This document shows, in pieces, positions 1-64,000 of a stretch of DNA of 64,000 nucleotides (position 1 is its first letter; every line of letters starts with the position of its first letter). Location: positions 186,001-250,000 of the forward strand of contig NZ_RJWA01000006.1 in the NCBI RefSeq assembly GCF_003762835.1, given 5' to 3'. The notes under the pieces were generated by a model, which worked only from the letters and a program-made list of their open reading frames with translations, did no database searches and was not told the DNA's origin. The position numbers and the translations under genes were made by a program. The stretch comes from Micromonospora sp. HM5-17. GTDB lineage: Bacteria; Actinomycetota; Actinomycetes; Mycobacteriales; Micromonosporaceae.

Positions 1-165
1 CGGCGCCACCACGGCCACCACGCCGAGGATCGCCGACTGCTGGTCGGCGGACAGCGGTACGCCGAACGCGACCACGAGCGCGATCACGGCGGTCGCGGCG
101 GCGGTCAGCGACCCGACCGAGAGCAGCGGCTCGGTGCTGTCCGGGTCAGGGGTGTGCTCCTGCAT
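1..165 (-). CDS. Holin-like phage membrane protein (3' part outside window)
   Basis: The 55 visible codons begin MQEHTPDPDSTEPLLSVGSL and contain a hydrophobic segment (TAAATAVIALVVAFGV), a polar turn, then the start of a second hydrophobic segment (AILGVVAVVAP) cut by the window edge. The ATG at 165 has a good ribosome binding site (GGAGAGGTAGGAGAGA). It is the last visible gene of the late operon, just after the endolysin and the coiled-coil membrane protein. Two membrane segments next to an endolysin fit a class II-type holin, but this is inferred from position and topology. It could also be another small phage membrane protein. Confidence 0.65.
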   Translation of the reverse strand, partial: MQEHTPDPDSTEPLLSVGSLTAAATAVIALVVAFGVPLSADQQSAILGVVAVVAP

Positions 166-170
166 CTCTC

Positions 171-527
171 CTACCTCTCCGGCGCCACGGCCTCAGCGAG
201 CCGGGTCACCTTGTCATGCAGCGACGAACCACTGTTGGGCCTCAGCTCGTGCTCGACCGCAGCGAGGCGGCCGTCGAGGCAGCCGAGCCGCGCGTCCAGG
301 CCGTCGAGCCGCCCATCGAGCCCGTCGAGGCGGCCCTCGATGGTGCCGATGCGCTCCATCAGCCCCGGCCGGGCTGGCACCCCCGGTCGAGCCGGCTCGC
401 CCGTGAGGTCGTCCACCATGTGCGCGATGCGGCGCCCCCACCGGAGCGCCCCGCGCCCGATCCACACCACCCCGGCGGCCGCGCCGGTCACCGCCGCCAC
501 CGCGCCGGCCATGTCGATCGGATCCAC
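171..527 (-). CDS. Membrane-anchored coiled-coil phage protein (lysis module)
   Basis: 118 residues. An N-terminal hydrophobic stretch (residues 5-25, AGAVAAVTGAAAGVVWIG) is followed by basic residues. A C-terminal heptad region (about 55-95) repeats RLDGLD-like units and should form a coiled coil. The start is GTG at 527, with GAGGGG eight bases upstream and the endolysin stop three bases before it. Actinophages often carry such a protein next to the holin. I infer a role in lysis control or a second holin; nothing catalytic is visible. Confidence 0.65.
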   Translation of the reverse strand: MDPIDMAGAVAAVTGAAAGVVWIGRGALRWGRRIAHMVDDLTGEPARPGVPARPGLMERIGTIEGRLDGLDGRLDGLDARLGCLDGRLAAVEHELRPNSGSSLHDKVTRLAEAVAPER

Positions 528-530
528 CGG

Positions 531-1328
531 CTACCCCTCGCCCGGCGCGGTGAGCCGACGCAGCAGCTCGGCGACCAGCCGCGAGTAGTCGACCTCACCC
601 GGCGGCCCGGGCTCACCCCGCGGCCCCTGCGGGCCGGCGGGACCCTGCGGGCCGGCCGGCCCCTGCTTCCCGGCGCCGTTCCGCCTCGCCACCATCTTCA
701 GCAGCTGCGCGTACGTCGCCGGGGTGACCTCGTTGCCGTCCTTCGCGGCCACCGACCCGGCCGCCTTCCGCATCTCGTAGACGGCCTTGGCCGTCCGTTC
801 CCCGTACACGCCATCCGGCTTCCCCGGGTCGAATCCGGCCTCGACCAGCGTGTGCTGGAGCGCCAGCACCCGGTCCCCCCGGTCGCCTCGTCTGACTCCG
901 AGCATGTCGTCTCCTCCTGCCAGCCCCCACGGGCTGGTGTCGTCGTAGCGGCCGGTCGACCGGCCGTCCGGACCGGTGCCGACGCTGACGTGCATGTGCC
1001 GCGTGTGCGGGTTGCTGCCGGTGTAGGTCCGCCACGCCCACCCACTGGACGCGGACGCAATCCGCCGATTCCAGATCACGTACTTGAGCGCCGGGTGCCG
1101 CTGGGTGCGGATGTGCTCGGCGATCCGGTGCATGTCCGCCCCGGCCCCCGGGTCGTGGGTCAGGTCCAGCGCGCACACGACCCGGGACGGGTTCGGGTTG
1201 TGGTCCGACGGCCGGCTGGCGTGCGCGGCGTCGCCGATCGTGCCGTCGCTGGCCCTGCTCCGGCTGGGCGCGATCGCGTCCACCTCGGCGCGCAGCACCT
1301 CGAGGGAGCGGGCGAGCCTCCAGCCCAT
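531..1328 (-). CDS. Endolysin: M15-type peptidase, peptidoglycan-binding domain and collagen-like linker
   Basis: 265 residues. Residues 1-125 look like an M15/VanY-type metallopeptidase, with likely zinc ligands H43 (SDHN), D55 (CALD) and H113 (HMH). Residues 144-205 resemble a peptidoglycan-binding domain ([28 protein letters not shown]). Residues 223-244 are a collagen-like Gly-X-Y run (GPAGPQGP repeats), followed by a short amphipathic tail. There is no signal peptide, so export would depend on the adjacent holin candidates. The predicted role is cleavage of peptide cross-links at the end of the lytic cycle. The exact bond cut cannot be read from the sequence. The collagen-like part is unusual in an endolysin. 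Confidence 0.85.
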
Positions 1329-1338
1329 CAGGCCCTCC

Positions 1339-1803
1339 TCACGTAGCCGGGGCGACGATGACGATCCGGCGCGAGACCGCGCCGTTGCCGCCGGTCACCC
1401 GCATCGACAACGCCGCGTTGTAGGTCGCGCCCGGGGTGAGCCCGTCGACCAGCAGCGACGCCCCGCACCGGACCTGGTTCGTGCCCGCGTTAGAGATCGC
1501 GATCTGATCCTGCGGGGCGACGATCTCCGCCCCGGAGCCGACCGTGGCGCCGTCACCCACCCGCGGGGCAACCAGAGTCACCATCGAGCTGTTGTCCAAC
1601 TCGGCGGCGTAGTGCAGCAGTACGCGGCCGGTCGTCGGCGCACTGAAGGCGACCCCGCAGACCGTGGAGCCGCCCCACGTGGTGGCGTACGACGTGCCGA
1701 TGACCGCGGACGACACCGACCCGACCGTCCCGTCCTGCCGGTCAGCCACCGTCGGCGGGGTGTCCAGCGCGGACACCACCGACCCGGCCAGCAGATCAGG
1801 CAT
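1339..1803 (-). CDS. Small phage tail-associated protein
   Basis: 154 residues with no recognised family. The composition (Ala, Val, Thr, Gly, alternating hydrophobics) suggests an all-beta fold. The motif GRVLLHYAAELDNSS and the tail ending in RRIVIVAPAT resemble short beta-sandwich proteins at phage tail tips. It lies between the large tail protein and the endolysin with gaps of about 10 bases, so it is co-expressed with them. A minor tail or fibre role is inferred from position only. Confidence 0.6.
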   Translation of the reverse strand: MPDLLAGSVVSALDTPPTVADRQDGTVGSVSSAVIGTSYATTWGGSTVCGVAFSAPTTGRVLLHYAAELDNSSMVTLVAPRVGDGATVGSGAEIVAPQDQIAISNAGTNQVRCGASLLVDGLTPGATYNAALSMRVTGGNGAVSRRIVIVAPAT

Positions 1804-1812
1804 ACTCCCCCC

Positions 1813-4800
1813 TCACAGCGCCCGCCGCGCGGGCTGATAGACGCGTACCGGCGTCCCGGCCGGCCAGGCCCGGGACACGCCGTCGACTGCGCGCTGACTG
1901 ATGGTGATCGTCTGGGTGCTTAGCTGGGTCATGGTGTCCAGATAGACCGACTGCGCACCGGCGACGCCGGTAGCCGTCACCTGCACTCCGATCGCCCGGC
2001 AGGAGGCCAGCAGGGACGGTGTCGGCCGGTACGCGACCTGGGTCCAGACGCCCGGCGTCAGCGACACGTCAGGGCCCGGCACCCACGTGAAATCCGGGTC
2101 TTGGAGCTCGATATGGGCCATCCAGTCACTACCGGCCGCGTCCGCGGGGACCAGCACCCACACGGTGATGACGGCCCCGAGGCTGGACCTGTCCTGGAGC
2201 GCGCCGTCCGCGTCGTTGCAGCGCAGCGAGTCCGTACCGCCGGCCATCGTCTTCGTCACCTCGAGGGCACCCGTGCCGTCGTGGGTCGGGCTCGTCACTC
2301 GTGTGACCGACGTGGTGCCCTCGCCGGTCCACCCCTCAGCGTCGACATCCCATGTGTAGAGGGTCCCGCCCGGGGTCTGAGCGTCGGCGGCGGATGCCCG
2401 CACGCGCTCCCCGCCCACCATCAGGTCCAGCGGGTAGTGCGCCGGATCCGTGGTCCACGCCAGACCTGCATTGGTGACCGCGATCGAGGTCTCGTCGGCG
2501 TCGATCGCCGCCGTCAGCTCCGAACCCGCAGTGTCCCGGCGGCCCCGATCCGGGTCGTCACGCACCCCCACCTGGTAGGGCTCGGCCGGGTAGGTGTGCA
2601 GCGTCACCGTCCACGACTCGCTGCTGATGCGCTCGACCCAGCCGTCGACGTGCTGCAGCAGCGGCGCCGGCGGGTGCGTCGGCACCACCCACAGACCGGT
2701 CACGCGCACCAGCCGGCCCGGTCGCATCGCCAGCCAGTCGGCCGCCAGCTGCGGGGCCGCCCGCAGATCCAGCGGCAGCGAGGAGTACCGCATCCCCCGC
2801 GGCTGCGCCACCGCCACCCGCCAGGCCGCGATCTGCGCCTGAAGGCCATCCTCGGCCAGGCTGAGCGTCACCTGCTCCTGCCTGCCGGCCGGGGCGGTCG
2901 TGTCCACGTACCGGCCCGACGCGCCACCGGAGCGGGTCACCGTCGAGTCGCTGATCCGGTCCCTGGTCGAGTAGGTCGGCGACAGCCCCGCCGCCACCTC
3001 CCGGTCGGAGACGTCGAGGACCATTGAGGGCAGCCAGTTGTACCGATACTGCCTGGTCACCATCGCCAGCGCCCCGCCCGGTCCGGCGTCGTGGATCAGA
3101 CCCTGATCAGTCGCGGCGCACTCCTCGAGCACGGTCGCTGCGGCGGCGATCGGCTGCGGGCCCATCCTCAGCCGGCTGATCTCCGACGAGTCGTAGACGA
3201 TGTACGGCACCCCCAGCTCGTCGCAGAGCCGGCCGAACCGCTCGCTTGGCCACTCGCCGGACCCGGCGCTGAGCGCCGCGAACGCAAAGGTGAAGACGTC
3301 ACCGGACGTGAAATCGGGATCGGCCCACACGGCGATATGCCCAGCGCCCATGCCGGCCGTGGTCGACGTCGCCGCGACCGTCACCTGGGTGACGGCCCCA
3401 CACGTCCGGCTCGACGCCGTACCACCGCCGCCAGCACCCGACCCAACCGCCGAGTAGTAGGCCACCTCGTAGTCGACGTCTGAGCCGTCCTGGGTGACCG
3501 CCAGGGCGAGGACGATCCACTGGCCGTAGATCTCCGACTCGGTGATGCCGAAGCCGGTTTCGACCACCGTGGCGCCGTCCGAGTCGACCGCCCGGACGTA
3601 CATCTCGTCTGGCGTGCCGGGCTGCAGGTCGACCCGCCACCGGCGGGCGGTGCCGGTGCAGTCCACCCGCATCAGCGTCGTGGTCGACGCGACCGGGGTC
3701 GACGGCAGCCGGAGCACGGCCATGGCGCACCAGGCGCCCGGGGTGGCGCCGACGACCTGGCCGACGAGCTGGCCGCCCTCGGCCAGCGTCGGCAGCGGTC
3801 CGGACCCGGCACAGTCGCTGGCCGCCCCGAACTCGACGCTGCCAGCTACACGGAGCGGCGGCCGTCCAGGTAGCGCCGAGCCGCCCTCGGCCGCGCCGAC
3901 CTCCTCCTCGCACGGCCAGTACGCGACCGGCAGCGCGCCGGCCGGCACCGACGGGCCGGAGATGGCCCGGCGTAGCGCCGAGGACAGCGGCGCGGTCGCG
4001 CCCTGGATGCGCTCCAGGCGCCCTCGGGCGTACACGCCCACCACCGAATAGTCGCCCGTCGCGTCCCAGCTCGGGCTCCACGACTGCACGAAAGCAGTGA
4101 TCCGCTCCGTCGGCGGCGCGTAGCCGTAGGGCATCGACACCCTGATCGGCACGTCGGTGGTCACGTGCGGCCAGTACGGCGACAACGGGTTGTCCGGCGT
4201 GAAGGCCCCGTCCGTGTTGAGCAGGGTGAGGCTCAGGCTGGCCGACGGCGCCATCGACGCCCGCGAGTCCTGCGCCAGCCCGACGGTGATGGTGACCCCG
4301 GCCGGCGTCACCTGGTCGGAGATGTCCGTCCAGGTCCAGCCCGCCGGGTCGCCGTCCGGGTCGGCACCCCACGCGACCTCCACGATCGGCCTGAGTAGCT
4401 GGTGGCGGTCGTACGGCACCAGCACCGGGGCCAGCGCGACCGCCCACGTCAGCCCGGCCGTCGTCGCCAGCGAGGCGACCATGCGGGTGTCCGGGGAGAG
4501 CGTCACCGCGTCCCCCGTCCCGTCGACCACGCACCCGGCGACGTCGGTTCCGGCCCCCCCGTTGGTGCTCAGGCTGGCCCGCAGCACCCGGTGGGCAGTC
4601 GGCGTCGACCAGGCGACCGCCGCCCCGGACGCGGACCGGACAGCAGCCGCGGCGCACACCAGCCGACCCTCCGGCCGGAGCAGGTCAGTCGACGCCATGA
4701 AATTCACGCCGGGAGTCGTGTCCTCCTCGCCGGCGACGGCCTGGATCGGGTCGTCCGGGTCGACGCCGGTGTAGGCGCCGACCCACACCCAGGCCCGGGC

Positions 4801-5067
4801 CGAGCTGTCCAGCGTCCACGACCACGACGCCGGCTCCCCGCCGTCGGCGACCAGGTAGTAGACCGCCGACCGCAGCGACGATGTGCCGGCGTCGAGGGTG
4901 TCGACCTCGACCCAGCCGGCCGGCGCGGTGATCGTCGGCGTACCGACAGCTGCCACCACGGCCAGCAGTACGTCGCCGGCCACCACCCCGGCCGGACAGT
5001 CGACGGTCAGCGACGTGGACGCCACGGTGGCGACCGTCGAGGCGTCCGAGCGCAGCTCGACCGACAC
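1813..5067 (-). CDS. Large minor tail protein / tail-tip protein
   Basis: 1084 residues directly after the tape measure gene, the usual place for distal tail and adsorption proteins. Residues 1-220 form a beta-rich domain. About 221-360 look like a tail-hub domain (GWTWTDISDQV, LTLLNTDGAFTPDNPLSPY). A LamG/concanavalin-like region begins near 380 (PVAYWPCEE). Residues about 890-1050 resemble a carbohydrate-binding beta-sandwich (WDVDAEGWTG). This mix suggests a structural hub plus host-glycan binding. The domain assignments are by eye. The start has five bases between it and the tape measure stop. Confidence 0.75.
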   Translation of the reverse strand: MSVELRSDASTVATVASTSLTVDCPAGVVAGDVLLAVVAAVGTPTITAPAGWVEVDTLDAGTSSLRSAVYYLVADGGEPASWSWTLDSSARAWVWVGAYTGVDPDDPIQAVAGEEDTTPGVNFMASTDLLRPEGRLVCAAAAVRSASGAAVAWSTPTAHRVLRASLSTNGGAGTDVAGCVVDGTGDAVTLSPDTRMVASLATTAGLTWAVALAPVLVPYDRHQLLRPIVEVAWGADPDGDPAGWTWTDISDQVTPAGVTITVGLAQDSRASMAPSASLSLTLLNTDGAFTPDNPLSPYWPHVTTDVPIRVSMPYGYAPPTERITAFVQSWSPSWDATGDYSVVGVYARGRLERIQGATAPLSSALRRAISGPSVPAGALPVAYWPCEEEVGAAEGGSALPGRPPLRVAGSVEFGAASDCAGSGPLPTLAEGGQLVGQVVGATPGAWCAMAVLRLPSTPVASTTTLMRVDCTGTARRWRVDLQPGTPDEMYVRAVDSDGATVVETGFGITESEIYGQWIVLALAVTQDGSDVDYEVAYYSAVGSGAGGGGTASSRTCGAVTQVTVAATSTTAGMGAGHIAVWADPDFTSGDVFTFAFAALSAGSGEWPSERFGRLCDELGVPYIVYDSSEISRLRMGPQPIAAAATVLEECAATDQGLIHDAGPGGALAMVTRQYRYNWLPSMVLDVSDREVAAGLSPTYSTRDRISDSTVTRSGGASGRYVDTTAPAGRQEQVTLSLAEDGLQAQIAAWRVAVAQPRGMRYSSLPLDLRAAPQLAADWLAMRPGRLVRVTGLWVVPTHPPAPLLQHVDGWVERISSESWTVTLHTYPAEPYQVGVRDDPDRGRRDTAGSELTAAIDADETSIAVTNAGLAWTTDPAHYPLDLMVGGERVRASAADAQTPGGTLYTWDVDAEGWTGEGTTSVTRVTSPTHDGTGALEVTKTMAGGTDSLRCNDADGALQDRSSLGAVITVWVLVPADAAGSDWMAHIELQDPDFTWVPGPDVSLTPGVWTQVAYRPTPSLLASCRAIGVQVTATGVAGAQSVYLDTMTQLSTQTITISQRAVDGVSRAWPAGTPVRVYQPARRAL

Positions 5068-5071
5068 CCGG

Positions 5072-7855
5072 TCACCCCCTCACCAGCGCGCGGTTCAGGT
5101 CCCCGCCGTACCCGGTGACGATCTCCGCCCGCAGGAGCGGCAGCAGCATCCGCACCAGCTCTTGCTGCGCGCCCGGCCCGACCGACAGCCGCACCTCGCG
5201 CACATCGGGGGGCGGCGCGGGCACCGGCAGCGCCGCCACCGGCTGGGTGACCGTCAGCGACCGGGGCACCAGCATGTGTCCGTACCAGCCGGCCGCCGTG
5301 TCCAAAATGGACAGCGACCGAGCCGGGTCGCCGTGCCTCGGCACGAACGCCTCGCCACCGGTGGCCGGCTCCGCGTACGCGTACCGGGCCGGGGCGACCG
5401 GCGAAGCGACGTGCGCCTCACGCAGCACGCCTTCCTGCGCGTGCGTGTACACGCCACCCCACCTATTGGCGTACTGTTTGCGGATCGCGGCGGCGGCCGC
5501 GGCGGCGTTGCTGGCGCCCGTCACCCGCAGGGCGATATTTACCACTTCGTCCGGAATTTTTTTGAGGTAGTCGCGCAGCTCGCGCGCCCTCTGGAGCGCA
5601 GACCGGGTGTCGACGGACACCGTGGTGTCCACCCGCTTCGGGATGTCCCGGTAGGCGCCGATCAGGTCCCGGACCTCGTCCTCGTCGTAGCCGAGCTGCC
5701 GCGCCAGCCTCTCGAGCTGGCCCAGCTGGCTGTCGTACTTCTGGTTAGCCTCCTCGACGGACATGCCCTCGGCGATCCGGGCATCCCGCAAGTTTTTGAT
5801 CGACTCGATCTGGTCGAGGAGGGCCGACCTGTTCTTGCGGCCCTCCTCGCTGTGGACACTGAGGGTCCGGGTGCCCCTGCCCAGCTCCTCCCGCACATCA
5901 GCCAGCCCCTGGTGGTACTGGATGAGGGCGGTATCGGCGTCCATCTGGATGCCGAACAGCTCGTCAAACGCCTCTTTCAACTGCTCGGCGGCCTCGGCGG
6001 CCTGCTCCGCCTCGGCGCCGAGCTGGCCGACCTGGCCGGCGGCGGTCCCGGACGCCGCACCCGCCGTCTCGAGCGCCGCCGCGTACCCGGGCAGCCCCGC
6101 CCGCAGCTCGTCAACGGAGACGCCCTGCTCGCGCGCCTCCTCGGTGAGCTTGGCGAAAATCGCCGCCGCCTGCTCGCCCTGGCCTGACTGGACCAGCTGG
6201 GTGAGCGCCTGGTCGATCGCCTCCAGGCGCTCCCGGGCATGCTGCAACGACTCGTCGGCGACCGACCCGAGCCCGGTCATCGACTCGACCGCGCCGGCGA
6301 TGCCGTTACCCAGGTCAGCCCAGAATCCCGAGTCGAGCGTCCCGAGGTCGTAGGCCAGGTGTTCGAAATCGTCACCCAGCAGCCGGGCCGCCTCGCCTGA
6401 CCGCTCACCGGACGCCGCCCACCGCTGCAACCCCCTGGCCAGGGCGTCGACCTGGGGGTTGAGGGTGTCGCCGACCGTCGCGGAGATCGTCGCCGCCGCC
6501 ACCTGCGCGGCCGCGAACGCCGCCGCGGCCCGGCCCGCCCACCGGGTGGTGAGCTCCAGGCCGCGGGCCGCCCTGGTGCCGGCCGGCCCGGTCGCCCGCA
6601 GCTCCTCCAGCATGTCCGCGGTCGCCCGCCGCGTCCTCACCCATGCGGCGCCGAGCAGCAGCGCACCACCGGTGACCGCGGCGAGGACCGTGACCGTCTG
6701 CCCCATCAGCGGCGGGAGCTGCCCGAACTGGCTGACCAGCGCCTCGGCACCCTGGACCAGGGTACGGAGGCCGGCGTTGGCGCCAGATCCGGACTGGATC
6801 GCCAGGGTCTCCAGCTCGCCGCGCAACCGCTCCAGGTCGCCGACCAGGTTGTCCGTTTTCATCGCGGCGGTCTCCGCCGCGTACCCCTGGTCGTCAACCC
6901 GCGCGATCCACTCGGCGATGCCCCGGGCGCCCTGCTCGTACAGGATGCTCGCCGCCCGGATCGCGTCCGACCCGAAGATTGTGGCCAACGCTGCGTTGCG
7001 CTGCTCCTGGGTGAGCTGGCCGAGCTGCGCCTGCAGCTGGCCGGCCAGGGACACCATGCCGACGAACCGGCCCTGGGCATCGTAGGCCGTGATCCCCAGC
7101 TCCCGCATCAGCTCGGCCGCCTCGTCGGTTGGGGCGGCCAGCATCAGCAGCGCGGTTTTGAGACTGGTGCCGGCGTCGGAGCCGAGCAGACCTGCGCTGG
7201 CGAAAGCGGTGAGGGTGCCGACCGTGTCCTCGACGGACAGGCCCATCTGCGCCGCCACCAGCCCGGCCTGGTTGAGCGCCATCGACATGTCGTGGACGCT
7301 GCCCTGTGCCTTGCCGGCGCCGGCCGCGAGCAGGTCGGCCACGTGGCCGACATCGGACCCCTCCAGGCGAAACTGGGTCAACGCCGACGCGGCCACCTCC
7401 GCCGCCTCGGCCACGTCCATCTGCCCGGCCGCCGCCAGGGCGAGCGCACCGGACAGGCCGCCGCCGAGGATGTCGGCCGTCTCGACGCCCGCCTTGGCCA
7501 GCTCCTCGATCGCCCCGGCCGCCTGGGTCGCCGAGTACGCGGTGTCCCGGCCAGCCTCCACCGCGGCGGACCGCAGCTGCTCCAGCTCGGCACCCGACGC
7601 GTGCGTCGCCGCCTGCACCGACGACATGGCCTTGTCGAACTGCGCAGCGGACGCGATCGCCGCCCCGGCGATGCCGACCAGCGCCAGACCGGCCCGGCCC
7701 GCCTGGTCGGCCACCGCGTCCAGGTGACCCGCCCGGGCCGCCCGGTCCAGCTCGCCGGCGAAGTCGCGGGTTGCCCGGCTCGCCTGCCGGAGACTGGCCA
7801 TGTAGCCGGACACCTCGGCCTGCAGCCGGACCCCGACCGTGCGCAGCGCCACCAC
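5072..7855 (-). CDS. Phage tail tape measure protein
   Basis: 927 residues. The N-terminal half is of the TP901 type (MASLRQASRATRDFAGELDR, QFDKAMSSVQAATHASGAEL, ATIFGSDAIRAASILYEQG). There is a hydrophobic segment around 380-410 (VTVLAAVTGGALLLGAAW), long Ala-rich helical parts, and a C-terminal region with RKQYANRWGG. Tape measure proteins set tail length and travel with the DNA into the cell. The start is GTG at 7855, directly after the TGA of the frameshifted chaperone; a second GTG is the next codon. A gene this long after a frameshifted chaperone pair is the standard siphovirus order. Confidence 0.92.
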   Translation of the reverse strand: MVALRTVGVRLQAEVSGYMASLRQASRATRDFAGELDRAARAGHLDAVADQAGRAGLALVGIAGAAIASAAQFDKAMSSVQAATHASGAELEQLRSAAVEAGRDTAYSATQAAGAIEELAKAGVETADILGGGLSGALALAAAGQMDVAEAAEVAASALTQFRLEGSDVGHVADLLAAGAGKAQGSVHDMSMALNQAGLVAAQMGLSVEDTVGTLTAFASAGLLGSDAGTSLKTALLMLAAPTDEAAELMRELGITAYDAQGRFVGMVSLAGQLQAQLGQLTQEQRNAALATIFGSDAIRAASILYEQGARGIAEWIARVDDQGYAAETAAMKTDNLVGDLERLRGELETLAIQSGSGANAGLRTLVQGAEALVSQFGQLPPLMGQTVTVLAAVTGGALLLGAAWVRTRRATADMLEELRATGPAGTRAARGLELTTRWAGRAAAAFAAAQVAAATISATVGDTLNPQVDALARGLQRWAASGERSGEAARLLGDDFEHLAYDLGTLDSGFWADLGNGIAGAVESMTGLGSVADESLQHARERLEAIDQALTQLVQSGQGEQAAAIFAKLTEEAREQGVSVDELRAGLPGYAAALETAGAASGTAAGQVGQLGAEAEQAAEAAEQLKEAFDELFGIQMDADTALIQYHQGLADVREELGRGTRTLSVHSEEGRKNRSALLDQIESIKNLRDARIAEGMSVEEANQKYDSQLGQLERLARQLGYDEDEVRDLIGAYRDIPKRVDTTVSVDTRSALQRARELRDYLKKIPDEVVNIALRVTGASNAAAAAAAIRKQYANRWGGVYTHAQEGVLREAHVASPVAPARYAYAEPATGGEAFVPRHGDPARSLSILDTAAGWYGHMLVPRSLTVTQPVAALPVPAPPPDVREVRLSVGPGAQQELVRMLLPLLRAEIVTGYGGDLNRALVRG

Positions 7856-8760
7856 TCACCCCCGCCTCTCGGCCACCCACAGCAGCGCCCCCGCCTGGGG
7901 CGTGTCCCGATACCGCTCCTGCGCCATCAGCAGCGCCGTCGTGGCGTGACAGCGGGTCGGCGGCGGGACCGTGTACGCCCCCTCCGCGTCCGACGCCGCG
8001 CACTCCTCCAGTGGCCTACCGCACAGCGGGCACAGGCCGCGCCGGTAGGCGGCCAGCGCGAGCATCCACGCCACGTCCTCCTCCGCCCATTCCGACTCCC
8101 GGGTGGTCACCGACCGGACCAGGCGCCCCGACTCGTCGTACTCGTACTCGGTGACCTCGGTCGGCTCCCATCCGTCCAACCGGCGCGGGCTGACGCCGAG
8201 CCGCTCGGCCGCCTCTATGCGGGCTCGGAGGACAGGATCCGCGAGGCGGCGGGTGAGAAAGGGACGTCCACGTCCCTCCGGTTGAGCCGCCACGCGGCGT
8301 CCGCCAGCTGGTCGACCTGCCGGTCGGTCAGCCGCTCGTCCAGCAGCAGCCGCCAGTCCTCGTCGTCCAGCTCGGGCGAGACGACCGACCGGCGGATCAG
8401 CGCGGGAAAGAAGGTGTCGGTGTTGACCCCGATGTACTTGTCGCGCTCGTCCACACTCCCGTCGTCGGCCTTGCGCGGCGGGTGCTCGGCGACGAACGCG
8501 CGCCACTGCGGGCGGGTCATCGCCCGCAGTCGGAGCTCGACGGTGTACTCCATCATCTGCCGACGCAGCGCCTCGATCCGCTCGGCGATCTCCCGCGCCC
8601 GACCGCCGTCACCGAGGCTGGTCCGCGGCCGGGCCTGCTCCTGAGCCAGCTCCCGCTCGGCCGCCTCCACCTCGGCCACGAGGTCGGCGTGCAGGCACAC
8701 CGCCACGGTGGCCTCCGGTAGCCGCGCATCCCGGATCAGCGCCTTGATGTCCCTGGTCAT
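7856..8760 (-). CDS. Tail assembly chaperone, frameshifted long form (gpGT-like)
   Basis: This is the predicted -1 frameshift product, read 8760-8257 and then again from 8257 to 7856. It is about 301 residues: 168 from the upstream frame and 133 from the second frame. The second part (LTRRLADPVLRARIEAAERL and on) has no start codon or ribosome binding site of its own. It contains a Cys motif (CPLCGRPLEEC) and ends at the TGA next to the tape measure GTG. In lambda and most siphoviruses the long form bridges the tape measure and tail tube subunits. The slip site and frames are seen in the sequence; the function comes from gene order. Confidence 0.8.
8215..8760 (-). CDS. Tail assembly chaperone, short form (gpG-like)
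   Basis: 181 residues, MTRDIKALIRDARLPEATVA to SSEPA, ending at TAG 8215-8217. It is largely helical, with an Arg/Glu-rich centre (about 35-75) and a conserved-looking LTDRQVDQLADAAWRLNRRD before the slip site. It lies between the tail tube and tape measure genes, the fixed place of gpG-type chaperones. I chose ATG 8760 because the longer reading upstream is low-complexity and overlaps the end of the preceding region. The short form should be made in excess over the frameshifted form. Confidence 0.8.
   Translation of the reverse strand: MTRDIKALIRDARLPEATVAVCLHADLVAEVEAAERELAQEQARPRTSLGDGGRAREIAERIEALRRQMMEYTVELRLRAMTRPQWRAFVAEHPPRKADDGSVDERDKYIGVNTDTFFPALIRRSVVSPELDDEDWRLLLDERLTDRQVDQLADAAWRLNRRDVDVPFSPAASRILSSEPA
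8257..8263 (-). promoter_or_regulatory. -1 programmed ribosomal frameshift slippery heptamer
   Basis: On the minus strand the heptamer is C CCT TTC in the zero frame, a canonical X XXY YYZ. After a -1 shift the tRNAs re-pair on CCC and TTT, and reading continues CTC ACC CGC into the 7856 frame. Both frames stay open across the site; the zero frame stops about 40 bases downstream. Position and phase fit the G/GT frameshift of siphovirus tail chaperones. Confidence 0.8.
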
Positions 8761-8834
8761 CGATCCCCCATCGGCCCCCATCGGTAGGTGGCGGCCCCGG
8801 GCGGGATGGGGGACCGCCCGGGGCTGGTCAAGGG

Positions 8835-9317
8835 TCAGGAGGCGACGACGGCGTCCAGCTCGGGATCGTCGGTGATCATCGTCGGCACCTCGTACCGCCG
8901 GACGCTGTTGGCCTCGGGCGGCAGATTGCGGCGCCGACCGCAGATGATCGGGTACACCTCGACGTCCTGCCCGGCGGCCCATCCGGTGTCCTTGGCGACA
9001 TCCCGCCGGATCACGACGTACCCGTCCGTGCCCCTCGTCAGGGTGGTGAACGCGGGATCGCTGCCGGTCTGCTTCTTGAGCCGCAGCAGGGTGCCGCTGA
9101 AGCTGTCGCGGCCGATCGTCTTGGTGTCGAACGTACTGCCGAGCGAGCTGGTGTCGACCTCGGCGGTGCTGGCCTCGAAACCCACCAAGCCATCCGCGGT
9201 CATCACGTCCTGCAGCAGCAAGCCTCCGTTGAGCTCGTCCACGGTCGGCGCCGCTGGGTTGGCGATGCTGGGCACGTAGGCCACCCTGGTACGGCCATCT
9301 GCGAGGCTGTCAGCCAT
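8835..9317 (-). CDS. Major tail (tube) protein
   Basis: 160 residues, beginning MADSLADGRTRVAYVPSIAN. Features typical of siphovirus tail tube proteins: a short N-terminal arm, FEASTAEVDTSSLGSTFDTK, an FSGTLLRLKKQ strand pair, DGYVVIRRDVAKDT, and an ending around the PTMITDDPELDAVVAS region. It lies directly upstream of the chaperone pair and overlaps the end of the previous small gene by eight bases. It should polymerise as rings around the tape measure. The assignment rests on gene order and pattern, not on a database search. Confidence 0.82.
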   Translation of the reverse strand: MADSLADGRTRVAYVPSIANPAAPTVDELNGGLLLQDVMTADGLVGFEASTAEVDTSSLGSTFDTKTIGRDSFSGTLLRLKKQTGSDPAFTTLTRGTDGYVVIRRDVAKDTGWAAGQDVEVYPIICGRRRNLPPEANSVRRYEVPTMITDDPELDAVVAS

Positions 9318-9570
9318 CGGTCATCTCCTCTGCACGTGGTGCGGCTGACCGCCGCGTCCTGGACTGTGTCGCCGCCGCCGTCGAGGCGGCACGCTGCTCG
9401 GCCTGCCAGCGCAGGCGCTCCGCCACAACCGGCGACGGCGCCGGCGGTGGCGGATCCGACCGCTCCCACCCCATGTCGATCCACTGCTGCGACGCGCGAG
9501 CCGGGCACCGGAAGTACCCGCCGGTCGCCGGGTTGCGCAGCCACACACGCTCGGTACGGTCCATCGCCAT
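9310..9570 (-). CDS. Small phage protein of unknown function (head-tail region)
   Basis: 86 residues, MAMDRTERVWLRNPATGGYF and on, with an Ala/Arg-rich C-terminal half. The start ATG at 9570 overlaps the upstream stop as TGATG, and its stop overlaps the tail tube start, so it is translationally coupled on both sides. The N-terminal VWLRNPATGGYFRCPA looks like a compact beta structure. Its conserved place between the tail terminator and tube genes suggests a structural or assembly role, which is inference. Confidence 0.65.
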   Translation of the reverse strand: MAMDRTERVWLRNPATGGYFRCPARASQQWIDMGWERSDPPPPAPSPVVAERLRWQAEQRAASTAAATQSRTRRSAAPRAEEMTDG

Positions 9571-9908
9571 CACTCCACCGGCACCAGGACGTACGTGACG
9601 TCGCTGGTCTGCGAGTGGGTGACGGTGACCACCCCGGTGGACGGGTCGACCGCCCGGGGCGAGATGCGGATCGCCACCGACGTTCCCGCGGCCACGGTGA
9701 CCGGGGTCGTGTCGGCGGGGTTGCCGGCTGGCGTCAGACCGGAGTCGCTCACCTCGACCGAGTCGTCCGACCCGCCGCCGTTGGTGACGACCAGGATGGC
9801 GCCCCGGGATCCGAGGACGCTCGATGAGATGGTGTCGCTCGACGACACCGCCTGGGGCGACCAAGCCACCCCGGCGGCCGTCGGGCGGGTAGGTGTCAGT
9901 GCCGCCAC
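9570..9908 (-). CDS. Beta-rich small structural phage protein
   Basis: 112 residues from GTG 9908, which has AGGAGACAGGAGTA just upstream; a longer reading from TTG 9959 would run through a hairpin and is less likely. The sequence (ILVVTNGGGSDDSVEV, TPVTVAAGTSVAIRISP, VVTVTHSQTSDVTYVLVPVE) predicts an immunoglobulin-like beta-sandwich, as in decoration or tail-associated proteins. It is the first gene after a 178-base gap in an otherwise overlapping operon, so expression may restart here. Confidence 0.65.
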   Translation of the reverse strand: MAALTPTRPTAAGVAWSPQAVSSSDTISSSVLGSRGAILVVTNGGGSDDSVEVSDSGLTPAGNPADTTPVTVAAGTSVAIRISPRAVDPSTGVVTVTHSQTSDVTYVLVPVE

Positions 9909-9932
9909 TACTCCTGTCTCCTCTACGACAAC

Positions 9933-9957
9933 GCCCTCCACCCGATCGGTGGAGGGC
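9933..9957. terminator. Perfect 10-bp hairpin between head and tail gene blocks
   Basis: GCCCTCCACC and GGTGGAGGGC pair perfectly around a five-base loop (CGATC). No T-tract follows on either strand. On the minus strand the hairpin lies 25 bases upstream of the GTG of the 9570 gene. On the plus strand it lies 31 bases upstream of the small membrane ORF. It could attenuate late transcription or block read-through between opposing transcripts. Confidence 0.5.
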
Positions 9958-9988
9958 AACGTTGCGGTCGGCCGCTACGGTGGCGGCC

Positions 9989-10090
9989 ATGGGTGCACTG
10001 AGGATCTGGCACGTGCTGGTGCTGCTCGCGTGCGTCGGCGGGGCCGCCGCCCTGGTAGCGCTGCTGGTCGCGCTGATTCGCCGCCGCTAG
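9989..10090 (+). CDS. 33-residue single-span membrane protein on the opposite strand (moron candidate)
   Basis: The protein begins MGALRIWHVLVLLACVGG and ends in RRR, an almost ideal single membrane span with a basic C-terminus. The MGAL-x-x-WH-x-LVLL start resembles the N-terminal helix of actinobacterial TatA, but the amphipathic helix is missing. There is no Shine-Dalgarno sequence. TACGGT (9976-9981) followed by seven bases and ATG suggests leaderless transcription. Its TAG stop interlocks with the TAG of the opposing tail terminator gene in a CTAG. It fills the only sizeable gap of the late operon. Function unknown. Confidence 0.5.
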   Translation: MGALRIWHVLVLLACVGGAAALVALLVALIRRR

Positions 10091-10506
10091 TCGGCGGGCA
10101 CGCTCTCCAGCCGGTACACCTCGACCAGGTCGATCGCCGCCGCACCGGCCGTCTCGTCACGCTCGGCCTGGACGCCGTCCTCGCGGCGGATGGGCCAGCA
10201 CACCCGGCCGTCGACCGTCGGGGTGACGTCCAGCCACGCGGCCCGCACCCGGTCGGCGACGATCCGGGCCGCCTCGGCGTTGGCGCCGACGCAGTGCGCG
10301 TAGGCGCGGGTCCGGTGCCGCTGCGAGTCGCCGGCCAGCGACCGCGACTCGGCATCCTCCGGATCGGCGGACGCGAAGTAGACGAGGACGTACGGCGGGG
10401 TGATCGCGGGCGGCACCCGGCCGTCGAGCACGACCAGCGGCGGCGGTCCCTGGTCGGCGCGCAGCAGCGCGAGCATCGCGTCCGCGTGCGCCGCGTCCCC
10501 GCTCAC
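10087..10506 (-). CDS. Tail terminator / minor tail completion protein
   Basis: 139 residues from a GTG overlapping the upstream TGA (GTGA). It includes DGRVPPAITPPYVLVYFASA, an RTRAYAHCVGANAEAARIVA helix and a C-terminal DETAGAAAIDLVEVYRL strand. This pattern resembles tail-terminator proteins of the lambda gpU/DUF3168 type, which measure about 130-140 residues and sit last in the connector block. It would cap the tail tube and join it to the head. Identification is by pattern and position. Confidence 0.75.
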   Translation of the reverse strand: MSGDAAHADAMLALLRADQGPPPLVVLDGRVPPAITPPYVLVYFASADPEDAESRSLAGDSQRHRTRAYAHCVGANAEAARIVADRVRAAWLDVTPTVDGRVCWPIRREDGVQAERDETAGAAAIDLVEVYRLESVPAD

Positions 10507-10892
10507 CGCTCCTCCAGCAGTCGCTCGGCGAGAGCCTCCATCGCCCGCTCGAAACGCGGCTGCTCCGCCTCGGCCGCCGGGATCATGTGCGGGTGCGGGG
10601 GATTGTGGACACTGCCGTACTCCAGCAGGTTGCCCAGCGCGCCCTGGCGGCGCAGCTTGTCCGGGCCGATCTCCGCCACCGGGCCGCGCAGCCCCTGCCA
10701 GATGTCGTACCCGATCGACTCCGGGTAGGCGGGCGCGTGACGGGGCCGGCCGATCCGTCTCCTTGCGTCCGTCTTGATGTTGAGTGCGCCCTTGGCGACG
10801 ACCCGGGTGGCCTCCTCGGGCGCCTTCGACGTGGCCCTGTCCATGGTGGCCACCCACCGGTCCAGGTCGCCGTGCTCGATCCGGATCGTCAC
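10503..10892 (-). CDS. HK97 gp10-like head-tail joining protein
   Basis: 129 residues. Helical N-terminus (RWVATMDRATSKAPEEATRV), then KTDARRRIG, GYDIWQGLRG, the motif LEYGSVHNPPHPHM and a helical C-terminus. Y-G-x-x-x-x-P-x-H-P is typical of HK97 gp10 family proteins. The start is GTG 10892 overlapping the previous TGA. It belongs to a run of four connector genes each overlapping the next by four bases, so stoichiometric expression is likely. Confidence 0.8.
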   Translation of the reverse strand: MTIRIEHGDLDRWVATMDRATSKAPEEATRVVAKGALNIKTDARRRIGRPRHAPAYPESIGYDIWQGLRGPVAEIGPDKLRRQGALGNLLEYGSVHNPPHPHMIPAAEAEQPRFERAMEALAERLLEER

Positions 10893-11281
10893 GTCCGCTC
10901 CACCACCCCGATCCGCCGGGCCGTCGCATGGCTCTTGTGGGCCAGGTCGCGGACCACGAACGCCCGGCCGACCAGGTCCGGGTCGTGGACGCTGCTGTCG
11001 CAGACGATCTCGTCCTCGGTCTGGACCCCGGTCACCGACATCGGCAGCTGCACCTCCAGGCGCAGCATCAGCAGATAGTCCTCGCCGACGTCCTGCTGAG
11101 CAGCCTGCGCCGCCGGCTGCTGCCACCGGCACCGGCCCGAGTAGACGGTCGTGTAGGTGGGGGTGACCACCCCGCCCGGGCCGACCGTCTCCCCGGTGCG
11201 GCGGCGGATCGTGCACGCGTCGACCATCAGCGCCTCGGCGGCCCGCCGACCGCGGGCCAGCAGCGCGGCAGCCCGGATCAT
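10889..11281 (-). CDS. Head-tail adaptor (stopper-like) protein
   Basis: 130 residues from ATG 11281 (ATGA overlap). The centre reads CTIRRRTGETVGPGGVVTPT, then VYSGRCRWQQP, a LRLEVQLPMSVTGVQTEDEI strand pair and VGRAFVVRDLAHKSHATARR at the end. This matches the small beta-barrel head-closure proteins found between the gp6-like connector and gp10 in actinophages. No enzymatic motif is visible. Confidence 0.72.
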   Translation of the reverse strand: MIRAAALLARGRRAAEALMVDACTIRRRTGETVGPGGVVTPTYTTVYSGRCRWQQPAAQAAQQDVGEDYLLMLRLEVQLPMSVTGVQTEDEIVCDSSVHDPDLVGRAFVVRDLAHKSHATARRIGVVERT

Positions 11282-11856
11282 CCGATCCTCACCAGCCCGC
11301 CGCGGCGCCCGTACTGGCGGCGCAACGCGGCCCGTAGGTGCGTGGTCGTCTCCAGCCGGGCCGCCAGCGCCGAGTACGTCTCGGCGTAGTCGTCGATCCG
11401 CAGCGACGTCGCGGCCGTGGGGTTGGCAGCCCAGTCCCGCACGACGGCCAACACCGCCCCCCGCGCCAGCTGCAGCTCCTGCGCGTCGGACGCGTACCCG
11501 TGCGAGTACGCGACCGTCACCGTGGACGGCTCCAGCGGCGAGGGCGCCCACCCGCACGACCGCCACAGTCGGGCGCCGAACAGCCGGTAGTCGCCGACGG
11601 CGGTGCCGTCGACCGCCACCGACGACACCGCGGTGACCGGCCGCTCCGGCAGATCCAGCCATGAGTCGGTGGTGCCCAGCAGGGTGACGCTGTCGTCGGT
11701 GACGGCGACCAACCGCTGTCCGGCCTCGGCCTGGACGACCGCGGTGCCGATCTCGACCAGCATCGTCAGGCTAGCCTGCTGCGCCGGATCCAGGCTGTCC
11801 CAGTCCAGCTGCAGCAGGGCGGCGAGATCCTCCGGGGTCGCCAGCTGGTCGGCCAT
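11278..11856 (-). CDS. Head-tail connector protein (gp6-like)
   Basis: 192 residues. The N-terminal helices (LATPEDLAALLQLDWDSLD, ASLTMLVEIGTAVVQAEAGQ) and a middle section VTAVSSVAVDGTAVGDYRLF followed by VTVAYSHGYAS and a QELQLARGAVLAVVRDWAAN helix are typical of phage gp6-like connector proteins that dock under the portal. The C-terminus is basic (HLRAALRRQYGRR). It is the first gene of the four-gene connector block. Confidence 0.8.
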   Translation of the reverse strand: MADQLATPEDLAALLQLDWDSLDPAQQASLTMLVEIGTAVVQAEAGQRLVAVTDDSVTLLGTTDSWLDLPERPVTAVSSVAVDGTAVGDYRLFGARLWRSCGWAPSPLEPSTVTVAYSHGYASDAQELQLARGAVLAVVRDWAANPTAATSLRIDDYAETYSALAARLETTTHLRAALRRQYGRRGGLVRIG

Positions 11857-11871
11857 CGGATCCGCCCCCTC

Positions 11872-12420
11872 TCACGCGTCCCGGGTCATGGCCTCAAGTG
11901 CGCGGACCAACGTCGTCCGCGCCCGGTCGCCCCTGGCGAGCTCCACCTCGAGTGCCCGGGCGGCGCGCGCCCGGTCGCCGTCGACCCATGCCATCACGTC
12001 CCGGATCGCCCCATCAGGCACGTCGCCGCCGCCCGGAACGTCCTCGGATGTCACTCGCTCCGCCAGCGGCCCGTCGATAAGGGTGATGCCGAGCGGCCCG
12101 CCGTGCTGGATCAGGTGGTCGGCCGCGCGCTGGTCGCGGACCAGTGCCACGCCACCGCGGAACCGCACGTCCCGGGCGGCCCCCGGCGGCGCGGGGACGA
12201 CCAGGCTCGGGTACCGGTCGCACGCGAATCGCCAGGCGGACATCGTCGCCTCCACGGGTGTCTCGTACCGACAGCGGTCTGGGAACTGGCCACGGATCAG
12301 CGCGCCGACGGCGTGCACGCTGAAGGTGTTGACCGTGGTGGACAGCAGCTGCCGAAGCACCTCGCGCTTGCGGGCCTGGTGGGCGAGGTAGCGCTCCTGG
12401 TACCGGTCCACCTCGCCCAC
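11872..12420 (-). CDS. Phage protein of unknown function after the capsid gene
   Basis: 182 residues. The start is taken as GTG 12420 behind GGGGAGAGAG; GTG 12411 is also possible. The N-terminus is helical and charged (RYQERYLAHQARKREVLRQL). The rest contains VRFRGGVALVRDQRAADHLI and GPLGITLIDGPLAERVTSED and ends in a helix. The centre resembles short head-fibre or decoration-type domains, but I do not recognise a family. Its place between capsid and connector suggests a virion role. Confidence 0.65.
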   Translation of the reverse strand: MGEVDRYQERYLAHQARKREVLRQLLSTTVNTFSVHAVGALIRGQFPDRCRYETPVEATMSAWRFACDRYPSLVVPAPPGAARDVRFRGGVALVRDQRAADHLIQHGGPLGITLIDGPLAERVTSEDVPGGGDVPDGAIRDVMAWVDGDRARAARALEVELARGDRARTTLVRALEAMTRDA

Positions 12421-12437
12421 CTCTCTCCCCGCCCCGA

Positions 12438-13400
12438 TCAGGACTCCTCCGGCCCCGTGGTCAGTCCGGTGATCTTGCCGTGCGTGCGCTCGTTGCCGTA
12501 CATCAGCCCGACCTCGCCGTAGAGCTGGGTGCGCTCGTACGCGCCGGTGAGCGCCAGCGGCTCGGCGAAAAAGTGCCCCTTGCCCGGAATTTCCTGGTAG
12601 ACCGGCGCGCACTGCTCCAGGGAGACCACCGCGACCGTGTCGGCCGGCATGTGTCGGTTGAGCATCAGGTTGAGCCGGCCGAAGTCGGTCTCGACGACCT
12701 GGACGCTGACGCCGCCGACGTTCCGGCTGGTCTCCTGGTAGTTTCGGTCGGTGATGAAGATCTTGGTGAGCTGACGCTTCTGCCACGCGCCGCACATCAG
12801 CGTCGCTGTCTCAGACTCCATGATGCCGCCGGACTCCCACACCATCTGCAGCAGGTCGAGGACCATGTCCTCGCTCAGAGGCGTGGGCGTCAGGTTGGCG
12901 ACCACGTTGGTGGTGATGGCCTCCAGGATGCCGCGGGTCTGCCGCGGGGTGCTGTTGTCGACCGGCTTCTGGTAGGTGCCGTTGATGAAGGACCACTCGA
13001 TGTCCCTCACCATCTGCTTGAGCATCTGCTCGACCTGCCAGTCGAGCTCGTTGGTGACCGGGTTGGCCAGGTCGTTGTTGACCCCGGACTTGGCGCCGAC
13101 CGCGGCCAGCTTGGTGTAGGACACGCCGATGGTCTCGTGGTGGATCTGCACGATGTTGCTGACGTTCGCCCGGACCCGGTTCTGCTCGGCCGGCGCGTCC
13201 TGGCCCTCCGTGGCCACGTTCTGGCCCGCTGACCGGAGGTCGAAGGTCTGCCACTCGAACTCGGTGCTGTTGGTCTGCCGGCCGCCCGACAGTCCGCCGA
13301 TCGCCGAGAAGAACGGAGTGTCGGAGGGCGTGAGCTGGTGCAGGACGCCCGTGTAGTTCGGCAAATTGTAGGTGGTGCCGAGCGCGGTGATTCCGGCCAC
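12438..13400 (-). CDS. Major capsid protein (HK97-fold, SU10/DUF5309 type)
   Basis: 320 residues, MAGITALGTTYNLPNYTGVL and on. Characteristic parts are LTPSDTPFFSAIGG, FEWQTFDLRSAGQNVATEG, IVQIHHETIGVSYTKLAAVG, DIEWSFINGTYQKP and GRLNLMLNRHMPADTVAVVS. These match the DUF5309/SU10-type capsid family of actinophages. No delta-domain protease site is obvious, and a separate scaffold gene lies just upstream. It forms the icosahedral shell. Confidence 0.9.
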   Translation of the reverse strand: MAGITALGTTYNLPNYTGVLHQLTPSDTPFFSAIGGLSGGRQTNSTEFEWQTFDLRSAGQNVATEGQDAPAEQNRVRANVSNIVQIHHETIGVSYTKLAAVGAKSGVNNDLANPVTNELDWQVEQMLKQMVRDIEWSFINGTYQKPVDNSTPRQTRGILEAITTNVVANLTPTPLSEDMVLDLLQMVWESGGIMESETATLMCGAWQKRQLTKIFITDRNYQETSRNVGGVSVQVVETDFGRLNLMLNRHMPADTVAVVSLEQCAPVYQEIPGKGHFFAEPLALTGAYERTQLYGEVGLMYGNERTHGKITGLTTGPEES

Positions 13401-13451
13401 GGTTGACTCTCCTCTGGCTGTCGTGACCGGGCCAGCGGTCCGGCCCGGTGG

Positions 13452-14066
13452 TTACTGCTGATGTCTGCGCTGCTGTGCGATGGTCGCCAGCCGCTTGTTC
13501 TGCAAGCTGAGCACCGTGCGCCAGTCGCCCCGCCGCTGCGCGTCCGTGACCTGCGCGTCGAGGTCGACCGGGGCCCGCGCTCCCTGCGTCGGATCCGGCA
13601 TCGGGACGCGCGGGGCGGCGCCCGCCGCGGGGATGAGCGCCCTGAGTGCGTCGGCGTCGGCGGCCAACTCCTCGCGGGTCGACCCCCGCAGGCGGTCCGC
13701 CAGCGCGGGCGGCAGCCCCCTCTCGGCGGCGACCTCCACCCGCCAGCGGGCCTGCCTTTCCTCGGCGAGCTGCCGCTCGTAGGCGTCCAACCGCTCAGCC
13801 AGACGCTGCACGTCAGTCTTGCCGTCGTCGGCGCCCTGGTCGGGGGCGAGCGCGGCGGCGGCCCGCTCCAGCGGCGCCAGCGCCGCGAGTCGACGCTCCA
13901 GCGCCTTGCGCGCCTCACGCTCCTCCCGGAGCGCCCTCTCGCCGGCCGGGCCGAGTGGCCTGTCCTGCGGCGGGTCGCCCGCCGAGGCGGCAGTCGGGGC
14001 GGCCTGCTGGTCAGTCGTGTCAGTGGTCGGCGCCGGGTCGCCCGGCGTCGTCGTGGGCTGGGTCAT
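13452..14066 (-). CDS. Capsid scaffolding protein
   Basis: 204 residues. A disordered Thr/Pro/Ala-rich N-terminus is followed by a long charged coiled coil (about 45-125; LREEREARKALERRL, RLAERLDAYERQLAEERQAR), a hinge ERGLPPALADRLRG, and a C-terminal basic helix ending in QQRRHQQ. This layout, and the position directly upstream of the capsid gene, fit GP20-type scaffolding proteins that guide shell assembly and are then removed. Confidence 0.8.
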   Translation of the reverse strand: MTQPTTTPGDPAPTTDTTDQQAAPTAASAGDPPQDRPLGPAGERALREEREARKALERRLAALAPLERAAAALAPDQGADDGKTDVQRLAERLDAYERQLAEERQARWRVEVAAERGLPPALADRLRGSTREELAADADALRALIPAAGAAPRVPMPDPTQGARAPVDLDAQVTDAQRRGDWRTVLSLQNKRLATIAQQRRHQQ

Positions 14067-14104
14067 CGCGACCTCTCGATGGTGTGGCCGGGCATCGCAC
14101 CCGG

Positions 14105-15085
14105 TCAGATCAGATATCCGTGCACCCGCAGCAGCCGGATCGCCTCATCCCGACTGCCGCCGGCGAGCTCGTAGATGGACTCGGGCATCAGCCGCACGGC
14201 GCGGCCGCCGCGCTGCGCGCCGAGGAGCTGGCCCGCGTACCCGCGCCGGGTGGTGCCCTCCCGCGTCGTATACAGGCCCATCTCGTCGCGGACCAGGCGC
14301 CGCCGGCCAGCCTGCCCGGCCGCCGTCGACATGCCGCGCCGGGCGTTGACGACCTGGCTGATGTCGGCGCCGTCGCGGATCGCCTGCGCGCCGGCCCGTG
14401 TGAACACCCGGTCCTGCTCCTCGCGGGACATCGTGTTGAACAGGGCGCGCGGGTCGGTGCGTACCTCGTCGGCCCGGTCCTCGCGTGCCGGGATGTGCAC
14501 GCAGTCGCAGCGCGGATGCCGCTGAAACCCCCTGTTCCAGGCATACCAGCGGCCGGCGAGGATGATGCACCGGGCGCAGGTGGCGCCGACGACCATCCGC
14601 ACGTAGCCGGACGCGGCCCGGCGGGCCACCAGCGCCACCTGGTCCGCCGCCCGTCCCGCGTCCGCCACCTGCGTCCGCACGATCATGTCCAGGTGGGCGT
14701 ACCCGGTCGCCAACGCCCGGACGGGCGTCGCGCCGCGGCCGATCGCCGACTTGGCGGTGATGACCGGCTCGCGCAGCAGCGACGCCAGCTCCCGCCCGTC
14801 CGACGCGACCCCGGCGAGTGCCGACGCGACCACCGCCCCCTCGGCGGCCGCGTCGACCTCCTGAGCCGCGAGCACCCTGTCGAGGTAGCCGTCCGCCATC
14901 GCGGCCGCAGCCCGCTGCGCGCCCGCCAGCACGACCAGCAGCCGCGGCAGCAGAGCATCCCACGACCCGCTCAGATCGGCGACGGCCAGCCGTCGCCACT
15001 CCCGCCGCGCCGCCCGGGCAACCGCGTCGGCCAGCCGACGACGCATCCGGTAGTGCTCCAGGGCGAGCCGGTCAGTCTCCGCCAC
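14105..15085 (-). CDS. MuF-type head morphogenesis protein / capsid maturation factor
   Basis: 326 residues from GTG 15085, overlapping the portal gene by 14 bases. The family mark is the Cys motif CARCIILAGRWYAWNRGFQR followed by HPRCDCVHIP (about 185-215), seen in MuF/VG15 proteins. The N-terminal half is helical (ALEHYRMRRRLADAV, LLPRLLVVLAGAQRAAAAM). The C-terminal part contains RRGYAGQLLGAQRGGRAV. MuF proteins bind the portal and are packaged into the head; some act with a protease. No protease active site is evident here. Confidence 0.8.
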   Translation of the reverse strand: MAETDRLALEHYRMRRRLADAVARAARREWRRLAVADLSGSWDALLPRLLVVLAGAQRAAAAMADGYLDRVLAAQEVDAAAEGAVVASALAGVASDGRELASLLREPVITAKSAIGRGATPVRALATGYAHLDMIVRTQVADAGRAADQVALVARRAASGYVRMVVGATCARCIILAGRWYAWNRGFQRHPRCDCVHIPAREDRADEVRTDPRALFNTMSREEQDRVFTRAGAQAIRDGADISQVVNARRGMSTAAGQAGRRRLVRDEMGLYTTREGTTRRGYAGQLLGAQRGGRAVRLMPESIYELAGGSRDEAIRLLRVHGYLI

Positions 15086-16481
15086 CGGCCAGCCCCCGGG
15101 CGATCTCCGCCACCGGGTCCCGCTCGGCCGCACGCCGGTCCTCGGCTTCCATGCGGGCGATCTGCGCTGCGCTGTAGCCGAGGTCCTCGCGGGTCTGCCG
15201 CAGCGGCACGACCGGGAGCTGGCCGGGCGGCGCCGTGTAGAGCTTGATCGCCGCGTCCGCCCGCTGCGCGACCGTCGGCGTCGACGCGTCCTGCCAGTTG
15301 GTCTCCAGCAGGCGCAGCCGCGGATCCCACTCGCCGGTCTGGATGCGGCGTACCAGTCGCATCACCTGCTCCCAGGCGCCGCCGAAGATGCGCTGCTTCC
15401 GTTCTGCCCTCTTGACCAGCCTGCTCTCGGCGGAGCGGATCGCGTCGGCGCTGGCGGGGTTGTCGGTGGCGGTGCCGATGTAGTGCGGCGGCAGCCCGGC
15501 GATCGCCGCCACCTGCTGCGCGAGTCGCTCCACCGCCTGGTGGAAGTTCGCGAGCTGTGCGCTCGCGAATTCGAACGACTTCGCCACACCAGAGTCATCC
15601 CGGATCATCAGCAGGCGGCCCATGATCGCCTGCAGTGCCGTCAGCCGGTTACCCCGCTCGTCCTGCAGGTCGTCGGGGCCGACCCCGAACAGACCGCGAA
15701 GTGGGATCGCGACGAACTCCGCCGCCACCATCATGTCGGTGGCCAGCTTGCTGGCGGCGTCCGACAGGGGCAGGATCGCGTCCAGCTCCGACCGACCGTA
15801 CTGCACCCGCTGCGCCCCCGTCTGGGGCGAGTAGCGGGCCGCCCGCAGCCGCGGGCGGTTGACCAGTGGCACCACCGGCGGCTCGCCGAGCCTGTGCTCG
15901 TCCCGGGCCTCCTCCCGCCACCTGCCACCCCAGCGGTACCAGATCGTCCGGTCCGGCAGGTAGAGGGTCGCGTACCGCTCGCTGATCCGGACGACCGAGT
16001 CCTCCTCGTCCACCCGCCGCAGCGCCGCACGCACCCGCCGGGTGCGCGGGTCGATGTCGGCGTAGACCTCAAGCGGCGACTCAACGGTGATCAGCGGCGT
16101 ATCGGCGTCACGCTCGTTGGTGCCCACGCACACGTACGACCGCCGCATCACCAGGGCGTCGACATGGGCGAGCTGGCTCATCTCGTCCAAGTCGTTCGCC
16201 TGCCACACGCGCCACAGGTCCCGGTCTGCGGCGTCGGCGTCAGGCAGCCGGAACCCCTTCACGTCGAGTCGCTCTTCGAGGGCGTCAACCACCAGCTGCG
16301 GCCACGCGATCACCACCGGGCGGATCCGGTCGGCGACCTCCCGCAGCACCTCCGGGTGCATGTACGTCAGTGGCTGGGTGCCCTCGTAGTAGCGGTCGAG
16401 CATCTCCAGCTCGGGTCGCTCGGCGTCGTGGCGGCGGGAGAGGTAGTCGACCCACTCCAGATCGGTGGTCGGGAGTGCCAT
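15072..16481 (-). CDS. Portal protein (SPP1 gp6-like)
   Basis: 469 residues. Typical portal features: the N-terminal LDRYYEGTQPLTYMHPEV, VVIAWPQLVVDALEERLDVK, ADIDPRTRRVRAALRRVDEE, the stem region around SFEFASAQLANFHQAVERLA, and AIAGLPPHYIGTATDNPASA before the helical crown (SAESRLVKRAERKQRIFGG). It forms the dodecameric DNA gate. It follows TerL by 16 bases and overlaps the MuF gene. Confidence 0.9.
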   Translation of the reverse strand: MALPTTDLEWVDYLSRRHDAERPELEMLDRYYEGTQPLTYMHPEVLREVADRIRPVVIAWPQLVVDALEERLDVKGFRLPDADAADRDLWRVWQANDLDEMSQLAHVDALVMRRSYVCVGTNERDADTPLITVESPLEVYADIDPRTRRVRAALRRVDEEDSVVRISERYATLYLPDRTIWYRWGGRWREEARDEHRLGEPPVVPLVNRPRLRAARYSPQTGAQRVQYGRSELDAILPLSDAASKLATDMMVAAEFVAIPLRGLFGVGPDDLQDERGNRLTALQAIMGRLLMIRDDSGVAKSFEFASAQLANFHQAVERLAQQVAAIAGLPPHYIGTATDNPASADAIRSAESRLVKRAERKQRIFGGAWEQVMRLVRRIQTGEWDPRLRLLETNWQDASTPTVAQRADAAIKLYTAPPGQLPVVPLRQTREDLGYSAAQIARMEAEDRRAAERDPVAEIARGLAGGGD

Positions 16482-16497
16482 CAGCAGCCTCCCTTCA

Positions 16498-18180
16498 TCA
16501 CCTCATGACGATGACCTTCGGCCGACTCCTTGGCTTCGGCCACAGCCCGGCGGCGGTCACGTCCCCGGCCGCCTCGTGGGCGAGGATCGACACGACCGCC
16601 AAGTCGATCTTGCGGCCGTCATCCGGCTTGGCCAGCCTGTACCGGCCGCCGGGCCGCGGCTCCCGGTGCACGGCCTCGATGTGCGCGGCCGTCAGCGGGC
16701 ACCCGTCGTGGCTGAAGCTCGACCCCGCCTTGGTGACGTCGGTGTGCAGCCGGTCGGCCGCCGCCTGCATCTGCACCGGCCGGTGCGTGTACCAGCGCAC
16801 CACCCGCTGGTCCCCGTACTCGGCCGCCCACTGGTCGATCTCCGTCGTCCAGTACGGCGGGTCCGCGTACAGGCGCACCACCACGTACCGGCGCATCAGC
16901 TCGGCCAGCGCGTCGGACACCTCGCCGCGCGGCACCTGGCCGCCCCACTCGGCCGGATCCCACACCGTCGGCAGCCGGGCACCGGGCGGCCCGTACGCCG
17001 GCGTGAACTGGTAGCCGTCCTGGGTCTCCGCCCGAAACCCTGTCCAGTCGTCGATGTCGGAGCCGTCGAACCCCAACACAATCGGCGCGCCGTCCGGCAC
17101 CTCGCGAGGCTGAGCCCGGGCGCGCCACCGGTCGATGTCCAGCCAGCGACCAGACCCGGCCCGCATGCGGTTACCGAAGAAGCGCTCGGCCTGGGCGATG
17201 TCGCCCTTGGCGATCAGCTCCTCGGCCTCGGCCTCGATCGCGTCGAGGTTGACATGTCGAGACCCGGCGTACACGTACGCGTGGATCTTGCGACGGTCTG
17301 CCCTCCGGTCGTACCGCAGGTTGTCGGGCGGCTGCCGGTAGAACTTGAAGATGTCCGGTCTCGGCGACTGGTAGGTCAGCTGAGCCTGTGACCGCTGCGT
17401 CGGATCGAACGCGTTGGTGGTCTCCTGCGACCTGCCTTGCATGCCGGCCAGACCACGCCGCTGCGTGTCCGCGACGCTGATCATCTTGTTCTGCGCAGTC
17501 CAGATGCCGGTCTCATCCTGGGCTGCGTAGCTGATCGGGTTACCCAGCCTTGCCTGCGCCGACGAGGTCACCACATCGATCCGGCCATCCTCGCGGTCCA
17601 CGATCCGGGTGAACTCCTCGCCGACACGCATCAGGTCGGCGAGCGGCCCCTGCCGGATCATCGCCTTCAGCGGCCGGTAGATGTTGTCCGTCTGGTCCTC
17701 GGCGTACGCAGTGATCTGGATCAGCGGCGACGGGTGCCGCATCCCCATCGGCTCGCCCGGCGCGTACTCGTACTCCCAGCCGCACCTGCAGCCGTGGTCC
17801 GAGCACGCGTAGCCGTCCCCTCGACCTGCCCAGCCCGCGAACACCGACGGTCCGACCGCCTCCAACGCCACCCCGGCTGCCGACCACGGGCCTTTGCCGG
17901 TTTTCTGCGGGGCAATGATCAGCGACCGTCGATAGTAGAACGCCGTGCCCAACAGCGGGGCCTCCGGAATCCACTCGGCGTCCTCGCGGACCCGGTAGTG
18001 GTTCAGCGTGCACCACGCCTGCCAGTCGTACATCTCGAACGGGCGCCCACGGTGGAAACCGTCCGGGATGACGCAGTGCCGCTCGATCCAGTCCACCGCG
18101 ACGAACAGGGTGGGGAAGTCGACGACGTACCGCCCGACGACCGCCTCCGGCTCACTCCGCCGAGCCATCGATGACCCCAT
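16498..18180 (-). CDS. Terminase large subunit
   Basis: About 560 residues. The ATPase domain has a Walker A-like IIAPQKTGKGPWSA (residues 88-101). The nuclease region contains VLGFDGSDIDDWTGF (acidic cluster) and VVRLYADPPYWTTEIDQWAA. This is the motor that cuts and pumps DNA through the portal. An insertion after the Walker helix (about 120-140) holds clustered cysteines (YACSDHGCRCGW), unusual for TerL and possibly metal-binding. The start could be ATG 18180 or ATG 18168; both overlap the small terminase gene. Confidence 0.92.
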   Translation of the reverse strand: MGSSMARRSEPEAVVGRYVVDFPTLFVAVDWIERHCVIPDGFHRGRPFEMYDWQAWCTLNHYRVREDAEWIPEAPLLGTAFYYRRSLIIAPQKTGKGPWSAAGVALEAVGPSVFAGWAGRGDGYACSDHGCRCGWEYEYAPGEPMGMRHPSPLIQITAYAEDQTDNIYRPLKAMIRQGPLADLMRVGEEFTRIVDREDGRIDVVTSSAQARLGNPISYAAQDETGIWTAQNKMISVADTQRRGLAGMQGRSQETTNAFDPTQRSQAQLTYQSPRPDIFKFYRQPPDNLRYDRRADRRKIHAYVYAGSRHVNLDAIEAEAEELIAKGDIAQAERFFGNRMRAGSGRWLDIDRWRARAQPREVPDGAPIVLGFDGSDIDDWTGFRAETQDGYQFTPAYGPPGARLPTVWDPAEWGGQVPRGEVSDALAELMRRYVVVRLYADPPYWTTEIDQWAAEYGDQRVVRWYTHRPVQMQAAADRLHTDVTKAGSSFSHDGCPLTAAHIEAVHREPRPGGRYRLAKPDDGRKIDLAVVSILAHEAAGDVTAAGLWPKPRSRPKVIVMR

Positions 18181-18634
18181 CGATGACCCGGAACCGGTCT
18201 CGCGCCGACGGCCGCGCCGCCGGCGCCGCCTTCGCTACCGCCCGCCTCTTCTGCTCCGCCAGCTCGTCGATCCGCCACCGGAGTGACCGCATGCCCGGGA
18301 TCGTCAGCCCCAGGGCGTCGGCCTGCTGGCGCACCAGCGTGCCCAGAGCCACCGGCGAGCCCGGCAGCTCAGCCACGGAAAGGTTACGGACGTACAGCGC
18401 CACCTCGACCGTCTGATGGAGCCGCTCCCACTCGACCGCCTGCGGCCTCCTCCACAGCAGCGTCCACAGCTCGGCCTCGCGCTTGGACTGCCCCACCAGC
18501 GGCCACGCCGGCGGATCGCCCGCCCGGCCCTCCGCCGGCAGTACCGTCCACTCGCCGTCCGACCGCCGGTCCCGCCGTAGGGCGTTAGGGTCCGGCGGTG
18601 GCCCGGAGCGCACTCGCGCACCACCACTTGGCAT
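18152..18634 (-). CDS. Terminase small subunit (phage DNA recognition)
   Basis: 160 residues from ATG 18634, with GGAGGAG upstream. The N-terminus is disordered and basic. The core is helical (KREAELWTLLWRRPQAVEWE, HQTVEVALYVRNLSVAEL, GTLVRQQADALGLTIPGMRS) and resembles P27-type small terminases. It lies directly upstream of TerL and overlaps its start. It should bind the packaging site and load TerL. The 159-base gap upstream of it is a possible cos/pac location. Confidence 0.8.
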   Translation of the reverse strand: MPSGGARVRSGPPPDPNALRRDRRSDGEWTVLPAEGRAGDPPAWPLVGQSKREAELWTLLWRRPQAVEWERLHQTVEVALYVRNLSVAELPGSPVALGTLVRQQADALGLTIPGMRSLRWRIDELAEQKRRAVAKAAPAARPSARDRFRVIDGVIDGSAE

Positions 18635-18793
18635 CTCGTGATCACTCCTCCGCCGCATCGCGCGGCATCGGGCGGCCGTCACATCGCGTGACGACCCGGG
18701 GACTTTGAACCCGGCGGACCGGGCGCGGCCCTCCCCGGCGGTCCTCTGTGCCCCCGCCCGAGGGGGTAGCCCCCCAGGGGTGGTCACGGATAG
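18635..18793. other. Intergenic region between HNH nuclease and TerS; hairpin, possible cos/pac site
   Basis: 159 bases without an ORF I would accept. It holds an inverted repeat GTCAC-ATCGC-GTGAC near 18680 and a C5/G5 hairpin at 18751-18766 (CCCCC-GCCCGA-GGGGG). In HNH-TerS-TerL phages the packaging site often lies here, so these repeats are candidates. Ends cannot be placed without virion DNA. Confidence 0.35.
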
Positions 18794-19177
18794 TCACCGT
18801 CCGGCGTGCCAGCCGCCGGGCTGGGCCTGAGCGGTGTGCCTGTCGTGGCACGGCTTGCACAGGCCGCGCCCGTACTGCGGGTCGTCCGGGTCCAGGCCGA
18901 GCCGGACCAGCTCCCGCCGGTCGCGGGGCCAGTGGTCGGCGACGGTGGACGGTCGCAGGCAGGCGGGGCCGTGGCCGTGGCTGGTGTCGGTGCAGACGCA
19001 CAGCGGGTCACGGCGGAGCACGCCGGTGCGGAACCGGCGCTCATGGGCTCGGCCGTAGCCGCGCTGGTGTCGGGTGCCTCGCCGCTGGTCGGCGTCGCGT
19101 GTGTGGGCGGCGCACCGTCCGCTGGCGGTCAGCTCCGGGCATCCGGGCTGAGAGCAAATCTTCAGCGCCCGGGGCAT
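18794..19177 (-). CDS. HNH endonuclease next to the terminase genes
   Basis: 127 residues. The HNH core is VADHWPRDRRELVRLGLDPD to GRGLCKPCHDRHT: the H of ADH, the Asn-equivalent region, and the final H of CHDRH with C-x-x-C (CKPC). An N-terminal zinc-like cluster (CSQPGC ... GRCAAH) precedes it. The start ATG 19177 has GGGGAG seven bases upstream. HNH proteins beside TerS/TerL cooperate in cos cleavage in HK97-like phages; that role is inferred here from position. Confidence 0.85.
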   Translation of the reverse strand: MPRALKICSQPGCPELTASGRCAAHTRDADQRRGTRHQRGYGRAHERRFRTGVLRRDPLCVCTDTSHGHGPACLRPSTVADHWPRDRRELVRLGLDPDDPQYGRGLCKPCHDRHTAQAQPGGWHAGR

Positions 19178-19244
19178 CGGGTCTCCCCGGACTCCGGGCA
19201 GGGTTCGTCTACCCCTTCGACCGGTGACACTACCACGCCCATGG

Positions 19245-20024
19245 TCATCCTGCCGCCGCGAGGGCCGGTGTGGCGGCGGCGTCGAGCCGGTCGAGCACGT
19301 CACCGAGCCGGTACAGCGGTACACCGCGGTCGTCGCGGTACGCGGGCTTGATGACGCCGCGGCGCGCCCACACCGCGATCAGATTCCGCACCCGCTGCCG
19401 GTCGTGGCCGGCGCGGGCGGCGAGGTGGGCGATCTGCGCGGCGCTCAGCAGCTGGTCCTCGACGTGCCGTAGCAGGGTGGCCCGTGACGCCTCGACGTCC
19501 CAGCGCGCCCCACATGACCGGCAGCGGACGACGTCGGCGCCGGCGATGGCGTACAGCACCGCCCCGCACTCGCATGCGCCGACGATGGCCCGCTCGGGCG
19601 GCCGGTCGGCGGTGCGGATGACGTCCCGCGCGGCGCCGGCCAGGTCGGCCAGGGCCTCGCCGGCGTACGGCTGGTGGCGTAGCCAGTCGAGGTGCCCGAC
19701 CAGCCATGCGGCGGCGGTGCCGCCCGGGTGTCGCCCGGGTGCCGGCGGCGTGTGGCCGCGCTCGTCGGCGACGTGCCGCGCCCACGTGGTGAGCGTGGTG
19801 GTGGCGGCGTCGAGCCGGGCGCGCAGGTCGGGCCGTCCGGGCATCGGGTGCTCGCCGCCGCGGCGTCCGCCGGTGCCGTGGCGCATGAGTCCGGCGGCCG
19901 CGTCGTCGGCGTCGGCGGCGAGGTCGGCGGCCTGGGCGAGCAGGGTGCCGGTCCGGGTCGCGCACCGCTGGCAGGCGTAGGCGGTCGGCTCGGCGGGCTG
20001 GTCGCAGATCACGCAGGTCGTCAT
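19245..20024 (-). CDS. Zinc-ribbon protein with C-terminal helix-turn-helix
   Basis: 259 residues. The N-terminus has CVICDQPAEPTAYACQRC, a four-Cys zinc site. A middle helical part (LTTWARHVADERG) is followed by a second zinc ribbon (CECGAVLYAI ... CRSCGARW, about 151-175). The C-terminal HTH (SAAQIAHLAARAGHDRQRV ... WARRGVIKPAYRDDRGVPLY) resembles MerR/excisionase-type DNA binding. Such proteins are common in actinophages just before the late genes. It may regulate late transcription, which is inference. Confidence 0.7.
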   Translation of the reverse strand: MTTCVICDQPAEPTAYACQRCATRTGTLLAQAADLAADADDAAAGLMRHGTGGRRGGEHPMPGRPDLRARLDAATTTLTTWARHVADERGHTPPAPGRHPGGTAAAWLVGHLDWLRHQPYAGEALADLAGAARDVIRTADRPPERAIVGACECGAVLYAIAGADVVRCRSCGARWDVEASRATLLRHVEDQLLSAAQIAHLAARAGHDRQRVRNLIAVWARRGVIKPAYRDDRGVPLYRLGDVLDRLDAAATPALAAAG

Positions 20025-20170
20025 CGGCGCTCCTCGGTGGTCGGGGTGGGCTGGTCGCAGGTGTCGCAGACGAGGACGTCGCGACCTCCGGCGCGCGGGG
20101 TGGCCTGCCGCCGGCGGCGGCGACGGCAGATCCCGCACGCCCCGGACCACGGCCGGCAGGTGGGGCTCAT
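20021..20170 (-). CDS. Tiny zinc-binding phage protein
   Basis: 49 residues with two Cys pairs (CGIC near residues 12-15, CDTC near 35-38) separated by a basic Arg run, so a single treble-clef-like zinc site is plausible. Its ATG overlaps the previous stop (ATGA), and its own stop overlaps the next start, which supports translation. Function not recognised; nucleic-acid binding would fit. Confidence 0.55.
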   Translation of the reverse strand: MSPTCRPWSGACGICRRRRRRQATPRAGGRDVLVCDTCDQPTPTTEERR

Positions 20171-20715
20171 CGGCGACCCCAGGTCCGCTGGTCCCACAAG
20201 CGGCGGACGACGCGCGCCTGCCACGGCAGCAGCGGCAGGCCGATGCGTCGGGCGTAGTCGATGATCACCTCGGCGTCGTGCCGAGGCGTGTCCGCCTCGG
20301 AGCCCTGAGATCCGCTGTGAGCGTCTGGGACCGCCGTGCCCTTGTCCTGACCCTCGCCCGTCCCAGATCGCGCCGCAGCGGCAAGATCCGGGCCGTCGTC
20401 GGGCCGGCGCCAGACGGCGCACATGGTGCCGTCGGCCCGGGGCGGGATGATCGCCCCCTCCGGCCCCGAGAGGGGCATCAGCGGTCGGCCGGGTCGGATG
20501 TCGGCGAGGGGCCGCGGGTCGGGCCGGTGTGCCCAGGAGACGGCCGGTGGCGGGGTGCCCTGCCGTGCCCACCAGGACGGCGTGCCGGGCGCCGTGTCGG
20601 GGTAGGTGGCGTAGCCGGGCCGGGTGAGCGCGATGTCGCGCCAGCGGGCGTCCCGCTCGTCGCCGGTCGGCAGGCGGTCGGCGGTCTGCCGGACCTCGGG
20701 GTCGTGGTCGGTCAT
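20167..20715 (-). CDS. Phage protein of unknown function
   Basis: 182 residues, from MTDHDPEVRQTADRLPTGDE. The region DPRPLADIRPGRPLM and GAIIPPRADGTMCAVWRRP looks folded. The middle is low-complexity (about 110-145). The end IDYARRIGLPLLPWQARVVR resembles the start of the large terminase/helicase fold (P-L-L-P-W-Q), a motif seen at the beginning of TerL proteins. It could be a displaced terminase N-terminal segment or an adaptor. Coupled to its neighbours by ATGA overlaps. Confidence 0.55.
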   Translation of the reverse strand: MTDHDPEVRQTADRLPTGDERDARWRDIALTRPGYATYPDTAPGTPSWWARQGTPPPAVSWAHRPDPRPLADIRPGRPLMPLSGPEGAIIPPRADGTMCAVWRRPDDGPDLAAAARSGTGEGQDKGTAVPDAHSGSQGSEADTPRHDAEVIIDYARRIGLPLLPWQARVVRRLWDQRTWGRR

Positions 20716-20960
20716 CGGGCGGCCTCCTCTCCGGGGGCGGCCTCGACCAGGGCCAGCTCGCAGCCGAGCATCGCGGCCAGCTCGGCGAGGTGGCGCGAGG
20801 AGGGCGAGCGTGTGCCGCCCTCCCACTTGGCGACGGTGGCGGTGGTGACGTCGAGCCGGGCGGCGATCCGCTCCTGGGTGACGCCGCGGACGAGGCGGAG
20901 CATGGTCAGCTCGGCGACGAGCTGGCGGATGGCCGGGTGGGGTGCGCGACTGTCGGTCAT
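20712..20960 (-). CDS. XRE-family helix-turn-helix regulator
   Basis: 82 residues. The HTH is AELTMLRLVRGVTQERIAAR ... DVTTATVAKWEGGTRSPSSR, with the typical Q-E-R-I-A, turn and K-W-E-G-G-x-R-x-P pattern of Cro/C1 proteins. There is no second domain. Its ATG overlaps the stop of the nuclease gene and its stop overlaps the next gene, so it is part of the early operon. It may time the early-to-late switch. Confidence 0.75.
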   Translation of the reverse strand: MTDSRAPHPAIRQLVAELTMLRLVRGVTQERIAARLDVTTATVAKWEGGTRSPSSRHLAELAAMLGCELALVEAAPGEEAAR

Positions 20961-21418
20961 CGGGTGGTCTCCGGGGTGGCGGTGGTGGGGATGGGGTGGG
21001 AGTCCCAGCCGCAGCCGGGGCAGGGGCCGCCGTCGGCGCCGTGCAGCTCGTGGCCGCAGTAACCGGGGTCGTCGTCGAGGGCGTCGAGCCGGAACGGTTC
21101 GCAGGGTTGGATGCGGTGGCCGCGCCGTTTGCGGCCGAGGAGCCGGGTGTAGACGACGCCGCGGCCGTGTGGCCCGTTGACGGCGAGGATTGGGATGGCG
21201 CCGACCCAGCTGGCGACATCGACGAGGCGGTCCCACTCGCCGGGGGGCAGGGTTCCGTCGCGTTTCGCTTGGATGAAGAGTGCCTGGCCTGGTTTGAGGG
21301 CGATCAGGTCGATCTTTGTCTTGCCTTTGCTGCCGGCGGCGCGGACGACTGCGTACCCGTTCTCTTCGAGGTCGTTACGGACCTTCCATTCGAAGCCGCG
21401 GCCCTGCTTGTAGCTCAC
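20957..21418 (-). CDS. Holliday-junction-nuclease-like protein (Hjc/VRR type)
   Basis: 153 residues. Residues 7-60 carry the restriction-nuclease fold pattern: GFEWKVRNDLEENGYAVVRA, then GKTKIDLIALKPGQALFIQA and K. Candidate catalytic residues are E10, D37 and the Q-A-K triad, where the usual acidic residue of E-x-K is Gln. A C-terminal Cys region (CGHELHGADGGPCPGCGW) may bind zinc. Similar proteins in actinophages replace RusA/RuvC for branch resolution before packaging. Activity is inferred. Confidence 0.7.
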   Translation of the reverse strand: MSYKQGRGFEWKVRNDLEENGYAVVRAAGSKGKTKIDLIALKPGQALFIQAKRDGTLPPGEWDRLVDVASWVGAIPILAVNGPHGRGVVYTRLLGRKRRGHRIQPCEPFRLDALDDDPGYCGHELHGADGGPCPGCGWDSHPIPTTATPETTR

Positions 21419-21591
21419 GGCTGCTCCTCTCGGCGGTGGAGGAGGGGGTGGTGTTGGTGTGCGCGGGCGAGCCGGGCGAGGGCGTCGCGTTGGCGGGTGG
21501 CGAGGTTGTCGAGGATGCGGGCGGCGATGTCGCCGACGGGTTCGGGCCCGTCGACGGGTGCCGGGTGGTCGGTGGTCGGGTGGTCGTCCAT
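21415..21591 (-). CDS. 58-residue phage protein of unknown function
   Basis: It begins MDDHPTTDHPAPVDGPEPVG, followed by a predicted helix (DIAARILDNLATRQRDALAR) and a His-rich basic end. The ATG at 21591 has GGGAG upstream, and its stop overlaps the next start (ATGA). It is the first gene downstream of the iteron region. No family recognised; a small DNA-binding or adaptor protein is possible. Confidence 0.55.
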   Translation of the reverse strand: MDDHPTTDHPAPVDGPEPVGDIAARILDNLATRQRDALARLARAHQHHPLLHRREEQP

Positions 21592-21637
21592 GGTGTCTCC
21601 CGGGGTGGTGTGGATCTTGGGTTTGGGTGCTTGTCCG

Positions 21638-21661
21638 CCCCCTCCCCTAAAGGGGAGGGGG
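21638..21661. terminator. GC-rich hairpin bordering the iteron region
   Basis: CCCCCTCCCC and GGGGAGGGGG form a perfect stem with a TAAA loop. It lies just outside the repeat array and 47 bases before the ATG of the 58-residue gene on the minus strand. No T-tract follows. It may end transcripts from the RepA-like gene or form part of the origin. Confidence 0.5.
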
Positions 21662-21663
21662 GG

Positions 21664-21863
21664 CGTGACTTTGTGCCGTGACTTTCCGCGTGACTTTCTG
21701 ACCTGCGGAAACGCGGTAAAGTCACGGTCGCTGGAGATCAACGTGACTTTCTGCGTGACTTTCTGCGTGACTTTCTGAGAACCGGCTCTGACCTGCGGAA
21801 ACGCTTGATCGTCGGCCGTAAAGTCACGCCGAGGCATCGAAGCGTGACTTTCTCCGTGACTTT
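21664..21863. repeat. Iteron-like array of CGTGACTTT, candidate phage replication origin
   Basis: CGTGACTTT occurs eight times in direct orientation (21664, 21677, 21689, 21742, 21754, 21766, 21843, 21855) and twice inverted (AAAGTCACG at 21718 and 21820). Three copies are perfect 12-base tandem units (CGTGACTTTCTG, 21742-21777). CTGACCTGCGGAAACGC is also duplicated (21698, 21788), each copy before an inverted iteron. The region lies directly downstream of the RepA-like ATPase gene and holds no convincing gene (21592-21893). Iterons beside a replication ATPase suggest an origin; an operator cluster is the alternative. Confidence 0.65.
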
Positions 21864-21893
21864 CTTGGGAGCGTTCCCACGCCGTGGTTGGGC

Positions 21894-23159
21894 TCACCGG
21901 TCCGGCTCCTCCCACGACGCCGGAGCGGCCGGGAACCACCGCCTGCCGTGGCCGCGCCCGCCGCGCTCCGTGTCCGGGTCGCGGGCGTACAGCAGGCCCT
22001 GCGCCACGAGCGCGTCGAGCCGCCGGCGGGCCTTCTCGATCTGGGCTTTCGTCGGCTTCTCCACCGAGTACAGGCAAGCCGCCGCCTCGTTCGCCGATAG
22101 GCCGGTCGTGGAGCAGCGGCGGGCCAGCGCCACCACGTCGGTGTCCGGGTCGTGGAACACCTCGGCCAGGCCCGTCTCCCGGTTGTGGCGGATCTTCAGC
22201 GGGCCAACCTCGTTCATCGGCTGCTTGAGGTGCAGCAGTTCGACGATCGGGTCGCCGGGTTCGCCCCACAGCAGCACCACCGACCCGGCACCGGAGGTCA
22301 ACCAGGTCGACCCGTAGATGCCGTTGATGTTGTTCGGCTTGCCGCCGTCCGCCCCGTTCTTCACCACGTGGTGCAGCTCAACGAGTTGGATGCCTTCGGC
22401 GAGGGCGAGCTGCCGGGCCCGGTTGTAGCCGGCGCCGACTTCGTCCTTGGCCAGGCCGACGGCGGCGTCTTTGAGGCTGTCGACGAACACGACGTCGGCG
22501 TCGTGTTCGCGGGCCAGCCGGAGCAGGCCCTCCGGGTCGGCGGCGAGGTCGCACGGCGGCGGGCCCACCCAGAACCGGATGATCTCGGACAGGTACTGGC
22601 GGCCGAACTCAGCCTCGGCGTCGGTGAACATCCTGGCCAGGTTGCGGCGGGCCTGCTCGGGTCGGTCCATGGCCAGGTACAGCACCCGCTGCTGGCACGG
22701 TTCGACCGGGTAGCCGAGCACGTCGCCGGGGGGCAGGCCGGCGACTGCGCGGAGCAGCTGCCCGGCGAGGGTTGTCTTGCCGACGCCCTGCGGGCCGGCG
22801 ATCATCAGTGCCTCGCCGCGTGCCCACAGGATGTCTGCGCCTGTGCCCCACAGGGCGGGCGGGGTCGGTGGTAGGTCGAGCAGGAAGGTGGCGCCGTCGT
22901 GGACGCGGGCCGCGTCCGCGGCCCGGGCCTTGGCCTCTGCCGCCTGCTCTTCGGCGAAGATCTGTTCGGCGGCGTGGCGGGCGCGCAGGAGGGTGAGCTG
23001 CCGTTCGGTTTCCTCGGCCTGCCGTTGCCGTTGGCGGGCGGCCAGCACCTCGGCGCGCAGTTGCTCCTCCTGCCGCTGCCACGCCTCGTGTTCGTCGGGG
23101 CTGAACGGGTCTTCAGGCGGCGCCACGCTCATGCCTTCCCACAGGTCGATGTCGGTCAC
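21894..23159 (-). CDS. RepA-like replicative ATPase/helicase (AAA_25 type)
   Basis: 421 residues from GTG 23159, overlapping the previous TGA. A charged coiled-coil N-terminus (about 25-95) is followed by a RecA-like ATPase: Walker A AGPQGVGKTTLAGQLL, Walker B-like ADVVFVDSLKDAAVG, then LVELHHVVKNGA and NNINGIYGSTWLTSGAGSVV, typical of plasmid RepA-type helicases. The C-terminal LSANEAAACLYSVEKPTKAQ helix region looks like a winged helix. It probably loads or unwinds at the iteron region immediately downstream. No primase domain is seen. Confidence 0.82.
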   Translation of the reverse strand: MTDIDLWEGMSVAPPEDPFSPDEHEAWQRQEEQLRAEVLAARQRQRQAEETERQLTLLRARHAAEQIFAEEQAAEAKARAADAARVHDGATFLLDLPPTPPALWGTGADILWARGEALMIAGPQGVGKTTLAGQLLRAVAGLPPGDVLGYPVEPCQQRVLYLAMDRPEQARRNLARMFTDAEAEFGRQYLSEIIRFWVGPPPCDLAADPEGLLRLAREHDADVVFVDSLKDAAVGLAKDEVGAGYNRARQLALAEGIQLVELHHVVKNGADGGKPNNINGIYGSTWLTSGAGSVVLLWGEPGDPIVELLHLKQPMNEVGPLKIRHNRETGLAEVFHDPDTDVVALARRCSTTGLSANEAAACLYSVEKPTKAQIEKARRRLDALVAQGLLYARDPDTERGGRGHGRRWFPAAPASWEEPDR

Positions 23160-23494
23160 GCCGCTGCTCCCAGGTGGATGGGGGCGCCGGTTTCCCAGTC
23201 GACGGGCCCGCCGGGGTGGATCCGGTAGGGGCGGCCGGCCCGGGCGGCCGCCGCTCGGGCGGCCCGGTCCATCTCGGCCAGCTCGCGGGCGACCCGTCGC
23301 TCGTTGGTTTCTCGCCAGGTGTGGGCCGCGAATGCGGCGTGCATGATGGCGAGGTCGTCGAGGAGGGCCGCGGTGCGGCCGGAGTCGTAGGCGAGGCGCA
23401 TCAGGTAGGCGACCTGCTCGCGGGTGAAGGTCTGCTGAGGGCCCCGCAGTGCGTCGCTGGCGGCGAGGATGCCGCCGGCGGTTGGGTGTGTCAT
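23156..23494 (-). CDS. Phage protein of unknown function, coupled to RepA-like gene
   Basis: 112 residues, mainly helical: FTREQVAYLMRLAYDSGRTA, LLDDLAIMHAAFAAHTWRET, LAEMDRAARAAAARAGRPYR. It ends GAPIHLGAAA, with its stop overlapping the RepA-like GTG. The first part resembles short actinophage proteins upstream of helicases. A helicase partner is possible from the coupling, but there is no direct evidence. Confidence 0.6.
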   Translation of the reverse strand: MTHPTAGGILAASDALRGPQQTFTREQVAYLMRLAYDSGRTAALLDDLAIMHAAFAAHTWRETNERRVARELAEMDRAARAAAARAGRPYRIHPGGPVDWETGAPIHLGAAA

Positions 23495-23593
23495 CGGGTC
23501 CCCCCCTAGGTCTCGTTTTGGTGCGGGTGGGCTGGTGCCCCGTCGCGCGCTCGATGCGCGGTGCCGGCCTGGTCCGGGCGGGGCTGTTCGGAG

Positions 23594-24103
23594 TCAGAAC
23601 GGAGGCTCGTCGTCGTCTCGCGACGCCGTCCTCGGAAAGCCGGCGTCGGCGGTCCGCGTCCGGCCGGGCGTGGCCGGGGCGGGGGTGGCGGTCGCCCACG
23701 GGTCGTCGGCTGGGCCGGTGGCCGGTGCGGCGCCGGGGCCGGAGCGGGTCATCTTCTGGACCTGGGCGGTGGCGTACCGGAGGCTGGGGCCGATGGAGTC
23801 GATGACGAGTTCGATGCGGCTGCGCTTCTCGCCCTCGCGGGTTTCGTAGCTGTTGGTCTTGAGTCGACCGGTGATGACGACCTCGTCGCCGCGGCGCAGG
23901 CTTTCGGCGACGTTCTCGGCCTCCTGGCGGAACAGGGTGCCGTCGAGGAAGCACACGTCGCCGTCGACCCATTCGCCGTTGGCGTCGCGCTTGCGCTGGT
24001 TGAAGGCGATCCGCAGCCGGCAGATGGCGGTTCCGGTGGCGGCGAACCGCAGCTCGGGGTCGTCGGTGAGGCGACCGACGCCGTGGATGGTGGGCAGGCT
24101 CAT
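23594..24103 (-). CDS. ssb: Single-stranded DNA-binding protein
   Basis: 169 residues. An OB-fold N-terminus (GVGRLTDDPELRFAATGTAI, CRLRIAFNQRKRD, CFLDGTLFRQEAENVAESLR, GDEVVITGRLKTNSYETREG) is followed by a disordered Pro/Ala-rich linker and the acidic tip SRDDDEPPF. The D-D-D-E-P-P-F tail is the canonical partner-binding end of bacterial SSB. It should coat the recombination and replication intermediates of the adjacent annealing and nuclease genes. The ATG overlaps the preceding stop. Confidence 0.92.
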   Translation of the reverse strand: MSLPTIHGVGRLTDDPELRFAATGTAICRLRIAFNQRKRDANGEWVDGDVCFLDGTLFRQEAENVAESLRRGDEVVITGRLKTNSYETREGEKRSRIELVIDSIGPSLRYATAQVQKMTRSGPGAAPATGPADDPWATATPAPATPGRTRTADAGFPRTASRDDDEPPF

Positions 24104-24921
24104 GCGACACGCTCCCCGCTGGCAGCGGTGATCTCGGCGACGGTCACCGGGTCGGGCGGGAACGCCTCGTCGCGGCTGATCTCCTTCCGCTTGAGCGACT
24201 GGAACAGCACGCCGAGTTCGGCGACGTCCTCGGCCGTCCACTCGGCCCGCGGCCGACCGACCTTCCTCTCCAGCTGTTCGAGGGTGATGCCGCCGCGAGC
24301 GAACTGGTCGATCGCGCTCTGGACGCGCTGGGCGAGCTGTTCGCCGGTGACAACGGTCAGCGTGCGCCGGCAGATCTCCTCGGCCTCGTCGGTGAACCAC
24401 TTCGGCAGGACCGAGTAGATGGCCTGCCGTACCCGCCGGGCGCCCTGGTTGGCGTTGTTTTCGTAGATGTCGCGCAGGTCGACGAGCCGTTCCGCACCGC
24501 CGCGCTTGTCCCGCCGGTGGGGCACGATGAAGATCTGCGCCGAGCGGGTGTTCGTTTCGACGTCCCAGGCAAACGCTTGCATCTCGCTGATGCCGGCGGC
24601 GTCGTCGCGGCGCAGCTCGGCGACCCCGTACTGGATGTTGCCCCAGCACAGGGCGAGCTCGCGGGCCAGGTAGACGGACGGGCCGGTGACGGTCTGCCCG
24701 GAGCGGGGGAAGGCGTAGAAGGCCTGCCCGGCGAGTCCGGGCTGGCTGCAGGCGCGGCGCATGCGGGCAACCGCCTGGTCAATGTCACGCGGGCACTGCT
24801 GGGCGACTTGGACGGCGGCGGCTACCTCGGCGACCGCCCGGGACTGTTCGATGACGGTGGCTTGTCCGAGGATCTCCGGGGTGGGGACTGCCGGGTTGGT
24901 GATGCGATCGAGGGCGGTCAC
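24100..24921 (-). CDS. RecT-like single-strand annealing protein candidate
   Basis: 273 residues from GTG 24921 (GTGA overlap). It contains the helical ATVIEQSRAVAEVAAAVQVA, RDIDQAVARMRRACSQPGLA, GQAFYAFPRSGQTVTGPSVY and LARELALCWGNIQYGVAELR, then EMQAFAWDVETNTRSAQIFI. That strand-helix pattern and the position between a RecE-like nuclease and SSB fit a phage annealing protein. The family match is not certain by eye; it may be a distant RecT/Sak group or an unnamed actinophage family. Confidence 0.65.
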   Translation of the reverse strand: MTALDRITNPAVPTPEILGQATVIEQSRAVAEVAAAVQVAQQCPRDIDQAVARMRRACSQPGLAGQAFYAFPRSGQTVTGPSVYLARELALCWGNIQYGVAELRRDDAAGISEMQAFAWDVETNTRSAQIFIVPHRRDKRGGAERLVDLRDIYENNANQGARRVRQAIYSVLPKWFTDEAEEICRRTLTVVTGEQLAQRVQSAIDQFARGGITLEQLERKVGRPRAEWTAEDVAELGVLFQSLKRKEISRDEAFPPDPVTVAEITAASGERVA

Positions 24922-25772
24922 CAGACCTCCTTGGTGTGTTGGTTCTCTGCCCAGGCGGGCAGCGGGATCAGGGGGATGTCGTCGCCGTAGCCGGGCCACA
25001 CGCCGGTCCGGACGCATTCGGCGTAGATGCCGATCGCTTCGCGGTTGCGTGCCTGTCCGATCCGCTCGGCAACCGGGTCGAGCTGGACGACTCGGATCAG
25101 GTGTGGCGGGTCTTTCTCGACGAAGACGAAGACGAACCGCGCGTCGATGCCGAGGACGCTGGCGCCGTCGAGGTACCAGGCGGCCTGCTGGTGGTAGCCG
25201 TGGGTGTGGATGGCCCGCTGCAGGTTCGCCAGGTCGGCGCTGACGCAGGTCTTGAGGTCGACGATGATGGGCCGGCCGTCGGTCTGGTCGCGCAGCCAGT
25301 CGTATCGGGCTCGCAGCCAGACGCCGGTGTCTGCGTCGATCCACGCGGCGGTCACCTCGGGCCGGCCGGTGGACGGGTCGAGCAGTGCGCCGGCGAGCGG
25401 GTGTTGACGCAGGGCGCTGACCATGGCGCGGGCCCGGTCGTAGTCGGCGGCGAGTACTGGTGTCCGGCCGGCCGCCCACGCCTCGTCGCGCTGCTCGCGG
25501 GCAGTCCTGGTGCGCCAGTCGGGGGCGTCGATGACGGTGATGTCTGCGCCGGCGCCGAGGGCGAGCCGGTGCACGGTCTTGCCGAGGTCGAACTCGGGCC
25601 GGCTGGTGGGCGTCGGGTGGTCGAGCTGCCACCGGTACTTCGCCGGGCAGGACGGTGGCAGGAGGAGACGTGCTCCGGTGCTGGACAGCGAACCGCCGGG
25701 GATCGGGTCGGCGTGGTAGTCGGCATCGGGGATGCCGTCGTACAGGCCGGGCCGGGTGATCGTGGTGGTCAT
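24918..25772 (-). CDS. RecE/Cas4-like PD-(D/E)XK exonuclease
   Basis: 284 residues from ATG 25772. N-terminal YDGIPDADYHADPIPGGSLS and LLPPSCPAKYRWQLDHPTP, then DLGKTVHRLALGAGA with H68. The nuclease core has TGVWLRARYDWLRD and RPIIVDLKTCVSADLANLQR, with D172 and K174 of the D-x-K motif, and YHQQAAWYLDG. This matches RecE/YqaJ-like phage exonucleases that make 3' overhangs for the annealing protein encoded next. The acidic residues suggest an active enzyme. Confidence 0.82.
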   Translation of the reverse strand: MTTTITRPGLYDGIPDADYHADPIPGGSLSSTGARLLLPPSCPAKYRWQLDHPTPTSRPEFDLGKTVHRLALGAGADITVIDAPDWRTRTAREQRDEAWAAGRTPVLAADYDRARAMVSALRQHPLAGALLDPSTGRPEVTAAWIDADTGVWLRARYDWLRDQTDGRPIIVDLKTCVSADLANLQRAIHTHGYHQQAAWYLDGASVLGIDARFVFVFVEKDPPHLIRVVQLDPVAERIGQARNREAIGIYAECVRTGVWPGYGDDIPLIPLPAWAENQHTKEVW

Positions 25773-25999
25773 GCTGTCCTCTGCCGTGGTCGCTGTCGGT
25801 TGTGGAGTGGGATGACGGGGGCGAGGTCGTCGCAGCCGGGGTGTCGGTCGTGTCCGCCGGCTGCGGCGGCGGGGTCGAGGGGCCATCCGCAGCCGGCGGC
25901 GCAGGCTGGCCAGCCGTTGGCGGCGCGGACGGCGGCGGCTGGGCTGGCCCAGCGGGAGCCGGCTACCCCAGCCGGCTCCCGCCTGCTGTTGTTGGTCAT
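25769..25999 (-). CDS. Small Cys/His-containing phage protein
   Basis: 76 residues with C33, C37 and C56, plus His at the HDRHPGCDD motif, so a zinc site is possible. It starts MTNNSRREPAGVAGSRWASP. Both ends overlap neighbouring genes by four bases (ATGA). No family recognised. Confidence 0.5.
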   Translation of the reverse strand: MTNNSRREPAGVAGSRWASPAAAVRAANGWPACAAGCGWPLDPAAAAGGHDRHPGCDDLAPVIPLHNRQRPRQRTA

Positions 26000-26073
26000 G
26001 CCGGGTGGTGGATGGGGCAGGCGCCGGCGAGGCGGAGTGCGCGGGCGATGGTGTCGGTGTTGATGGTGATCAC
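25996..26073 (-). CDS. Possible 25-residue peptide between WhiB-like gene and Cys/His protein
   Basis: GTG 26073 overlaps the WhiB-like stop (GTGA) and its TGA overlaps the next ATG (ATGA). The peptide begins VITINTDTIARALRLAGACP and ends IHHPA. The double overlap fits real coupling and leaves no gap in the operon. It is too short to judge otherwise and may only be a coupling leader. Confidence 0.4.
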   Translation of the reverse strand: MITINTDTIARALRLAGACPIHHPA

Positions 26074-26354
26074 TGCTGCGCTCCTCGGGTGGCTGGTGCT
26101 GGGCTGAGTGCGATGGCCTCGGCGGGGGTGAGGCGGTGCAGTTGTGCGCGGCGCCGCTGGCCCTCGGTGAGTCCGCCCCAGACCCCGTGCTGCTCGCCGT
26201 TGTTGAGCGCCCAGGTGAGGCACTCCTGGCGGACGGGGCAGGCGGTCCGGCAGATACGGATGGCGGCGTCGGCGACAGATGATGTGTCGGAGATGGGGAA
26301 GAACAGTTCCGGGTCGGTGTCGCGGCAGGCGGCCCGGTGGCGCCAGTCGGTCAT
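26070..26354 (-). CDS. WhiB-like iron-sulfur regulator encoded by the prophage
   Basis: 94 residues. Cys10, Cys35, Cys39 and Cys45 are the cluster ligands; the middle pair is C-x3-C (CRTAC) rather than the usual C-x2-C, followed by PVRQEC. The GVWGG turn (58-62) and a basic tail (EGQRRRAQLHR) complete the Wbl signature. Wbl proteins bind the primary sigma factor and redirect transcription. Phage copies such as TM4 WhiB act against host WhiB proteins. A role in reprogramming or superinfection control is inferred. Confidence 0.88.
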   Translation of the reverse strand: MTDWRHRAACRDTDPELFFPISDTSSVADAAIRICRTACPVRQECLTWALNNGEQHGVWGGLTEGQRRRAQLHRLTPAEAIALSPAPATRGAQQ

Positions 26355-26596
26355 CGGGGGCACCTCGTGTCGGCTGAGATGGTGGGCAGGAGGCCGGTGC
26401 GGTCGTTGGGGCCGGCGTGGAGCCGGCGGGTGGCGTAGTAGGTGGGGGCGAGGGTCTGCCGGGCGGCCGGGCTGGGGGTGGGTGGCATCCAGTCGGCGGG
26501 GACCCGGAGTGGGGCGGGGATGAGCCGCCGGCCGGCGGCGGGTGGGGTGTCGTCGGCGGCACGGTGTCGGCCGCCGCGGTCGAGGTGGAGTGGCAT
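26351..26596 (-). CDS. Small phage protein coupled to the WhiB-like gene
   Basis: 81 residues, rich in Pro and Arg, starting MPLHLDRGGRHRAADDTPPA. The middle has LIPAPLRVPADWMPPTPSPA and ARQTLAPTYYATRR. Its ATG overlaps the preceding TGATG and its stop overlaps the WhiB-like ATG. I do not recognise it. The C-terminal half (GLLPTISADTRCPR) is probably disordered. Confidence 0.5.
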   Translation of the reverse strand: MPLHLDRGGRHRAADDTPPAAGRRLIPAPLRVPADWMPPTPSPAARQTLAPTYYATRRLHAGPNDRTGLLPTISADTRCPR

Positions 26597-26928
26597 CAGG
26601 CACCCCCTGTCATGTCGGGCCGCCACTGGTGGCTGGCGGCGAGCCGGTCGAGGTGGGCCAGCCAGCCGGCGGCCGACTGGTGGATGACCCACGCCTGGCC
26701 GCAGCAGCGCATGGCCTCGATGTCGAGGGCTGCGGCTCGGGTGGTGTTGCCGCGGACCTGGGCGGTGATCGCCTCGCGGCGGAGGCGTTGTCCACGCTGG
26801 GAGAGGACTCGCGCCCAGCGGAGCTGGGTGTTCAGCCGCTGTCGTTGGCGGGTGATCCAGCCGGGTAGGTCTTGGGTGAGGTCGCAGCAGGCGTGCCCGG
26901 GGTGGGGGATCATGCGGGCCTGGGTCAT
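26596..26928 (-). CDS. Helical phage protein of unknown function
   Basis: 110 residues: ITRQRQRLNTQLRWARVLSQ, RREAITAQVRGNTTRAAALD and WLAHLDRLAASHQWRPDM predict three helices. Paired cysteines occur at 14-15 and 74-75. The ATG overlaps the methyltransferase stop. It is coupled to the genes on both sides. Function unknown. Confidence 0.55.
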   Translation of the reverse strand: MTQARMIPHPGHACCDLTQDLPGWITRQRQRLNTQLRWARVLSQRGQRLRREAITAQVRGNTTRAAALDIEAMRCCGQAWVIHQSAAGWLAHLDRLAASHQWRPDMTGGA

Positions 26929-28190
26929 GCGTCGGCCCTCCGGGGCAGGAGGGTGCGGATGGCGTGGGCCATCTGCTGGGGGACGACGCCGTTGCCGAGC
27001 ACGCGCAGGGCCGCGGTGCGGGGCAGGTGGTCGGTGACCCATCCGGAATCGAGCCCCATCAGCCACTCCACAAACCGGGGCGACAGGCGCGGCTGCCCCC
27101 GAGTGCCGGGTTCGGTCGGCTCCGGTGCGGGCCGGCCGGTGATCTGCTCCCAGCGGCGGATGGCCGGGGCGTACTCGCCCCACCGGTCGGCATAGGCGGC
27201 GACCGGGGTCGGCAGGAACTGGACGACGGCGGACGGCAACGCCAGGTCGCCGGATGATCCGCGCTGGTTGGGGCCACCCTTGGTCCCGTCGGTGGCGCGC
27301 GGCGTGGGCAGCAGTGCGGAGACAGCGGTACGCAGGTCCGGGCCGCCGTCACCATGCGCGCCGGGCCCCCGTACGTCGGAGGTTGTCGGTGTGGGCAGGA
27401 GGTTCACGGCGACCTCGTTGAGGGGTCGCGCGTTGCGGTCCATGATGTTGGACCCGCCCGACCTCCAGTCCCGCGCGGCCGGCGTCGGCAGCAGCGACAC
27501 GGCGTCGTCCAAGAATCGCTTGCCGACGGCGTACCGGGCTGCGGCTGTCTCGGGGGACAGGGTGCCGGTGCCCCGGCCAAGGGCGGCGTTCGGGGTCGGC
27601 AGCAGGGTCACGCCGGCAGGTCCAGCGGCACCGAATCCCACTCGCCCGGCGGGCAGGGTCCCATCGGGCGGACAGCCCGCCTCCGCTGGCCACGCGACGA
27701 TGAAGACCCTCGCTCTGCGGTGCGGAGCGCCGACGTCGGAAGCTCGGAAAGTCCCGTAGCGTCCCACATACCCGAGGCGGGCCAGGCCCTGAACGACTCG
27801 GGCCATAGCGTCCCCGCGACTCGCAGTGAGCAGCCCAGGGACGTTCTCGAACACGAGCAGCCGGGGTCGTGCGACCAATCGGCCAACAGCGTCCGCGATG
27901 TCATCGAAGAGCCACCTCTCGTCGGCGACGCCCATCCGGCGCCCCGCAGCTGACACGGGCTGGCACGGGAATCCGGCGGTGAGCACGTCGACCGGCTCGG
28001 CCCGGCTCCAGTCGACCTCACGCAGGTCGCCGAGGTTGGGCACGTCGGGCCAGTGGGCGGCGAGCACCCGGGACGCGTCGGGGTCGATCTCGGCGTGCCA
28101 GGCGTGCCGGACCGGGCCGATGGCCATCTCGATACCGAGCTCGATGCCGCCGTATCCGGAGCACAGCGAGCCGATGGTCAGCGGCGTCAT
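26925..28190 (-). CDS. C5 DNA cytosine methyltransferase with internal LLPTP repeats
   Basis: 421 residues. Motif I is GSLCSGYGGIELGI (7-20); the catalytic loop is FPCQPVSAAGRR (74-85) with Cys76; motif VI is FENV (114-117); motif VIII is GAPHRRARVFIV; the last motif is RVLGNGVVPQQMA (396-408). Between VIII and X, where target recognition lies, LLPTP or FLPTP recurs at 196, 233, 264, 293 and 326, each followed by a small variable segment. It should methylate cytosine to protect phage DNA. No cognate restriction gene is present. Confidence 0.9.
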   Translation of the reverse strand: MTPLTIGSLCSGYGGIELGIEMAIGPVRHAWHAEIDPDASRVLAAHWPDVPNLGDLREVDWSRAEPVDVLTAGFPCQPVSAAGRRMGVADERWLFDDIADAVGRLVARPRLLVFENVPGLLTASRGDAMARVVQGLARLGYVGRYGTFRASDVGAPHRRARVFIVAWPAEAGCPPDGTLPAGRVGFGAAGPAGVTLLPTPNAALGRGTGTLSPETAAARYAVGKRFLDDAVSLLPTPAARDWRSGGSNIMDRNARPLNEVAVNLLPTPTTSDVRGPGAHGDGGPDLRTAVSALLPTPRATDGTKGGPNQRGSSGDLALPSAVVQFLPTPVAAYADRWGEYAPAIRRWEQITGRPAPEPTEPGTRGQPRLSPRFVEWLMGLDSGWVTDHLPRTAALRVLGNGVVPQQMAHAIRTLLPRRADA

Positions 28191-28408
28191 GACCTAGACC
28201 TCCGGTTGGGCAGGTGGGGTCGGGTGGCCGACCGCCAGCCGTTGCGGTGCCTGTCGGCGGTCGCGGCCCGGGTCGGGCTCGTGTCGATGCGGCTGGCGAC
28301 CATGGCGGCGTGCATGGCCTCGACGCGGTGGGTGAGTCGCCGGATGGCCAGCCAGTAGCCGGCGATGGCACCGGCGGCGATCGCGGCGAGGATCGCGAGG
28401 ACGGTCAT
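28187..28408 (-). CDS. Small single-span membrane protein
   Basis: 73 residues. Residues 3-20 (VLAILAAIAAGAIAGYWL) form one membrane segment, followed by a basic, Arg-rich cytoplasmic tail. ATG 28408 is coupled by TGATG, and its stop overlaps the methyltransferase start. It could anchor an early phage complex or be a superinfection factor; there is no direct evidence. Confidence 0.6.
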   Translation of the reverse strand: MTVLAILAAIAAGAIAGYWLAIRRLTHRVEAMHAAMVASRIDTSPTRAATADRHRNGWRSATRPHLPNRRSRS

Positions 28409-28950
28409 CAGCCCACCGCCCTGACCAGGCTGCCGATGGCGCCGGCCCACGTGTCGCTGCCGGCGATCAGCTCACCGGCCGGGTCGACCGCCCGCCAGCG
28501 GACCGACGTCGCACCACCACGGCCCAGGAACAGCGGCACGACCGCGCCGACCGACCGGCTGGTCGCGTCGTCGCGGTGGACGGCGAATCGCCGGCCGGCG
28601 TCGTCGCGGCGGATGGACACCCGGACGCCGTACGCCTGGTATCCGACACAGCCCGAGGACATGGCGATGCTGAGCCGCGGGTACTGCCGCAGGTCCGACT
28701 CGGCACAGACGATCCACGCCTCGGCGGCTGCTTTGGCGGCGTCGACCGTCGACCCGAGCCGTACCCCGATGTCGGGCCGGCCCCACTCGTCGTCCTCGAT
28801 GAGGTGCCAGCCGGGGGTGTAGCCGCGGGCGTCGGCCGCCATCCGGTCGAGCTTGACAATGCGGTGCGACCGGCCGCCGTGCCAGGCGACGTGCTGCGCG
28901 GTCTGCGGGTCCCATCGCCAGTCGAGCAGCCGGCCGAACCACTGGCTCAT
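28408..28950 (-). CDS. Phage protein of unknown function
   Basis: 180 residues, from MSQWFGRLLDWRWDPQTAQH. Conserved-looking parts are PGWHLIEDDEWGRPDIGVRL, AAKAAAEAWIVCAE and GYQAYGVRVSIRRDDAGRRF. There are many aromatic residues and a compact alpha/beta pattern. It is in the early operon between two small proteins with four-base overlaps. No family assigned. Confidence 0.55.
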   Translation of the reverse strand: MSQWFGRLLDWRWDPQTAQHVAWHGGRSHRIVKLDRMAADARGYTPGWHLIEDDEWGRPDIGVRLGSTVDAAKAAAEAWIVCAESDLRQYPRLSIAMSSGCVGYQAYGVRVSIRRDDAGRRFAVHRDDATSRSVGAVVPLFLGRGGATSVRWRAVDPAGELIAGSDTWAGAIGSLVRAVG

Positions 28951-29306
28951 CGGGTCACCACCGCCTCGGCGTGCTCCGCGCGGAGCGCGTCCGCGAGCAC
29001 CTGGTCGTCGTGGCCGGCGGTGACCCACTCCTCCAGCACCGGGCGCGCCGGCCCGACCGTGTACGACCAGCACGGCGGGCTGTCGCGGAGGACGACGCAG
29101 GCGTCCGGCTGGCGCTCGTCGGGTAGGTGGACGTCGATGGTGGCCGGCACCAGGCGGACCCCGTCCGGGCCGGTGATCTCTCCGTCCTGGTGGGGTGCGT
29201 CACCGGCCAGGATCGCGGCGCTGATGGCCACGGCGCCGGCGGCCGTCTCGGCGATCCAGTAGCGCGTGCCGGCGAAGTCCTTGCGGCGAAGGTGCGTCAT
29301 CATCAT
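28947..29306 (-). CDS. Phage protein of unknown function
   Basis: 119 residues from one of three consecutive ATG codons (29306, 29303, 29300). The pattern YWIAETAAGAVAISAAILAG, VRLVPATIDVHLPDERQPDA and CVVLRDSPPCWSYTVG suggests a small alpha/beta fold. It is coupled to the next gene by overlap. No catalytic motif is evident. Confidence 0.55.
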   Translation of the reverse strand: MMMTHLRRKDFAGTRYWIAETAAGAVAISAAILAGDAPHQDGEITGPDGVRLVPATIDVHLPDERQPDACVVLRDSPPCWSYTVGPARPVLEEWVTAGHDDQVLADALRAEHAEAVVTR

Positions 29307-29310
29307 CGGG

Positions 29311-29643
29311 TCACGCTCGCGGTCGGGGTCGGCCGGGGTCGGCGACGTCCGCGACGGGGATGCCGTCCTCGGCCAGGACCGCCAGGGCCCGGACGAGTCG
29401 GCTGAGCGCCTGCTCCCGGCGCAGCGTCTGCCGCTGGTACCACTCGGCGTCCCGCATGCCGGCGACGTCCGCGTAGCCCCAGTCCATGCACGCGTGGCCG
29501 TAGCGGCGCGCCATCGCCTCGATCGAGGCGCGCAGGACCGCGACCTGCCGGTGCCGGTCGTAGCAGACGGTGCCCGCCGGCCCGGTGACGGTCCAGCGTG
29601 GGGACCCGTCGGCCGGGTGGGTGGTCTTGTGGGGGGTGAGCAC
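29311..29643 (-). CDS. Phage protein of unknown function
   Basis: 110 residues from GTG 29643, with GAGGAGAGAG upstream. WTVTGPAGTVCYDRHRQVAV gives a beta hairpin. ASIEAMARRYGHACMDWGYA and RQTLRREQALSRLVRALAVL are helices. It ends in a Pro/Arg tail. The strong ribosome binding site and the 97-base gap upstream suggest a fresh translation start. Confidence 0.55.
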   Translation of the reverse strand: MLTPHKTTHPADGSPRWTVTGPAGTVCYDRHRQVAVLRASIEAMARRYGHACMDWGYADVAGMRDAEWYQRQTLRREQALSRLVRALAVLAEDGIPVADVADPGRPRPRA

Positions 29644-29740
29644 AGGTACTCTCTCCTCTGCGGTCGTGGCGTCCTCGCGCGGTCTTGGCGGATTGGCGGG
29701 GGCGCCGGTTGTGTGTCTCGGGTCGGGTGGCCCGGACGTG

Positions 29741-30004
29741 TCAGGCGGCGGGCCGCTGGCTGCGTCGCCGGCGGCGTCGCACCTCGGCGGACTTGGCGGC
29801 GAGGCGGAGGAAGTACGCCCGCCGCGCGGATTCGGCACGGCGCGCCCGCTCGGCCGGCGGCAGCTTCCCTTCCGGGTCGACCTCGCGCTCGAATCGGTCG
29901 ATGAACGCCTTGCGGGCGGCGGCGGTCGCCTCGGTCCGGTCTGCGGTGTGCGCCCACCTGGTGTGGGCGGCGGCCTGGGCGGTGAGGCGTCGGATGGTGC
30001 TCAT
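29741..30004 (-). CDS. Basic helical phage protein, early operon
   Basis: 87 residues: IRRLTAQAAAHTRWAHTADR, TAAARKAFIDRFEREVDPEG, AESARRAYFLRLAAKSAEVR and an Arg run. It is common in form to actinophage proteins directly after the Cro-like gene, to which its ATG is coupled. The basic helices suggest nucleic-acid binding. Function unproven. Confidence 0.65.
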   Translation of the reverse strand: MSTIRRLTAQAAAHTRWAHTADRTEATAAARKAFIDRFEREVDPEGKLPPAERARRAESARRAYFLRLAAKSAEVRRRRRRSQRPAA

Positions 30005-30240
30005 ACGATCGCCTCACGGAACATCTGCTCGTAGGGGATCTTGGGGTACCGGAGCCGGACCCGGGCGATGAACTCGGCGGACACCGGCTGGCCGCGCAGG
30101 ATGCGCGAGAGGTTGCCGTCGTCGACGCCGAGGTCCTCGGCCATCTCCTCGATCGTCTCGAGTCCCAGGTCGGCGACGAGGGACGTGTATCGATCGGATC
30201 GCAGGAAGACCTTGGGCCGGCCATCCGTGGATGCCTGCAT
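30001..30240 (-). CDS. Cro-like helix-turn-helix protein, first gene of the early operon
   Basis: 79 residues. The HTH is ETIEEMAEDLGVDDGNLSRI followed by LRGQPVSAEF. There is no oligomerisation domain. The ATG at 30240 lies six bases after a TANNNT hexamer, so the mRNA is probably leaderless. The start codon is inside a 14-base palindrome. Divergent to the repressor, this is the typical place of Cro. It should commit the phage to lytic growth and lower repressor synthesis. Confidence 0.75.
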   Translation of the reverse strand: MQASTDGRPKVFLRSDRYTSLVADLGLETIEEMAEDLGVDDGNLSRILRGQPVSAEFIARVRLRYPKIPYEQMFREAIV

Positions 30241-30275
30241 GCATGCAGCCTAGCGCTGTGCATGCAAGCATGCAA
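30235..30275 (-). promoter_or_regulatory. Leaderless early promoter with two overlapping palindromic operators
   Basis: On the minus strand: -35 TTGCAT (30275-30270), a 17-base spacer, -10 TAGGCT (30252-30247), six bases, then ATG (30240). CTGCATGCATGCAG (30235-30248) is a perfect palindrome over the start codon. TGCATG-CAAG-CATGCA (30259-30274) covers the -35 and spacer. The shared GCATGC core suggests one regulator binds both and blocks the polymerase. Confidence 0.7.
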
Positions 30276-30440
30276 CACTCGCTGCGGAGAGATTGCACAA
30301 ATGCAGTAAGAGATCGGGATCAGTCCATACGCAGTTCGCGCAGGTCACCGCGATAGATCTTCAGATCCGCAGCCCATGGGCTACATGGAGGGCTCTCGCC
30401 AGCCGGGCCCCGAGTCCTCGTGCCTACACGAGGATTGCCG

Positions 30441-30453
30441 TAATCTCCTGCAT
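30441..30453 (+). promoter_or_regulatory. -10 element of the repressor gene
   Basis: TAATCT (TANNNT) at 30441-30446, seven bases, then GTG at 30454. This geometry fits leaderless transcription from the GTG. No clear -35 is seen. It supports GTG 30454 over the ATG at 30376, which lacks any ribosome binding site. Confidence 0.45.
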
Positions 30454-30864
30454 GTGAGCAGCGAGCGCGCAGCAGCATGGGACGTAGACGGGTTTCGGAA
30501 GTACGTCATTGGGCACGCCCAGCGCGCCCGAGTCGCCCATGACCAAGCCAGCCTGGCCAAGTTGACCAAGATCGACAGCGGCCTCCTTGGCCGCTACTTC
30601 CGGGGCGAGATCCAGCCCGGCCCGGCGAATCTCCGCCGGATCCAGACCGCGATCCCTGGTACGACGATGCAGGAACTGCTAGTCCTCGCCGGTCGTGCGG
30701 AGCGCGGCCAGTTCGACCAGCCGCAGGTCTCCCACCCGCTCGCGCAAGAGGTGGACCGGCTCCTTGGCGACAAGTCGCCCCTGCCTGAGGAGGAGCGGCG
30801 GCTGCTCGTCGAGATGCTGGAGCGGATCCTGGACAAGTACAGCAATGTCCAGCGCATCGCCTGA
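30454..30864 (+). CDS. Helix-turn-helix phage repressor candidate (immunity)
   Basis: 136 residues from GTG 30454; ATG 30376 would add 26 residues that look non-coding. The HTH is HDQASLAKLTKIDSGLLGRY ... FRGEIQPGPANLRR, of XRE type with an unusual conserved-looking DVDGFRKYVIGHAQRARV start. The C-terminal half (SHPLAQEVDRLLGDKSPLPE, EERRLLVEMLERILDKY) is helical and probably dimerises. There is no peptidase motif, so it is not a LexA-type cleavable repressor. It ends directly against the integrase stop. Confidence 0.7.
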   Translation: MSSERAAAWDVDGFRKYVIGHAQRARVAHDQASLAKLTKIDSGLLGRYFRGEIQPGPANLRRIQTAIPGTTMQELLVLAGRAERGQFDQPQVSHPLAQEVDRLLGDKSPLPEEERRLLVEMLERILDKYSNVQRIA

Positions 30865-31788
30865 CTACAGCCGGTCCCCCAGCGCCAGCCGTCGGTACGC
30901 CTGCTGGGCACGCTCCGCCGCGTCCACCCGGCCGTAGCGGTCCAGCATCTGCCGGCTCCGCCACCCGCCCAGCACCATCAGGTCGCCCTCCTGTCCCCCG
31001 GCCGCCCGGAACTGGCTCGCCCATGTGTGACGGAACATGTGAGGGTGCAGCTTGACGCCCACCAGCGCGGCGCGGCGCTGCAGCGCCGCCTTGATACCGT
31101 CCGCGCCCAGCGTCGGCCGGCCCCGGTCGCCCAGCCACAGCGTGTCCAGGTCGGCGTACGGGTGGCGGCGCCGCTCGCGTAGGTAGCGATCTAGCGCCCG
31201 GGCGGCCTTCACGCCCACTGGCACAGCTCGGCGACGAGGGCCGGACCGGTTTGTACCTTTCCCTTCGACAAACAGGATCCGGTCGCGGATCTCTACGGCG
31301 TCGACTGTGAGTCCAGCCACTTCAGCCAGGCGGAGCCCGCCGTCGGCGAAGACGTAGATGATCGCTGCGTCTCTCCGGTCGCGGAACGTCGCACGGTTGC
31401 AGGTGCCGAGGATGGCCCGGATCTGGTCGAGGCTGAGTACCGGCGTGGTCTGGTCGTTGGGCCGCGGTGTCTTGAGGCCGTCGGTGGGGTCCGACGGGCA
31501 CTCTCCCTCCTCGACCGCCCACCGGAAGAAGCCGCGGACGGCGGGGAACCAGGTGCGGGCCGTGCTGCTGGACGTCCGGTTCCGGGTGTCGACGACCCAT
31601 GCCCGGATTTGGTCTCTGGTGGTGTCGGCAGGTCCTGTACCGGGGTGGTGGTCAGCCAGCCAGGTCGCCAGATTGCGGACGGCACCCAGGTAGCTGCGCA
31701 CGGTGGCCGGCGAGTAGCCGTCGGCCTCCAGCGCCAGCCTCCAGGAGTCGGACAGGAGAGCGAAATCGGGGTGCGCAGCGACAGGCAT
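30865..31788 (-). CDS. Tyrosine recombinase integrase
   Basis: 307 residues. A SAM-like N-terminal arm-binding domain (10-95; GYSPATVRSYLGAVRNLATW) precedes the catalytic domain. The catalytic residues are Arg153 (DGGLRLAE), Lys177 (VEGKGT), His250 and Arg253 (HPHMFRHTWA), Trp276 (GGWRS) and nucleophile Tyr285 (MLDRYG). All are present, so the enzyme should be active. It converges on the repressor gene with no gap. The start at 31788 follows a leaderless-type -10. The attachment site is probably between 31789 and the DUF72 gene or inside its 3' end, but only one end is in the window. Confidence 0.92.
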   Translation of the reverse strand: MPVAAHPDFALLSDSWRLALEADGYSPATVRSYLGAVRNLATWLADHHPGTGPADTTRDQIRAWVVDTRNRTSSSTARTWFPAVRGFFRWAVEEGECPSDPTDGLKTPRPNDQTTPVLSLDQIRAILGTCNRATFRDRRDAAIIYVFADGGLRLAEVAGLTVDAVEIRDRILFVEGKGTNRSGPRRRAVPVGVKAARALDRYLRERRRHPYADLDTLWLGDRGRPTLGADGIKAALQRRAALVGVKLHPHMFRHTWASQFRAAGGQEGDLMVLGGWRSRQMLDRYGRVDAAERAQQAYRRLALGDRL

Positions 31789-31800
31789 GAGGCAAATTTA
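31789..31800 (-). promoter_or_regulatory. Leaderless integrase promoter (-10 TAAATT)
   Basis: TAAATT (31800-31795) is followed by six bases (TGCCTC) and the integrase ATG at 31788. A weak -35 (TTGCGT) lies 19 bases upstream. The AT-rich hexamer stands out in this GC-rich DNA. The integrase thus has its own promoter near the prophage border. Confidence 0.55.
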
Positions 31801-31852
31801 GCCGGACTGCCAGCGCTGTACGCAAGGACGACGCATCCGCTCTGGCCGCGTT

Positions 31853-32724
31853 TCAGCTGCTCAGCATAGCTTTCAAGGTCTCCGCATTAGTCTGCGCGTA
31901 GTCCCGATAACAGTTGTTGAGCAGGACGTGCGTCTCCGCCGCCTCCTCGGCCAGTCCCCGCAGCTTCGGTGCCCACTCCGCCAGCTCGCGCTCCGAGTAC
32001 CGGTAGCCGAACCGCTGGTAGATGTCCCGACTGTCCCACCTCGTGCTGTGGCCGTGGAATCGCACCATCGCCAGGTCGGCGGTCGCGGCCAGCACCGGCG
32101 GCACCGACGAGCGATAGCCCTGCGGCATGTCGACGCAGACGTACGGCAGGCGGTGTCGGCGCAGGAAGTCGAGGGTCTCCGCGGCGTTGTCGCCGGCGAA
32201 CCACGAGGCGTGCCGAAGCTCGACGACAGCCCGCATCGGGGCGCAGCGCTCCCGTACCTCGAGCAGGTACTGTTTGTTCGTGCGCCGGATGGTGAACCAC
32301 GGCGGGAACTGGAACAGGACGGCGCCGAGCTTGCCGGCCCTGGCCAGCGGCTCCAGCGCCGCCAGAAACCGGCTCCAGACCTCCTCGTACGCCTGCGCGG
32401 TCAGGTCGGCCGGGTAGAGAGGTTCCGCTTCTCCGTGCGCGGCCGGAGATCCCGGTACAGCGCGGAGACCCGGGTCGGATGCCCGGTGAGCAGGCTGAAC
32501 GCCTTCACGTTGACGGTGAAGTCCGCCGGCGTCCGCGCCGCCCACAGCTGGACGGTCCGTTCCGCCGGCGGTGCGTAGTAGGTGGCGTCCACCTCGACCA
32601 GGGGAAAGCGACTGGCGTAGTGGGCGAGACGCCGCTGCGGGGTGTCCGCCGACGGCGGATACCAGCCCGACTCCAGCAGGGTCCGGTCCGTCCACGACGC
32701 GGTGCCGACCTTGATCCGGCCCAT
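31853..32724 (-). pseudogene. DUF72 (YecE-like) gene broken by a 2-base frameshift
   Basis: The N-terminal part (MGRIKVGTASWTDRTLLESG, FPLVEVDATYYAPPAERTV) reads in one frame and stops at 32401. The rest (YPADLTAQAYEEVWSRFL, FQFPPWFTIRRTNKQYLLEV, RFHGHSTRW) continues in another frame. Removing one CT from CTCTCT (plus-strand AGAGAG at 32416-32421) restores N-L-Y-P-A-D-L and an uninterrupted 289-residue protein, the usual family length. It is a recent mutation or a sequencing error. YecE-like proteins are TIM-barrel proteins of unclear function. Confidence 0.8.
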
Positions 32725-32867
32725 CGCTCCCGTTCACCCGGCCCTGGCCACGGCTCCCCGGGCACCCGACCACGGCGGCGGCTCCGGTTCGACGCCGCGC
32801 CGGCGGGCGGGCCGACGGAGCCGCTGGACCGGCCGGGACGACCCGCCCGACCAGGAAACCGGCCCGG

Positions 32868-33269
32868 TCAGGCCGCCGCCCGCCGTTCCCGGGTCTGCTT
32901 GCAGGAGACGCAGGTGGTCGCGGCGGGGAAGATTTCCAGCCGTTCGACCGGGATCGACGACCCGCAGCCCTCGCACCAGCCGTACGTCCCCTCGTCCAGC
33001 CGGGTCAGCGCGTGTTCGAACTGCGCCCGCCGGTCGAGGATGGCCCGCAGCAGTGACTGCGCCGTATCCCGTTCGGCCGTCTTCGTGCCACTGTCGGCCT
33101 GGTCGTCGCCGGCGGTGTCACCGAACTCGACCACCCGGAGCACCTGGCTCTGCGCCAATGCCTCGTCGTACTCGACGGTCAGCTCGTCGTAGCGAGCCTG
33201 CAGGGCGCGGCGGATCTGGTCGATCTCCGCCTCAGAGCGACCGGTGCCGACTGTCTCGTTGACCAGCAT
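32868..33269 (-). CDS. DksA/TraR-type C4 zinc-finger protein
   Basis: 133 residues. A helical hairpin (about 12-90; EIDQIRRALQARYDELTVEY, LLRAILDRRAQFEHALTRL) is followed by the zinc finger Cys99, Cys102, Cys120, Cys123 (WCEGCG ... TTCVSCKQ), with the linking IPVERLEIFPAA. This is the DksA/TraR fold that enters the RNA polymerase secondary channel. The actinobacterial forms usually lack the acidic tip of DksA; here GDTAGDDQADSG is at the expected tip. ATG 33269 chosen; a longer reading upstream is low-complexity. Confidence 0.85.
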   Translation of the reverse strand: MLVNETVGTGRSEAEIDQIRRALQARYDELTVEYDEALAQSQVLRVVEFGDTAGDDQADSGTKTAERDTAQSLLRAILDRRAQFEHALTRLDEGTYGWCEGCGSSIPVERLEIFPAATTCVSCKQTRERRAAA

Positions 33270-33394
33270 GCGCTGCCTGCCTTTCCGTCGGGGCGACGGA
33301 TCCTGCGGTCCTGGACGGGATTGTCCGGTGCGGTCCGTCACGAGCAGCGCGAGTACCCGCCGGCCACGGGCGGCAAACCGCCAACCTCCCGGGG

Positions 33395-34030
33395 TCACCC
33401 GTCCAGGGCGTCGATCACCGCCGGGTGGCGCGGGTCGTCGATCCGGACCACCACGTCGGCGAATGCCGCAGGATTGACCTCGGTGGCGTACCGGGCGAAG
33501 GCCGGCAGCGTCCACTGCCACTCCGGCGGGGTACGACGGGCGAGCGCGCCCGCCGAGAGGACAAGGTGGATGGTGAGGTCGAACGGAAGGCCGCCACCGA
33601 GCAGCAGCCCGCCGCTGACCACGACCACCCCGGTCGGGGGCAGGCCGAGGTAGTCGGCGCGAGTGGCCCGGTCGGTCTCCGGATCCCACAGGGAAGGGAG
33701 GATCCGGCCGGACCCGCCCGGGCCGGCCGGAATCAGCACCTCGCGGCGCAGACCCGCCTCGTCGAGCCAGTCGGTGTAGTACGCGTCGGGATTGGTCCGG
33801 CCGTGCTCGTACCGCAGGGATGCCGGGCGCAGGAAGTACCGGGTGTCGACATGGACCGCCGGGCGGCCCCGGACCCGCAGGGGGTCGACCAGGGCGACGG
33901 CGAGCCGGCCGGGCTCGGCGGCCGGCGGCCCGTCCACCGCGACCCGCAGCCGACCGTCGGGGCGGGCGCCGGCCAGCCGGTCGGCCAGCTCGGTGACGAG
34001 CAGCTCGGGGGTGATCGGTCGGACCCGCAC
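33395..34030 (-). CDS. Uridine kinase-like protein with degenerate P-loop
   Basis: 211 residues from GTG 34030 (AGGA eight bases upstream). The fold is recognisable: LRVAVDGPPAAEPGRLA at the P-loop position, VHVDTRYFLRPASLRYEHGR, DAYYTDWLDEAGLRREVL, VVVVSGGLLLGGGLPFDLTI and a C-terminal VVRIDDPRHP. Active uridine kinase-like proteins have G-x-x-x-x-G-K-T here; this one has no lysine, so ATP binding or catalysis is doubtful. Likely an inactive or repurposed paralogue. Confidence 0.7.
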   Translation of the reverse strand: MRVRPITPELLVTELADRLAGARPDGRLRVAVDGPPAAEPGRLAVALVDPLRVRGRPAVHVDTRYFLRPASLRYEHGRTNPDAYYTDWLDEAGLRREVLIPAGPGGSGRILPSLWDPETDRATRADYLGLPPTGVVVVSGGLLLGGGLPFDLTIHLVLSAGALARRTPPEWQWTLPAFARYATEVNPAAFADVVVRIDDPRHPAVIDALDG

Positions 34031-34268
34031 CCACCCATCCTGCCCAATCCACGACCACCGGGTCGGGCGGCCCCCGATCCGCCACCGGGTCGCCGGCCTC
34101 CGGTCTGCCACCGCGTCCGAGGCGGTCGAGCCGGGTCAGGTCGGGACGCGGCGAGGGCGGGGCCGTCAGGGCCGTGCCCTGGCCGAGGCGCGCCGCGGAG
34201 CCGGTCTCGGCCGTGCCGGGCCGCTCGGTCCGCGGAGGCGCCCGCCCCGGCTCGGGCCACAGCGGCGG

Positions 34269-35153
34269 TCAGGCGTCACGACGGCGGAGCACCAGGTAAC
34301 CGCCGACCAACGCGGCGACGGTCCAGAGGACGAGGATTCCCACCCCGGTCCAGGGGCCGTACTCGCGGGCCCAGCGAGGGTCGTCCTGCGGACCGGCCAG
34401 ATGCATGATCACCCAGGTCGTCTGGTCCGGCAGGTACTGGGTGACCGTCCGCAACCCCGGGACGTTGCCGAGCCCCTGCGAACCGAGGAGGAAGACAGGG
34501 AGCAGGGCCGACAGCGACCACACGGCGCTGCGGAGCAGCGCCGCCACGCCGAGGGCGAAGAGGGTCAGAAGGGTGAGGTGCAGCCCGGCGCCGACGAGCG
34601 CGGCCGAGAGCCCGTCCGCTCCGGTCGGCACGGCGTACGGGCCGAGGACCACCTGGGCGACGACAAGGGTGGTCAGCACGGTCGCCACCGCGGCCACCGC
34701 GCTCGGGACGGCGGCGGCGAGCACCTTGCCGACGTACCAGCGGCCGCGGTGCGGTACCGCCAGCAGGCTGGCCCGGATCGAACCCGACCGGTACTCGACC
34801 CCGACGGCCAACACCCCGAAGACGACCATGGCGAGCTGGCCGAGGGTGACGCCGTAGAACGTGGCGAAGAGCGGGTCGAAGTCCGCCTGCCGCTGTGGCG
34901 GCTGGTGGGGAAGACTCGTCCGGAAGCTCAGCGCGATCAGCGCGGTCAGCCCGACGGTGACCACGAACGCCGCCGCGAGGGTCCAGTAGGTCGACCGGAG
35001 GGTGCCGAGCTTGGTCAGCTCGGCGGCGACGACCGCACGCAGCGGGTTCCCGACCGTCCGGGACACCGGACCGGTCGCCGCCACGGTCCGGGCCGGCCCG
35101 CTGCGCGCCACCGGTCCGCTCGGGGCCCGCTCGCCTGATGTGGCGCCGTTCAT
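34269..35153 (-). CDS. ABC-2 type transporter permease
   Basis: 294 residues with six predicted membrane segments, for example YWTLAAAFVVTVGLTALIAL, LAMVVFGVLAVGVEY, VAAVATVLTTLVVAQVVL, LHLTLLTLFALGVAAL and VGILVLWTVAALVGGYLVL. RSTYWT and EYRSGSIRASLLAVPHRGRW are typical of this family. The N-terminal 35 residues are disordered. The ATG overlaps the ATPase stop (ATGA), so the two form one exporter. Substrate unknown; a neighbouring two-component system suggests a role in envelope stress or antibiotic response. Confidence 0.88.
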   Translation of the reverse strand: MNGATSGERAPSGPVARSGPARTVAATGPVSRTVGNPLRAVVAAELTKLGTLRSTYWTLAAAFVVTVGLTALIALSFRTSLPHQPPQRQADFDPLFATFYGVTLGQLAMVVFGVLAVGVEYRSGSIRASLLAVPHRGRWYVGKVLAAAVPSAVAAVATVLTTLVVAQVVLGPYAVPTGADGLSAALVGAGLHLTLLTLFALGVAALLRSAVWSLSALLPVFLLGSQGLGNVPGLRTVTQYLPDQTTWVIMHLAGPQDDPRWAREYGPWTGVGILVLWTVAALVGGYLVLRRRDA

Positions 35154-36064
35154 TCCTGCCCTCCCCTCCCGGGTTGCCCGGCTGCCTGGCCGACAAGCCG
35201 CATGAATGCCTCTTCCAGGGCGGCCGGCTGGTTGCCGATCTCGTGGACCGTCAGCCGGTGTGCCGACACCAGTTCGCCGACCCGGGCCGCCTCGACGCCG
35301 TACGCCCGCAGCGTCCCGTCCGAGGCCGACCGGACCTCGACGCCGGCCCCGGCCAGTACGTCACGGAGCCGCTCCGGCTCCGGGGTCCGGATCCGGACAT
35401 ATCCGCCGGAGTGGGCCGCGACGAACTCCCGCGTCCCGGTGTCGGCGAGCAGCCGGCCACGATCGATCACCACCAGGTGGTCGGCGGTGAGCGCCATCTC
35501 GCTCATGAGGTGGCTGGAGACGAAGACCGTGCGCCCCTCGGCGGCGAGCCCGCGCATCAGCTCGCGGATCCACCGCACGCCCGCGGGGTCGAGCCCGTTG
35601 ACCGGCTCGTCGAAGAGCAGCACCGGCGGGTCCCCGAGCAGGGCGGCGGCGACGCCGAGCCGCTGGGCCATACCGAGCGAGAATGTGCCGACCCGGCGCC
35701 GCGCCACGTCGGCCAGCCCAACCACGGACAGCACCTCCCGGACCCGGGACCGGGGGATCTGGTTGCTGCGGGCGAGCCAGAGCAGGTGGTGGAACGCCCG
35801 ACGGCCCGGGTGCGCGGCGCCCGCATCCAACAGCGCCCCGACGTGCCGCAGCGGCGCGCTCCGCGCCCGGTACGGGGCGCCGTCGATCAGCACCTCGCCC
35901 CCGCTCGGATGGTCGAGACCGAGCATCATCCGCATCGTCGTCGACTTGCCGGCGCCGTTCGGTCCGAGAAAGCCCGTCACCTGCCCGGGGCGGACCGTGA
36001 AGGTGAGCCCGTCGACGGCGACGACGCGCCCGTAGCGTTTGCGAAGTTCCCGTACCTCGATCAT
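35150..36064 (-). CDS. ABC transporter ATP-binding protein
   Basis: 304 residues from ATG 36064. Walker A is GPNGAGKST (34-42), signature FSLGMAQRLGVA, Walker B VLLFDEPVNGLDP, and the switch His is in FVSSHLMSEM. A C-terminal extension (about 215-300) is typical of DrrA/CcmA-type exporters. It pairs with the permease downstream. TACCGT lies seven bases before the ATG, suggesting leaderless transcription divergent from the histidine kinase. Confidence 0.92.
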   Translation of the reverse strand: MIEVRELRKRYGRVVAVDGLTFTVRPGQVTGFLGPNGAGKSTTMRMMLGLDHPSGGEVLIDGAPYRARSAPLRHVGALLDAGAAHPGRRAFHHLLWLARSNQIPRSRVREVLSVVGLADVARRRVGTFSLGMAQRLGVAAALLGDPPVLLFDEPVNGLDPAGVRWIRELMRGLAAEGRTVFVSSHLMSEMALTADHLVVIDRGRLLADTGTREFVAAHSGGYVRIRTPEPERLRDVLAGAGVEVRSASDGTLRAYGVEAARVGELVSAHRLTVHEIGNQPAALEEAFMRLVGQAAGQPGRGGQE

Positions 36065-36182
36065 TCGGACGACGGTAGGCAGCCACGACGGCCCGCACAG
36101 TCGGCGAAAGTCGGCGCGACCGGCGCCGAAAGTGGACCAGCGCCCGGCGACGGCGCCGACGGGCGGGACGTAGCCTGCTGGC
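36065..36182. promoter_or_regulatory. Divergent leaderless-type promoters for ABC exporter and two-component system
   Basis: Minus strand: TACCGT (36077-36072), seven bases, ATG 36064. Plus strand: TAGCCT (36171-36176), six bases, ATG 36183. Between them GTCGGCGAAAGTCGGCG is a direct repeat and CGGCGCGACCGGCGCCG an inverted one near 36105-36130, possible sites for the response regulator. Confidence 0.5.
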
Positions 36183-37520
36183 ATGGGCACTCGTCTCCTC
36201 GCCGCCGCCGTCCTCGTCGCGGACACCGCGCTGCTGGTTGCCGGGCGCCCCGACCTCCCGCTCTGGGTGGTTGCGGGATACGTACTGGTCGCGGCGCTGG
36301 CGATCGCGCTGTCTGGGCGGGCCCCACTGGTGGCCCTCGGCGTCGCGCTCGTCCTCGCCCCGGCGACCGGCACGGCGTACGTGCTCCTGCTCTGGACCGC
36401 GTACCGGGCGGGGCGGGGGGTGCTGTCCCGCCCCGGGACCGGCGTGCTGGTCGGCCTCACCGTCGGCGCCCTCGCCGTCCGGCTCGCGGCGGTGCCCGCG
36501 CGGTCCGGCGCGCTCACCACCCTGGTCGCCAGCTACCTGGTCTTCGTGGGGCTGCCCGTGCTGACCGGCCGTTACCTCGCCCAGCAGGGGCGGCTGGTGG
36601 CGACGCTCGAACGGCACAACCGGCAGTTGCGCCGGGAGCGGGAGCTGCTCGCCGAGCAGGAGCAGCTCCGGGAGCGGCTGCGAATCGCCCGGGACATGCA
36701 CGACTCGCTCGGTCACCGACTCAGCCTGGTCTCCGTCCAGGCGGCCGCGCTGGAGGTGTCGCCGCAGCTGCCGCCGGCGCAGCGCGAGGCCGTCCGGCAG
36801 CTGGCGGACGCGGCCCGGCGGGCCGCGGCGGAGCTGTACGAGCTGGTCGGGGCCCTGCGGGGCGCACGGACCGGCGCGGATCGGCCGGCCGACCTGTCGG
36901 CCGTGCCCGCCCTGATCGCCGAGTTCCGGGCGGCCGGGGTCCCGGTGACCTCCCACCACTCGGGGCGACCGCGACCGCTCTCCCCTGCCGCCGGGCAGGC
37001 GGCATACCGGGTGGTGCAGGAGGGCCTGACGAACGCCGCCAAGCACGCGCCGGGACGCCCGGTGACGGTACGGCTCCGGTGGGAGCCCGACGCCCTCCTC
37101 GTGGAGCTGGTCAACCCGCTTCCGGCGGACGGCCGGCCGCACCGCCGGATCGCGCACGCGGGCGTACCGGCGAGCGGGGCGCCGGCCGACGCCGCCGCTC
37201 CGGGTGTGGTAGTCGACGGCAGTCCGGGGCGGCCGGGTACCCGCGCCGAGGTCGGACCCGAACCCGCCGGCCCGGAGTCCGGCGGGCACGGGCTCGCCGG
37301 GCTCCGCGAGCGGGTGGCGAGGGCCGGCGGAATCGTCGGCCATGGACGGACCGGGGACCGGTGGCGGCTCGCCGCGATGCTGCCCACCGTCACCGGGCAG
37401 ATCGAGGAGCGACCGGCCCTGGACCGGACCGGGTCCGTCCGGTCGGTCGGGCTCGGCATCGCCGCCGCCGTCGCCATGTTCCTGCTCCTGCCCGCGAGCA
37501 TGCTGCTGGGTGGCCGGTAG
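36183..37520 (+). CDS. NarL/DesK-type sensor histidine kinase
   Basis: 445 residues. Residues 1-130 hold about five membrane segments and no extracellular domain, as in intramembrane-sensing kinases. A coiled coil leads to the HisKA_3 motif ARDMHDSLGHRLSLVS with phospho-acceptor His173. The ATPase part has AYRVVQEGLTNAAKHAPG (N box) and GLAGLRERVARAGG (G box). A low-complexity insertion lies at about 335-355, and a C-terminal membrane segment (VGLGIAAAVAMFLLLPASML) is unusual. It should phosphorylate the response regulator encoded immediately downstream. Confidence 0.9.
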   Translation: MGTRLLAAAVLVADTALLVAGRPDLPLWVVAGYVLVAALAIALSGRAPLVALGVALVLAPATGTAYVLLLWTAYRAGRGVLSRPGTGVLVGLTVGALAVRLAAVPARSGALTTLVASYLVFVGLPVLTGRYLAQQGRLVATLERHNRQLRRERELLAEQEQLRERLRIARDMHDSLGHRLSLVSVQAAALEVSPQLPPAQREAVRQLADAARRAAAELYELVGALRGARTGADRPADLSAVPALIAEFRAAGVPVTSHHSGRPRPLSPAAGQAAYRVVQEGLTNAAKHAPGRPVTVRLRWEPDALLVELVNPLPADGRPHRRIAHAGVPASGAPADAAAPGVVVDGSPGRPGTRAEVGPEPAGPESGGHGLAGLRERVARAGGIVGHGRTGDRWRLAAMLPTVTGQIEERPALDRTGSVRSVGLGIAAAVAMFLLLPASMLLGGR

Positions 37521-38192
37521 GTGGTCCGGGTCCTGGTCGCTGACGACGAACCGCTGATCCGGACCGGCATCCGGACCGTGCTGGAGTCGACCGGCGAGAT
37601 CGAGGTGGTGGCCGAGGCCGGGGACGGCCGAACGGCGGTGCACGAGGCGCTCCGGCACCGCCCGGACGTGGCGTTGCTCGACATCAGGATGCCGGTCCTG
37701 GACGGGCTGGCGGCCGTCGAGGAACTGCGCCGGCGGCTGCCGGGGCTCCGGGTCGTCCTGCTGACCTCGTTCGGTACCGAGCCGAACGTGTTGCGCGCCG
37801 TGCAGCACCGGGTGGCCGGCTTCGTCCTGAAGACCTGCACGCCCGACGAGCTGGTCCGGGCGGTCCGGGCCGCGAACGACGGTGACGCCTACCTCTCCCC
37901 CGCGGTGACCCGACTTCTGCTCGGTCTGGTCTCTCCCGTGGCGGCGGAGCGCCGGCGCCGGGCTGCCGAACGGCTGGCGGCGCTGAGCCCCCGAGAGGTG
38001 GACGTCCTGCGTCTGCTCGCCGACGGCCTGGCCAACGCTGACATCGGCCGTCGACTGCGGATGAGCGAGGCGAGCGTCAAGACCTACGTCAGCCGGATCC
38101 TGACCAAACTCGACTGCACCAACCGGGTGCAGGCGGCCCTGCTGGCCCGGGACGCCGGCCTGTCGGCCCCGGCGTCCACACGGGATACCTGA
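37521..38192 (+). CDS. NarL/LuxR-type response regulator
   Basis: 223 residues. The receiver has VLVADDEP, the phospho-acceptor Asp in VALLDIRMPVLDG, VVLLTSF and the Lys of FVLKTCTPDEL. The C-terminal LuxR HTH is LSPREVDVLRLLADGLANAD ... SEASVKTYVSRILTKLDC. The GTG start follows the kinase TAG directly, so the two are one operon. It likely controls the divergent ABC exporter and itself. Confidence 0.93.
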   Translation: MVRVLVADDEPLIRTGIRTVLESTGEIEVVAEAGDGRTAVHEALRHRPDVALLDIRMPVLDGLAAVEELRRRLPGLRVVLLTSFGTEPNVLRAVQHRVAGFVLKTCTPDELVRAVRAANDGDAYLSPAVTRLLLGLVSPVAAERRRRAAERLAALSPREVDVLRLLADGLANADIGRRLRMSEASVKTYVSRILTKLDCTNRVQAALLARDAGLSAPASTRDT

Positions 38193-38204
38193 GGCCGGCC
38201 GCGG

Positions 38205-38807
38205 TCAGGCGTTGCGGTCGATGGTGATCACGGCATCGTCGGCGAGCCGGTAACCCACCCCGTAGACGGTGGTGATCAACGGCACGTCGGTGCCGACCTT
38301 GCCCCGGAGCCGGCGGATGTGCACGTCCACGGTCCGCAGCCCGGTGTGCTCGTACCCCCAGACCGCGGACAGGAGTTGCAGCCGGGTGAAGACCCGACGC
38401 GGGTGGTCGACCAGGTGCATGAGCAGGTCGTACTCCAGGCGGGTCAGCGGCAGCGGCTCGCCGTCCCGCAGCACCGACCGGGACGCGGCGAGGATGTGCA
38501 GGCCACCTCGGCGTTCCTCGGTCGCGGGACGGGCGGCCGAGGCGGGCGGGTCGGCCCGGCGCTCGCTCTGGGCCGGAAGGCCGCTGACGGTCGCCTCACC
38601 CCGTTCCACCAGCTCCCGCGCGGCCTCGAGCAGGCGGCGGGCCGGCGCGGTCAGCGTCTCCTCACAGCCGACGAGCGGGATGGAGAGCGTGACGGTCAGG
38701 GTCGGCGAGGTGGCACCGGGACGTCGGGACGATCCAGGGGGTCTACCGGGTCCGGCCGGTTGGGTGAGCTGCCACCCGGCACGCGACGAGGTAGGGCTGA
38801 CCGACAT
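38205..38807 (-). CDS. OmpR-type winged-helix protein without receiver domain (paralogue A)
   Basis: 200 residues from ATG 38807 (TGGAG upstream). The N-terminal half (SPTLTVTLSIPLVGCEETLT, RRLLEAARELVERGEATVSG) is not a receiver: the D-D-x and phospho-Asp motifs are missing. The C-terminal DNA-binding domain is complete ([62 protein letters not shown]). A close paralogue lies 2 kb away across the AEC permease gene. Its regulation must be phosphorylation-independent. Confidence 0.8.
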   Translation of the reverse strand: MSVSPTSSRAGWQLTQPAGPGRPPGSSRRPGATSPTLTVTLSIPLVGCEETLTAPARRLLEAARELVERGEATVSGLPAQSERRADPPASAARPATEERRGGLHILAASRSVLRDGEPLPLTRLEYDLLMHLVDHPRRVFTRLQLLSAVWGYEHTGLRTVDVHIRRLRGKVGTDVPLITTVYGVGYRLADDAVITIDRNA

Positions 38808-39347
38808 GGTTCTCCAGAGGGTCGTAGATCGTCTGGGTTGGCGCCTCAGATGCGCGAGACGGCGGGGTACGGCTGATGGTGTCGGGCCGCCCGTGGCGTC
38901 CCCGGAGTGGTTGCCCCGCCGTGCCGGACGCCTCGGTCGCGGACCGCGCTCCGCGTACGTCGCTGTCCACGCCGCTGCCGGCGGGGTCGGTGACGGGACC
39001 GTACGACGGGACGGGACCGCAGGCATGCGGCACATCCCGGCCATCGAGCGCCGTGGCCCGCCGACTCGTCGACGTCATCTGACCGCTTTCGCGCGACGGC
39101 CGCGAGTTCCACCACTCACCACCCGTCACCCAGACGCGGCTTGGCACGATCATTGGCACTCCTTGGCTGCTCCGGGTTTTCCCCCACGGCCCGAAACGCC
39201 GCCCAACCGATGCTTCCGGCGCGCGCGGCGGGGGTCAAGGGGACACGGCGTTGCATGACTGTGACAATCGACAAACTCAACGGAATCGCTTGCTTGCTCT
39301 TAGTACCAGATCTTGTCGCCCGTCGCGTACCCGGCAGGATGGTCGCC
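38808..39347. other. 540-base intergenic region upstream of the AEC permease and winged-helix gene
   Basis: No recognised gene. One reading on the minus strand (ATG 39153 to 38743) has a strong AAGGAG site five bases upstream, but the predicted 136-residue protein is low-complexity and runs into the winged-helix gene. It may instead mark a leader. The right part (about 39255-39320) is AT-rich (GTGACAATCGACAAACTC) and is the best place for the permease promoter. Confidence 0.3.
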
Positions 39348-40271
39348 ATGCGGGGGGTGCTGACGGGGTTCCTGGTCATCTGGTCGGTCACCCTGGTCGG
39401 CTACCTGGTCGGTCGGTACGGTCTGCTCGGCCCGGAGGGGACGGGGGTGGTCGCCCGGCTCGTCTTCCTGATCGCCACCCCGGCCCTACTCTTCAGCACG
39501 CTCGCCCGGTCCACCGTGGCCGGCCTGGTCACGCCCGCGCTGGCCGCCTTCGTGCTGAGCACCCTGATCGTCGCCGCGGTCTACCTGCTCGTCGCCCGCT
39601 ACGCGTGGCGCCGGACGACGGGAGAATCCGTCGTCGGTGCCCTCTGCGCCTCGTACGTCAACGCCGCCAACCTGGGCATCCCGGTCGCCGCGTACGTGCT
39701 GCGGGACGTCTCCGTCGTGGCCCCCGTCCTGATCTTCCAGGTGCTGGTCGCGGCGCCGCTGGCGCTCGCCGTCCTGGACCTCACCGCGACCGGGCGCCGC
39801 CCCTCGCTCCGCCGGCTGGCCCTGCTGCCGGCCCGGAACCCGATCATGCTGGGCTGCGCCGCCGGCCTCGCCGTCGCGGTCTCCGGCTGGCACCCGCCCG
39901 CCGAGGTGATGCGTCCCTTCGAGCTGGTCGGGTCGGCCGCCGTTCCGCTGGCGCTGCTGGCCCTCGGCATGGCGCTACCCGGCAGCCGCCCGCTCGCCGG
40001 CACCACCGCCGACATCCCCCGGTACGTCGCCGTGGCGCTGAAGGTGGTCGTCCAGCCGGCCCTGGCCTATCTGCTGGCCCGGTTCCTCCTGGGCCTCACC
40101 GGACCGGCTCTGCTGGCCGCGGTGGTGACCTCCGCGCTGCCGACCGCGCAGAACGTCTTCGTCTTCGCCACCCATTTCCGGCAGGCGCAGACGCTGGCCC
40201 GGGACGCGGTGGTGCTCTCGACCGTCGCCGCCGCGGTCTCGCTCGTCATGATCGCCGGCTGGCTCGCCTGA
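39348..40271 (+). CDS. AEC-family (auxin efflux carrier-like) permease
   Basis: 307 residues from ATG 39348 (CAGGA upstream). Ten predicted membrane segments in two five-helix halves, beginning MRGVLTGFLVIWSVTLVGYL and with the family motifs SYVNAANLGIPVAAYVL and SALPTAQNVFVFATHF (N-x-G-x-P-type broken helices). AEC proteins export small carboxylates or related anions. It is flanked by two paralogous OmpR-type winged-helix genes, both facing away from a common function, and may be controlled by them. Confidence 0.85.
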   Translation: MRGVLTGFLVIWSVTLVGYLVGRYGLLGPEGTGVVARLVFLIATPALLFSTLARSTVAGLVTPALAAFVLSTLIVAAVYLLVARYAWRRTTGESVVGALCASYVNAANLGIPVAAYVLRDVSVVAPVLIFQVLVAAPLALAVLDLTATGRRPSLRRLALLPARNPIMLGCAAGLAVAVSGWHPPAEVMRPFELVGSAAVPLALLALGMALPGSRPLAGTTADIPRYVAVALKVVVQPALAYLLARFLLGLTGPALLAAVVTSALPTAQNVFVFATHFRQAQTLARDAVVLSTVAAAVSLVMIAGWLA

Positions 40272-40275
40272 CCGC

Positions 40276-40986
40276 TCACCCGGCCCCCGGTTCCACCTCG
40301 TCGCCGTCCACCTGGACCCGGGCCTCGTCGGCAAGCCGGTAGCCCACCCCGTGGACCGTGGTGACCAGTGGCACTCCGTCGCCCACCTTGGCCCGCAGCC
40401 GGCGGATGTGCACGTCCACCGTCCGCGCCACGGCGTGCTGGTAACCCCAGACGCTGGCCAGCAGCTGCGTGCGGGTGAAGACCCGGCGGGGATGGCGGGC
40501 CAGGAAGAGCAGCAGGTCGAACTCCAGCCGGGTGAGCGGGAGGGGCCGGCCGGCGCGGAGCACCACCCGGGGCCCGGTCAGCACGTGCAGCGACAGCGCC
40601 TCGTCCCGGCCCACGGCCGGACCGCCGGCGTCCACGCCGGACGCCGGCGGCGTGGCCGGGAGCGGGTCGTCGCCCGACACCTCGTCGGCGGCCGTGCCGG
40701 ACGCGAACGACCCGCTCCCGTCCGGCGTGGCGGACGGGTCGGAGTACGGCCCGGCGAAGCGCGGGACGGTCCTGGTCACCGCCACCGTGCCCGCGCTCTG
40801 GTCGACCAGGTCGCGGGCCAGGTCCAGCAGGTGGGCGAGCTGCGGGGGCAGCCCGTCGCCGGAGAGCGGGACCTCCAGGGTGAGCCGGAGGGTGGGGGCC
40901 ACCGGCGCTGGCCGGGAGCGGGCACCCGAGGTACGCCCCGACCCGCCCGGTGAGGGGGTGCGCGGGTGGATGGCGATGACCGACAT
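40276..40986 (-). CDS. OmpR-type winged-helix protein without receiver domain (paralogue B)
   Basis: 236 residues from ATG 40986 with a strong AAGGAG site. It matches paralogue [37 protein letters not shown], a disordered middle, then [53 protein letters not shown] and [17 protein letters not shown]. No phospho-Asp. It ends four bases after the permease stop, convergent with it. The shared N-terminal LTxTLxxPL segment may be a ligand or dimer domain. Confidence 0.8.
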
Positions 40987-41038
40987 GGGGACTCCTTTGT
41001 GGGACGTGGTCCGGTCCGCCCGCGCGATCGCGCGGGAG

Positions 41039-41653
41039 TCAGGTGAACGCCCGCCGGGTGGTCTCCGGCGCGACGGTACGGGACGACGGGGCGAGGAGGG
41101 CGGTCGGCCCGAAGGCCGGCAGCCCGACCCGGTGCCAGGCGACAAACCCGCCGATGACGTCGGTGGCCCGGTGCAGGCCGAGGTCGTGCAGCGCCGCGGC
41201 GGCCAGCGACGAGGTGTAGCCCTCGTGGCAGAGAACGATGACCGGCAGGTCGTACCGGTCGGCGATCGGCAGCCGGCTGGTGCTACGCGGGTCGAAGCGC
41301 CACTCCAGGACGTTGCGCTCGACGATCAGCGCGCCGGGCACGGCCCCGGTGGCGGCCCGCTGGGCGGCGGGCCGGATGTCCACCAGAACGGCACCGGCCC
41401 GGACGGCGAGATGAGCCTCCTCCGGCTCGAGCCGGCGCAGCCGCGCGCGGGCGGCGGCGAGGATCTCGTCGATGCTCCGTGCGCCGGCCGGCACCACGCC
41501 GCGACAGCACTCCGCGGGCGGCACCACGCCGGGACAGCTCTCCTCGGACGCGGTGGCGCGGTGGCGCTCCTCCGCAGCGTCCCGGTGCCGGTTCACGTCG
41601 ATTCGGGCGGTCCTCTCCCGATCCGGTCGCCCCGTCGTAGCCGCGCTCACCAC
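41039..41653 (-). CDS. Rhodanese-domain protein
   Basis: 204 residues. Residues 1-55 are low-complexity with two Cys-containing repeats, and the true start may be later. The rhodanese fold runs from about 60 ([55 protein letters not shown]) to the active loop [18 protein letters not shown] with catalytic Cys142, then [15 protein letters not shown]. It should carry persulfide sulfur. It overlaps the cysteine dioxygenase gene by seven bases, so both act in cysteine sulfur breakdown. Confidence 0.85.
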
Positions 41654-42108
41654 GCCACCCCGGCCTCAGCGACCTCGACCACCCGCAGCCGACCCGCGTC
41701 GAGCCGGTAGCTGACCATCCGGCGCAACGCCGGACGGTAGACGTGCACGCTCACCGCCGGCGTCTCGCCGCGGTTGCCGACCCGGTGCACGTGGTGGGGA
41801 CCGAACCGGCGTCCGCGGCCCGCCTCGAGGGTCCGGGGACGGAGTTCACCCGCCACCACCGTCTCCTCGGTGAGGGTTCCGGTTACCACCAGGAAGGCCC
41901 CGGCCGAGCCACCGTGGTCGTGCAGGTCCGTCTCCTGTCCGGGAAGCCAGGTGAGCAGCCAGACCTCGTGGTCGGCGGCGGAAGCGAGCCGGTGGTACCA
42001 GCGCCGCGCCGGATCGAAGCGCAGCGGCACCGGCCAGCCGTCCGGACCCGCCGCGGCTGCGGCGTACCGGCGGGCGATGGCCAGCGGTTCGGAAGCAATC
42101 GAGATCAT
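41647..42108 (-). CDS. Cysteine dioxygenase type I
   Basis: 153 residues, one cupin. Iron ligands are His63 and His65 (DLHDHGGSAGAF) and His108 (FGPHHVHRVGN). LRFDPARRWYHRLASAADHE and AVSVHVYRPAL are typical of the bacterial enzymes, which oxidise cysteine to cysteine sulfinate. Coupled to the rhodanese gene. An AT-rich palindrome lies about 45 bases upstream and is a likely operator. Confidence 0.88.
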   Translation of the reverse strand: MISIASEPLAIARRYAAAAAGPDGWPVPLRFDPARRWYHRLASAADHEVWLLTWLPGQETDLHDHGGSAGAFLVVTGTLTEETVVAGELRPRTLEAGRGRRFGPHHVHRVGNRGETPAVSVHVYRPALRRMVSYRLDAGRLRVVEVAEAGVAW

Positions 42109-42151
42109 GGGTAGTCCTCAGGGCCAGCGGAGCGAGCCGGGTCGACAGTAG

Positions 42152-42177
42152 CCCATAAAACCTATCTGTTTAATGGG
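42152..42177. promoter_or_regulatory. AT-rich palindrome upstream of the cysteine dioxygenase operon
   Basis: CCCATAAAAC (42152-42161) and GTTTAATGGG (42168-42177) pair in nine of ten positions around CTATCT. In DNA of this GC content an AT-rich palindrome 45 bases before a sulfur operon is probably a regulator site. On the minus strand GGTTTTATGGG also offers promoter-like bases. The regulator is not identified. Confidence 0.55.
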
Positions 42178-42268
42178 TTATTCGGCAACCCTCTTTCCCG
42201 ACCGGGTCACAACGTGTGCCGCGCGCCCACCGGGCGTCGTGGGTGACAGCCCCGACCGCCAGGCGGCC

Positions 42269-43153
42269 CCGCCCCCGCAGGGCTGCGGCCAGCCGTACGA
42301 CGGGGACAACGAGGGCCACGGCGGCGCCCTCGTCACCACCGTGGCCGAGCAGAACCAGCTCCCGGCCTGGCTGGCCGCCACCCGCCCCGACGTCGTCCTG
42401 ATGCACTTCGGCACCAACGACGTCTGGAGCAACCGGGCGACCTCGACCATCCTCGCCGCCTACAGCCGGCTGGTGGACCAGATGCGCGCCAGCAACCCGA
42501 ACATGAGGATCCTGGTTGCGAAGATCATCCCGATGGCGCCCAGCACCTGTCCCGAGTGCGGCCAGCGTGTCGTGGCGCTCAACGACGCCATTCCCGGCTG
42601 GGCGGCGTCGAAGACCACCGCCCAGTCGCCGATCGTGGTGGTCGACCAGTGGACGGGGTTCAGCACCGCCACCGACACGTACGACGGCGTGCACCCGAAC
42701 GCCGCTGGGGACCAGAAGATGGCGGACCGGTGGTACCCGGCGTTGACCGCGGTGCTGGACGGGGTCACCCCCACCACACCCCCGACCACCCCGCCCACGC
42801 CCCCCACCCGGACGCCGACCGAATCGCCCGGCACCACGCCGCCGACCGACGGATCCTGCGTGGCGTCGTACCGGACGATCGGGCAGTGGCAGGGTGGCTT
42901 CCAGGGTGAGGTCAGCATCCGGAACGCCGGCACCACCGCGAGCCGCTCCTGGACCGCCCAGCTCACCTTCGGGGCGGGCCAGCAGGTCAGCCAGGGGTGG
43001 AACGCCGAGATCACCCAAACCGGCACCGTCGCCACCGCCCGCAACGTGGGCTGGAACGGCACCCTGGCGCCGGGCGGCACGACGACGTTCGGCTTTATCG
43101 GCAGCTGGACCGGCAGCAACCCGGCCCCCGCGGTGAGCTGCACCCTCGGCTGA
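42269..43153 (+). pseudogene. 5'-truncated SGNH hydrolase with CBM2 domain
   Basis: The homology starts abruptly at PPPQGCGQPYDGDNEGHGG. Block III (MHFGTNDVWSN), block V (DGVHPNAAGDQKM), a Pro/Thr linker and a C-terminal CBM2 (GSCVASYRTIGQWQGGFQ to VSCTLG) are intact. The signal peptide and block I with the catalytic Ser (GDSIT) are missing, replaced by unrelated sequence from the dioxygenase promoter. The open reading from ATG 42173 lies in the palindrome and has no ribosome binding site. A deletion or rearrangement probably removed the first 60-80 codons. Confidence 0.75.
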
Positions 43154-43259
43154 CCCGTCGACCGGGTCGGACTCGCCCACGCCGGACCCGTGGCCGGGTC
43201 CCGCCTCCGGCGGCAGCCGTCCGGAGTCGGCCGGTCACGGGTCCCGGGCGCGGAACGGG

Positions 43260-43715
43260 TCAGGAGGAGGCGACCCGGTAGCCCGGAATCGAGGGCCACC
43301 GCACGGTGAGGACCACCGCCGCCTCCGGGGCGTACCAGGAGTGGTCGACGCCCGGGCCCCAGACCACGTAGTCGCCGGGTTCGGCGAGAACGACCGTACG
43401 GTCACGGAACTCCATGTGAAACCGGCCCGAGACGAGCACCAACAGGGCCGTACGCCGTTCGCCGGTCACCCACTCGGCGCGGGTGTCGCCCGGCGGGTGC
43501 ACCCCCCACTTCACCTCGACGTCGGTGCTGTGCCGGATGTCCACCCCGGGCGGCATGAAGTGGCCGAGCAGCCAGCCGCCGTTGCCGGCGCCATCCCTGG
43601 CCGCGTTGCCGACGTAGATCCCGGAGGCACCGTCGCGCGCTCCGTCGGCTCCCCTCCCGTCGTGGCCCGCACCGGCGCCACGTCGTCCGTCCCGGCTCGT
43701 GCTCTCGTGGCCCAC
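43260..43715 (-). CDS. Cupin-domain protein
   Basis: 151 residues from GTG 43715; a GTG at 43739 is also possible. The first 35 residues are Gly/Arg-rich and probably disordered. The cupin is NGGWLLGHFMPPGVDIRHST, EVKWGVHPPGDTRAEW, LLVLVSGRFHMEFRDRTVVL and GDYVVWGPGVDHSWYAPE. Histidines of the usual H-x-H are mostly missing in motif 1 (WGVHPPG), so metal binding is uncertain. It could be a small-molecule sensor or isomerase. Confidence 0.7.
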   Translation of the reverse strand: MGHESTSRDGRRGAGAGHDGRGADGARDGASGIYVGNAARDGAGNGGWLLGHFMPPGVDIRHSTDVEVKWGVHPPGDTRAEWVTGERRTALLVLVSGRFHMEFRDRTVVLAEPGDYVVWGPGVDHSWYAPEAAVVLTVRWPSIPGYRVASS

Positions 43716-43875
43716 CTCGACCAACCGCCCTCCCCTCACCGGTCGGGCACCGTACCACGGGTCCGGCACCGACCCGCGCCGAGCACGCGCGGTCCGTGCA
43801 CGTCGCGTCGCTGGCCGGGGCCTGGCGTCCGACGTGCTCGACCCCGGGACGCGGACGGCCGACGCCGGACACGGC

Positions 43876-43909
43876 GCGGCCCGGCCCCCACCGGGGAGAA
43901 CCGGGCCGC
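43876..43909 (-). terminator. Hairpin after the LVIVD-repeat gene
   Basis: GCGGCCCGG (43876-43884) pairs perfectly with CCGGGCCGC (43901-43909) around a 16-base loop that itself contains CCCC-ACC-GGGG. It lies 18 bases after the stop of the minus-strand gene. There is no T-tract, as is common for actinobacterial terminators. Confidence 0.5.
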
Positions 43910-43927
43910 GGCCACGGATCGTGGCGC

Positions 43928-45394
43928 CTACCAGCCGCCGAGGTAGCTCGGTTGCGTCTGCACGTTGAGCTCCGTGAACCTGACCAGGTGCGCGGTCCAC
44001 AGTCGCCAGTCCCGCACCTGCAGGACGTCCAGGCCCTTCTGGATGTCGTTGGAGTAGATGTGGCCGTTGTACCAGTACGCCGACCACGAGCCGCCGATGA
44101 CGCGGCGGGTGTCGGAGAGCGGTCCGCGCTCCCAGTAGCCGATCTCGACCGGGTTGGCCGAGTCGGTGAAGTCCCAGATCGAGATGCCGCCCTGGTACCA
44201 CGCCTGGACCATCACGTCCCGCCCGAGGACCGGGATCAGCGATCCGTTGTGGGCCACGCAGTTCTCCAGCTCGGTGTTCAGTCGCGGGATCTTGAAGTAG
44301 CTCCTGAAGACCAGCCTGCGCCCGTCGCCCCGGCCGACGATGTCGTAGACCGCGTCGGCACCGCGGGTCGGCGCCACCGACTCGACGCAGGTGGCGCCGC
44401 TGCCGCCGCCGAGTTCGTCGGTGAAGACCACCTTCGTGCCGGCGTTGTTGAAGGTCGCCGAGTGCCAGAACGAGAAGTTGGTGGTGTCCCGGACCCGGTG
44501 GATGACCCGCGGCGCCTCCCGGTTCCGGATGTCCATCAGGATTCCGTCGCCCATGCAGGCGCCGGCGGCGAGGTCCTTGCCCGGAAAGACCGTGATGTCG
44601 TGGCAGCCGCTCGTGGTGGAGCTGCCGTTACCGCCCGGGTTGCCGCCGTTGTCCTCGGCGAAGAGGTCCGGTACCGCGACCACCGCGGCCTGGGTCGGCT
44701 TTTTCAGCGGCACCTTGATGATCGAGATCGAGTCGTGTGGCGGCGGGCAGCCGGCGTAGCTGGCGGACGGCCCGTACGACGAGACGTAGACGTAGACGGA
44801 CCGGCGGTCCTTGCTCGGCACCAGGGTGTGGGTGTGCGAGCCACAGGCGGTCCGGACGGCCTTGATGTACCGGGGGTGGGCCTTGTCCCTGATGTCGAAG
44901 ATCTTGATGCCCTCCCACACGGTGTCGCTGCTCGGCACGGCCGTGCTGGCGCACGAGTCGTCGCTGCGCGGCGAGTCGGTGGAGAGGAAGAGCAGGTCGC
45001 CGTAGACCGAGATGTCGTTCTGCGACCCGGGGCAGAGAACCTGCGAGACGATCGTCGGCCGTGACGGGTTCGTGATGTCGTAGATGACGAACCCGTCGTA
45101 GTTGCCGGCGAAGACGTACCGGCCCTGGAACGCGAGGTCGGTGTTGAGCGCGGCCTCGGTGTTGAAGGCGCCCGGCTTGGGGATGTTGGCGATCTGCCGG
45201 ACGTTCGGGCTGTGCGCGATCTCGTCGACACCGGGTGTGGTGGTGGCACCGTCCGTTGTGGTCGAGTCCGTGGTGACCGCTGACGGACTGGCGCTGCTTG
45301 CCGGGGCGACGGCCGCGCTCGCCACCAGGAGAGCGACCGCGGCCAGCCCGACGATCCGGAGACGCCGCGGCCCCTGTGGGGGGAGTCTGAACAT
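43928..45394 (-). CDS. Secreted LVIVD-repeat beta-propeller protein
   Basis: 488 residues from ATG 45394 (GAAGGG upstream). The signal peptide is RRLRIVGLAAVALLVASAAV with an A-x-A site near 35. Propeller blades include GRYVFAGNYDGFVIYDITNP, GDLLFLSTDSPRSDD, DTVWEGIKIFDIRDKAHPRY, SGCHDITVFPGKDLAAGACM and QAWYQGGISIWDFTDSANPV. LVIVD repeats are common in choice-of-anchor secreted proteins. Six or more Cys suggest disulfides outside the cell. No catalytic residue is obvious; binding or structural role. Confidence 0.85.
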   Translation of the reverse strand: MFRLPPQGPRRLRIVGLAAVALLVASAAVAPASSASPSAVTTDSTTTDGATTTPGVDEIAHSPNVRQIANIPKPGAFNTEAALNTDLAFQGRYVFAGNYDGFVIYDITNPSRPTIVSQVLCPGSQNDISVYGDLLFLSTDSPRSDDSCASTAVPSSDTVWEGIKIFDIRDKAHPRYIKAVRTACGSHTHTLVPSKDRRSVYVYVSSYGPSASYAGCPPPHDSISIIKVPLKKPTQAAVVAVPDLFAEDNGGNPGGNGSSTTSGCHDITVFPGKDLAAGACMGDGILMDIRNREAPRVIHRVRDTTNFSFWHSATFNNAGTKVVFTDELGGGSGATCVESVAPTRGADAVYDIVGRGDGRRLVFRSYFKIPRLNTELENCVAHNGSLIPVLGRDVMVQAWYQGGISIWDFTDSANPVEIGYWERGPLSDTRRVIGGSWSAYWYNGHIYSNDIQKGLDVLQVRDWRLWTAHLVRFTELNVQTQPSYLGGW

Positions 45395-45639
45395 GGCGGC
45401 ACCCTTCGAAGGGGGTTGATGAATACGCACCTTACCCGCCCTCGATGGACAGTGATGTGAACCGGATCACAACCTGTCTCCACCGGACCCGACCCGTCCG
45501 GTGAGACGACGACCGACCGCACGGGTCACCGTCGTCTCCGGACCGGAGCCCGGCAGGTCCTAGGCTGGTCAGGTGGCCGGGACGGGCGGCTTCCCGGACC
45601 CGGCCGACCAGCCCGGCACAGAGAGGGGACGACAGCGCC

Positions 45640-46596
45640 ATGAGCCCGTCCGGGAGTCCGCTCGCCGCCGAGATGCGACACGCGGCCGACGCCCTGCTGG
45701 CCGCGCTCGACGGCCCGGCCCGGGCCCTCGCCGCGCGACCCTTCGCCGACGAGACCGGGCGCCGATGGATCGAGTACCGCCCCCGGCCCCGGCCCGGCGC
45801 CTGCCTCGCCGACCTCGACCGGGCCGGGCGCAAGGCGGCCCACCGGCTGCTCGCCACCGCGCTGAGCCCACCGGCGTACGCCCAGGCCGCCACGATCATG
45901 GCGCTGGAGGAGGTCCTCGACCGGCAGGAGGGCTGGCGCCGAGGACGGCACAGCAACGACTACTGGGTCGTCGTCTTCGGCGATCCGGTCCGGGACGACG
46001 ACTGGTCCTGGCGCTTCGAGGGGCACCACGTCTCGGTCACCATGACCGTGTCCGGCGACCGGGTTTCCCCCGCGCCGATCTTCCTCGGCGCCAACCCGGC
46101 CCGGGTCGACTACGCCGGCCGCCCGGTGTGCCGGCCGCTCGCGCCGGAGGAGGATCTGGCCTTCGCCCTGCTCGACGCGCTCGGCCCGACCGGGCGGGCC
46201 GCCGCGGTCGTGGCGGACCGGGCACCGGGCGACATCCGCAGTGCCACCCGGCCCCGCGTCGCCACCCGGATCGAACCGGTCGGGCTGCGGGCCGCGACGC
46301 TGGGACCGACCCCCCGAGCGCTGCTCGACCAACTCGTCGCCATCTACCTCGACCGGTTACCACCGGAGTTGGCCGCCACCGAGGCGGCCCGGGTCTTCCG
46401 GCACGACCTCTACTTCGCCTGGGAGGGGCCGACGGTGCGGGGTGGCCGGTACTACTACCGGGTGCAGGGTGAGGATCTCCTGATCGAGTACGACAACACC
46501 GGCGACGACGGCAACCACGCGCACACGGTGCTCCGCCGGCCGTACAGCGACTTCGGCGACGACGTTCTCGCCGCGCACCGGGCCGACGCGCACTGA
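45640..46596 (+). CDS. DUF3500-family protein
   Basis: 318 residues from ATG 45640 (GAGGGGAC upstream). Family parts are RKAAHRLLATALSPPAYAQA, EVLDRQEGWRRGRHSNDYWV, WSWRFEGHHVSVTMTV, PIFLGANPARV and EDLLIEYDNTGDDGNHAHTV with LRRPYSDFGDDVLAAH. DUF3500 proteins are of unproven function; the conserved H-H and D-N-x-x-D-D-G-N-H patches suggest metal binding and perhaps hydrolysis. No signal peptide. Confidence 0.88.
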   Translation: MSPSGSPLAAEMRHAADALLAALDGPARALAARPFADETGRRWIEYRPRPRPGACLADLDRAGRKAAHRLLATALSPPAYAQAATIMALEEVLDRQEGWRRGRHSNDYWVVVFGDPVRDDDWSWRFEGHHVSVTMTVSGDRVSPAPIFLGANPARVDYAGRPVCRPLAPEEDLAFALLDALGPTGRAAAVVADRAPGDIRSATRPRVATRIEPVGLRAATLGPTPRALLDQLVAIYLDRLPPELAATEAARVFRHDLYFAWEGPTVRGGRYYYRVQGEDLLIEYDNTGDDGNHAHTVLRRPYSDFGDDVLAAHRADAH

Positions 46597-46604
46597 CTCC
46601 CCAC

Positions 46605-46626
46605 CCGGGGCCGGCGCCGGCCCCGG
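46605..46626. terminator. 22-base perfect palindrome after the DUF3500 gene
   Basis: CCGGGGCCGGC followed by its exact complement lies nine bases after the DUF3500 stop. It can form a cruciform or act as a bidirectional terminator for the DUF3500 and DUF2231 genes, which converge. No T-tract. Confidence 0.4.
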
Positions 46627-46769
46627 TCCCACCCGTCGGGCGACCGCGACGGCGTGCGGGCACCGGCCGGCGACCGGAACGAGGGGCGCCCCCGGGTCCG
46701 GCGTGGGCGCCGGGACGAGCCCGACACCGCGACCCGTGAGCCCCGGCGTCCCGCGCGGCGACGGCGACG

Positions 46770-47297
46770 TCAGCCCCCGCGACGGCGACCGAAGCCACGG
46801 GCCACGGAGCCGGAGCCGAACACGTCGAGGCCGCGGGGATCCCGGGTGGGCGGGTCGAAGTGCCGGACCAGGATGCCGCCGAGGCGTACCCCCACCGTGC
46901 CGAGTGCGAGCCCGACCAGTTCGACCGCCAGCAGGGCGCCGGTCGCGCCGTGCTCCGGGGTGCCGGAGCGGATCAGGCAGGCGACGACGAACAGCACCGC
47001 CACCCCGGCGATGACCAGGTTGAAGGTGAGCGCCGTCCGCCGGGTCCGGTCCCCGGGAACGTCCCAGAGGTCCACCAGTCCGGCGACGACGGTGAGCCCG
47101 GCGGCGACCAGGGCCGCCACCGCGGTCCAGTAGCCGACCAACCCCAGGATCGCCGGGCCGCCGAGCAGGTCGGCCAGGTCGAAGACCGTGGCGGAGACGA
47201 AGAGTCCGAACGGGAAGGTCACCAACATCGGCTGGATCGGGTGCCCGTGCACCCTCAGGCGGCTCTGCATGAGGCGGCCCTCCCCCGGCTCGCTCAT
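46770..47297 (-). CDS. DUF2231 membrane protein
   Basis: 175 residues. The family mark is the start RLRVHGHPIQPMLVTFPFGL with H-x-H-P. Four membrane segments follow: LFVSATVFDLADLLG, LVGYWTAVAALVAAGLTVVAG, FNLVIAGVAVLFVVACLI and GALLAVELVGLALGTVGV. The His residues may bind haem or metal, as proposed for related proteins. The C-terminus is basic and disordered. Function not established. Confidence 0.85.
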   Translation of the reverse strand: MSEPGEGRLMQSRLRVHGHPIQPMLVTFPFGLFVSATVFDLADLLGGPAILGLVGYWTAVAALVAAGLTVVAGLVDLWDVPGDRTRRTALTFNLVIAGVAVLFVVACLIRSGTPEHGATGALLAVELVGLALGTVGVRLGGILVRHFDPPTRDPRGLDVFGSGSVARGFGRRRGG

Positions 47298-47368
47298 CGA
47301 CCAGCCTTGCCTGTGCTAGCCCGGGCCGCGGTGCCGGAACGACGTCCCCGCACCGCCGGGACGGGTGG

Positions 47369-48112
47369 TCAGGTGTCCCGGGGGCGGGCCACCGAGGTGA
47401 CCAGCCGCTCGGCGACGTCCCGCAGCGGCAGCGCCAGGGCCGCCGAGGCGGAACGCAACACCTGTAACGCTTCCGTGGCCGAACAGCCACGTTGAGTCAT
47501 GATAACCCCGATCGCCTGGTCGATGAGCCGGCCGGCCGATGGTCTGCGGGCGAGGTCGCCGGCAAGTTCCACCTGCCGGGCCCGGTCGCGGACCGCGCCG
47601 AGCAGCAGTCCGGCGTGCTCGGCGAGGAGCATGGCGGTGAGCTGCTGCGCCGCGCCGAGTCCGCCGGGGTCACGGGCGTAGAGGTTGATCGAGCCGATGA
47701 CGTGCTCGTCGACGTCGACCGGCACCGCCAGCACCCCGTGCACGCCGAGCGCCACCGCCTGTGCCGTCCAGCACGGCCAGCGGGTCTCGGCGCGCAGGTC
47801 CGCCGACCAGACCAGTTCCCGCTGCCGGATCGCGGTCATCGCCGGACCGTCGGTGCCGTACCGGACGTCGTCGAGGGCACGCAGCCGTGGCTCGGAGGCG
47901 GCGACCGAGGCCGGCGCCCCGGAGCGCAGGACGGTGACGCCGCACCAGGTGACCTCCGATACGGCGTCCCGGATGATCCTGGCCAGCCGGGCCAGCGCCC
48001 CGTCGAAGTCGTCGCTCGTGATGAGTCCGGCGGTGACCTCACGCAGTATTGCGGCTGTCTCCAGGACGCCGGGAACCTCACCCGAGAGCTCGCCCGTATC
48101 CGACCTCAACAC
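47369..48112 (-). CDS. GAF-ANTAR transcription antitermination regulator
   Basis: 247 residues from GTG 48112, with GGAGG upstream. The GAF domain (about 20-180) includes VTWCGVTVLRSGAPASVAAS, GVHGVLAVPVDVDEHVIGSI and NLYARDPGGLGAAQQLTAML. The C-terminal ANTAR domain is GRLIDQAIGVIMTQRGCSAT, EALQVLRSASAALALPLRDV and AERLVTSV. ANTAR domains bind paired RNA hairpins to prevent termination. The target RNAs are not visible here. Confidence 0.9.
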   Translation of the reverse strand: MLRSDTGELSGEVPGVLETAAILREVTAGLITSDDFDGALARLARIIRDAVSEVTWCGVTVLRSGAPASVAASEPRLRALDDVRYGTDGPAMTAIRQRELVWSADLRAETRWPCWTAQAVALGVHGVLAVPVDVDEHVIGSINLYARDPGGLGAAQQLTAMLLAEHAGLLLGAVRDRARQVELAGDLARRPSAGRLIDQAIGVIMTQRGCSATEALQVLRSASAALALPLRDVAERLVTSVARPRDT

Positions 48113-48287
48113 CGCGCCGGAGCCTCCGCCGTCACCGCGGTCGCCACGGTCCGTCCGGTTTCCGCCCTCGCCTGTGCCATTCTCGCCTCTCCTGGTTCAC
48201 TCACCGGACCCGCGCCGGTACGACCCGCGCTACTACCCGGGCCGGCAGGTGGACAAACCACGCGTACCTGGAGAGAACGAATATGCC

Positions 48288-48323
48288 GACGGGGTTGTCA
48301 CCGTCCCCGGTGACAACCCCGTC
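48288..48323 (-). terminator. 15-bp perfect inverted repeat after secA2
   Basis: GACGGGGTTGTCACC and GGTGACAACCCCGTC pair without mismatch around a six-base loop (GTCCCC). The repeat starts 12 bases after the secA2 stop on the minus strand and is followed there by ATATTCGTTCTC. It is the strongest terminator-like stem in the host half. Confidence 0.75.
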
Positions 48324-48334
48324 TCTGGGTCGGG

Positions 48335-50629
48335 TCAGCGGGAGCCGGAGCCGAGACGCCGCCCAACGGCGGCGATCAGCCGGTCGAGTTCGGAGCCGAA
48401 CGGGTTGTCGTGGACCAGGTAGGTCCAGGTCGCGCTCGGCCGGACCAGCTTCGACGAGTCGGGCTGCCAGTCCTCGTCGAACTCGCCCTCCTCGAAGGTC
48501 TCCACCGTCCGGGTCTCGATCTCCGGGATCAACGCGTTGAACGCCGGCACCGCCGAGCGGTGGAACTCGTCCAGCGGGTCGAGCCGGCCCAGCGCCCGCA
48601 GGTGCACGCCCTCGCGGATCTCGGAGAGTTGGGCCAGGTGCTGTGCCCAGAGCCGGTCGAGGTGGTAGAGCGCGATCGACCGGGCCACCCGGGAGAGCAG
48701 TTCCTCGCCCATCTCCTTCGCCCGCTCGGGGAACCGCTCGGCGAGCATCTCGGCCGCCACCTCGGTGGTGAGCAGCCGCTCCCGGCGCTCGGCGAGCGCC
48801 TTGCGCTGCTGCTCGATCACCACGCTGTACCGCCAGGTGTTGCGATGAATCTCGTGGTTGACGCCCTCGGCGACCCGCTGGGCATGCTCGACCGCGAAGT
48901 CCACCTGGGGGTCGGTGACCAGACCGTCGGCGTGCATCCGCGGTGACGGCGGAATCGCGTCGGCGGCGTGCCGGACGACCAGCTCGTCCTCGAGGCTGAC
49001 GAAGAAGACCGACCGACCCGGGTCGCCCTGCCGCCCGGCCCGACCGCGAAGCTGGTCGTCGACGCGCCGGCTGTCGTGGCGGCCGCTGCCGATCACGAAA
49101 AGACCACCGAGCTTGGCGACCCGGTCCCGGTCGGACTGATCGCTGCCACCCAGCCGGATGTCGACACCGCGACCCGCCATCTGGGTCGAGACCGTGACCG
49201 CGCCGAACTTGCCGGCCTCGGCGATGATCGCCGCCTCCTCGGCGTCGTTCTTCGCGTTCAGCACCGAGCAGGGCACCCCGGCCTCCCGCAGGGCCGCCGC
49301 CAGCCGCTCGGACTCGCGGACGTCGAGGGTGCCGACCAGCACCGGCCGGCCGATCGCGTGCTGCTCCTTGATCTCCTCGATCAGGGCCTCTTCCTTCTCG
49401 GCCCGGGTGGCGTAGATCCGGTCCGGGTCGTCGATCCGGATGCACGGCGTGTTCGGCGGGATCACCGCGACCTCGAGGTTGAAGAACTCCCGCAGCTGGT
49501 CGCCGACGAGCACGGCGGTCGCGGTCATCCCGCAGACCGTGTGGTAGAGCGCGATGAACGCCTGCACCGTGATGGTGCCGAGCACCTCGCCCTCGGCCGT
49601 GGCGTCCAGCCCCTCCTTCGCCTCGACCGCCGCCTGCAGCCCGTCCGGCCAGCGGCGGCGCTGCGCGACCCGGCCGCGCATCTCGTCGACCAGCTCCACC
49701 GCGCCGTTACGGACGATGTAGTCGACGTCCCGGTGCAGGAGAGCGTGGGCGTGCAGTGCGACGTTGACCGCGGAGAGCTGCTCGACGTTCTCGTCGGCGA
49801 AGAGGTCGATGCCGCCGAGCCGGGCCTCGACCTCGGCCAGGCCCTCGTCGGTGAAGGCCACGCTGCGGCCGTCCTCGGCGACCTCGTAGTGGCGGCCGGG
49901 GCGCAGGCCGCGGGCCACCGCGGCCGCGGTGTGCACCGGGTCCTGCTCGCCCGGCACCGCGCCGGCCAGCACCATCGGCACCCGGGCCTCGTCGATCAGG
50001 ATCGAGTCGGCCTCGTCCACGATCGCGGTGGCGAGCGGCGACTGCACCCGGTCGTCGATGTCGGTGACGAGCTGGTCGCGGAGGAAGTCGAAGCCGGCCT
50101 CGCTGACCGAGGCGTAGGTGACGTCGCAGGCGTACGCCGCCTGGCGCTCCTCGCGGGTGGACGACTCGGTCACCCAGCCGACCGTCAGACCGAGCAGCCG
50201 GTAGACCGGTGCCATCCACTCCGCGTCCCGCCGGGCCAGGTAGTCGTTGACGGTCAGCACGTGCACCGGTCCGTTGCCCTGGCGTACGTGCCCGTAGGCG
50301 GCGATCGCCGCGGTGAGCGTCTTCCCCTCACCGGTGGCCATCTCGGCGACCTTGCCGGCCAGCAGCGCCATCACGCCGAGCAGCTGGACGTCGTACGGCC
50401 GCTGGCCGAGCCCGCGCCGGGCCGCCTCCCGGCCGATCGCGCAGATCTCGACGTAGTCCTCGGCCCGGCCCGCCGCCTCGGTGAGCTCGGCGTCGCTGAG
50501 CTCGGTCAGCTCCTCCTCACGTGCCTCGATTTTGGGCAGCAGCTTCTCCAGCGGCGCCAAGTCAACCGTGGTGCCCGGCCGTTGGAGGAAACGCCGGACC
50601 CTCGCCTTCAACCGTTGCGACACACCCAT
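48335..50629 (-). CDS. secA2: Accessory SecA-type preprotein translocase ATPase (SecA2 class)
   Basis: 764 residues from ATG 50629, shorter than housekeeping SecA1 (about 900) because the C-terminal zinc tail is missing. Walker A is MATGEGKT (97-104), DEAD-type box IVDEADSILIDEARVPM, then HALLHRDVDYIVRNGAVELV, GMTATAVLVGDQLREFF, STQMAGRGVDIRLGG and RRVDDQLRGRAGRQGDPG. The helical wing domain has HRNTWRYSVVIEQQRKALAE and LYHLDRLWAQHLAQLSEIRE. It exports a subset of proteins. No secY2 is nearby. The upstream TACCGT lies eight bases before the ATG. Confidence 0.9.
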   Translation of the reverse strand: MGVSQRLKARVRRFLQRPGTTVDLAPLEKLLPKIEAREEELTELSDAELTEAAGRAEDYVEICAIGREAARRGLGQRPYDVQLLGVMALLAGKVAEMATGEGKTLTAAIAAYGHVRQGNGPVHVLTVNDYLARRDAEWMAPVYRLLGLTVGWVTESSTREERQAAYACDVTYASVSEAGFDFLRDQLVTDIDDRVQSPLATAIVDEADSILIDEARVPMVLAGAVPGEQDPVHTAAAVARGLRPGRHYEVAEDGRSVAFTDEGLAEVEARLGGIDLFADENVEQLSAVNVALHAHALLHRDVDYIVRNGAVELVDEMRGRVAQRRRWPDGLQAAVEAKEGLDATAEGEVLGTITVQAFIALYHTVCGMTATAVLVGDQLREFFNLEVAVIPPNTPCIRIDDPDRIYATRAEKEEALIEEIKEQHAIGRPVLVGTLDVRESERLAAALREAGVPCSVLNAKNDAEEAAIIAEAGKFGAVTVSTQMAGRGVDIRLGGSDQSDRDRVAKLGGLFVIGSGRHDSRRVDDQLRGRAGRQGDPGRSVFFVSLEDELVVRHAADAIPPSPRMHADGLVTDPQVDFAVEHAQRVAEGVNHEIHRNTWRYSVVIEQQRKALAERRERLLTTEVAAEMLAERFPERAKEMGEELLSRVARSIALYHLDRLWAQHLAQLSEIREGVHLRALGRLDPLDEFHRSAVPAFNALIPEIETRTVETFEEGEFDEDWQPDSSKLVRPSATWTYLVHDNPFGSELDRLIAAVGRRLGSGSR

Positions 50630-50780
50630 GGTCGGCAACGGTACGCGAACCACGCGGAAATGTGCGGCCCGGCCATCGGCGGGCGTTGTCGGGTGTCGTC
50701 CCGGATGTCCGCTCGGTCCGGGACCGCCTTCCGTCCCCGGCGCCACGGCTGCCGGCCCGCGGGCGCCGGGCCCGGGCGCC

Positions 50781-50805
50781 GGTTAGACCCCGGCCGGCCG
50801 GGAAA
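50781..50805 (+). promoter_or_regulatory. SigB-type promoter candidate of the GpgS gene
   Basis: GGTT (50781-50784), 15 bases, then GGGAAA (50800-50805), about 60 bases before the GpgS ATG. It resembles the GTTT-N15-GGGTAT consensus of the actinobacterial SigB/SigF group and aligns with the site upstream of the 475-residue unknown gene (GTTAGACCC/GTTTAGACCC). Confidence 0.45.
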
Positions 50806-50866
50806 GCCGTGGGGCTGCACCGGAGCACGGCAGGGCTCCGGCCGAGCATCTGGGGAGGTTGGTCCC

Positions 50867-51874
50867 ATGCGGCGCTCGCGAACGTCCGTGTCACCAGCGC
50901 TCGAAGCATGGTCCACCCGGCGTACCGGCGCGGCCGAACAGTGGAGCGCCCGACAACTCGCCCACCTGAAGGCAGACCGGACGGTCAGCGTCGTGATTCC
51001 CGCCCGGGACGAGGAGGCGACGGTCGGGGCGATCGTCGCGGCGATCCGGGCGTGCCTGGTCGAGGAGGTGGCGCTGGTCGACGAACTGGTGGTGGTCGAC
51101 TCGCGGTCCCGGGACGCGACCGCCGCCGTCGCGGCGGCGGCCGGCGCCCGGGTGATCAGCCAGGACGAGATGACCCGGGGCCTGCCCCGGCTCGACGGCA
51201 AGGGTGACGCGCTCTGGGCGGGCCTGGCCGGCTCCCACGGCGACGTGGTCGCCTTCGTCGACGCCGATCTGCGCGAGTTCCGTCCCCATTTCGTCACCGG
51301 GCTGCTCGGTCCGCTGCTCACCGACCCGTCCGTCGCGTTCGTGAAGGGCTTCTACCACCGGCCGCTGGTGGGCACCAGCGGCGTCGAGGCGGAGGGGGGC
51401 GGACGGGTCACCGAGCTGGTGGCCCGGCCGCTGTTCAACCTCTTCTGGCCGGAGCTGGCCGGTTTCGTGCAGCCGCTGGCCGGCGAGTACGCCGGGCGGC
51501 GGGACGTCCTGGAACGGGTTCCCTTCGTCTCCGGCTACGGTGTCGAGACCGCGATGCTGATCGACCTGCTCGAGATGTGCGGCCTGGACGCGCTCGCCCA
51601 GGTCGACCTCGGCGAGCGGCTACACCGGCACCAGGACACCGAGGCGCTGGGGCGGATGGCCGGCCAGATCATGCACACGGTCTGGCAGCGGCTCCAGCGA
51701 CGCGGCTGGGTGAACGGCACCGAGCCGCCGGGGAACCTGCTGGTGCAGTTCCGCCGGGACGGCAGCACCGCCCTGCCCAACCTCGACCGGGAGATCGTGG
51801 TCAGCGACATCTCCGTTCGCGAACGCCCGCCCCTGGTCGAGCTGCGCGACGTGCTGCGGGGAGCCCCGGTATGA
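50867..51874 (+). CDS. gpgS: Glucosyl-3-phosphoglycerate synthase
   Basis: 335 residues from ATG 50867 (GGGGAGG upstream). A GT2-type GT-A fold: VSVVIPARDEEATVGAIVAA, DELVVVDSRSRDATAAVAAA, GLPRLDGKGDALWAGL, the DxD-type VVAFVDADLREF, then ELAGFVQPLAGEYAGRRDVL and VSGYGVETAMLIDLLE. It transfers glucose from a nucleotide sugar to 3-phosphoglycerate, the first step of glucosylglycerate and methylglucose lipopolysaccharide synthesis. A GT4 glycosyltransferase follows 145 bases later. SigB-type promoter candidate upstream. Confidence 0.88.
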   Translation: MRRSRTSVSPALEAWSTRRTGAAEQWSARQLAHLKADRTVSVVIPARDEEATVGAIVAAIRACLVEEVALVDELVVVDSRSRDATAAVAAAAGARVISQDEMTRGLPRLDGKGDALWAGLAGSHGDVVAFVDADLREFRPHFVTGLLGPLLTDPSVAFVKGFYHRPLVGTSGVEAEGGGRVTELVARPLFNLFWPELAGFVQPLAGEYAGRRDVLERVPFVSGYGVETAMLIDLLEMCGLDALAQVDLGERLHRHQDTEALGRMAGQIMHTVWQRLQRRGWVNGTEPPGNLLVQFRRDGSTALPNLDREIVVSDISVRERPPLVELRDVLRGAPV

Positions 51875-52019
51875 CCGGCGGGCCGACGCCGGGTGCGGCG
51901 CCGGCGCGGGTCGACCGGTCGGACGCCGGTGGCGACGGGCACGGCACGACCGGCCGCGGGCCGCGCGTCGCCGGCGGTGGACCGGCCGGAGCCGGCCGGA
52001 CCCGGAAGGCGGGCTCGTC

Positions 52020-53201
52020 GTGGCCCTGACCGTACTGATGAACGCCGGCCCGTGGCTGCCGGTGCCGCCGCCCGGCTACGGCGGTATCGAGAACGTGGTC
52101 GCCACGCTCGTGCCCGAGCTACGCCGGCTCGGTGTCCGGGTGGTCCTCGCCTCGGTCGCCGACAGCACCCTGCCGGTCGACGAGCTGCTGTCGGTCTTCC
52201 CCCAGGGGCAGTTCGCCGCGCTGCAGAAGCCGTACAACCAGGTGATGGGGATCGCGCACGCGCACCTGAACGCGGTGGTGCGGGCGCTGCGGGAGCGGGA
52301 CGACATCGACCTGGTACACGATCACGTGGAGGCGGTCGGACTGGCCGTGCTCAGCGCGATGGGTCCCGGGGCCCGGCCGGCCCTGCACACCCTCCACTGG
52401 GACCTGGGCAAACACCCCGACCTCTACGGGTACGTCGACGGCGGCGACCGGGTACGGGTCAACGGGGTCTCCGCCGCCCAGCTGGCGCGGGCGCCCCGGG
52501 CACTGCGCGACCACGCCGTCGGGCACGTCCATCTCGCCACCCCGCTGGCCGTCGGCGCGGACCGGCGCCCAACCGGGGAGAAGGCCGACCACCTGGTGAT
52601 CCTCGGCCGGATCACCCCGGGCAAGGGGCAGCACCTCGGGGCGCGGCTGGCCCACGAGGCCGGGTTCGACCTGGTCCTTGCCGGGCCGGTCGGGCCGTAC
52701 CGGCGGCCGGAGGAGCTGGCCACGGCCGGGCCGGAGGCGGACCAGAACCCCGACGTGCGGTACTGGCGGGAACAGGTCGCGCCGCTGGTCGACGGCGTAC
52801 GGGTGCGCTGGATCGGAACGGTGGCCGGCGCCGACCGGGACGAGCTGGTGGGGCGGGCCCGAGCCAGCCTCTTCCCGCTCTGCTGGGAGGAGCCGGGCGG
52901 TACCGCGGTGATCGAGTCGCTGGCCCTCGGCACCCCGGTGCTGGCCGTCGGTCGCGGCTGCCTGCCCGAACTGGTCGAGCACGGCCGGACCGGGCTGCTC
53001 GCCGAGGACGGGGACGCCCTGGCTGACCTGGTGCCCGCCGTGGCCCGGCTCGACGCCCGGGAGTGCCGGCGCGAGGCGAGTCGGCGGTTCACCCCGGCGA
53101 CGATGGCCGAACGTTACGTGGAACTGTACGAGCGGGTACGCCGGCTGCCGGCGACGGCAGCGGCGGACGGAGACCGAACCGACGGCGGAGGCCGCCGGTA
53201 A
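52020..53201 (+). CDS. GT4-family glycosyltransferase
   Basis: 393 residues from GTG 52020 (GGAAGG upstream). The N-terminal Rossmann half has PWLPVPPPGYGGIENVVATL (the G-G-x-E acceptor loop) and DIDLVHDHVEAVGLAVLSAM. The C-terminal donor half has VILGRITPGKGQHLGARLAH, DLVLAGPVG and FPLCWEEPGGTAVIESLALG (E-x7-E motif). Such proteins with LLHTLHWDLGK-like parts are predicted mannosyl- or glucosyltransferases. Next to gpgS it may extend glucosylglycerate. The acceptor is not known. Confidence 0.85.
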   Translation: MALTVLMNAGPWLPVPPPGYGGIENVVATLVPELRRLGVRVVLASVADSTLPVDELLSVFPQGQFAALQKPYNQVMGIAHAHLNAVVRALRERDDIDLVHDHVEAVGLAVLSAMGPGARPALHTLHWDLGKHPDLYGYVDGGDRVRVNGVSAAQLARAPRALRDHAVGHVHLATPLAVGADRRPTGEKADHLVILGRITPGKGQHLGARLAHEAGFDLVLAGPVGPYRRPEELATAGPEADQNPDVRYWREQVAPLVDGVRVRWIGTVAGADRDELVGRARASLFPLCWEEPGGTAVIESLALGTPVLAVGRGCLPELVEHGRTGLLAEDGDALADLVPAVARLDARECRREASRRFTPATMAERYVELYERVRRLPATAAADGDRTDGGGRR

Positions 53202-53311
53202 GCAGGTCGGGTGCGCGGTGATCCCGGACCCCCCGCTGACTCACTTCGACCGCCCCGGGGTCCGGTTTCCGCTCTCCGGGGCGGAAATCCCGAAATTTTC
53301 CGAGCTGCCGG

Positions 53312-53336
53312 GTTTCGCCGGCGAAATACCGGGTAG
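53312..53336 (+). promoter_or_regulatory. SigB-type promoter candidate of the cytochrome oxidase gene
   Basis: GTTT (53312-53315), 15 bases, GGGTAG (53331-53336). This is close to the GTTT-N15-GGGTAT consensus of the SigB/SigF group. It lies 44 bases before ATG 53381 and 26 before ATG 53363. The sigma-STAS gene lies just downstream of this gene on the opposite strand. Confidence 0.55.
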
Positions 53337-53380
53337 CCACCCGCCCGTCCTGGCCGAAGGCGATGCACGGGGTGAGTCGG

Positions 53381-55426
53381 ATGCCGAAACGGGTGGTTAC
53401 CGAACCGGGACAGGATCGGGGACCGCTGATCCTGGCGCCCGCGCGCTCGGGCAGCTATCCGGGGCCGGTGCGAAAGGCGATCCGGGGCAGCGCGCTGACC
53501 CGGCTGCTCGGGACCACCGACGCGAAGCAGATCGGCCTGCTCTACATGACCACCGGCTTCGTCTTCTTCGTGATCGCCGGGATCATGGCGCTGCTGATGC
53601 GCGCCGAACTGGGCCGGCCGGGCCTGCAGTTCCTCTCCCCGGAGCAGTACAACCAGCTCTTCACCGCGCACGGCACGGTCATGCTGCTGCTCTTCGCCAC
53701 CCCGCTGGCCTTCGCGTTCGCCAACTACATCGTGCCGTTGCAGATCGGCGCTCCGGACGTGGCCTTCCCCCGGCTGAACGCGCTGGCGTACTGGCTCTAC
53801 CTGCTGGGCGGCGCGATCGTGGTCGCCGGCTTCCTCAGCCCCGGCGGCTCGGCGGACTTCGGCTGGACCGCGTACACCCCGCTGAGCCGCTACCAGCACT
53901 CCCCCGGGGTCGGTGCGGACATGTGGGTGATCGGGCTGGTGATCTCGGGGCTCGGCACCATCCTCGGCGCGGTCAACATGATCACCACCATCCTCACCCT
54001 GCGGGCGCCGGGAATGACCATGTTCCGGATGCCGATCTTCACCTGGAACATGCTCTTCACCTCGCTGCTGGTGATCTTCGTCTTTCCGCTGCTGGCCGCC
54101 GCCCTGCTGGCGCTCTACGCCGACCGAAGGCTCGACGCGCACGTCTACGATCCGGCCACCTCCGGGCCACTGCTCTGGCAGCACCTGTTCTGGTTCTTCG
54201 GCCATCCCGAGGTCTACATCATCGCGCTGCCGTTCTTCGGCATCATCACCGAGATCATCCCGGTCTTCGCCCGGAAGCCGATCTTCGGCTACAAGGGTCT
54301 GGTCCTCGCGACCGTGGCGATCACGATCCTCTCGATGGCCGTCTGGGCGCACCACATGTTCGGCACCGGCCAGGTGCTGCTGCCGTTCTTCAGCATCCTG
54401 AGTTACCTGATCGCGGTGCCCACCGGGGTGAAGTTCTTCAACTGGATCGGCACCATGTGGAAGGGCCAGCTCACCTTCGAGACCCCGATGCTGTTCGCGG
54501 TCGGGTTCCTGGTGACGTTCCTGCTCGGGGGCCTCACGGGTGTCCTCCTGGCCAGCCCGCCGGTGGACTTCCACACCACCGACACGTACTTCGTCGTCGC
54601 CCACTTCCACTACGTCATGTTCGGCACGATCGTCTTCGCGGCCTTCGGCGGCGTGTACTTCTGGTTCCCGAAGATGACCGGGCGCCTGCTGGACGAGCGG
54701 CTCGGCCGCGTCCACTTCTGGACGATGTTCGTCGGCTTCCACGTCACGTTCCTCGTCCAGCACTGGCTCGGCACCGAGGGGATGCCACGGCGGTACGCCG
54801 ACTATCTGCCGACCGACGGGTTCACCACCCTGCACACGATCTCCACCATCGGATCGTTCGTCCTCGGCGCCTCCACGCTGTTCTTCATCTACAACGTCTG
54901 GAAGTCCTGGCGGTTCGGGCGCATGGTGGACGTCGACGACCCGTGGGGCTACGGCAACTCCCTGGAGTGGTCGACGAGTTGTCCGCCGCCGCTGCGCAAC
55001 TTCGACCGGATGCCGCGGATCCGTTCCGAACGCCCCGCCTTCGACGACAAGTACGGCCCGCTCGTCGCCGACCTCGGCCGGGACCTGCCGCAGCGCTCCA
55101 CCCGGCCGCCGCAGATCCTCCGCGAGGAGTTGCACCCCGCGCACCCGCGCCCCGAGGCGGAGATGCCCGCGCCCGAGGGTGCGCACGGTGCCGACGAGGC
55201 GGTCGCCCACCACCCGCCGGCCCGGTCCGGCGCCCGGCCCATCGTCGTCCCGGATCCGGGCGAGGTGCGTCGGCCGGCATTCGAACCGGCCGAGCCGGAC
55301 GAGACCATCGACGCCGACCGGGGCGGCACCACCCAGAGCCACCAGTGGCGGACCGGCCGCACCCAGGAAGAGGAGGAGACGGAGCGCCGTGCGGAGGAGG
55401 AGCGGCGAGAGGAAGGAGACGAGTGA
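53381..55426 (+). CDS. ctaD: Cytochrome c oxidase subunit I (orphan, extended C-terminus)
   Basis: 681 residues from ATG 53381. Twelve membrane segments with haem-copper ligands: [18 protein letters not shown] (haem a), [18 protein letters not shown] (CuB and cross-linked Tyr), WAHHMFGTG, and [21 protein letters not shown] charged, disordered tail of about 120 residues ([20 protein letters not shown] to RREEGDE) follows the last segment. No ctaC, ctaE or assembly gene is nearby, so it is an orphan copy. It may serve a stress-specific oxidase with subunits from elsewhere. A SigB-type promoter candidate lies upstream. Confidence 0.93.
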
Positions 55427-55440
55427 CCGGGCCGGCCCGC

Positions 55441-56577
55441 TCAGTCGGCCGGGAGGGCGACCAGGCCGGCGGAGGTGAGCGCGGGCTGAATCGCCGGCTG
55501 CGCCCGGGCCAGCCGCCACCGCACCCCGGCGCGGTGCGCGGCGTCCCGGCCCGCCACCAGGGCGTCCAGTGCCGGGCCGTCGAGCCGGGTGATGTCGGTC
55601 AGGTCGATCGCCACCTCGGCCGGATGCCCCGCGCCGACGGCCTCGACCACCGCCTGCCGCAACTGCTCGGCCAGGTTCCGGTCGAGTTCCCCGGTCGCCT
55701 CGACGACCACCCGGTTGCCGGTGCGACGCACCGAGACCCGGGCCGGCGGGTTCGCCGCGTCCGCCGTACCGGACTGCCAGGGCGCGGGGGTGTCGGCGAG
55801 CATCGCCTGGCGCAGCCAGGTGAGGGCCCGGGAGAGGAGCCGCGAGACGTGCATCTGCGAGATCCCGAACCGGGCGGCGATCTCGGCCTGCGTCTGGTTT
55901 CCGTAGAACCGCATGGCGAGGATCCGGCGTTCCCGCCACGGCAGCCGGCCGAGCAGCCCGCTGACCGTGACCCGGTCGTCCACCGACTCCAGGTCGGAGT
56001 CGGACTCGCCGACCAGGTCGCCGAACTCGGCCGAGCTCTCCCCGCCCACCGGGGCGTTGAGCGAGGCCGGGCTGTACCCGGCGGCGGACTCCAGCGCCGC
56101 GAGGATCTCCTCCTCCGGGGTCTCCAGCCGCGCCGCGAGTTCCGCGACGCTCGGCGCCCGGGACAGCTCGCTGGTGAGTGCCGCCGTCGCCTGCCCGACC
56201 TCGAGAATCAGGTCGCGCAGCCGGCGAGGCACGTGCACCCCCCAGGTCCGGTCCCGGAAATGCCGCTTGATCTCGCCCACGATGGTGATCGCGGCGTACG
56301 CGGTGAAGGAACCCCGTTCCGGGTCGTACCGGTCAACGGCGTTCACCAGCCCCAACCGGGCGACCTGCTCGAGGTCCTCCAGCGGCTCCCCGCGTCCGCG
56401 GTAGCGCCGGGCCAGCCGGCCGGCGAACGGCAGCGCGAAGCGTACGAGATCGTCGCGGGCCTCCTGCCGACGTTCCGGCGGCAGTCCCGCGATCCGTGCG
56501 GCGTATGCCAGCGCGGCGGCGTCCAGGTCCTCCAGTCCGCGCTCTGCCGGGGGTGTGGTGGTGATCTGTCCGAACAT
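55441..56577 (-). CDS. SigB/SigF-type sigma factor fused to a C-terminal STAS domain
   Basis: 378 residues from ATG 56577 (GGGAGG upstream). Residues 1-262 hold regions 2-4: GRGEPLEDLEQVARLGLVNA, RGSFTAYAAITIVGEIKRHF, RDRTWGVHVPRRLRDL, LPWRERRILAMRFYGNQTQA and EIAARFGISQMHVSRLLSRA. Residues 280-378 are a STAS domain (VVVEATGELDRNLAEQLRQA, VAIDLTDITRLDGPALDALV). The usual phospho-acceptor D-S-S-G of anti-anti-sigma factors is D-G-P-A (333-336), so no Ser can be phosphorylated. The fusion may titrate an anti-sigma factor in cis. Confidence 0.88.
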   Translation of the reverse strand: MFGQITTTPPAERGLEDLDAAALAYAARIAGLPPERRQEARDDLVRFALPFAGRLARRYRGRGEPLEDLEQVARLGLVNAVDRYDPERGSFTAYAAITIVGEIKRHFRDRTWGVHVPRRLRDLILEVGQATAALTSELSRAPSVAELAARLETPEEEILAALESAAGYSPASLNAPVGGESSAEFGDLVGESDSDLESVDDRVTVSGLLGRLPWRERRILAMRFYGNQTQAEIAARFGISQMHVSRLLSRALTWLRQAMLADTPAPWQSGTADAANPPARVSVRRTGNRVVVEATGELDRNLAEQLRQAVVEAVGAGHPAEVAIDLTDITRLDGPALDALVAGRDAAHRAGVRWRLARAQPAIQPALTSAGLVALPAD

Positions 56578-56730
56578 CCGCGCCTCCCTCAGGAGTCCCC
56601 GCCCGGGATGCACAACCGGTCAACGGGTGCCGTCGACGGCAACCGGGCCGGAAGCGAACATGCAGCCAAACGTGCCGAGCGGGCGCCGCTGGCCCCAACA
56701 ATGCGTGGTCGACCGGTCGCAGTCGGCGTC

Positions 56731-56755
56731 TTTCCCGCTCTGTAGGTACTCAATC
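56731..56755 (-). promoter_or_regulatory. SigB-type promoter candidate of the sigma-STAS gene
   Basis: On the minus strand GATT (56755-56752), 15 bases, GGGAAA (56736-56731), about 150 bases before ATG 56577. It shares the spacing and GGGAA core of the other candidates and would allow autoregulation. The -35 is imperfect. Confidence 0.35.
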
Positions 56756-56822
56756 ACGAGACGTGACAACCGCGCGGAGTTTTGCTCGCGGCGGGATCCG
56801 CCCCGCGCGGTGGCGGGTAGGA

Positions 56823-58250
56823 TCACGGATTCAGCACGAGCAGCCCCGGTGACGCGCCGCTGTTCCGGAGCCCGGCCAGCACCTCGGCCGCCCGCAGCGG
56901 GCTCGGGGCGGGCAGATCGTACGGCTGGTTCCGCAGCACCTCGGTGGCGTGCCGGGTGGCCACCGCACTCACCGGGTAGCCCCGCGCCGCCACCCGGTCC
57001 AGGGCGCGGCGGCGCCGACCGAACGACGCGACCGCGAGCCACTGCGGCAACCCGGCGAACGCGGGCGACCGCAGGCCGGGAGGCTCGGGCAGCACGTCGA
57101 GCGAGCTGAACGGCAGGCTCCCGGCGAGCCACCACTCGGCCCCGGTGACGCTGCGCCGCGTCGCGTTCTCGCACCAGTACGGGACCAGGCCGGCCCGGAC
57201 GACCTGCCACGGGTCGATCAGCCGGCCGCACTCCACCACGCAGCGGTCCCCGCTCTTTCCGGCGCCGCGCAGCCAGTCGCGGTAGATGTCCGCGGCGGCC
57301 GCGCTCAACGCCTCCGGCTCGGGAAACAGCACCCGGTGCACCGGGTTGCCCGCCACCCGCGCCCAGGCCAGCAGGTCGCGCTCGAAGCCCGGCTCGACCC
57401 CGTGCTCCGCCTGTCCCGGCCGTCCCGAGTCCGGGGGATCCCCGGTCGCCCCGTCGCCGCCGACGCCGGGCAGCACCTGCCGGAGCAGGGCGCTGTCCGG
57501 CCGGAAGTCGCCCGGTTCCAGGCCGCTGGTGGGGGTGCCGAGCTGGAAGCTGTGCCCGCCGCCGGCGTCCAGGACCGGCCAGGACCGGACGTCACGCAGC
57601 AGCAGCACCGGCGCACCCGACGCCAGCCGGCTGTCGAGGAACTCCCGGTACGCCCGGGGTAGACGGTGCCACCGCACCACCAGGGAGAGCGTGGAGCCGG
57701 CGAGGACGCCCCGCCCCGCCGGGTCGTACACCTGTCGGACCCGGACCCCCGGGTTGGCCCGCAGCAGGGCGGCCGCCATCCGGGCCCCGTAGCCGAGCGC
57801 CCCTGCCGGGTCGTCGACCGCGCCGCCCGGCCAGTGCACCGAGACGTCGAAGGCGGCGGGAAGCCACGGTACCCCCATCGCGACGGCCAGGTGGACCGCG
57901 CCGCCGTGCGGCGACCCGAGCACCGCCCCCGGATACCAGCGGGGCGGGTAGTGGTCCACCACCCACCGGGCCACCTGCTCGGCGTCGAGTGCCGCCGCCT
58001 GCGCGGCGCTGACCGCCGCCCGGGCCGCGGCCCGGGCCAGCGCGGAGCGGCGTACGGTCTCCGGCGCGCCCCGGAACCGCGACAACAGCGGCTGGTAGCC
58101 GAGGTCGGCGCAGTCGCGGCCCCGGGTGGCCCGGGAGGCCACGCCCAACAGCACCCGGCCGGGGCTCTCCGGCGAGACGATCCGCTCCGGCTCCGGCGAC
58201 AGAACGCCGTCGTCGGCCCGAAACTCCTGAATCTCCCGCACGGGGCTCAC
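56823..58250 (-). CDS. Unrecognised 475-residue protein
   Basis: I do not recognise a family. The sequence is soluble, without signal peptide. It starts MSPVREIQEFRADDGVLSPE. Notable parts are DCADLGYQPLLSRFRGAPET, VVDHYPPRWYPGAVLGSPHG and GAVHLAVAMGVPWLPAAFDV (an alpha/beta hydrolase- or transferase-like turn G-S-P-H-G), SGDRCVVECGRLIDPWQVVR and LVPYWCENATRRSVTGAEWW. A disordered insertion sits near 275-300. Its upstream site GTTT-N15-GGGAAG suggests SigB-type control with its neighbours. Confidence 0.75.
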   Translation of the reverse strand: MSPVREIQEFRADDGVLSPEPERIVSPESPGRVLLGVASRATRGRDCADLGYQPLLSRFRGAPETVRRSALARAAARAAVSAAQAAALDAEQVARWVVDHYPPRWYPGAVLGSPHGGAVHLAVAMGVPWLPAAFDVSVHWPGGAVDDPAGALGYGARMAAALLRANPGVRVRQVYDPAGRGVLAGSTLSLVVRWHRLPRAYREFLDSRLASGAPVLLLRDVRSWPVLDAGGGHSFQLGTPTSGLEPGDFRPDSALLRQVLPGVGGDGATGDPPDSGRPGQAEHGVEPGFERDLLAWARVAGNPVHRVLFPEPEALSAAAADIYRDWLRGAGKSGDRCVVECGRLIDPWQVVRAGLVPYWCENATRRSVTGAEWWLAGSLPFSSLDVLPEPPGLRSPAFAGLPQWLAVASFGRRRRALDRVAARGYPVSAVATRHATEVLRNQPYDLPAPSPLRAAEVLAGLRNSGASPGLLVLNP

Positions 58251-58273
58251 CTTCCCTCGGTCGCTGACCGAGC

Positions 58274-58298
58274 CTTCCCGACCGGATCGGGTCTAAAC
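58274..58298 (-). promoter_or_regulatory. SigB-type promoter candidate of the 475-residue protein gene
   Basis: Minus strand GTTT (58298-58295), 15 bases, GGGAAG (58279-58274), 23 bases before ATG 58250. The segment GTTTAGACCC matches GTTAGACCC upstream of gpgS, so the two promoters probably share a sigma factor. Confidence 0.5.
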
Positions 58299-58383
58299 GG
58301 GCGATCAGCAGCCGTGCGAGGGATATCCAGGGGGAGCAGCCGTTATGTCCGGCTCCCCGGCCCGAGCGTCGCCGCCTGGCCGG

Positions 58384-60291
58384 TCAGGTGAGATCGGCGC
58401 CGTGCGCGGCCCGCTCGCGCAGCGTCTGGGCGCGGGCCCGGACCGCGGCGGTCTCCTCGTCGATCCCGTCGACGGTGGGTCCACGCAGGTCGGCGAAGGG
58501 CCGGTCCGGCGGATCCAACGGGATCGCCGCGTCGACCACGGCCTCGACCAGGGTGGGCCGATCCGCCGCGAACGCCTCCTCCCAGGCCGCCCCGACCAGC
58601 TCCGGCCGGTCGACCCGGATCCCGTGCAGACCGAGCAGCCGAGCCCAGCCGGCGTACGGGATACTGCCCGCCCGGACCTGGTCGGGCGTGGCGAGCCCCA
58701 GGCCGGCGGGGCGGTCGAGGTCCGCGGCGGGCGCCCGGACCGCCCCGGTGGACGGTTCCCGCCCCTCCGGCTCGGGGTCACCGGCCCGGCCCGTACGGTC
58801 CCCGTTGTTGAGCACGAGGACCACGAACCGGGGATCCGGCCACTCCGGCCAGTGCCGGGCCACGGTGATCAGCTCCGCCAGCCCGCTGGACTGCATGGCA
58901 CCGTCCCCGAGCAGCGCGACAACGGGCCGGTCCGGGGCGGCGAGCTTCGCCGCGACCGCGTACGGGAGGGCGGTACCCACCGAGGCGAGGGTGCCGCAGA
59001 GGTGGGCCTGGGCCCCGGGCGGCAGCTGCAGGTGTCGGGCGTACCAGTAGGTGACCGACCCGACGTCCACCGCCACCGATGCGTCGAGAGGCAGCCGGGG
59101 CGAGAGTTCGTGCAGGACCAGCCGGGGGTTCACCTGCCGGGCCGGCGACTCGGCGCGGGCGCTGGTCTCGCTCCGGGCCCGGTCGACGGCGGCCTCGACC
59201 AGGTCGCGCCAGTCGCGGTTGTCCCGGGCGGGCACCAGGGGCAGCAACGCGCGCAGCGTCTCCCGCGCGTCGCCGATCAGCGGGACGTCGACCGGGTAGC
59301 GGCTCGCCAACCGGCTGCCGTCGATGTCGATCTGCACCGTGGTGGCCTGGCCCGGCACCGGGTAGTAGCCGGTCCACGGATCGTTGGTGCCGATCATCAG
59401 CAGGGTGTCGCAGGCGGCCATCAACTGGGCACTGGCCTCGGTGCCGACCTGCCCCAGCACCCCGGTGTGGTACGGCAGCCGCTCGTCCAGGACCGGCTTG
59501 CCGAGCAGCGACGTCGCCACCCCGGCGTCGAGCCGGTCGGCCAACGCCATGATCTCCTCGGCCGCGCCGTACCCGCCCTGTCCGACGAGGATGGCGACCC
59601 GCTGGCCGGAGCTGAGCAGCTGGGCGGCGGCGTTGAGGTCCTTCTCGTGCGGCACCACCCGGGCCGGTGGCAGCCCGGGTGACGCGGCGATCACCCCGCC
59701 GCCGTCCGGGTGCGGCATCCCGTCCGGCACCGGCTGCTGGAGCAGGTCGTGCGGAACCACCAGGCAGGTCGGGCTCCGGGTGGAGACCGCGGTCCGGACG
59801 GCCTGGTCGATCAGGTACGGCACCTGCTCGGCGACCGCCGCGATCCGCAGGAACGGGGCGCAGACGTCGCTGAAGAGCCGGGGCAGCTCGATCTCCTGGT
59901 ACGCGCTGCCGAGGGCGCTGTACGTCTGCTGGCCGACGATCGCCACCACCGGCTTGCTGTCGAGCTTGGCGTCGTAGAGGCCGCCCAGCAGGTGCAGCGC
60001 GCCGGGGCCCTGGGTGGCCAGACAGACCCCGACCCCGCCGGTGTACTTGGCGTGCCCCACGGCCATGAAGCCGGCCGCCTCCTCGTGCCGGGAGGGGACG
60101 AAGGCCGGGTCACCCCCGGCCCGGCGCAGCGCCTCGACGATCAGGGCGACCCCCTCGCCGGGATGGCCGAAGACCCGGGGCACCCGCCAGGCCCGTAGCC
60201 GCTCCACCACCAGGTCGGCGATGGTCCGGGACGGGCCGGCGACCACGGCCCGTCCCGCCGTCCCCGGTGCCGACCTCCCCCGTTCAGCCAC
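58384..60291 (-). CDS. Thiamine-pyrophosphate enzyme (pyruvate oxidase/acetolactate synthase-like)
   Basis: 635 residues from GTG 60291, overlapping the preceding gene by eight bases. Three domains: N-terminal PYR domain (VFGHPGEGVALIVEAL, PSRHEEAAGFMAVGHAKYTG with the catalytic Glu), a central Rossmann domain (VAILVGQGGYGAAEEIMALA) and a C-terminal PP domain with the TPP motif LLGDGAMQSSGLAELITVAR ... VLNNGD. A charged insertion follows NNGD (GRAGDPEPEGREPSTGAV), where acetolactate synthases are shorter. The exact reaction is unclear; a pyruvate oxidase or decarboxylase role is likely. Confidence 0.85.
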   Translation of the reverse strand: MAERGRSAPGTAGRAVVAGPSRTIADLVVERLRAWRVPRVFGHPGEGVALIVEALRRAGGDPAFVPSRHEEAAGFMAVGHAKYTGGVGVCLATQGPGALHLLGGLYDAKLDSKPVVAIVGQQTYSALGSAYQEIELPRLFSDVCAPFLRIAAVAEQVPYLIDQAVRTAVSTRSPTCLVVPHDLLQQPVPDGMPHPDGGGVIAASPGLPPARVVPHEKDLNAAAQLLSSGQRVAILVGQGGYGAAEEIMALADRLDAGVATSLLGKPVLDERLPYHTGVLGQVGTEASAQLMAACDTLLMIGTNDPWTGYYPVPGQATTVQIDIDGSRLASRYPVDVPLIGDARETLRALLPLVPARDNRDWRDLVEAAVDRARSETSARAESPARQVNPRLVLHELSPRLPLDASVAVDVGSVTYWYARHLQLPPGAQAHLCGTLASVGTALPYAVAAKLAAPDRPVVALLGDGAMQSSGLAELITVARHWPEWPDPRFVVLVLNNGDRTGRAGDPEPEGREPSTGAVRAPAADLDRPAGLGLATPDQVRAGSIPYAGWARLLGLHGIRVDRPELVGAAWEEAFAADRPTLVEAVVDAAIPLDPPDRPFADLRGPTVDGIDEETAAVRARAQTLRERAAHGADLT

Positions 60292-61408
60292 GGCTGCCCA
60301 CCGGGGTGCTGGCGTCGACGTACCGGAGCACGGCGCCGACCCCGTCGGTCAGCTCCGGCGCCTGGTCGCGGTCGAGCACGGTCACGCCGGCGTCGGTGCC
60401 GACCAGGGCCCGCACCAGCGCGGCGTCGGCCCGGACCTGCCGGGGATCCGCCACCGACAGCTCCCGGAGTTCCTCGGCCGAGGTGGCGATGTCGGTCGGC
60501 TCGGGGCCGATCCAGAGCTGCGCGGTCGAGGACGGGTCGTCGACGATGAGCATGGTGTCCACCTGGCCACGCTGCAGCGCGGCCACCACCGCGTTCAGTC
60601 CCTTGCCGACGTGCTGCTGCATGCCGAACCTGTCGAGCGCGACGTCGGTGTGCGCGGCGGCGACCTCGGCGATGGCCTGGACCGTGACGTCGTCCAACGC
60701 CCCCTGGTCGGCCCCGGCCGCCGGGAAGCCGGCATCGGTCTGCACCACCCGGTCCCGCCAGAACTCCGGAAGCTGGTCCGCGAGCAGCTGCCGGGCCCGG
60801 GTCTCGCCGGCGACCACGATCACCTCGGCGCCGACCCGCTCGGCGAGCTGGGCGGTGGCGGACGCGGCGTCCCCGGCGTTGCGTTGCCAGGTCAGCTGCG
60901 CCCCCTGCTGGAAGTGCCGTTGCGACCAGCCTCCCGGGTCGACCTTCCGGATCGGCCACTGGTTGCCGCCCCGGACCCGTGCGTGCCGCGGCACGCCACC
61001 GGCGCTCACCGCGGTCAGCTCGGCGCCGGTGCGGCTGGCCAGTACCCGGACCCACGGGATCTGCTCACCCCGCTGGGCCACCAGCGGCATGGTGTGCGCG
61101 ATCGGCCCGAACGCGGCGATGTCCTTCAGCGGTGGCGCGGAGAGGTACTCGGTCAGCATCACCCGGCCGCCGGCAGCGAACACGGCGAGTCCGTAGTCGC
61201 CGGGCATCGGGTCGTGGCCGCGGACCACCTCGTCGAGCGCGCCGACGGTCCGCGCGTCGGTCCCCTGCTCCCGAAGCCGTTCCTGGAGGTTCCGCCAGCG
61301 GACGTCCAGGGCGGGGTGCGCGTCGTGGGTGTCCCGGGAGGCGTCCAGGTAGACCGACGCCCACGGGCCGGGATGGGCACAGATCGGGCGCAGGAAGGAC
61401 AGCTGCAT
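60284..61408 (-). CDS. BaeRF/Vms1-type protein (Rv2629-like)
   Basis: 374 residues from ATG 61408 (GGAGAGGGG upstream). Typical parts are FLRPICAHPGPWASVYLDAS, MPGDYGLAVFAAGGRVMLTE, WVRVLASRTGAELTAVSAGG, RVGAEVIVVAGETRARQLLA and DVALDRFGMQQHVGKGLNAV with VAALQRGQVDTMLIVDD. This matches the bacterial eRF1-like family that includes mycobacterial Rv2629. Family members may act on stalled ribosomes or peptidyl-tRNA. The gene is first in an operon with the TPP enzyme. GTGA-N15-GGGTAT (61465-61441) is a weak SigB-type match upstream. Confidence 0.78.
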   Translation of the reverse strand: MQLSFLRPICAHPGPWASVYLDASRDTHDAHPALDVRWRNLQERLREQGTDARTVGALDEVVRGHDPMPGDYGLAVFAAGGRVMLTEYLSAPPLKDIAAFGPIAHTMPLVAQRGEQIPWVRVLASRTGAELTAVSAGGVPRHARVRGGNQWPIRKVDPGGWSQRHFQQGAQLTWQRNAGDAASATAQLAERVGAEVIVVAGETRARQLLADQLPEFWRDRVVQTDAGFPAAGADQGALDDVTVQAIAEVAAAHTDVALDRFGMQQHVGKGLNAVVAALQRGQVDTMLIVDDPSSTAQLWIGPEPTDIATSAEELRELSVADPRQVRADAALVRALVGTDAGVTVLDRDQAPELTDGVGAVLRYVDASTPVGSRG

Positions 61409-61642
61409 GGGTCGTCCCCTCTCCAAGGTCGTTCCGGGGGATACCCGTCCCGCTCGGCTTGTCACCTCGGCTCCCACCCGGCCCGGGGTGGTCGGTGGAC
61501 GACCGTGCCGGGCCGGCGACGGTCGCGGCGGGCACCGGGGTCGACGGTGTCCCGGCGACGACGTGAGTCCATTCACTCATTCCGATTCACCCCCATGATC
61601 AATACAATTTGTTACGGAAAGCGAACTCTCGGTGGTGAGAAC

Positions 61643-62176
61643 ATGGATCATGACCTGTTTCCCGAGCGGGTAGCGTGGCGCAGCGGACCGGTCATCACCG
61701 GACACGTCGTCCGGCTCCTCGAGGGATATTCCCGGGAGATCCGGGTCCGGCAGCCGATCCTCATCGCCGTACTCGTCACCGCCGGACTGTTCCGCCTGGT
61801 GCTCCGGCCGGTCGCCGCGGCGCTGCGCCCGGGCGACCGACCGCGCTGGAAGGACCTCCGCAAGGGCCCCGAGTTCCTGGTCACCCCACTGCGGCTCCGC
61901 GACGACACCGGCGTGCTCTGCGAGGTGGAGATCCACGGCCACCTCCCGCAGAGCGCGCTGGAGCCCCGCGACCACATCCAGGTCACCGTCCGGTCCCAGA
62001 AGGACGCCGGGCTCGCCCCCCGGGTGGAGCGGATCGTCAACCTCACCACCGGACAACTGCTCACCCCACGGACCCCGACCGTCTGGTCGCACCTGGGGCC
62101 GGCCCTGCTGCTTCAGGCGATGATCGGGCTGCTGCTCCTCGGTGGGCTCACCGCCTGGATCGTCCTCGCGACCTGA
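61643..62176 (+). CDS. Two-span membrane protein of unknown function
   Basis: 177 residues from ATG 61643 behind GGTGGTGAG. Segments are PILIAVLVTAGLFRLVL (near 40) and a C-terminal ALLLQAMIGLLLLGGLTAWI. Between them a beta-rich domain (RKGPEFLVTPLRLRDDTGVL, CEVEIHGHLPQSALEPRDHI, RVERIVNLTTGQLLTPRT) faces one side. TACAAT about 30 bases upstream with a 17-base spacer to TTCCGA may be its promoter. No family recognised. Confidence 0.7.
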   Translation: MDHDLFPERVAWRSGPVITGHVVRLLEGYSREIRVRQPILIAVLVTAGLFRLVLRPVAAALRPGDRPRWKDLRKGPEFLVTPLRLRDDTGVLCEVEIHGHLPQSALEPRDHIQVTVRSQKDAGLAPRVERIVNLTTGQLLTPRTPTVWSHLGPALLLQAMIGLLLLGGLTAWIVLAT

Positions 62177-62436
62177 GGCCGCCGTACCCCGGTCCGGGGA
62201 TCGACACGGTCGCGGCCGCACCTGACCGCCGGCACCGGCCCGCCCGCCGCCCGCGGCCCCACCGGACCGCCGGGCGGCCGCGTGGACCGACCGTGGGGTG
62301 GTGCCGCCCCCGCCGCGGGGCGGAGTCACCCGGGCCCGGGATACTCCTGAGGGCGGATCCCAAGATGCCGACCACGGGATGACGCCAGGGCGCCACCGTC
62401 GGTGGATCATGTCTGCATGATGCGCAGTCATCCCTG

Positions 62437-63351
62437 GTGCCGGCGGTGACCGGATTGGCGCTGTCGGTCGCCCTCTCCGTCGCCTCGGCGGCGGCGTACG
62501 CGGCCGCGGCGGTCCTGCAGGAGCGGCTCGCGGCCCGGGCCGCCCCGGCGGTGGTGACCGGACGTGGCTACCTCGCCAGCGTCCTCGGCCGGGTCGGCTG
62601 GTGGGGCTCCGTGGCGCTGAACGGCACCGGCGCCGCCCTGCACGTGGCGGCGCTGGCCTACGGCCCGCTCTCCGTCGTACAGCCCCTGGGGGTGTTGACC
62701 CTGGTCCTCGCCCTGCCGATCGGCGCGGCGGCGATCGGCCGACGCCCCTCCGCCCGGCAGTGGCTCGGCGCGGCCGCGACCGTGGTGGGGCTGGTCCTGT
62801 TCCTCACGGTGACCGTGCCCGGGGCCGGCGTACACGACCTGGAGACCGACCAGGGCTGGCTGCTGGCCGCGGTCGCCACGGCGTCGGTGGCCGGGCTGGT
62901 GTTGACCGGCCGGGCCTGCCGCACGGCGGTGCCCCGCAGCCTGCTCACCGCTACCGCCGCCGGGATCGCCTTCGCGGTCGCCTCGGCCCTCACCCAGCTG
63001 GTGTCCGGGCTCGTCGGCCAGCGGGGGCCGGTCGTACCGACCGTGGGGTTGCTGCTGGTGCTGGCCGGGATGGCCACGGCCGGGCTGCTCCTGTCCCAGG
63101 TCGCCTACCAGGGCGGCCTGGGCGCCCCACTCGCCACCGCCACCCTCGCCAATCCGGTCGCCTCGGCCGGGATCGCCATCCTGCTGCTCGGCGAGCGGAC
63201 CTCGGGCGGGGTCTGGGGCGGCCTGGCCGCCCTCGTCGGGGCCGGTCTCGCCGCCTGGGGCGTACTGCTGCTCGCCGAGGCGGAGCGCCCGGGACCGCCA
63301 CGGTCCGGCCCCGCCCCCGGCGGCGCCGCGGTGTCCGGACTCCGGGCCGGC
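62437..63351 (+). CDS. EamA/DMT-type membrane transporter (no stop codon found in window)
   Basis: The reading frame opens at GTG 62437 or GTG 62446. About ten membrane segments follow, for example LALSVALSVASAAAYAAAAV, LALPIGAAAIGRRP, AGIAFAVASALTQLVSGLVG, LLLVLAGMATAGLLLSQVAY and ANPVASAGIAILLLGERTSG ending VLLLAEAERP near 63285. This is a drug/metabolite-transporter layout. The frame stays open to the window edge, antisense to the PrsW gene. I end it at 63351 because the recognisable part stops there; the true stop is not visible. Confidence 0.65.
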
Positions 63352-64000
63352 TCACCGCCGCGGTACGCCTGCCGTGGACCCGGTCGGCACCCGCCATCCG
63401 TGCGACGGTCGCCCCCACCCGCGGCGGCCGGACCGCCACAGCACCAGCAGCCAGACGACCCCGAGCACGGCGACGGCCGCCAGCCCCAGCCCTTCCAGTA
63501 CCGGCATCAGCACCGCCTGTCCCGGGGTCGGCCGTTCCAGGGAACCGGTGCCGCTGACCGGCGCGCCGAGATCCCCGGTCAGCAGCAGGGTCAGGTACAG
63601 CGCGATCACGTGCATCGCGTCCCAGAGCGCGTGCAGCACCGCGACCCCGAGATAGGCGAGCAGGAGCCGGGACCCGACCACGACGTGGTCCCGGGTGCTC
63701 GTGGCGAAGAGCACCCCGCCGAGGATGGCGGTCCAGAGCCCGTGCCCGACCGGCGCCACCAGGCCCCGGAGGATCTCGGTCAGCACCACCTGCACCACCG
63801 AGAGACCCTGCACGGTGAAGAGGGCGATGAAGGCGTACCCGGCCGACTCCAGTGCCGAGAAGCCGAAGCCGACGGCGGCGCCGAGGATCATCCCGTCCCG
63901 CAGCGTCTTCACCGCCAGGCGCCGGGTCAGCAGGGCCAACGCGGCCAGTTTCGCGGCCTCCTCGATCAGGCCGACGCTGAGGAAGAGCACCACGGACGGT
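63352..64000 (-). CDS. PrsW-family intramembrane metalloprotease (5' part outside window)
   Basis: The C-terminal 216 residues are present. The active-site motif is GLIEEAAKLAALALLTRRLA (E-E-x-x-K), followed by ILGAAVGFGFSALESAGYAF (F-x-x-x-E), GHGLWTAILGGVLFA (H) and LHALWDAMH (H-x-x-x-D). Several membrane segments surround them. PrsW-type proteases cleave membrane-bound anti-sigma factors. The partner is not in the window. The frame continues upstream past the edge. Confidence 0.85.
   Translation of the reverse strand, partial: PSVVLFLSVGLIEEAAKLAALALLTRRLAVKTLRDGMILGAAVGFGFSALESAGYAFIALFTVQGLSVVQVVLTEILRGLVAPVGHGLWTAILGGVLFATSTRDHVVVGSRLLLAYLGVAVLHALWDAMHVIALYLTLLLTGDLGAPVSGTGSLERPTPGQAVLMPVLEGLGLAAVAVLGVVWLLVLWRSGRRGWGRPSHGWRVPTGSTAGVPRR

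Follow-up and report, generated by a model that had tools for sequence, protein, structure and literature searches.

The DNA under study is a 64-kb stretch (hereafter the window) that carries a prophage, whose genes include those for portal, terminase, head, and integrase proteins; the repeat array at issue belongs to this prophage. Its early operon runs along the − strand and comprises, in order, an exonuclease VIII-like gene, a PHROG 3657 gene, a single-strand binding protein gene, a gene for a small protein, the gene for a RepA-like ATPase, the array, a 58-residue gene, and a Holliday-junction-resolvase-like gene. The exonuclease VIII-like gene, the PHROG 3657 gene (unknown function), and the single-strand binding protein gene stand together at 23594-25886, upstream of the helicase, and likely form a recombination cassette. 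The ATPase gene (21894-23159, − strand; 421 amino acids) matches Pfam AAA_25 (E 1e-18) and a PHROG DNA helicase family (PHROG 6012; E 7e-137); a PDB sequence search at E up to 1 returned no RepA, and replicative DnaB helicases only at E 0.18-0.27. Pfam matches to Toprim, Prim-Pol, or DnaB_N were absent from this protein, so a host primase would be needed, and neither D5 nor DUF927 was matched among the proteins scanned. No known initiator was recognisable in the window phage. Downstream of the array lie the 58-residue gene (21415-21591, − strand; PHROG 22627, unknown function) and, by inspection, a helix-turn-helix-like gene at 20712-20961 that has no Pfam match at E 1e-3.

The array occupies 21664-21863 and starts 30 bp past the ATPase stop codon on the − strand, i.e., directly after the RepA-like ATPase gene, where the earlier note had put it. 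The ten repeat copies that the note had counted in 200 bp, eight direct and two inverted, were all found: CGTGACTTT occurs eight times on the + strand and twice on the − strand within the array and nowhere else in the 64 kb; shuffled sequence yields 0.11 copies on average and 2 at most. Read on the − strand, this candidate origin consists of ten copies of AAAGTCACG, eight in the sense direction of the ATPase and two inverted. Three perfect 12-bp tandem units, also reported earlier, start at 21742, 21754, and 21766. The second duplicated element, given as 17 bases in the earlier note, is an exact duplicate of 18 bp (TCTGACCTGCGGAAACGC, at 21697-21714 and 21787-21804); its two occurrences make up two copies of a box on the − strand, copy 1 (GCGTTTCCGCAGGTCAGA) at 21787-21804 and copy 2, 90 bp from it, at 21697-21714. 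The hairpin said to border the array is at 21633-21669 on the − strand, distal to the ATPase gene; it is GC-rich with the loop TTTA, overlaps the last iteron, and has a DNA fold z of −3.59. The description of the array as gene-free was only partly borne out. A long frame on the − strand is uninterrupted across the array, with a possible entry at a GTG overlapping the ATPase stop codon, but the sense copies are spread over the three frames (4, 2, and 2 of the eight), so the repeat is a DNA element and not a protein repeat. In Rfam, positions 21000-22400 gave only a 21-bit match against a threshold of 71 bits, short of the gathering score.

Across relatives, the array goes with the ATPase gene. 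An array lies directly behind the helicase gene or domain in 46 of 61 nonredundant ATPase loci, the window included (nonredundant meaning <90% identity, with duplicates of 90% or more dropped); 36 of these arrays were called by script and 10 by inspection. The check on related prophages proposed in the earlier note showed that the nearest relatives have an array of this kind at the corresponding position. Distant ATPases were gathered from viral contigs, named genomes (7 loci), and genome samples at four ranks, in which the ATPase was present in 6 of 394 genomes (class), 9 of 354 (family), 8 of 397 (order), and 5 of 396 (phylum), each count including the window's own genome. Because these loci were found via the ATPase, its presence is given by design, and the informative part is the co-occurrence of other genes. 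Each of the other eight window genes tested was found with just 0 to 3 of 36 arrays, a range to be read with the ∼1.5 kb flanks of the genome-sample loci, which limit the exclusion of genes upstream of the ATPase or farther away. The 58-residue protein accompanies 2 of the 36 arrays of relatives at E 1e-3, with a third (L006/L025) recognised by eye.

Searches with DNA patterns led back to the same gene. A pattern of two adjacent iterons identified nine viral contigs, all nine of which (among 11 loci) have the ATPase by protein search. A box-type pattern, independent of any protein, matched at least 120 stretches, and 119 were checked; among these 119 listed matches, only L114, L091, and L174 have at least nine iteron cores nearby. 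A match to the ATPase profile was obtained for L114 and L174, and the start of L091 looks on inspection like the tail of an ATPase. Six cores were found in two of the listed matches, namely L122, a cut-off edge of the L044 array, and L124, apparently a chance match. The exact iteron pattern, sought in 300 genomes of the host family, was found only in the window's own genome; the iteron varies too much to be traced by such a search.

Other placements were also seen. The array of L057 is 3.2 kb downstream of the helicase gene, and that of L208 is on the other side of the helicase. In both L208 and L245, an inverted array with the iteron core ATCACG and a strong hairpin lies ∼1.85 kb from the end of the helicase domain, on its 5' side, a rearranged arrangement. 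In L043, L062, and L072 the array is inside an open 3' extension of the helicase frame, which recalls origins located within initiator genes. No array was seen in the DNA examined for 13 of the 61 loci, among them four mycobacteriophages and the viral contig L239.

The loci share a common plan of iterons, a CGCAGGTCAG box, and a distal hairpin, and the iterons themselves are very different. Arrays mostly hold 5-13 exact iteron cores, with variants including AAAGTCACG, AAACTCACG, GCTTCACGC, CCCTCACGC, GCAATCACG, GCAGTCACG, GGTGCACGC, GGTGGACGC, AAGTTACG, CACCCACG, CCAACG, and others. On the ATPase tree the iteron triplet changes 23 times by parsimony as compared to 24.8 times in shuffles; with changes near the level of random labels, shared ancestry explains little of the iteron pattern. 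The box (C[AT]G[GC]TCA, sense strand) is present in 28 of 37 arrays, the window included, versus 271 of 1774 background windows, and within arrays it often takes the form of an A/T-rich triplet followed by CCGCAGGTCA. In two-box loci the spacing is 80-82 bp (six loci), 90 bp (the window), or 103 bp (L198). In 32 of 37 loci, a hairpin near the last iteron is among the most stable 2% locally, and a distal hairpin is also present by eye in L028, L041, L042, and L202. The last box and the hairpin centre are a median of 69.5 bp apart (quartiles 67-71; 27 loci), in a search for hairpins 35-100 bp from the box that bounds this distance by design. L239 has a CAGCTCA box and a hairpin behind its helicase without clear iterons, and a nicotinate phosphoribosyltransferase-family gene (L239:1562-3076) directly upstream of the helicase relative.

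The C-terminal helix is the segment of the helicase that best tracks the iteron overall, though not in every subset. Pairwise iteron distance was compared to the distance in each nine-residue segment of the ATPase, with the rest of the protein controlled for, in 37 nonredundant loci whose iterons have the form NNN-ACG (11 distinct triplets). Left out were L201, because of its ambiguous register, ten loci whose iterons are weak, mixed, or not of the ACG form (L033, L060, L075, L200, L203, L210, L213, L234, L244, and L251), and the 13 loci in which no array was seen (37 + 1 + 10 + 13 = 61). The best of 314 segments was AQIEKARRR, with a partial rho of 0.53 (best elsewhere, 0.36), and the top eight segments all overlap the presumed C-terminal recognition helix, the codons of which (TKAQIEKARR, residues 370-379) are at 22023-22052 on the − strand. 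None of 2000 Mantel permutations reached the helix value. The helix hypothesis was written before 14 of the loci were found, and the segment scan was devised after those 14 had been looked at. In these 14 held-out loci the helix ranks first (0.60; best elsewhere, 0.50), and it is still first among pairs of at most 60, 50, or 45% identity. In pairs of at most 50% identity, the share of helix residues in common is 0.58 when the iteron is the same (54 pairs) versus 0.50 otherwise (406 pairs), an excess reached by 12 of 5000 permutations. In the 23 earlier loci that gave rise to the hypothesis, the helix is eighth (0.47) and residues 80-91 of the domain do better (0.61).

The C-terminal domain of the helicase is probably a winged helix, as suggested by sub-threshold Pfam matches to MarR_2 and HTH_IclR in L075 and to HTH_IclR, HTH_20, and EutK_C in other loci. 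The earlier note had offered either the ATPase or the 58-residue neighbor as the iteron binder; the former is favoured, as its presumed recognition helix best tracks the iteron over the whole set of loci and the neighbor is not a constant partner of the arrays. Rules relating residues to bases gave p values of 2e-4 (basic x1 with a purine), 1e-5 (x3 Lys with G), and 0.02 (Glu with C) in all 37 loci, but the corresponding values in the 14 held-out loci alone (0.59, 0.14, and 1) were not significant. We thus rejected these rules as a recognition code and regard them as only a tendency. By mutual information of residue classes, a helix column is first for iteron base p0 and not for p1 or p2.

Partners of the helicase in other loci are those that replicative helicases would be expected to have. 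Of 33 loci scanned (in the helicase frame or an adjacent gene), 21 have Toprim, Prim-Pol, or DnaB_N fused to the helicase or next to it. Toprim is fused in L027, L041, L042, and L213 and encoded by an adjacent gene in L029, L030, L031, and L035; Prim-Pol is fused in L060, L201, L234, and L244 and adjacent in L200, L202, and L212; and DnaB_N is fused in L054, L055, L114, L198, L210, and L211. The Pfam cut-offs are exceeded by every DnaB_N and Prim-Pol match and, for adjacent Toprim, by those of L029, L030, and L035, but not by the four fused Toprim matches or the adjacent one of L031. The box occurs with Toprim-, Prim-Pol-, and DnaB_N-linked helicases alike (e.g., L029, L060, and L055), which suggests that it is not tied to any single primase.

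The best reading of the array is still the one proposed in the earlier note, a candidate replication origin beside a RepA-like ATPase, and it is supported by the tie between array and ATPase across the loci. We consider it likely that the array is the replication origin of the prophage, or the core of it, and that its reader is the helicase whose gene immediately precedes it. The helicase would bind the iterons in several copies via the C-terminal, probably winged-helix, domain, and this binding would concentrate the RecA-type helicase and load its ring onto the adjoining DNA. We infer such self-loading, and the ensuing replication, from the comparisons above; the box and the distal hairpin would probably serve in strand opening, as a host-factor site, or in priming. 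Many relatives have a Toprim or Prim-Pol primase fused to the helicase or next to it, or else a DnaB-type N-terminal domain that may recruit the host primase. We also lean, if only by a little, towards a broader interpretation, in which phages and plasmids of actinobacteria would share a widespread type of replicon based on a DnaB/RepA-type RecA-fold helicase with its own origin-recognition domain, helix and iteron having been switched together repeatedly on a constant scaffold of box and hairpin.

GC skew, which the earlier note had listed as a check, gave no support for an origin at the array. The skew does not turn there: the cumulative minimum of the window is at 18,759, the border of the early and late genes. 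Among relatives (the 25 of 36 with at least 1.2 kb of sequence on both sides), the shift across the array is inconsistent, being positive in 14 of 25 with a mean of −0.0004. GC skew was consequently rejected as a supporting origin marker. The minimum falls at the early/late border although both gene sets are on the same strand.

Of the alternatives, the one that fares best is that the repeats are read by another host or phage protein, the helicase being a mere neighbor and the helix correlation incidental. The better performance of another ATPase segment in the 23 earlier loci would fit this, as would the constancy of the box while the iteron varies, since the box may be a host-factor site. 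We nevertheless think it unlikely, because the helix is first overall and also when only the held-out loci or only distant pairs are considered; iterons switch among related phages more often than a host protein would be expected to follow; and each of the eight other window genes tested is found with at most 3 of 36 arrays, in loci with upstream flanks that are often short.

The array might instead be an operator or control region, with a regulator on the repeats governing the early operon and the hairpin acting as a terminator or attenuator. It does lie within an operon on one strand, its hairpin has a terminator-like shape, a helix-turn-helix-like gene is nearby, and the helicase could regulate itself. 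However, the array is behind the helicase gene and not before a promoter; a scan of 21400-22100 limited to sigma-70 promoter-like and T-tailed terminator-like sites found neither; the nearby helix-turn-helix-like protein accompanies 0 of 36 arrays; and the genes downstream vary between lineages. A role in control is thus quite improbable. Still less credible is a partition site (i.e., a parS-like centromere), even though the mycobacterial phage parS consists of clustered direct 8-bp repeats and is found directly behind repA in two phages (PMC7157519): no ParA or ParB match was obtained among the window genes scanned (a part of the window's genes), a prophage with an integrase does not require segregation, and the iterons track the helicase helix. 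Finally, it is very unlikely that the repeats are the coding repeat of a gene running from the ATPase stop codon through the array into the 58-residue frame, since the open frame with its overlapping GTG, which in L006 and L012 continues into a similar small protein, is confronted with copies in all three frames and both orientations, the absence of such a downstream gene from most relatives (present in 2 of 36 at E 1e-3), and a repeat sequence that changes while box and hairpin persist.

The preferred reading, an origin recognised by its own helicase, has parallels. Helicases of the SaPI Rep and SCCmec Cch2 kind are SF3/MCM-like, and that of P4 alpha is of the SF3 type. By analogy, the best explanation is that the present module works like this group of proteins but with a helicase of the AAA_25/RepA/DnaB kind. 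In SaPI Rep and SCCmec Cch2, according to PMC7581432 (citing Ubeda et al. 2007), the C-terminal domain recognises iterons directly downstream of its own gene, and the helicases have DUF927 or D5/Primase_Cterm domains. Similarly, short iterons follow the helicase gene directly in our loci, and relatives have a primase fused to the helicase or close by; the C-terminal domain may be the iteron reader here as well, in view of a co-variation that peaks at its helix over all loci, though not in every subset. They differ in having AAA_25 rather than D5 or DUF927, with DnaB_N in some relatives, in coming from actinobacterial hosts (those sampled here), and in the constant box and hairpin beside the iterons. 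P4 alpha combines a Toprim primase, a helicase, and a winged-helix binder of origin repeats in one polypeptide (PMC4234260). L041, L042, L027, and L213 likewise join a sub-threshold Toprim match and AAA_25 in one open frame; the helicase here is unlike P4 alpha in being of the AAA_25 type, and the window protein lacks a primase domain. RSF1010 has a RepA helicase, a separate iteron binder (RepC), and the RepB' primase with ssi stem-loops (PMC4234260 and PMC8965321). Iterons and a stem-loop by the candidate origin are shared with it, and the helicase may be RepA-like as well, but no constant RepC-like partner is present among the eight window genes tested, and iteron binding appears to reside in the helicase itself. 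In the archaeal plasmid pRN1, the origin is directly downstream of the replication gene, the gene product ends in a winged helix, and a stem-loop is required, features that resemble the candidate origin, the probable C-terminal winged helix, and the stem-loop described here; pRN1 has an SF3 helicase, a Prim-Pol domain, and no iterons (PMC4234260), in contrast to the iterons here. Actinobacterial prophage replication functions with repeats near repA are also found in the parABS/RepA prophages of mycobacteriophages. Their RepA is a plasmid-type initiator of 320-350 residues with an N-terminal HTH, and the authors of PMC7157519 detected no repeated sequence motifs where the origins of their RepA phages would be expected; in Miko and Rachaly, the repeats beside repA are parS.

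Among the open-access papers listed by our searches, we found no description of this helicase-array module and no paper on the origin of corynephage BFK20. RecA-type replicative helicases usually need separate initiators and loaders. If our interpretation is true, such helicases have evolved direct origin recognition, as SaPI-type initiators did; on the broader interpretation, a class of RecA-fold helicases would need no separate initiator and perhaps no loader. The candidate origin is narrowed to 200-270 bp, with the helicase as its predicted reader. The many natural pairs of helix and iteron would then supply actinomycete genetics with a recognition code and with replicons that are potentially compatible; were the broader interpretation correct, the code would be readable and many origins would be mutually compatible.

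Plasmids and other phages extend the comparison. No close relative of the window helicase was found on plasmids, and a Toprim-helicase query identified distant plasmid proteins in 62 records, of which four were looked at and two were analysed for box position. One of these (CP108844.1, L260; a 21.6-kb circular plasmid) has a box (AACCGCAGGTCA) at 6077, within a repeat-rich stretch ∼13 kb from its Toprim-AAA_25 gene, and thus does not support the layout with the box behind the gene. The other (NZ_CP058979.1), a circular plasmid of 22 kb from Streptomyces, has two boxes of opposite orientation behind its Toprim-AAA_25 gene; the protein is above the Pfam cut-offs and similar at its C-terminus, and the iterons are less regular. 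Its being recorded as an extrachromosomal replicon fits an origin, although it has an integrase gene as well. Phage records with the helicase number 27, all of mycobacteriophages, and the four examined (Gaia, LittleE, Schatzie, and WXIN; L036-L039) have no array. Their helicases have a different helix, e.g., KKKAERQ or KKKAERR. Gordonia phage Reyja, which has a Prim-Pol match, showed only short CCTGGAA repeats. The most distant helicase with an array, that of L075 (37% identity to the L029 query), is followed by GAGAATCAC/T repeats and a hairpin, and the module may thus reach further than was sampled.
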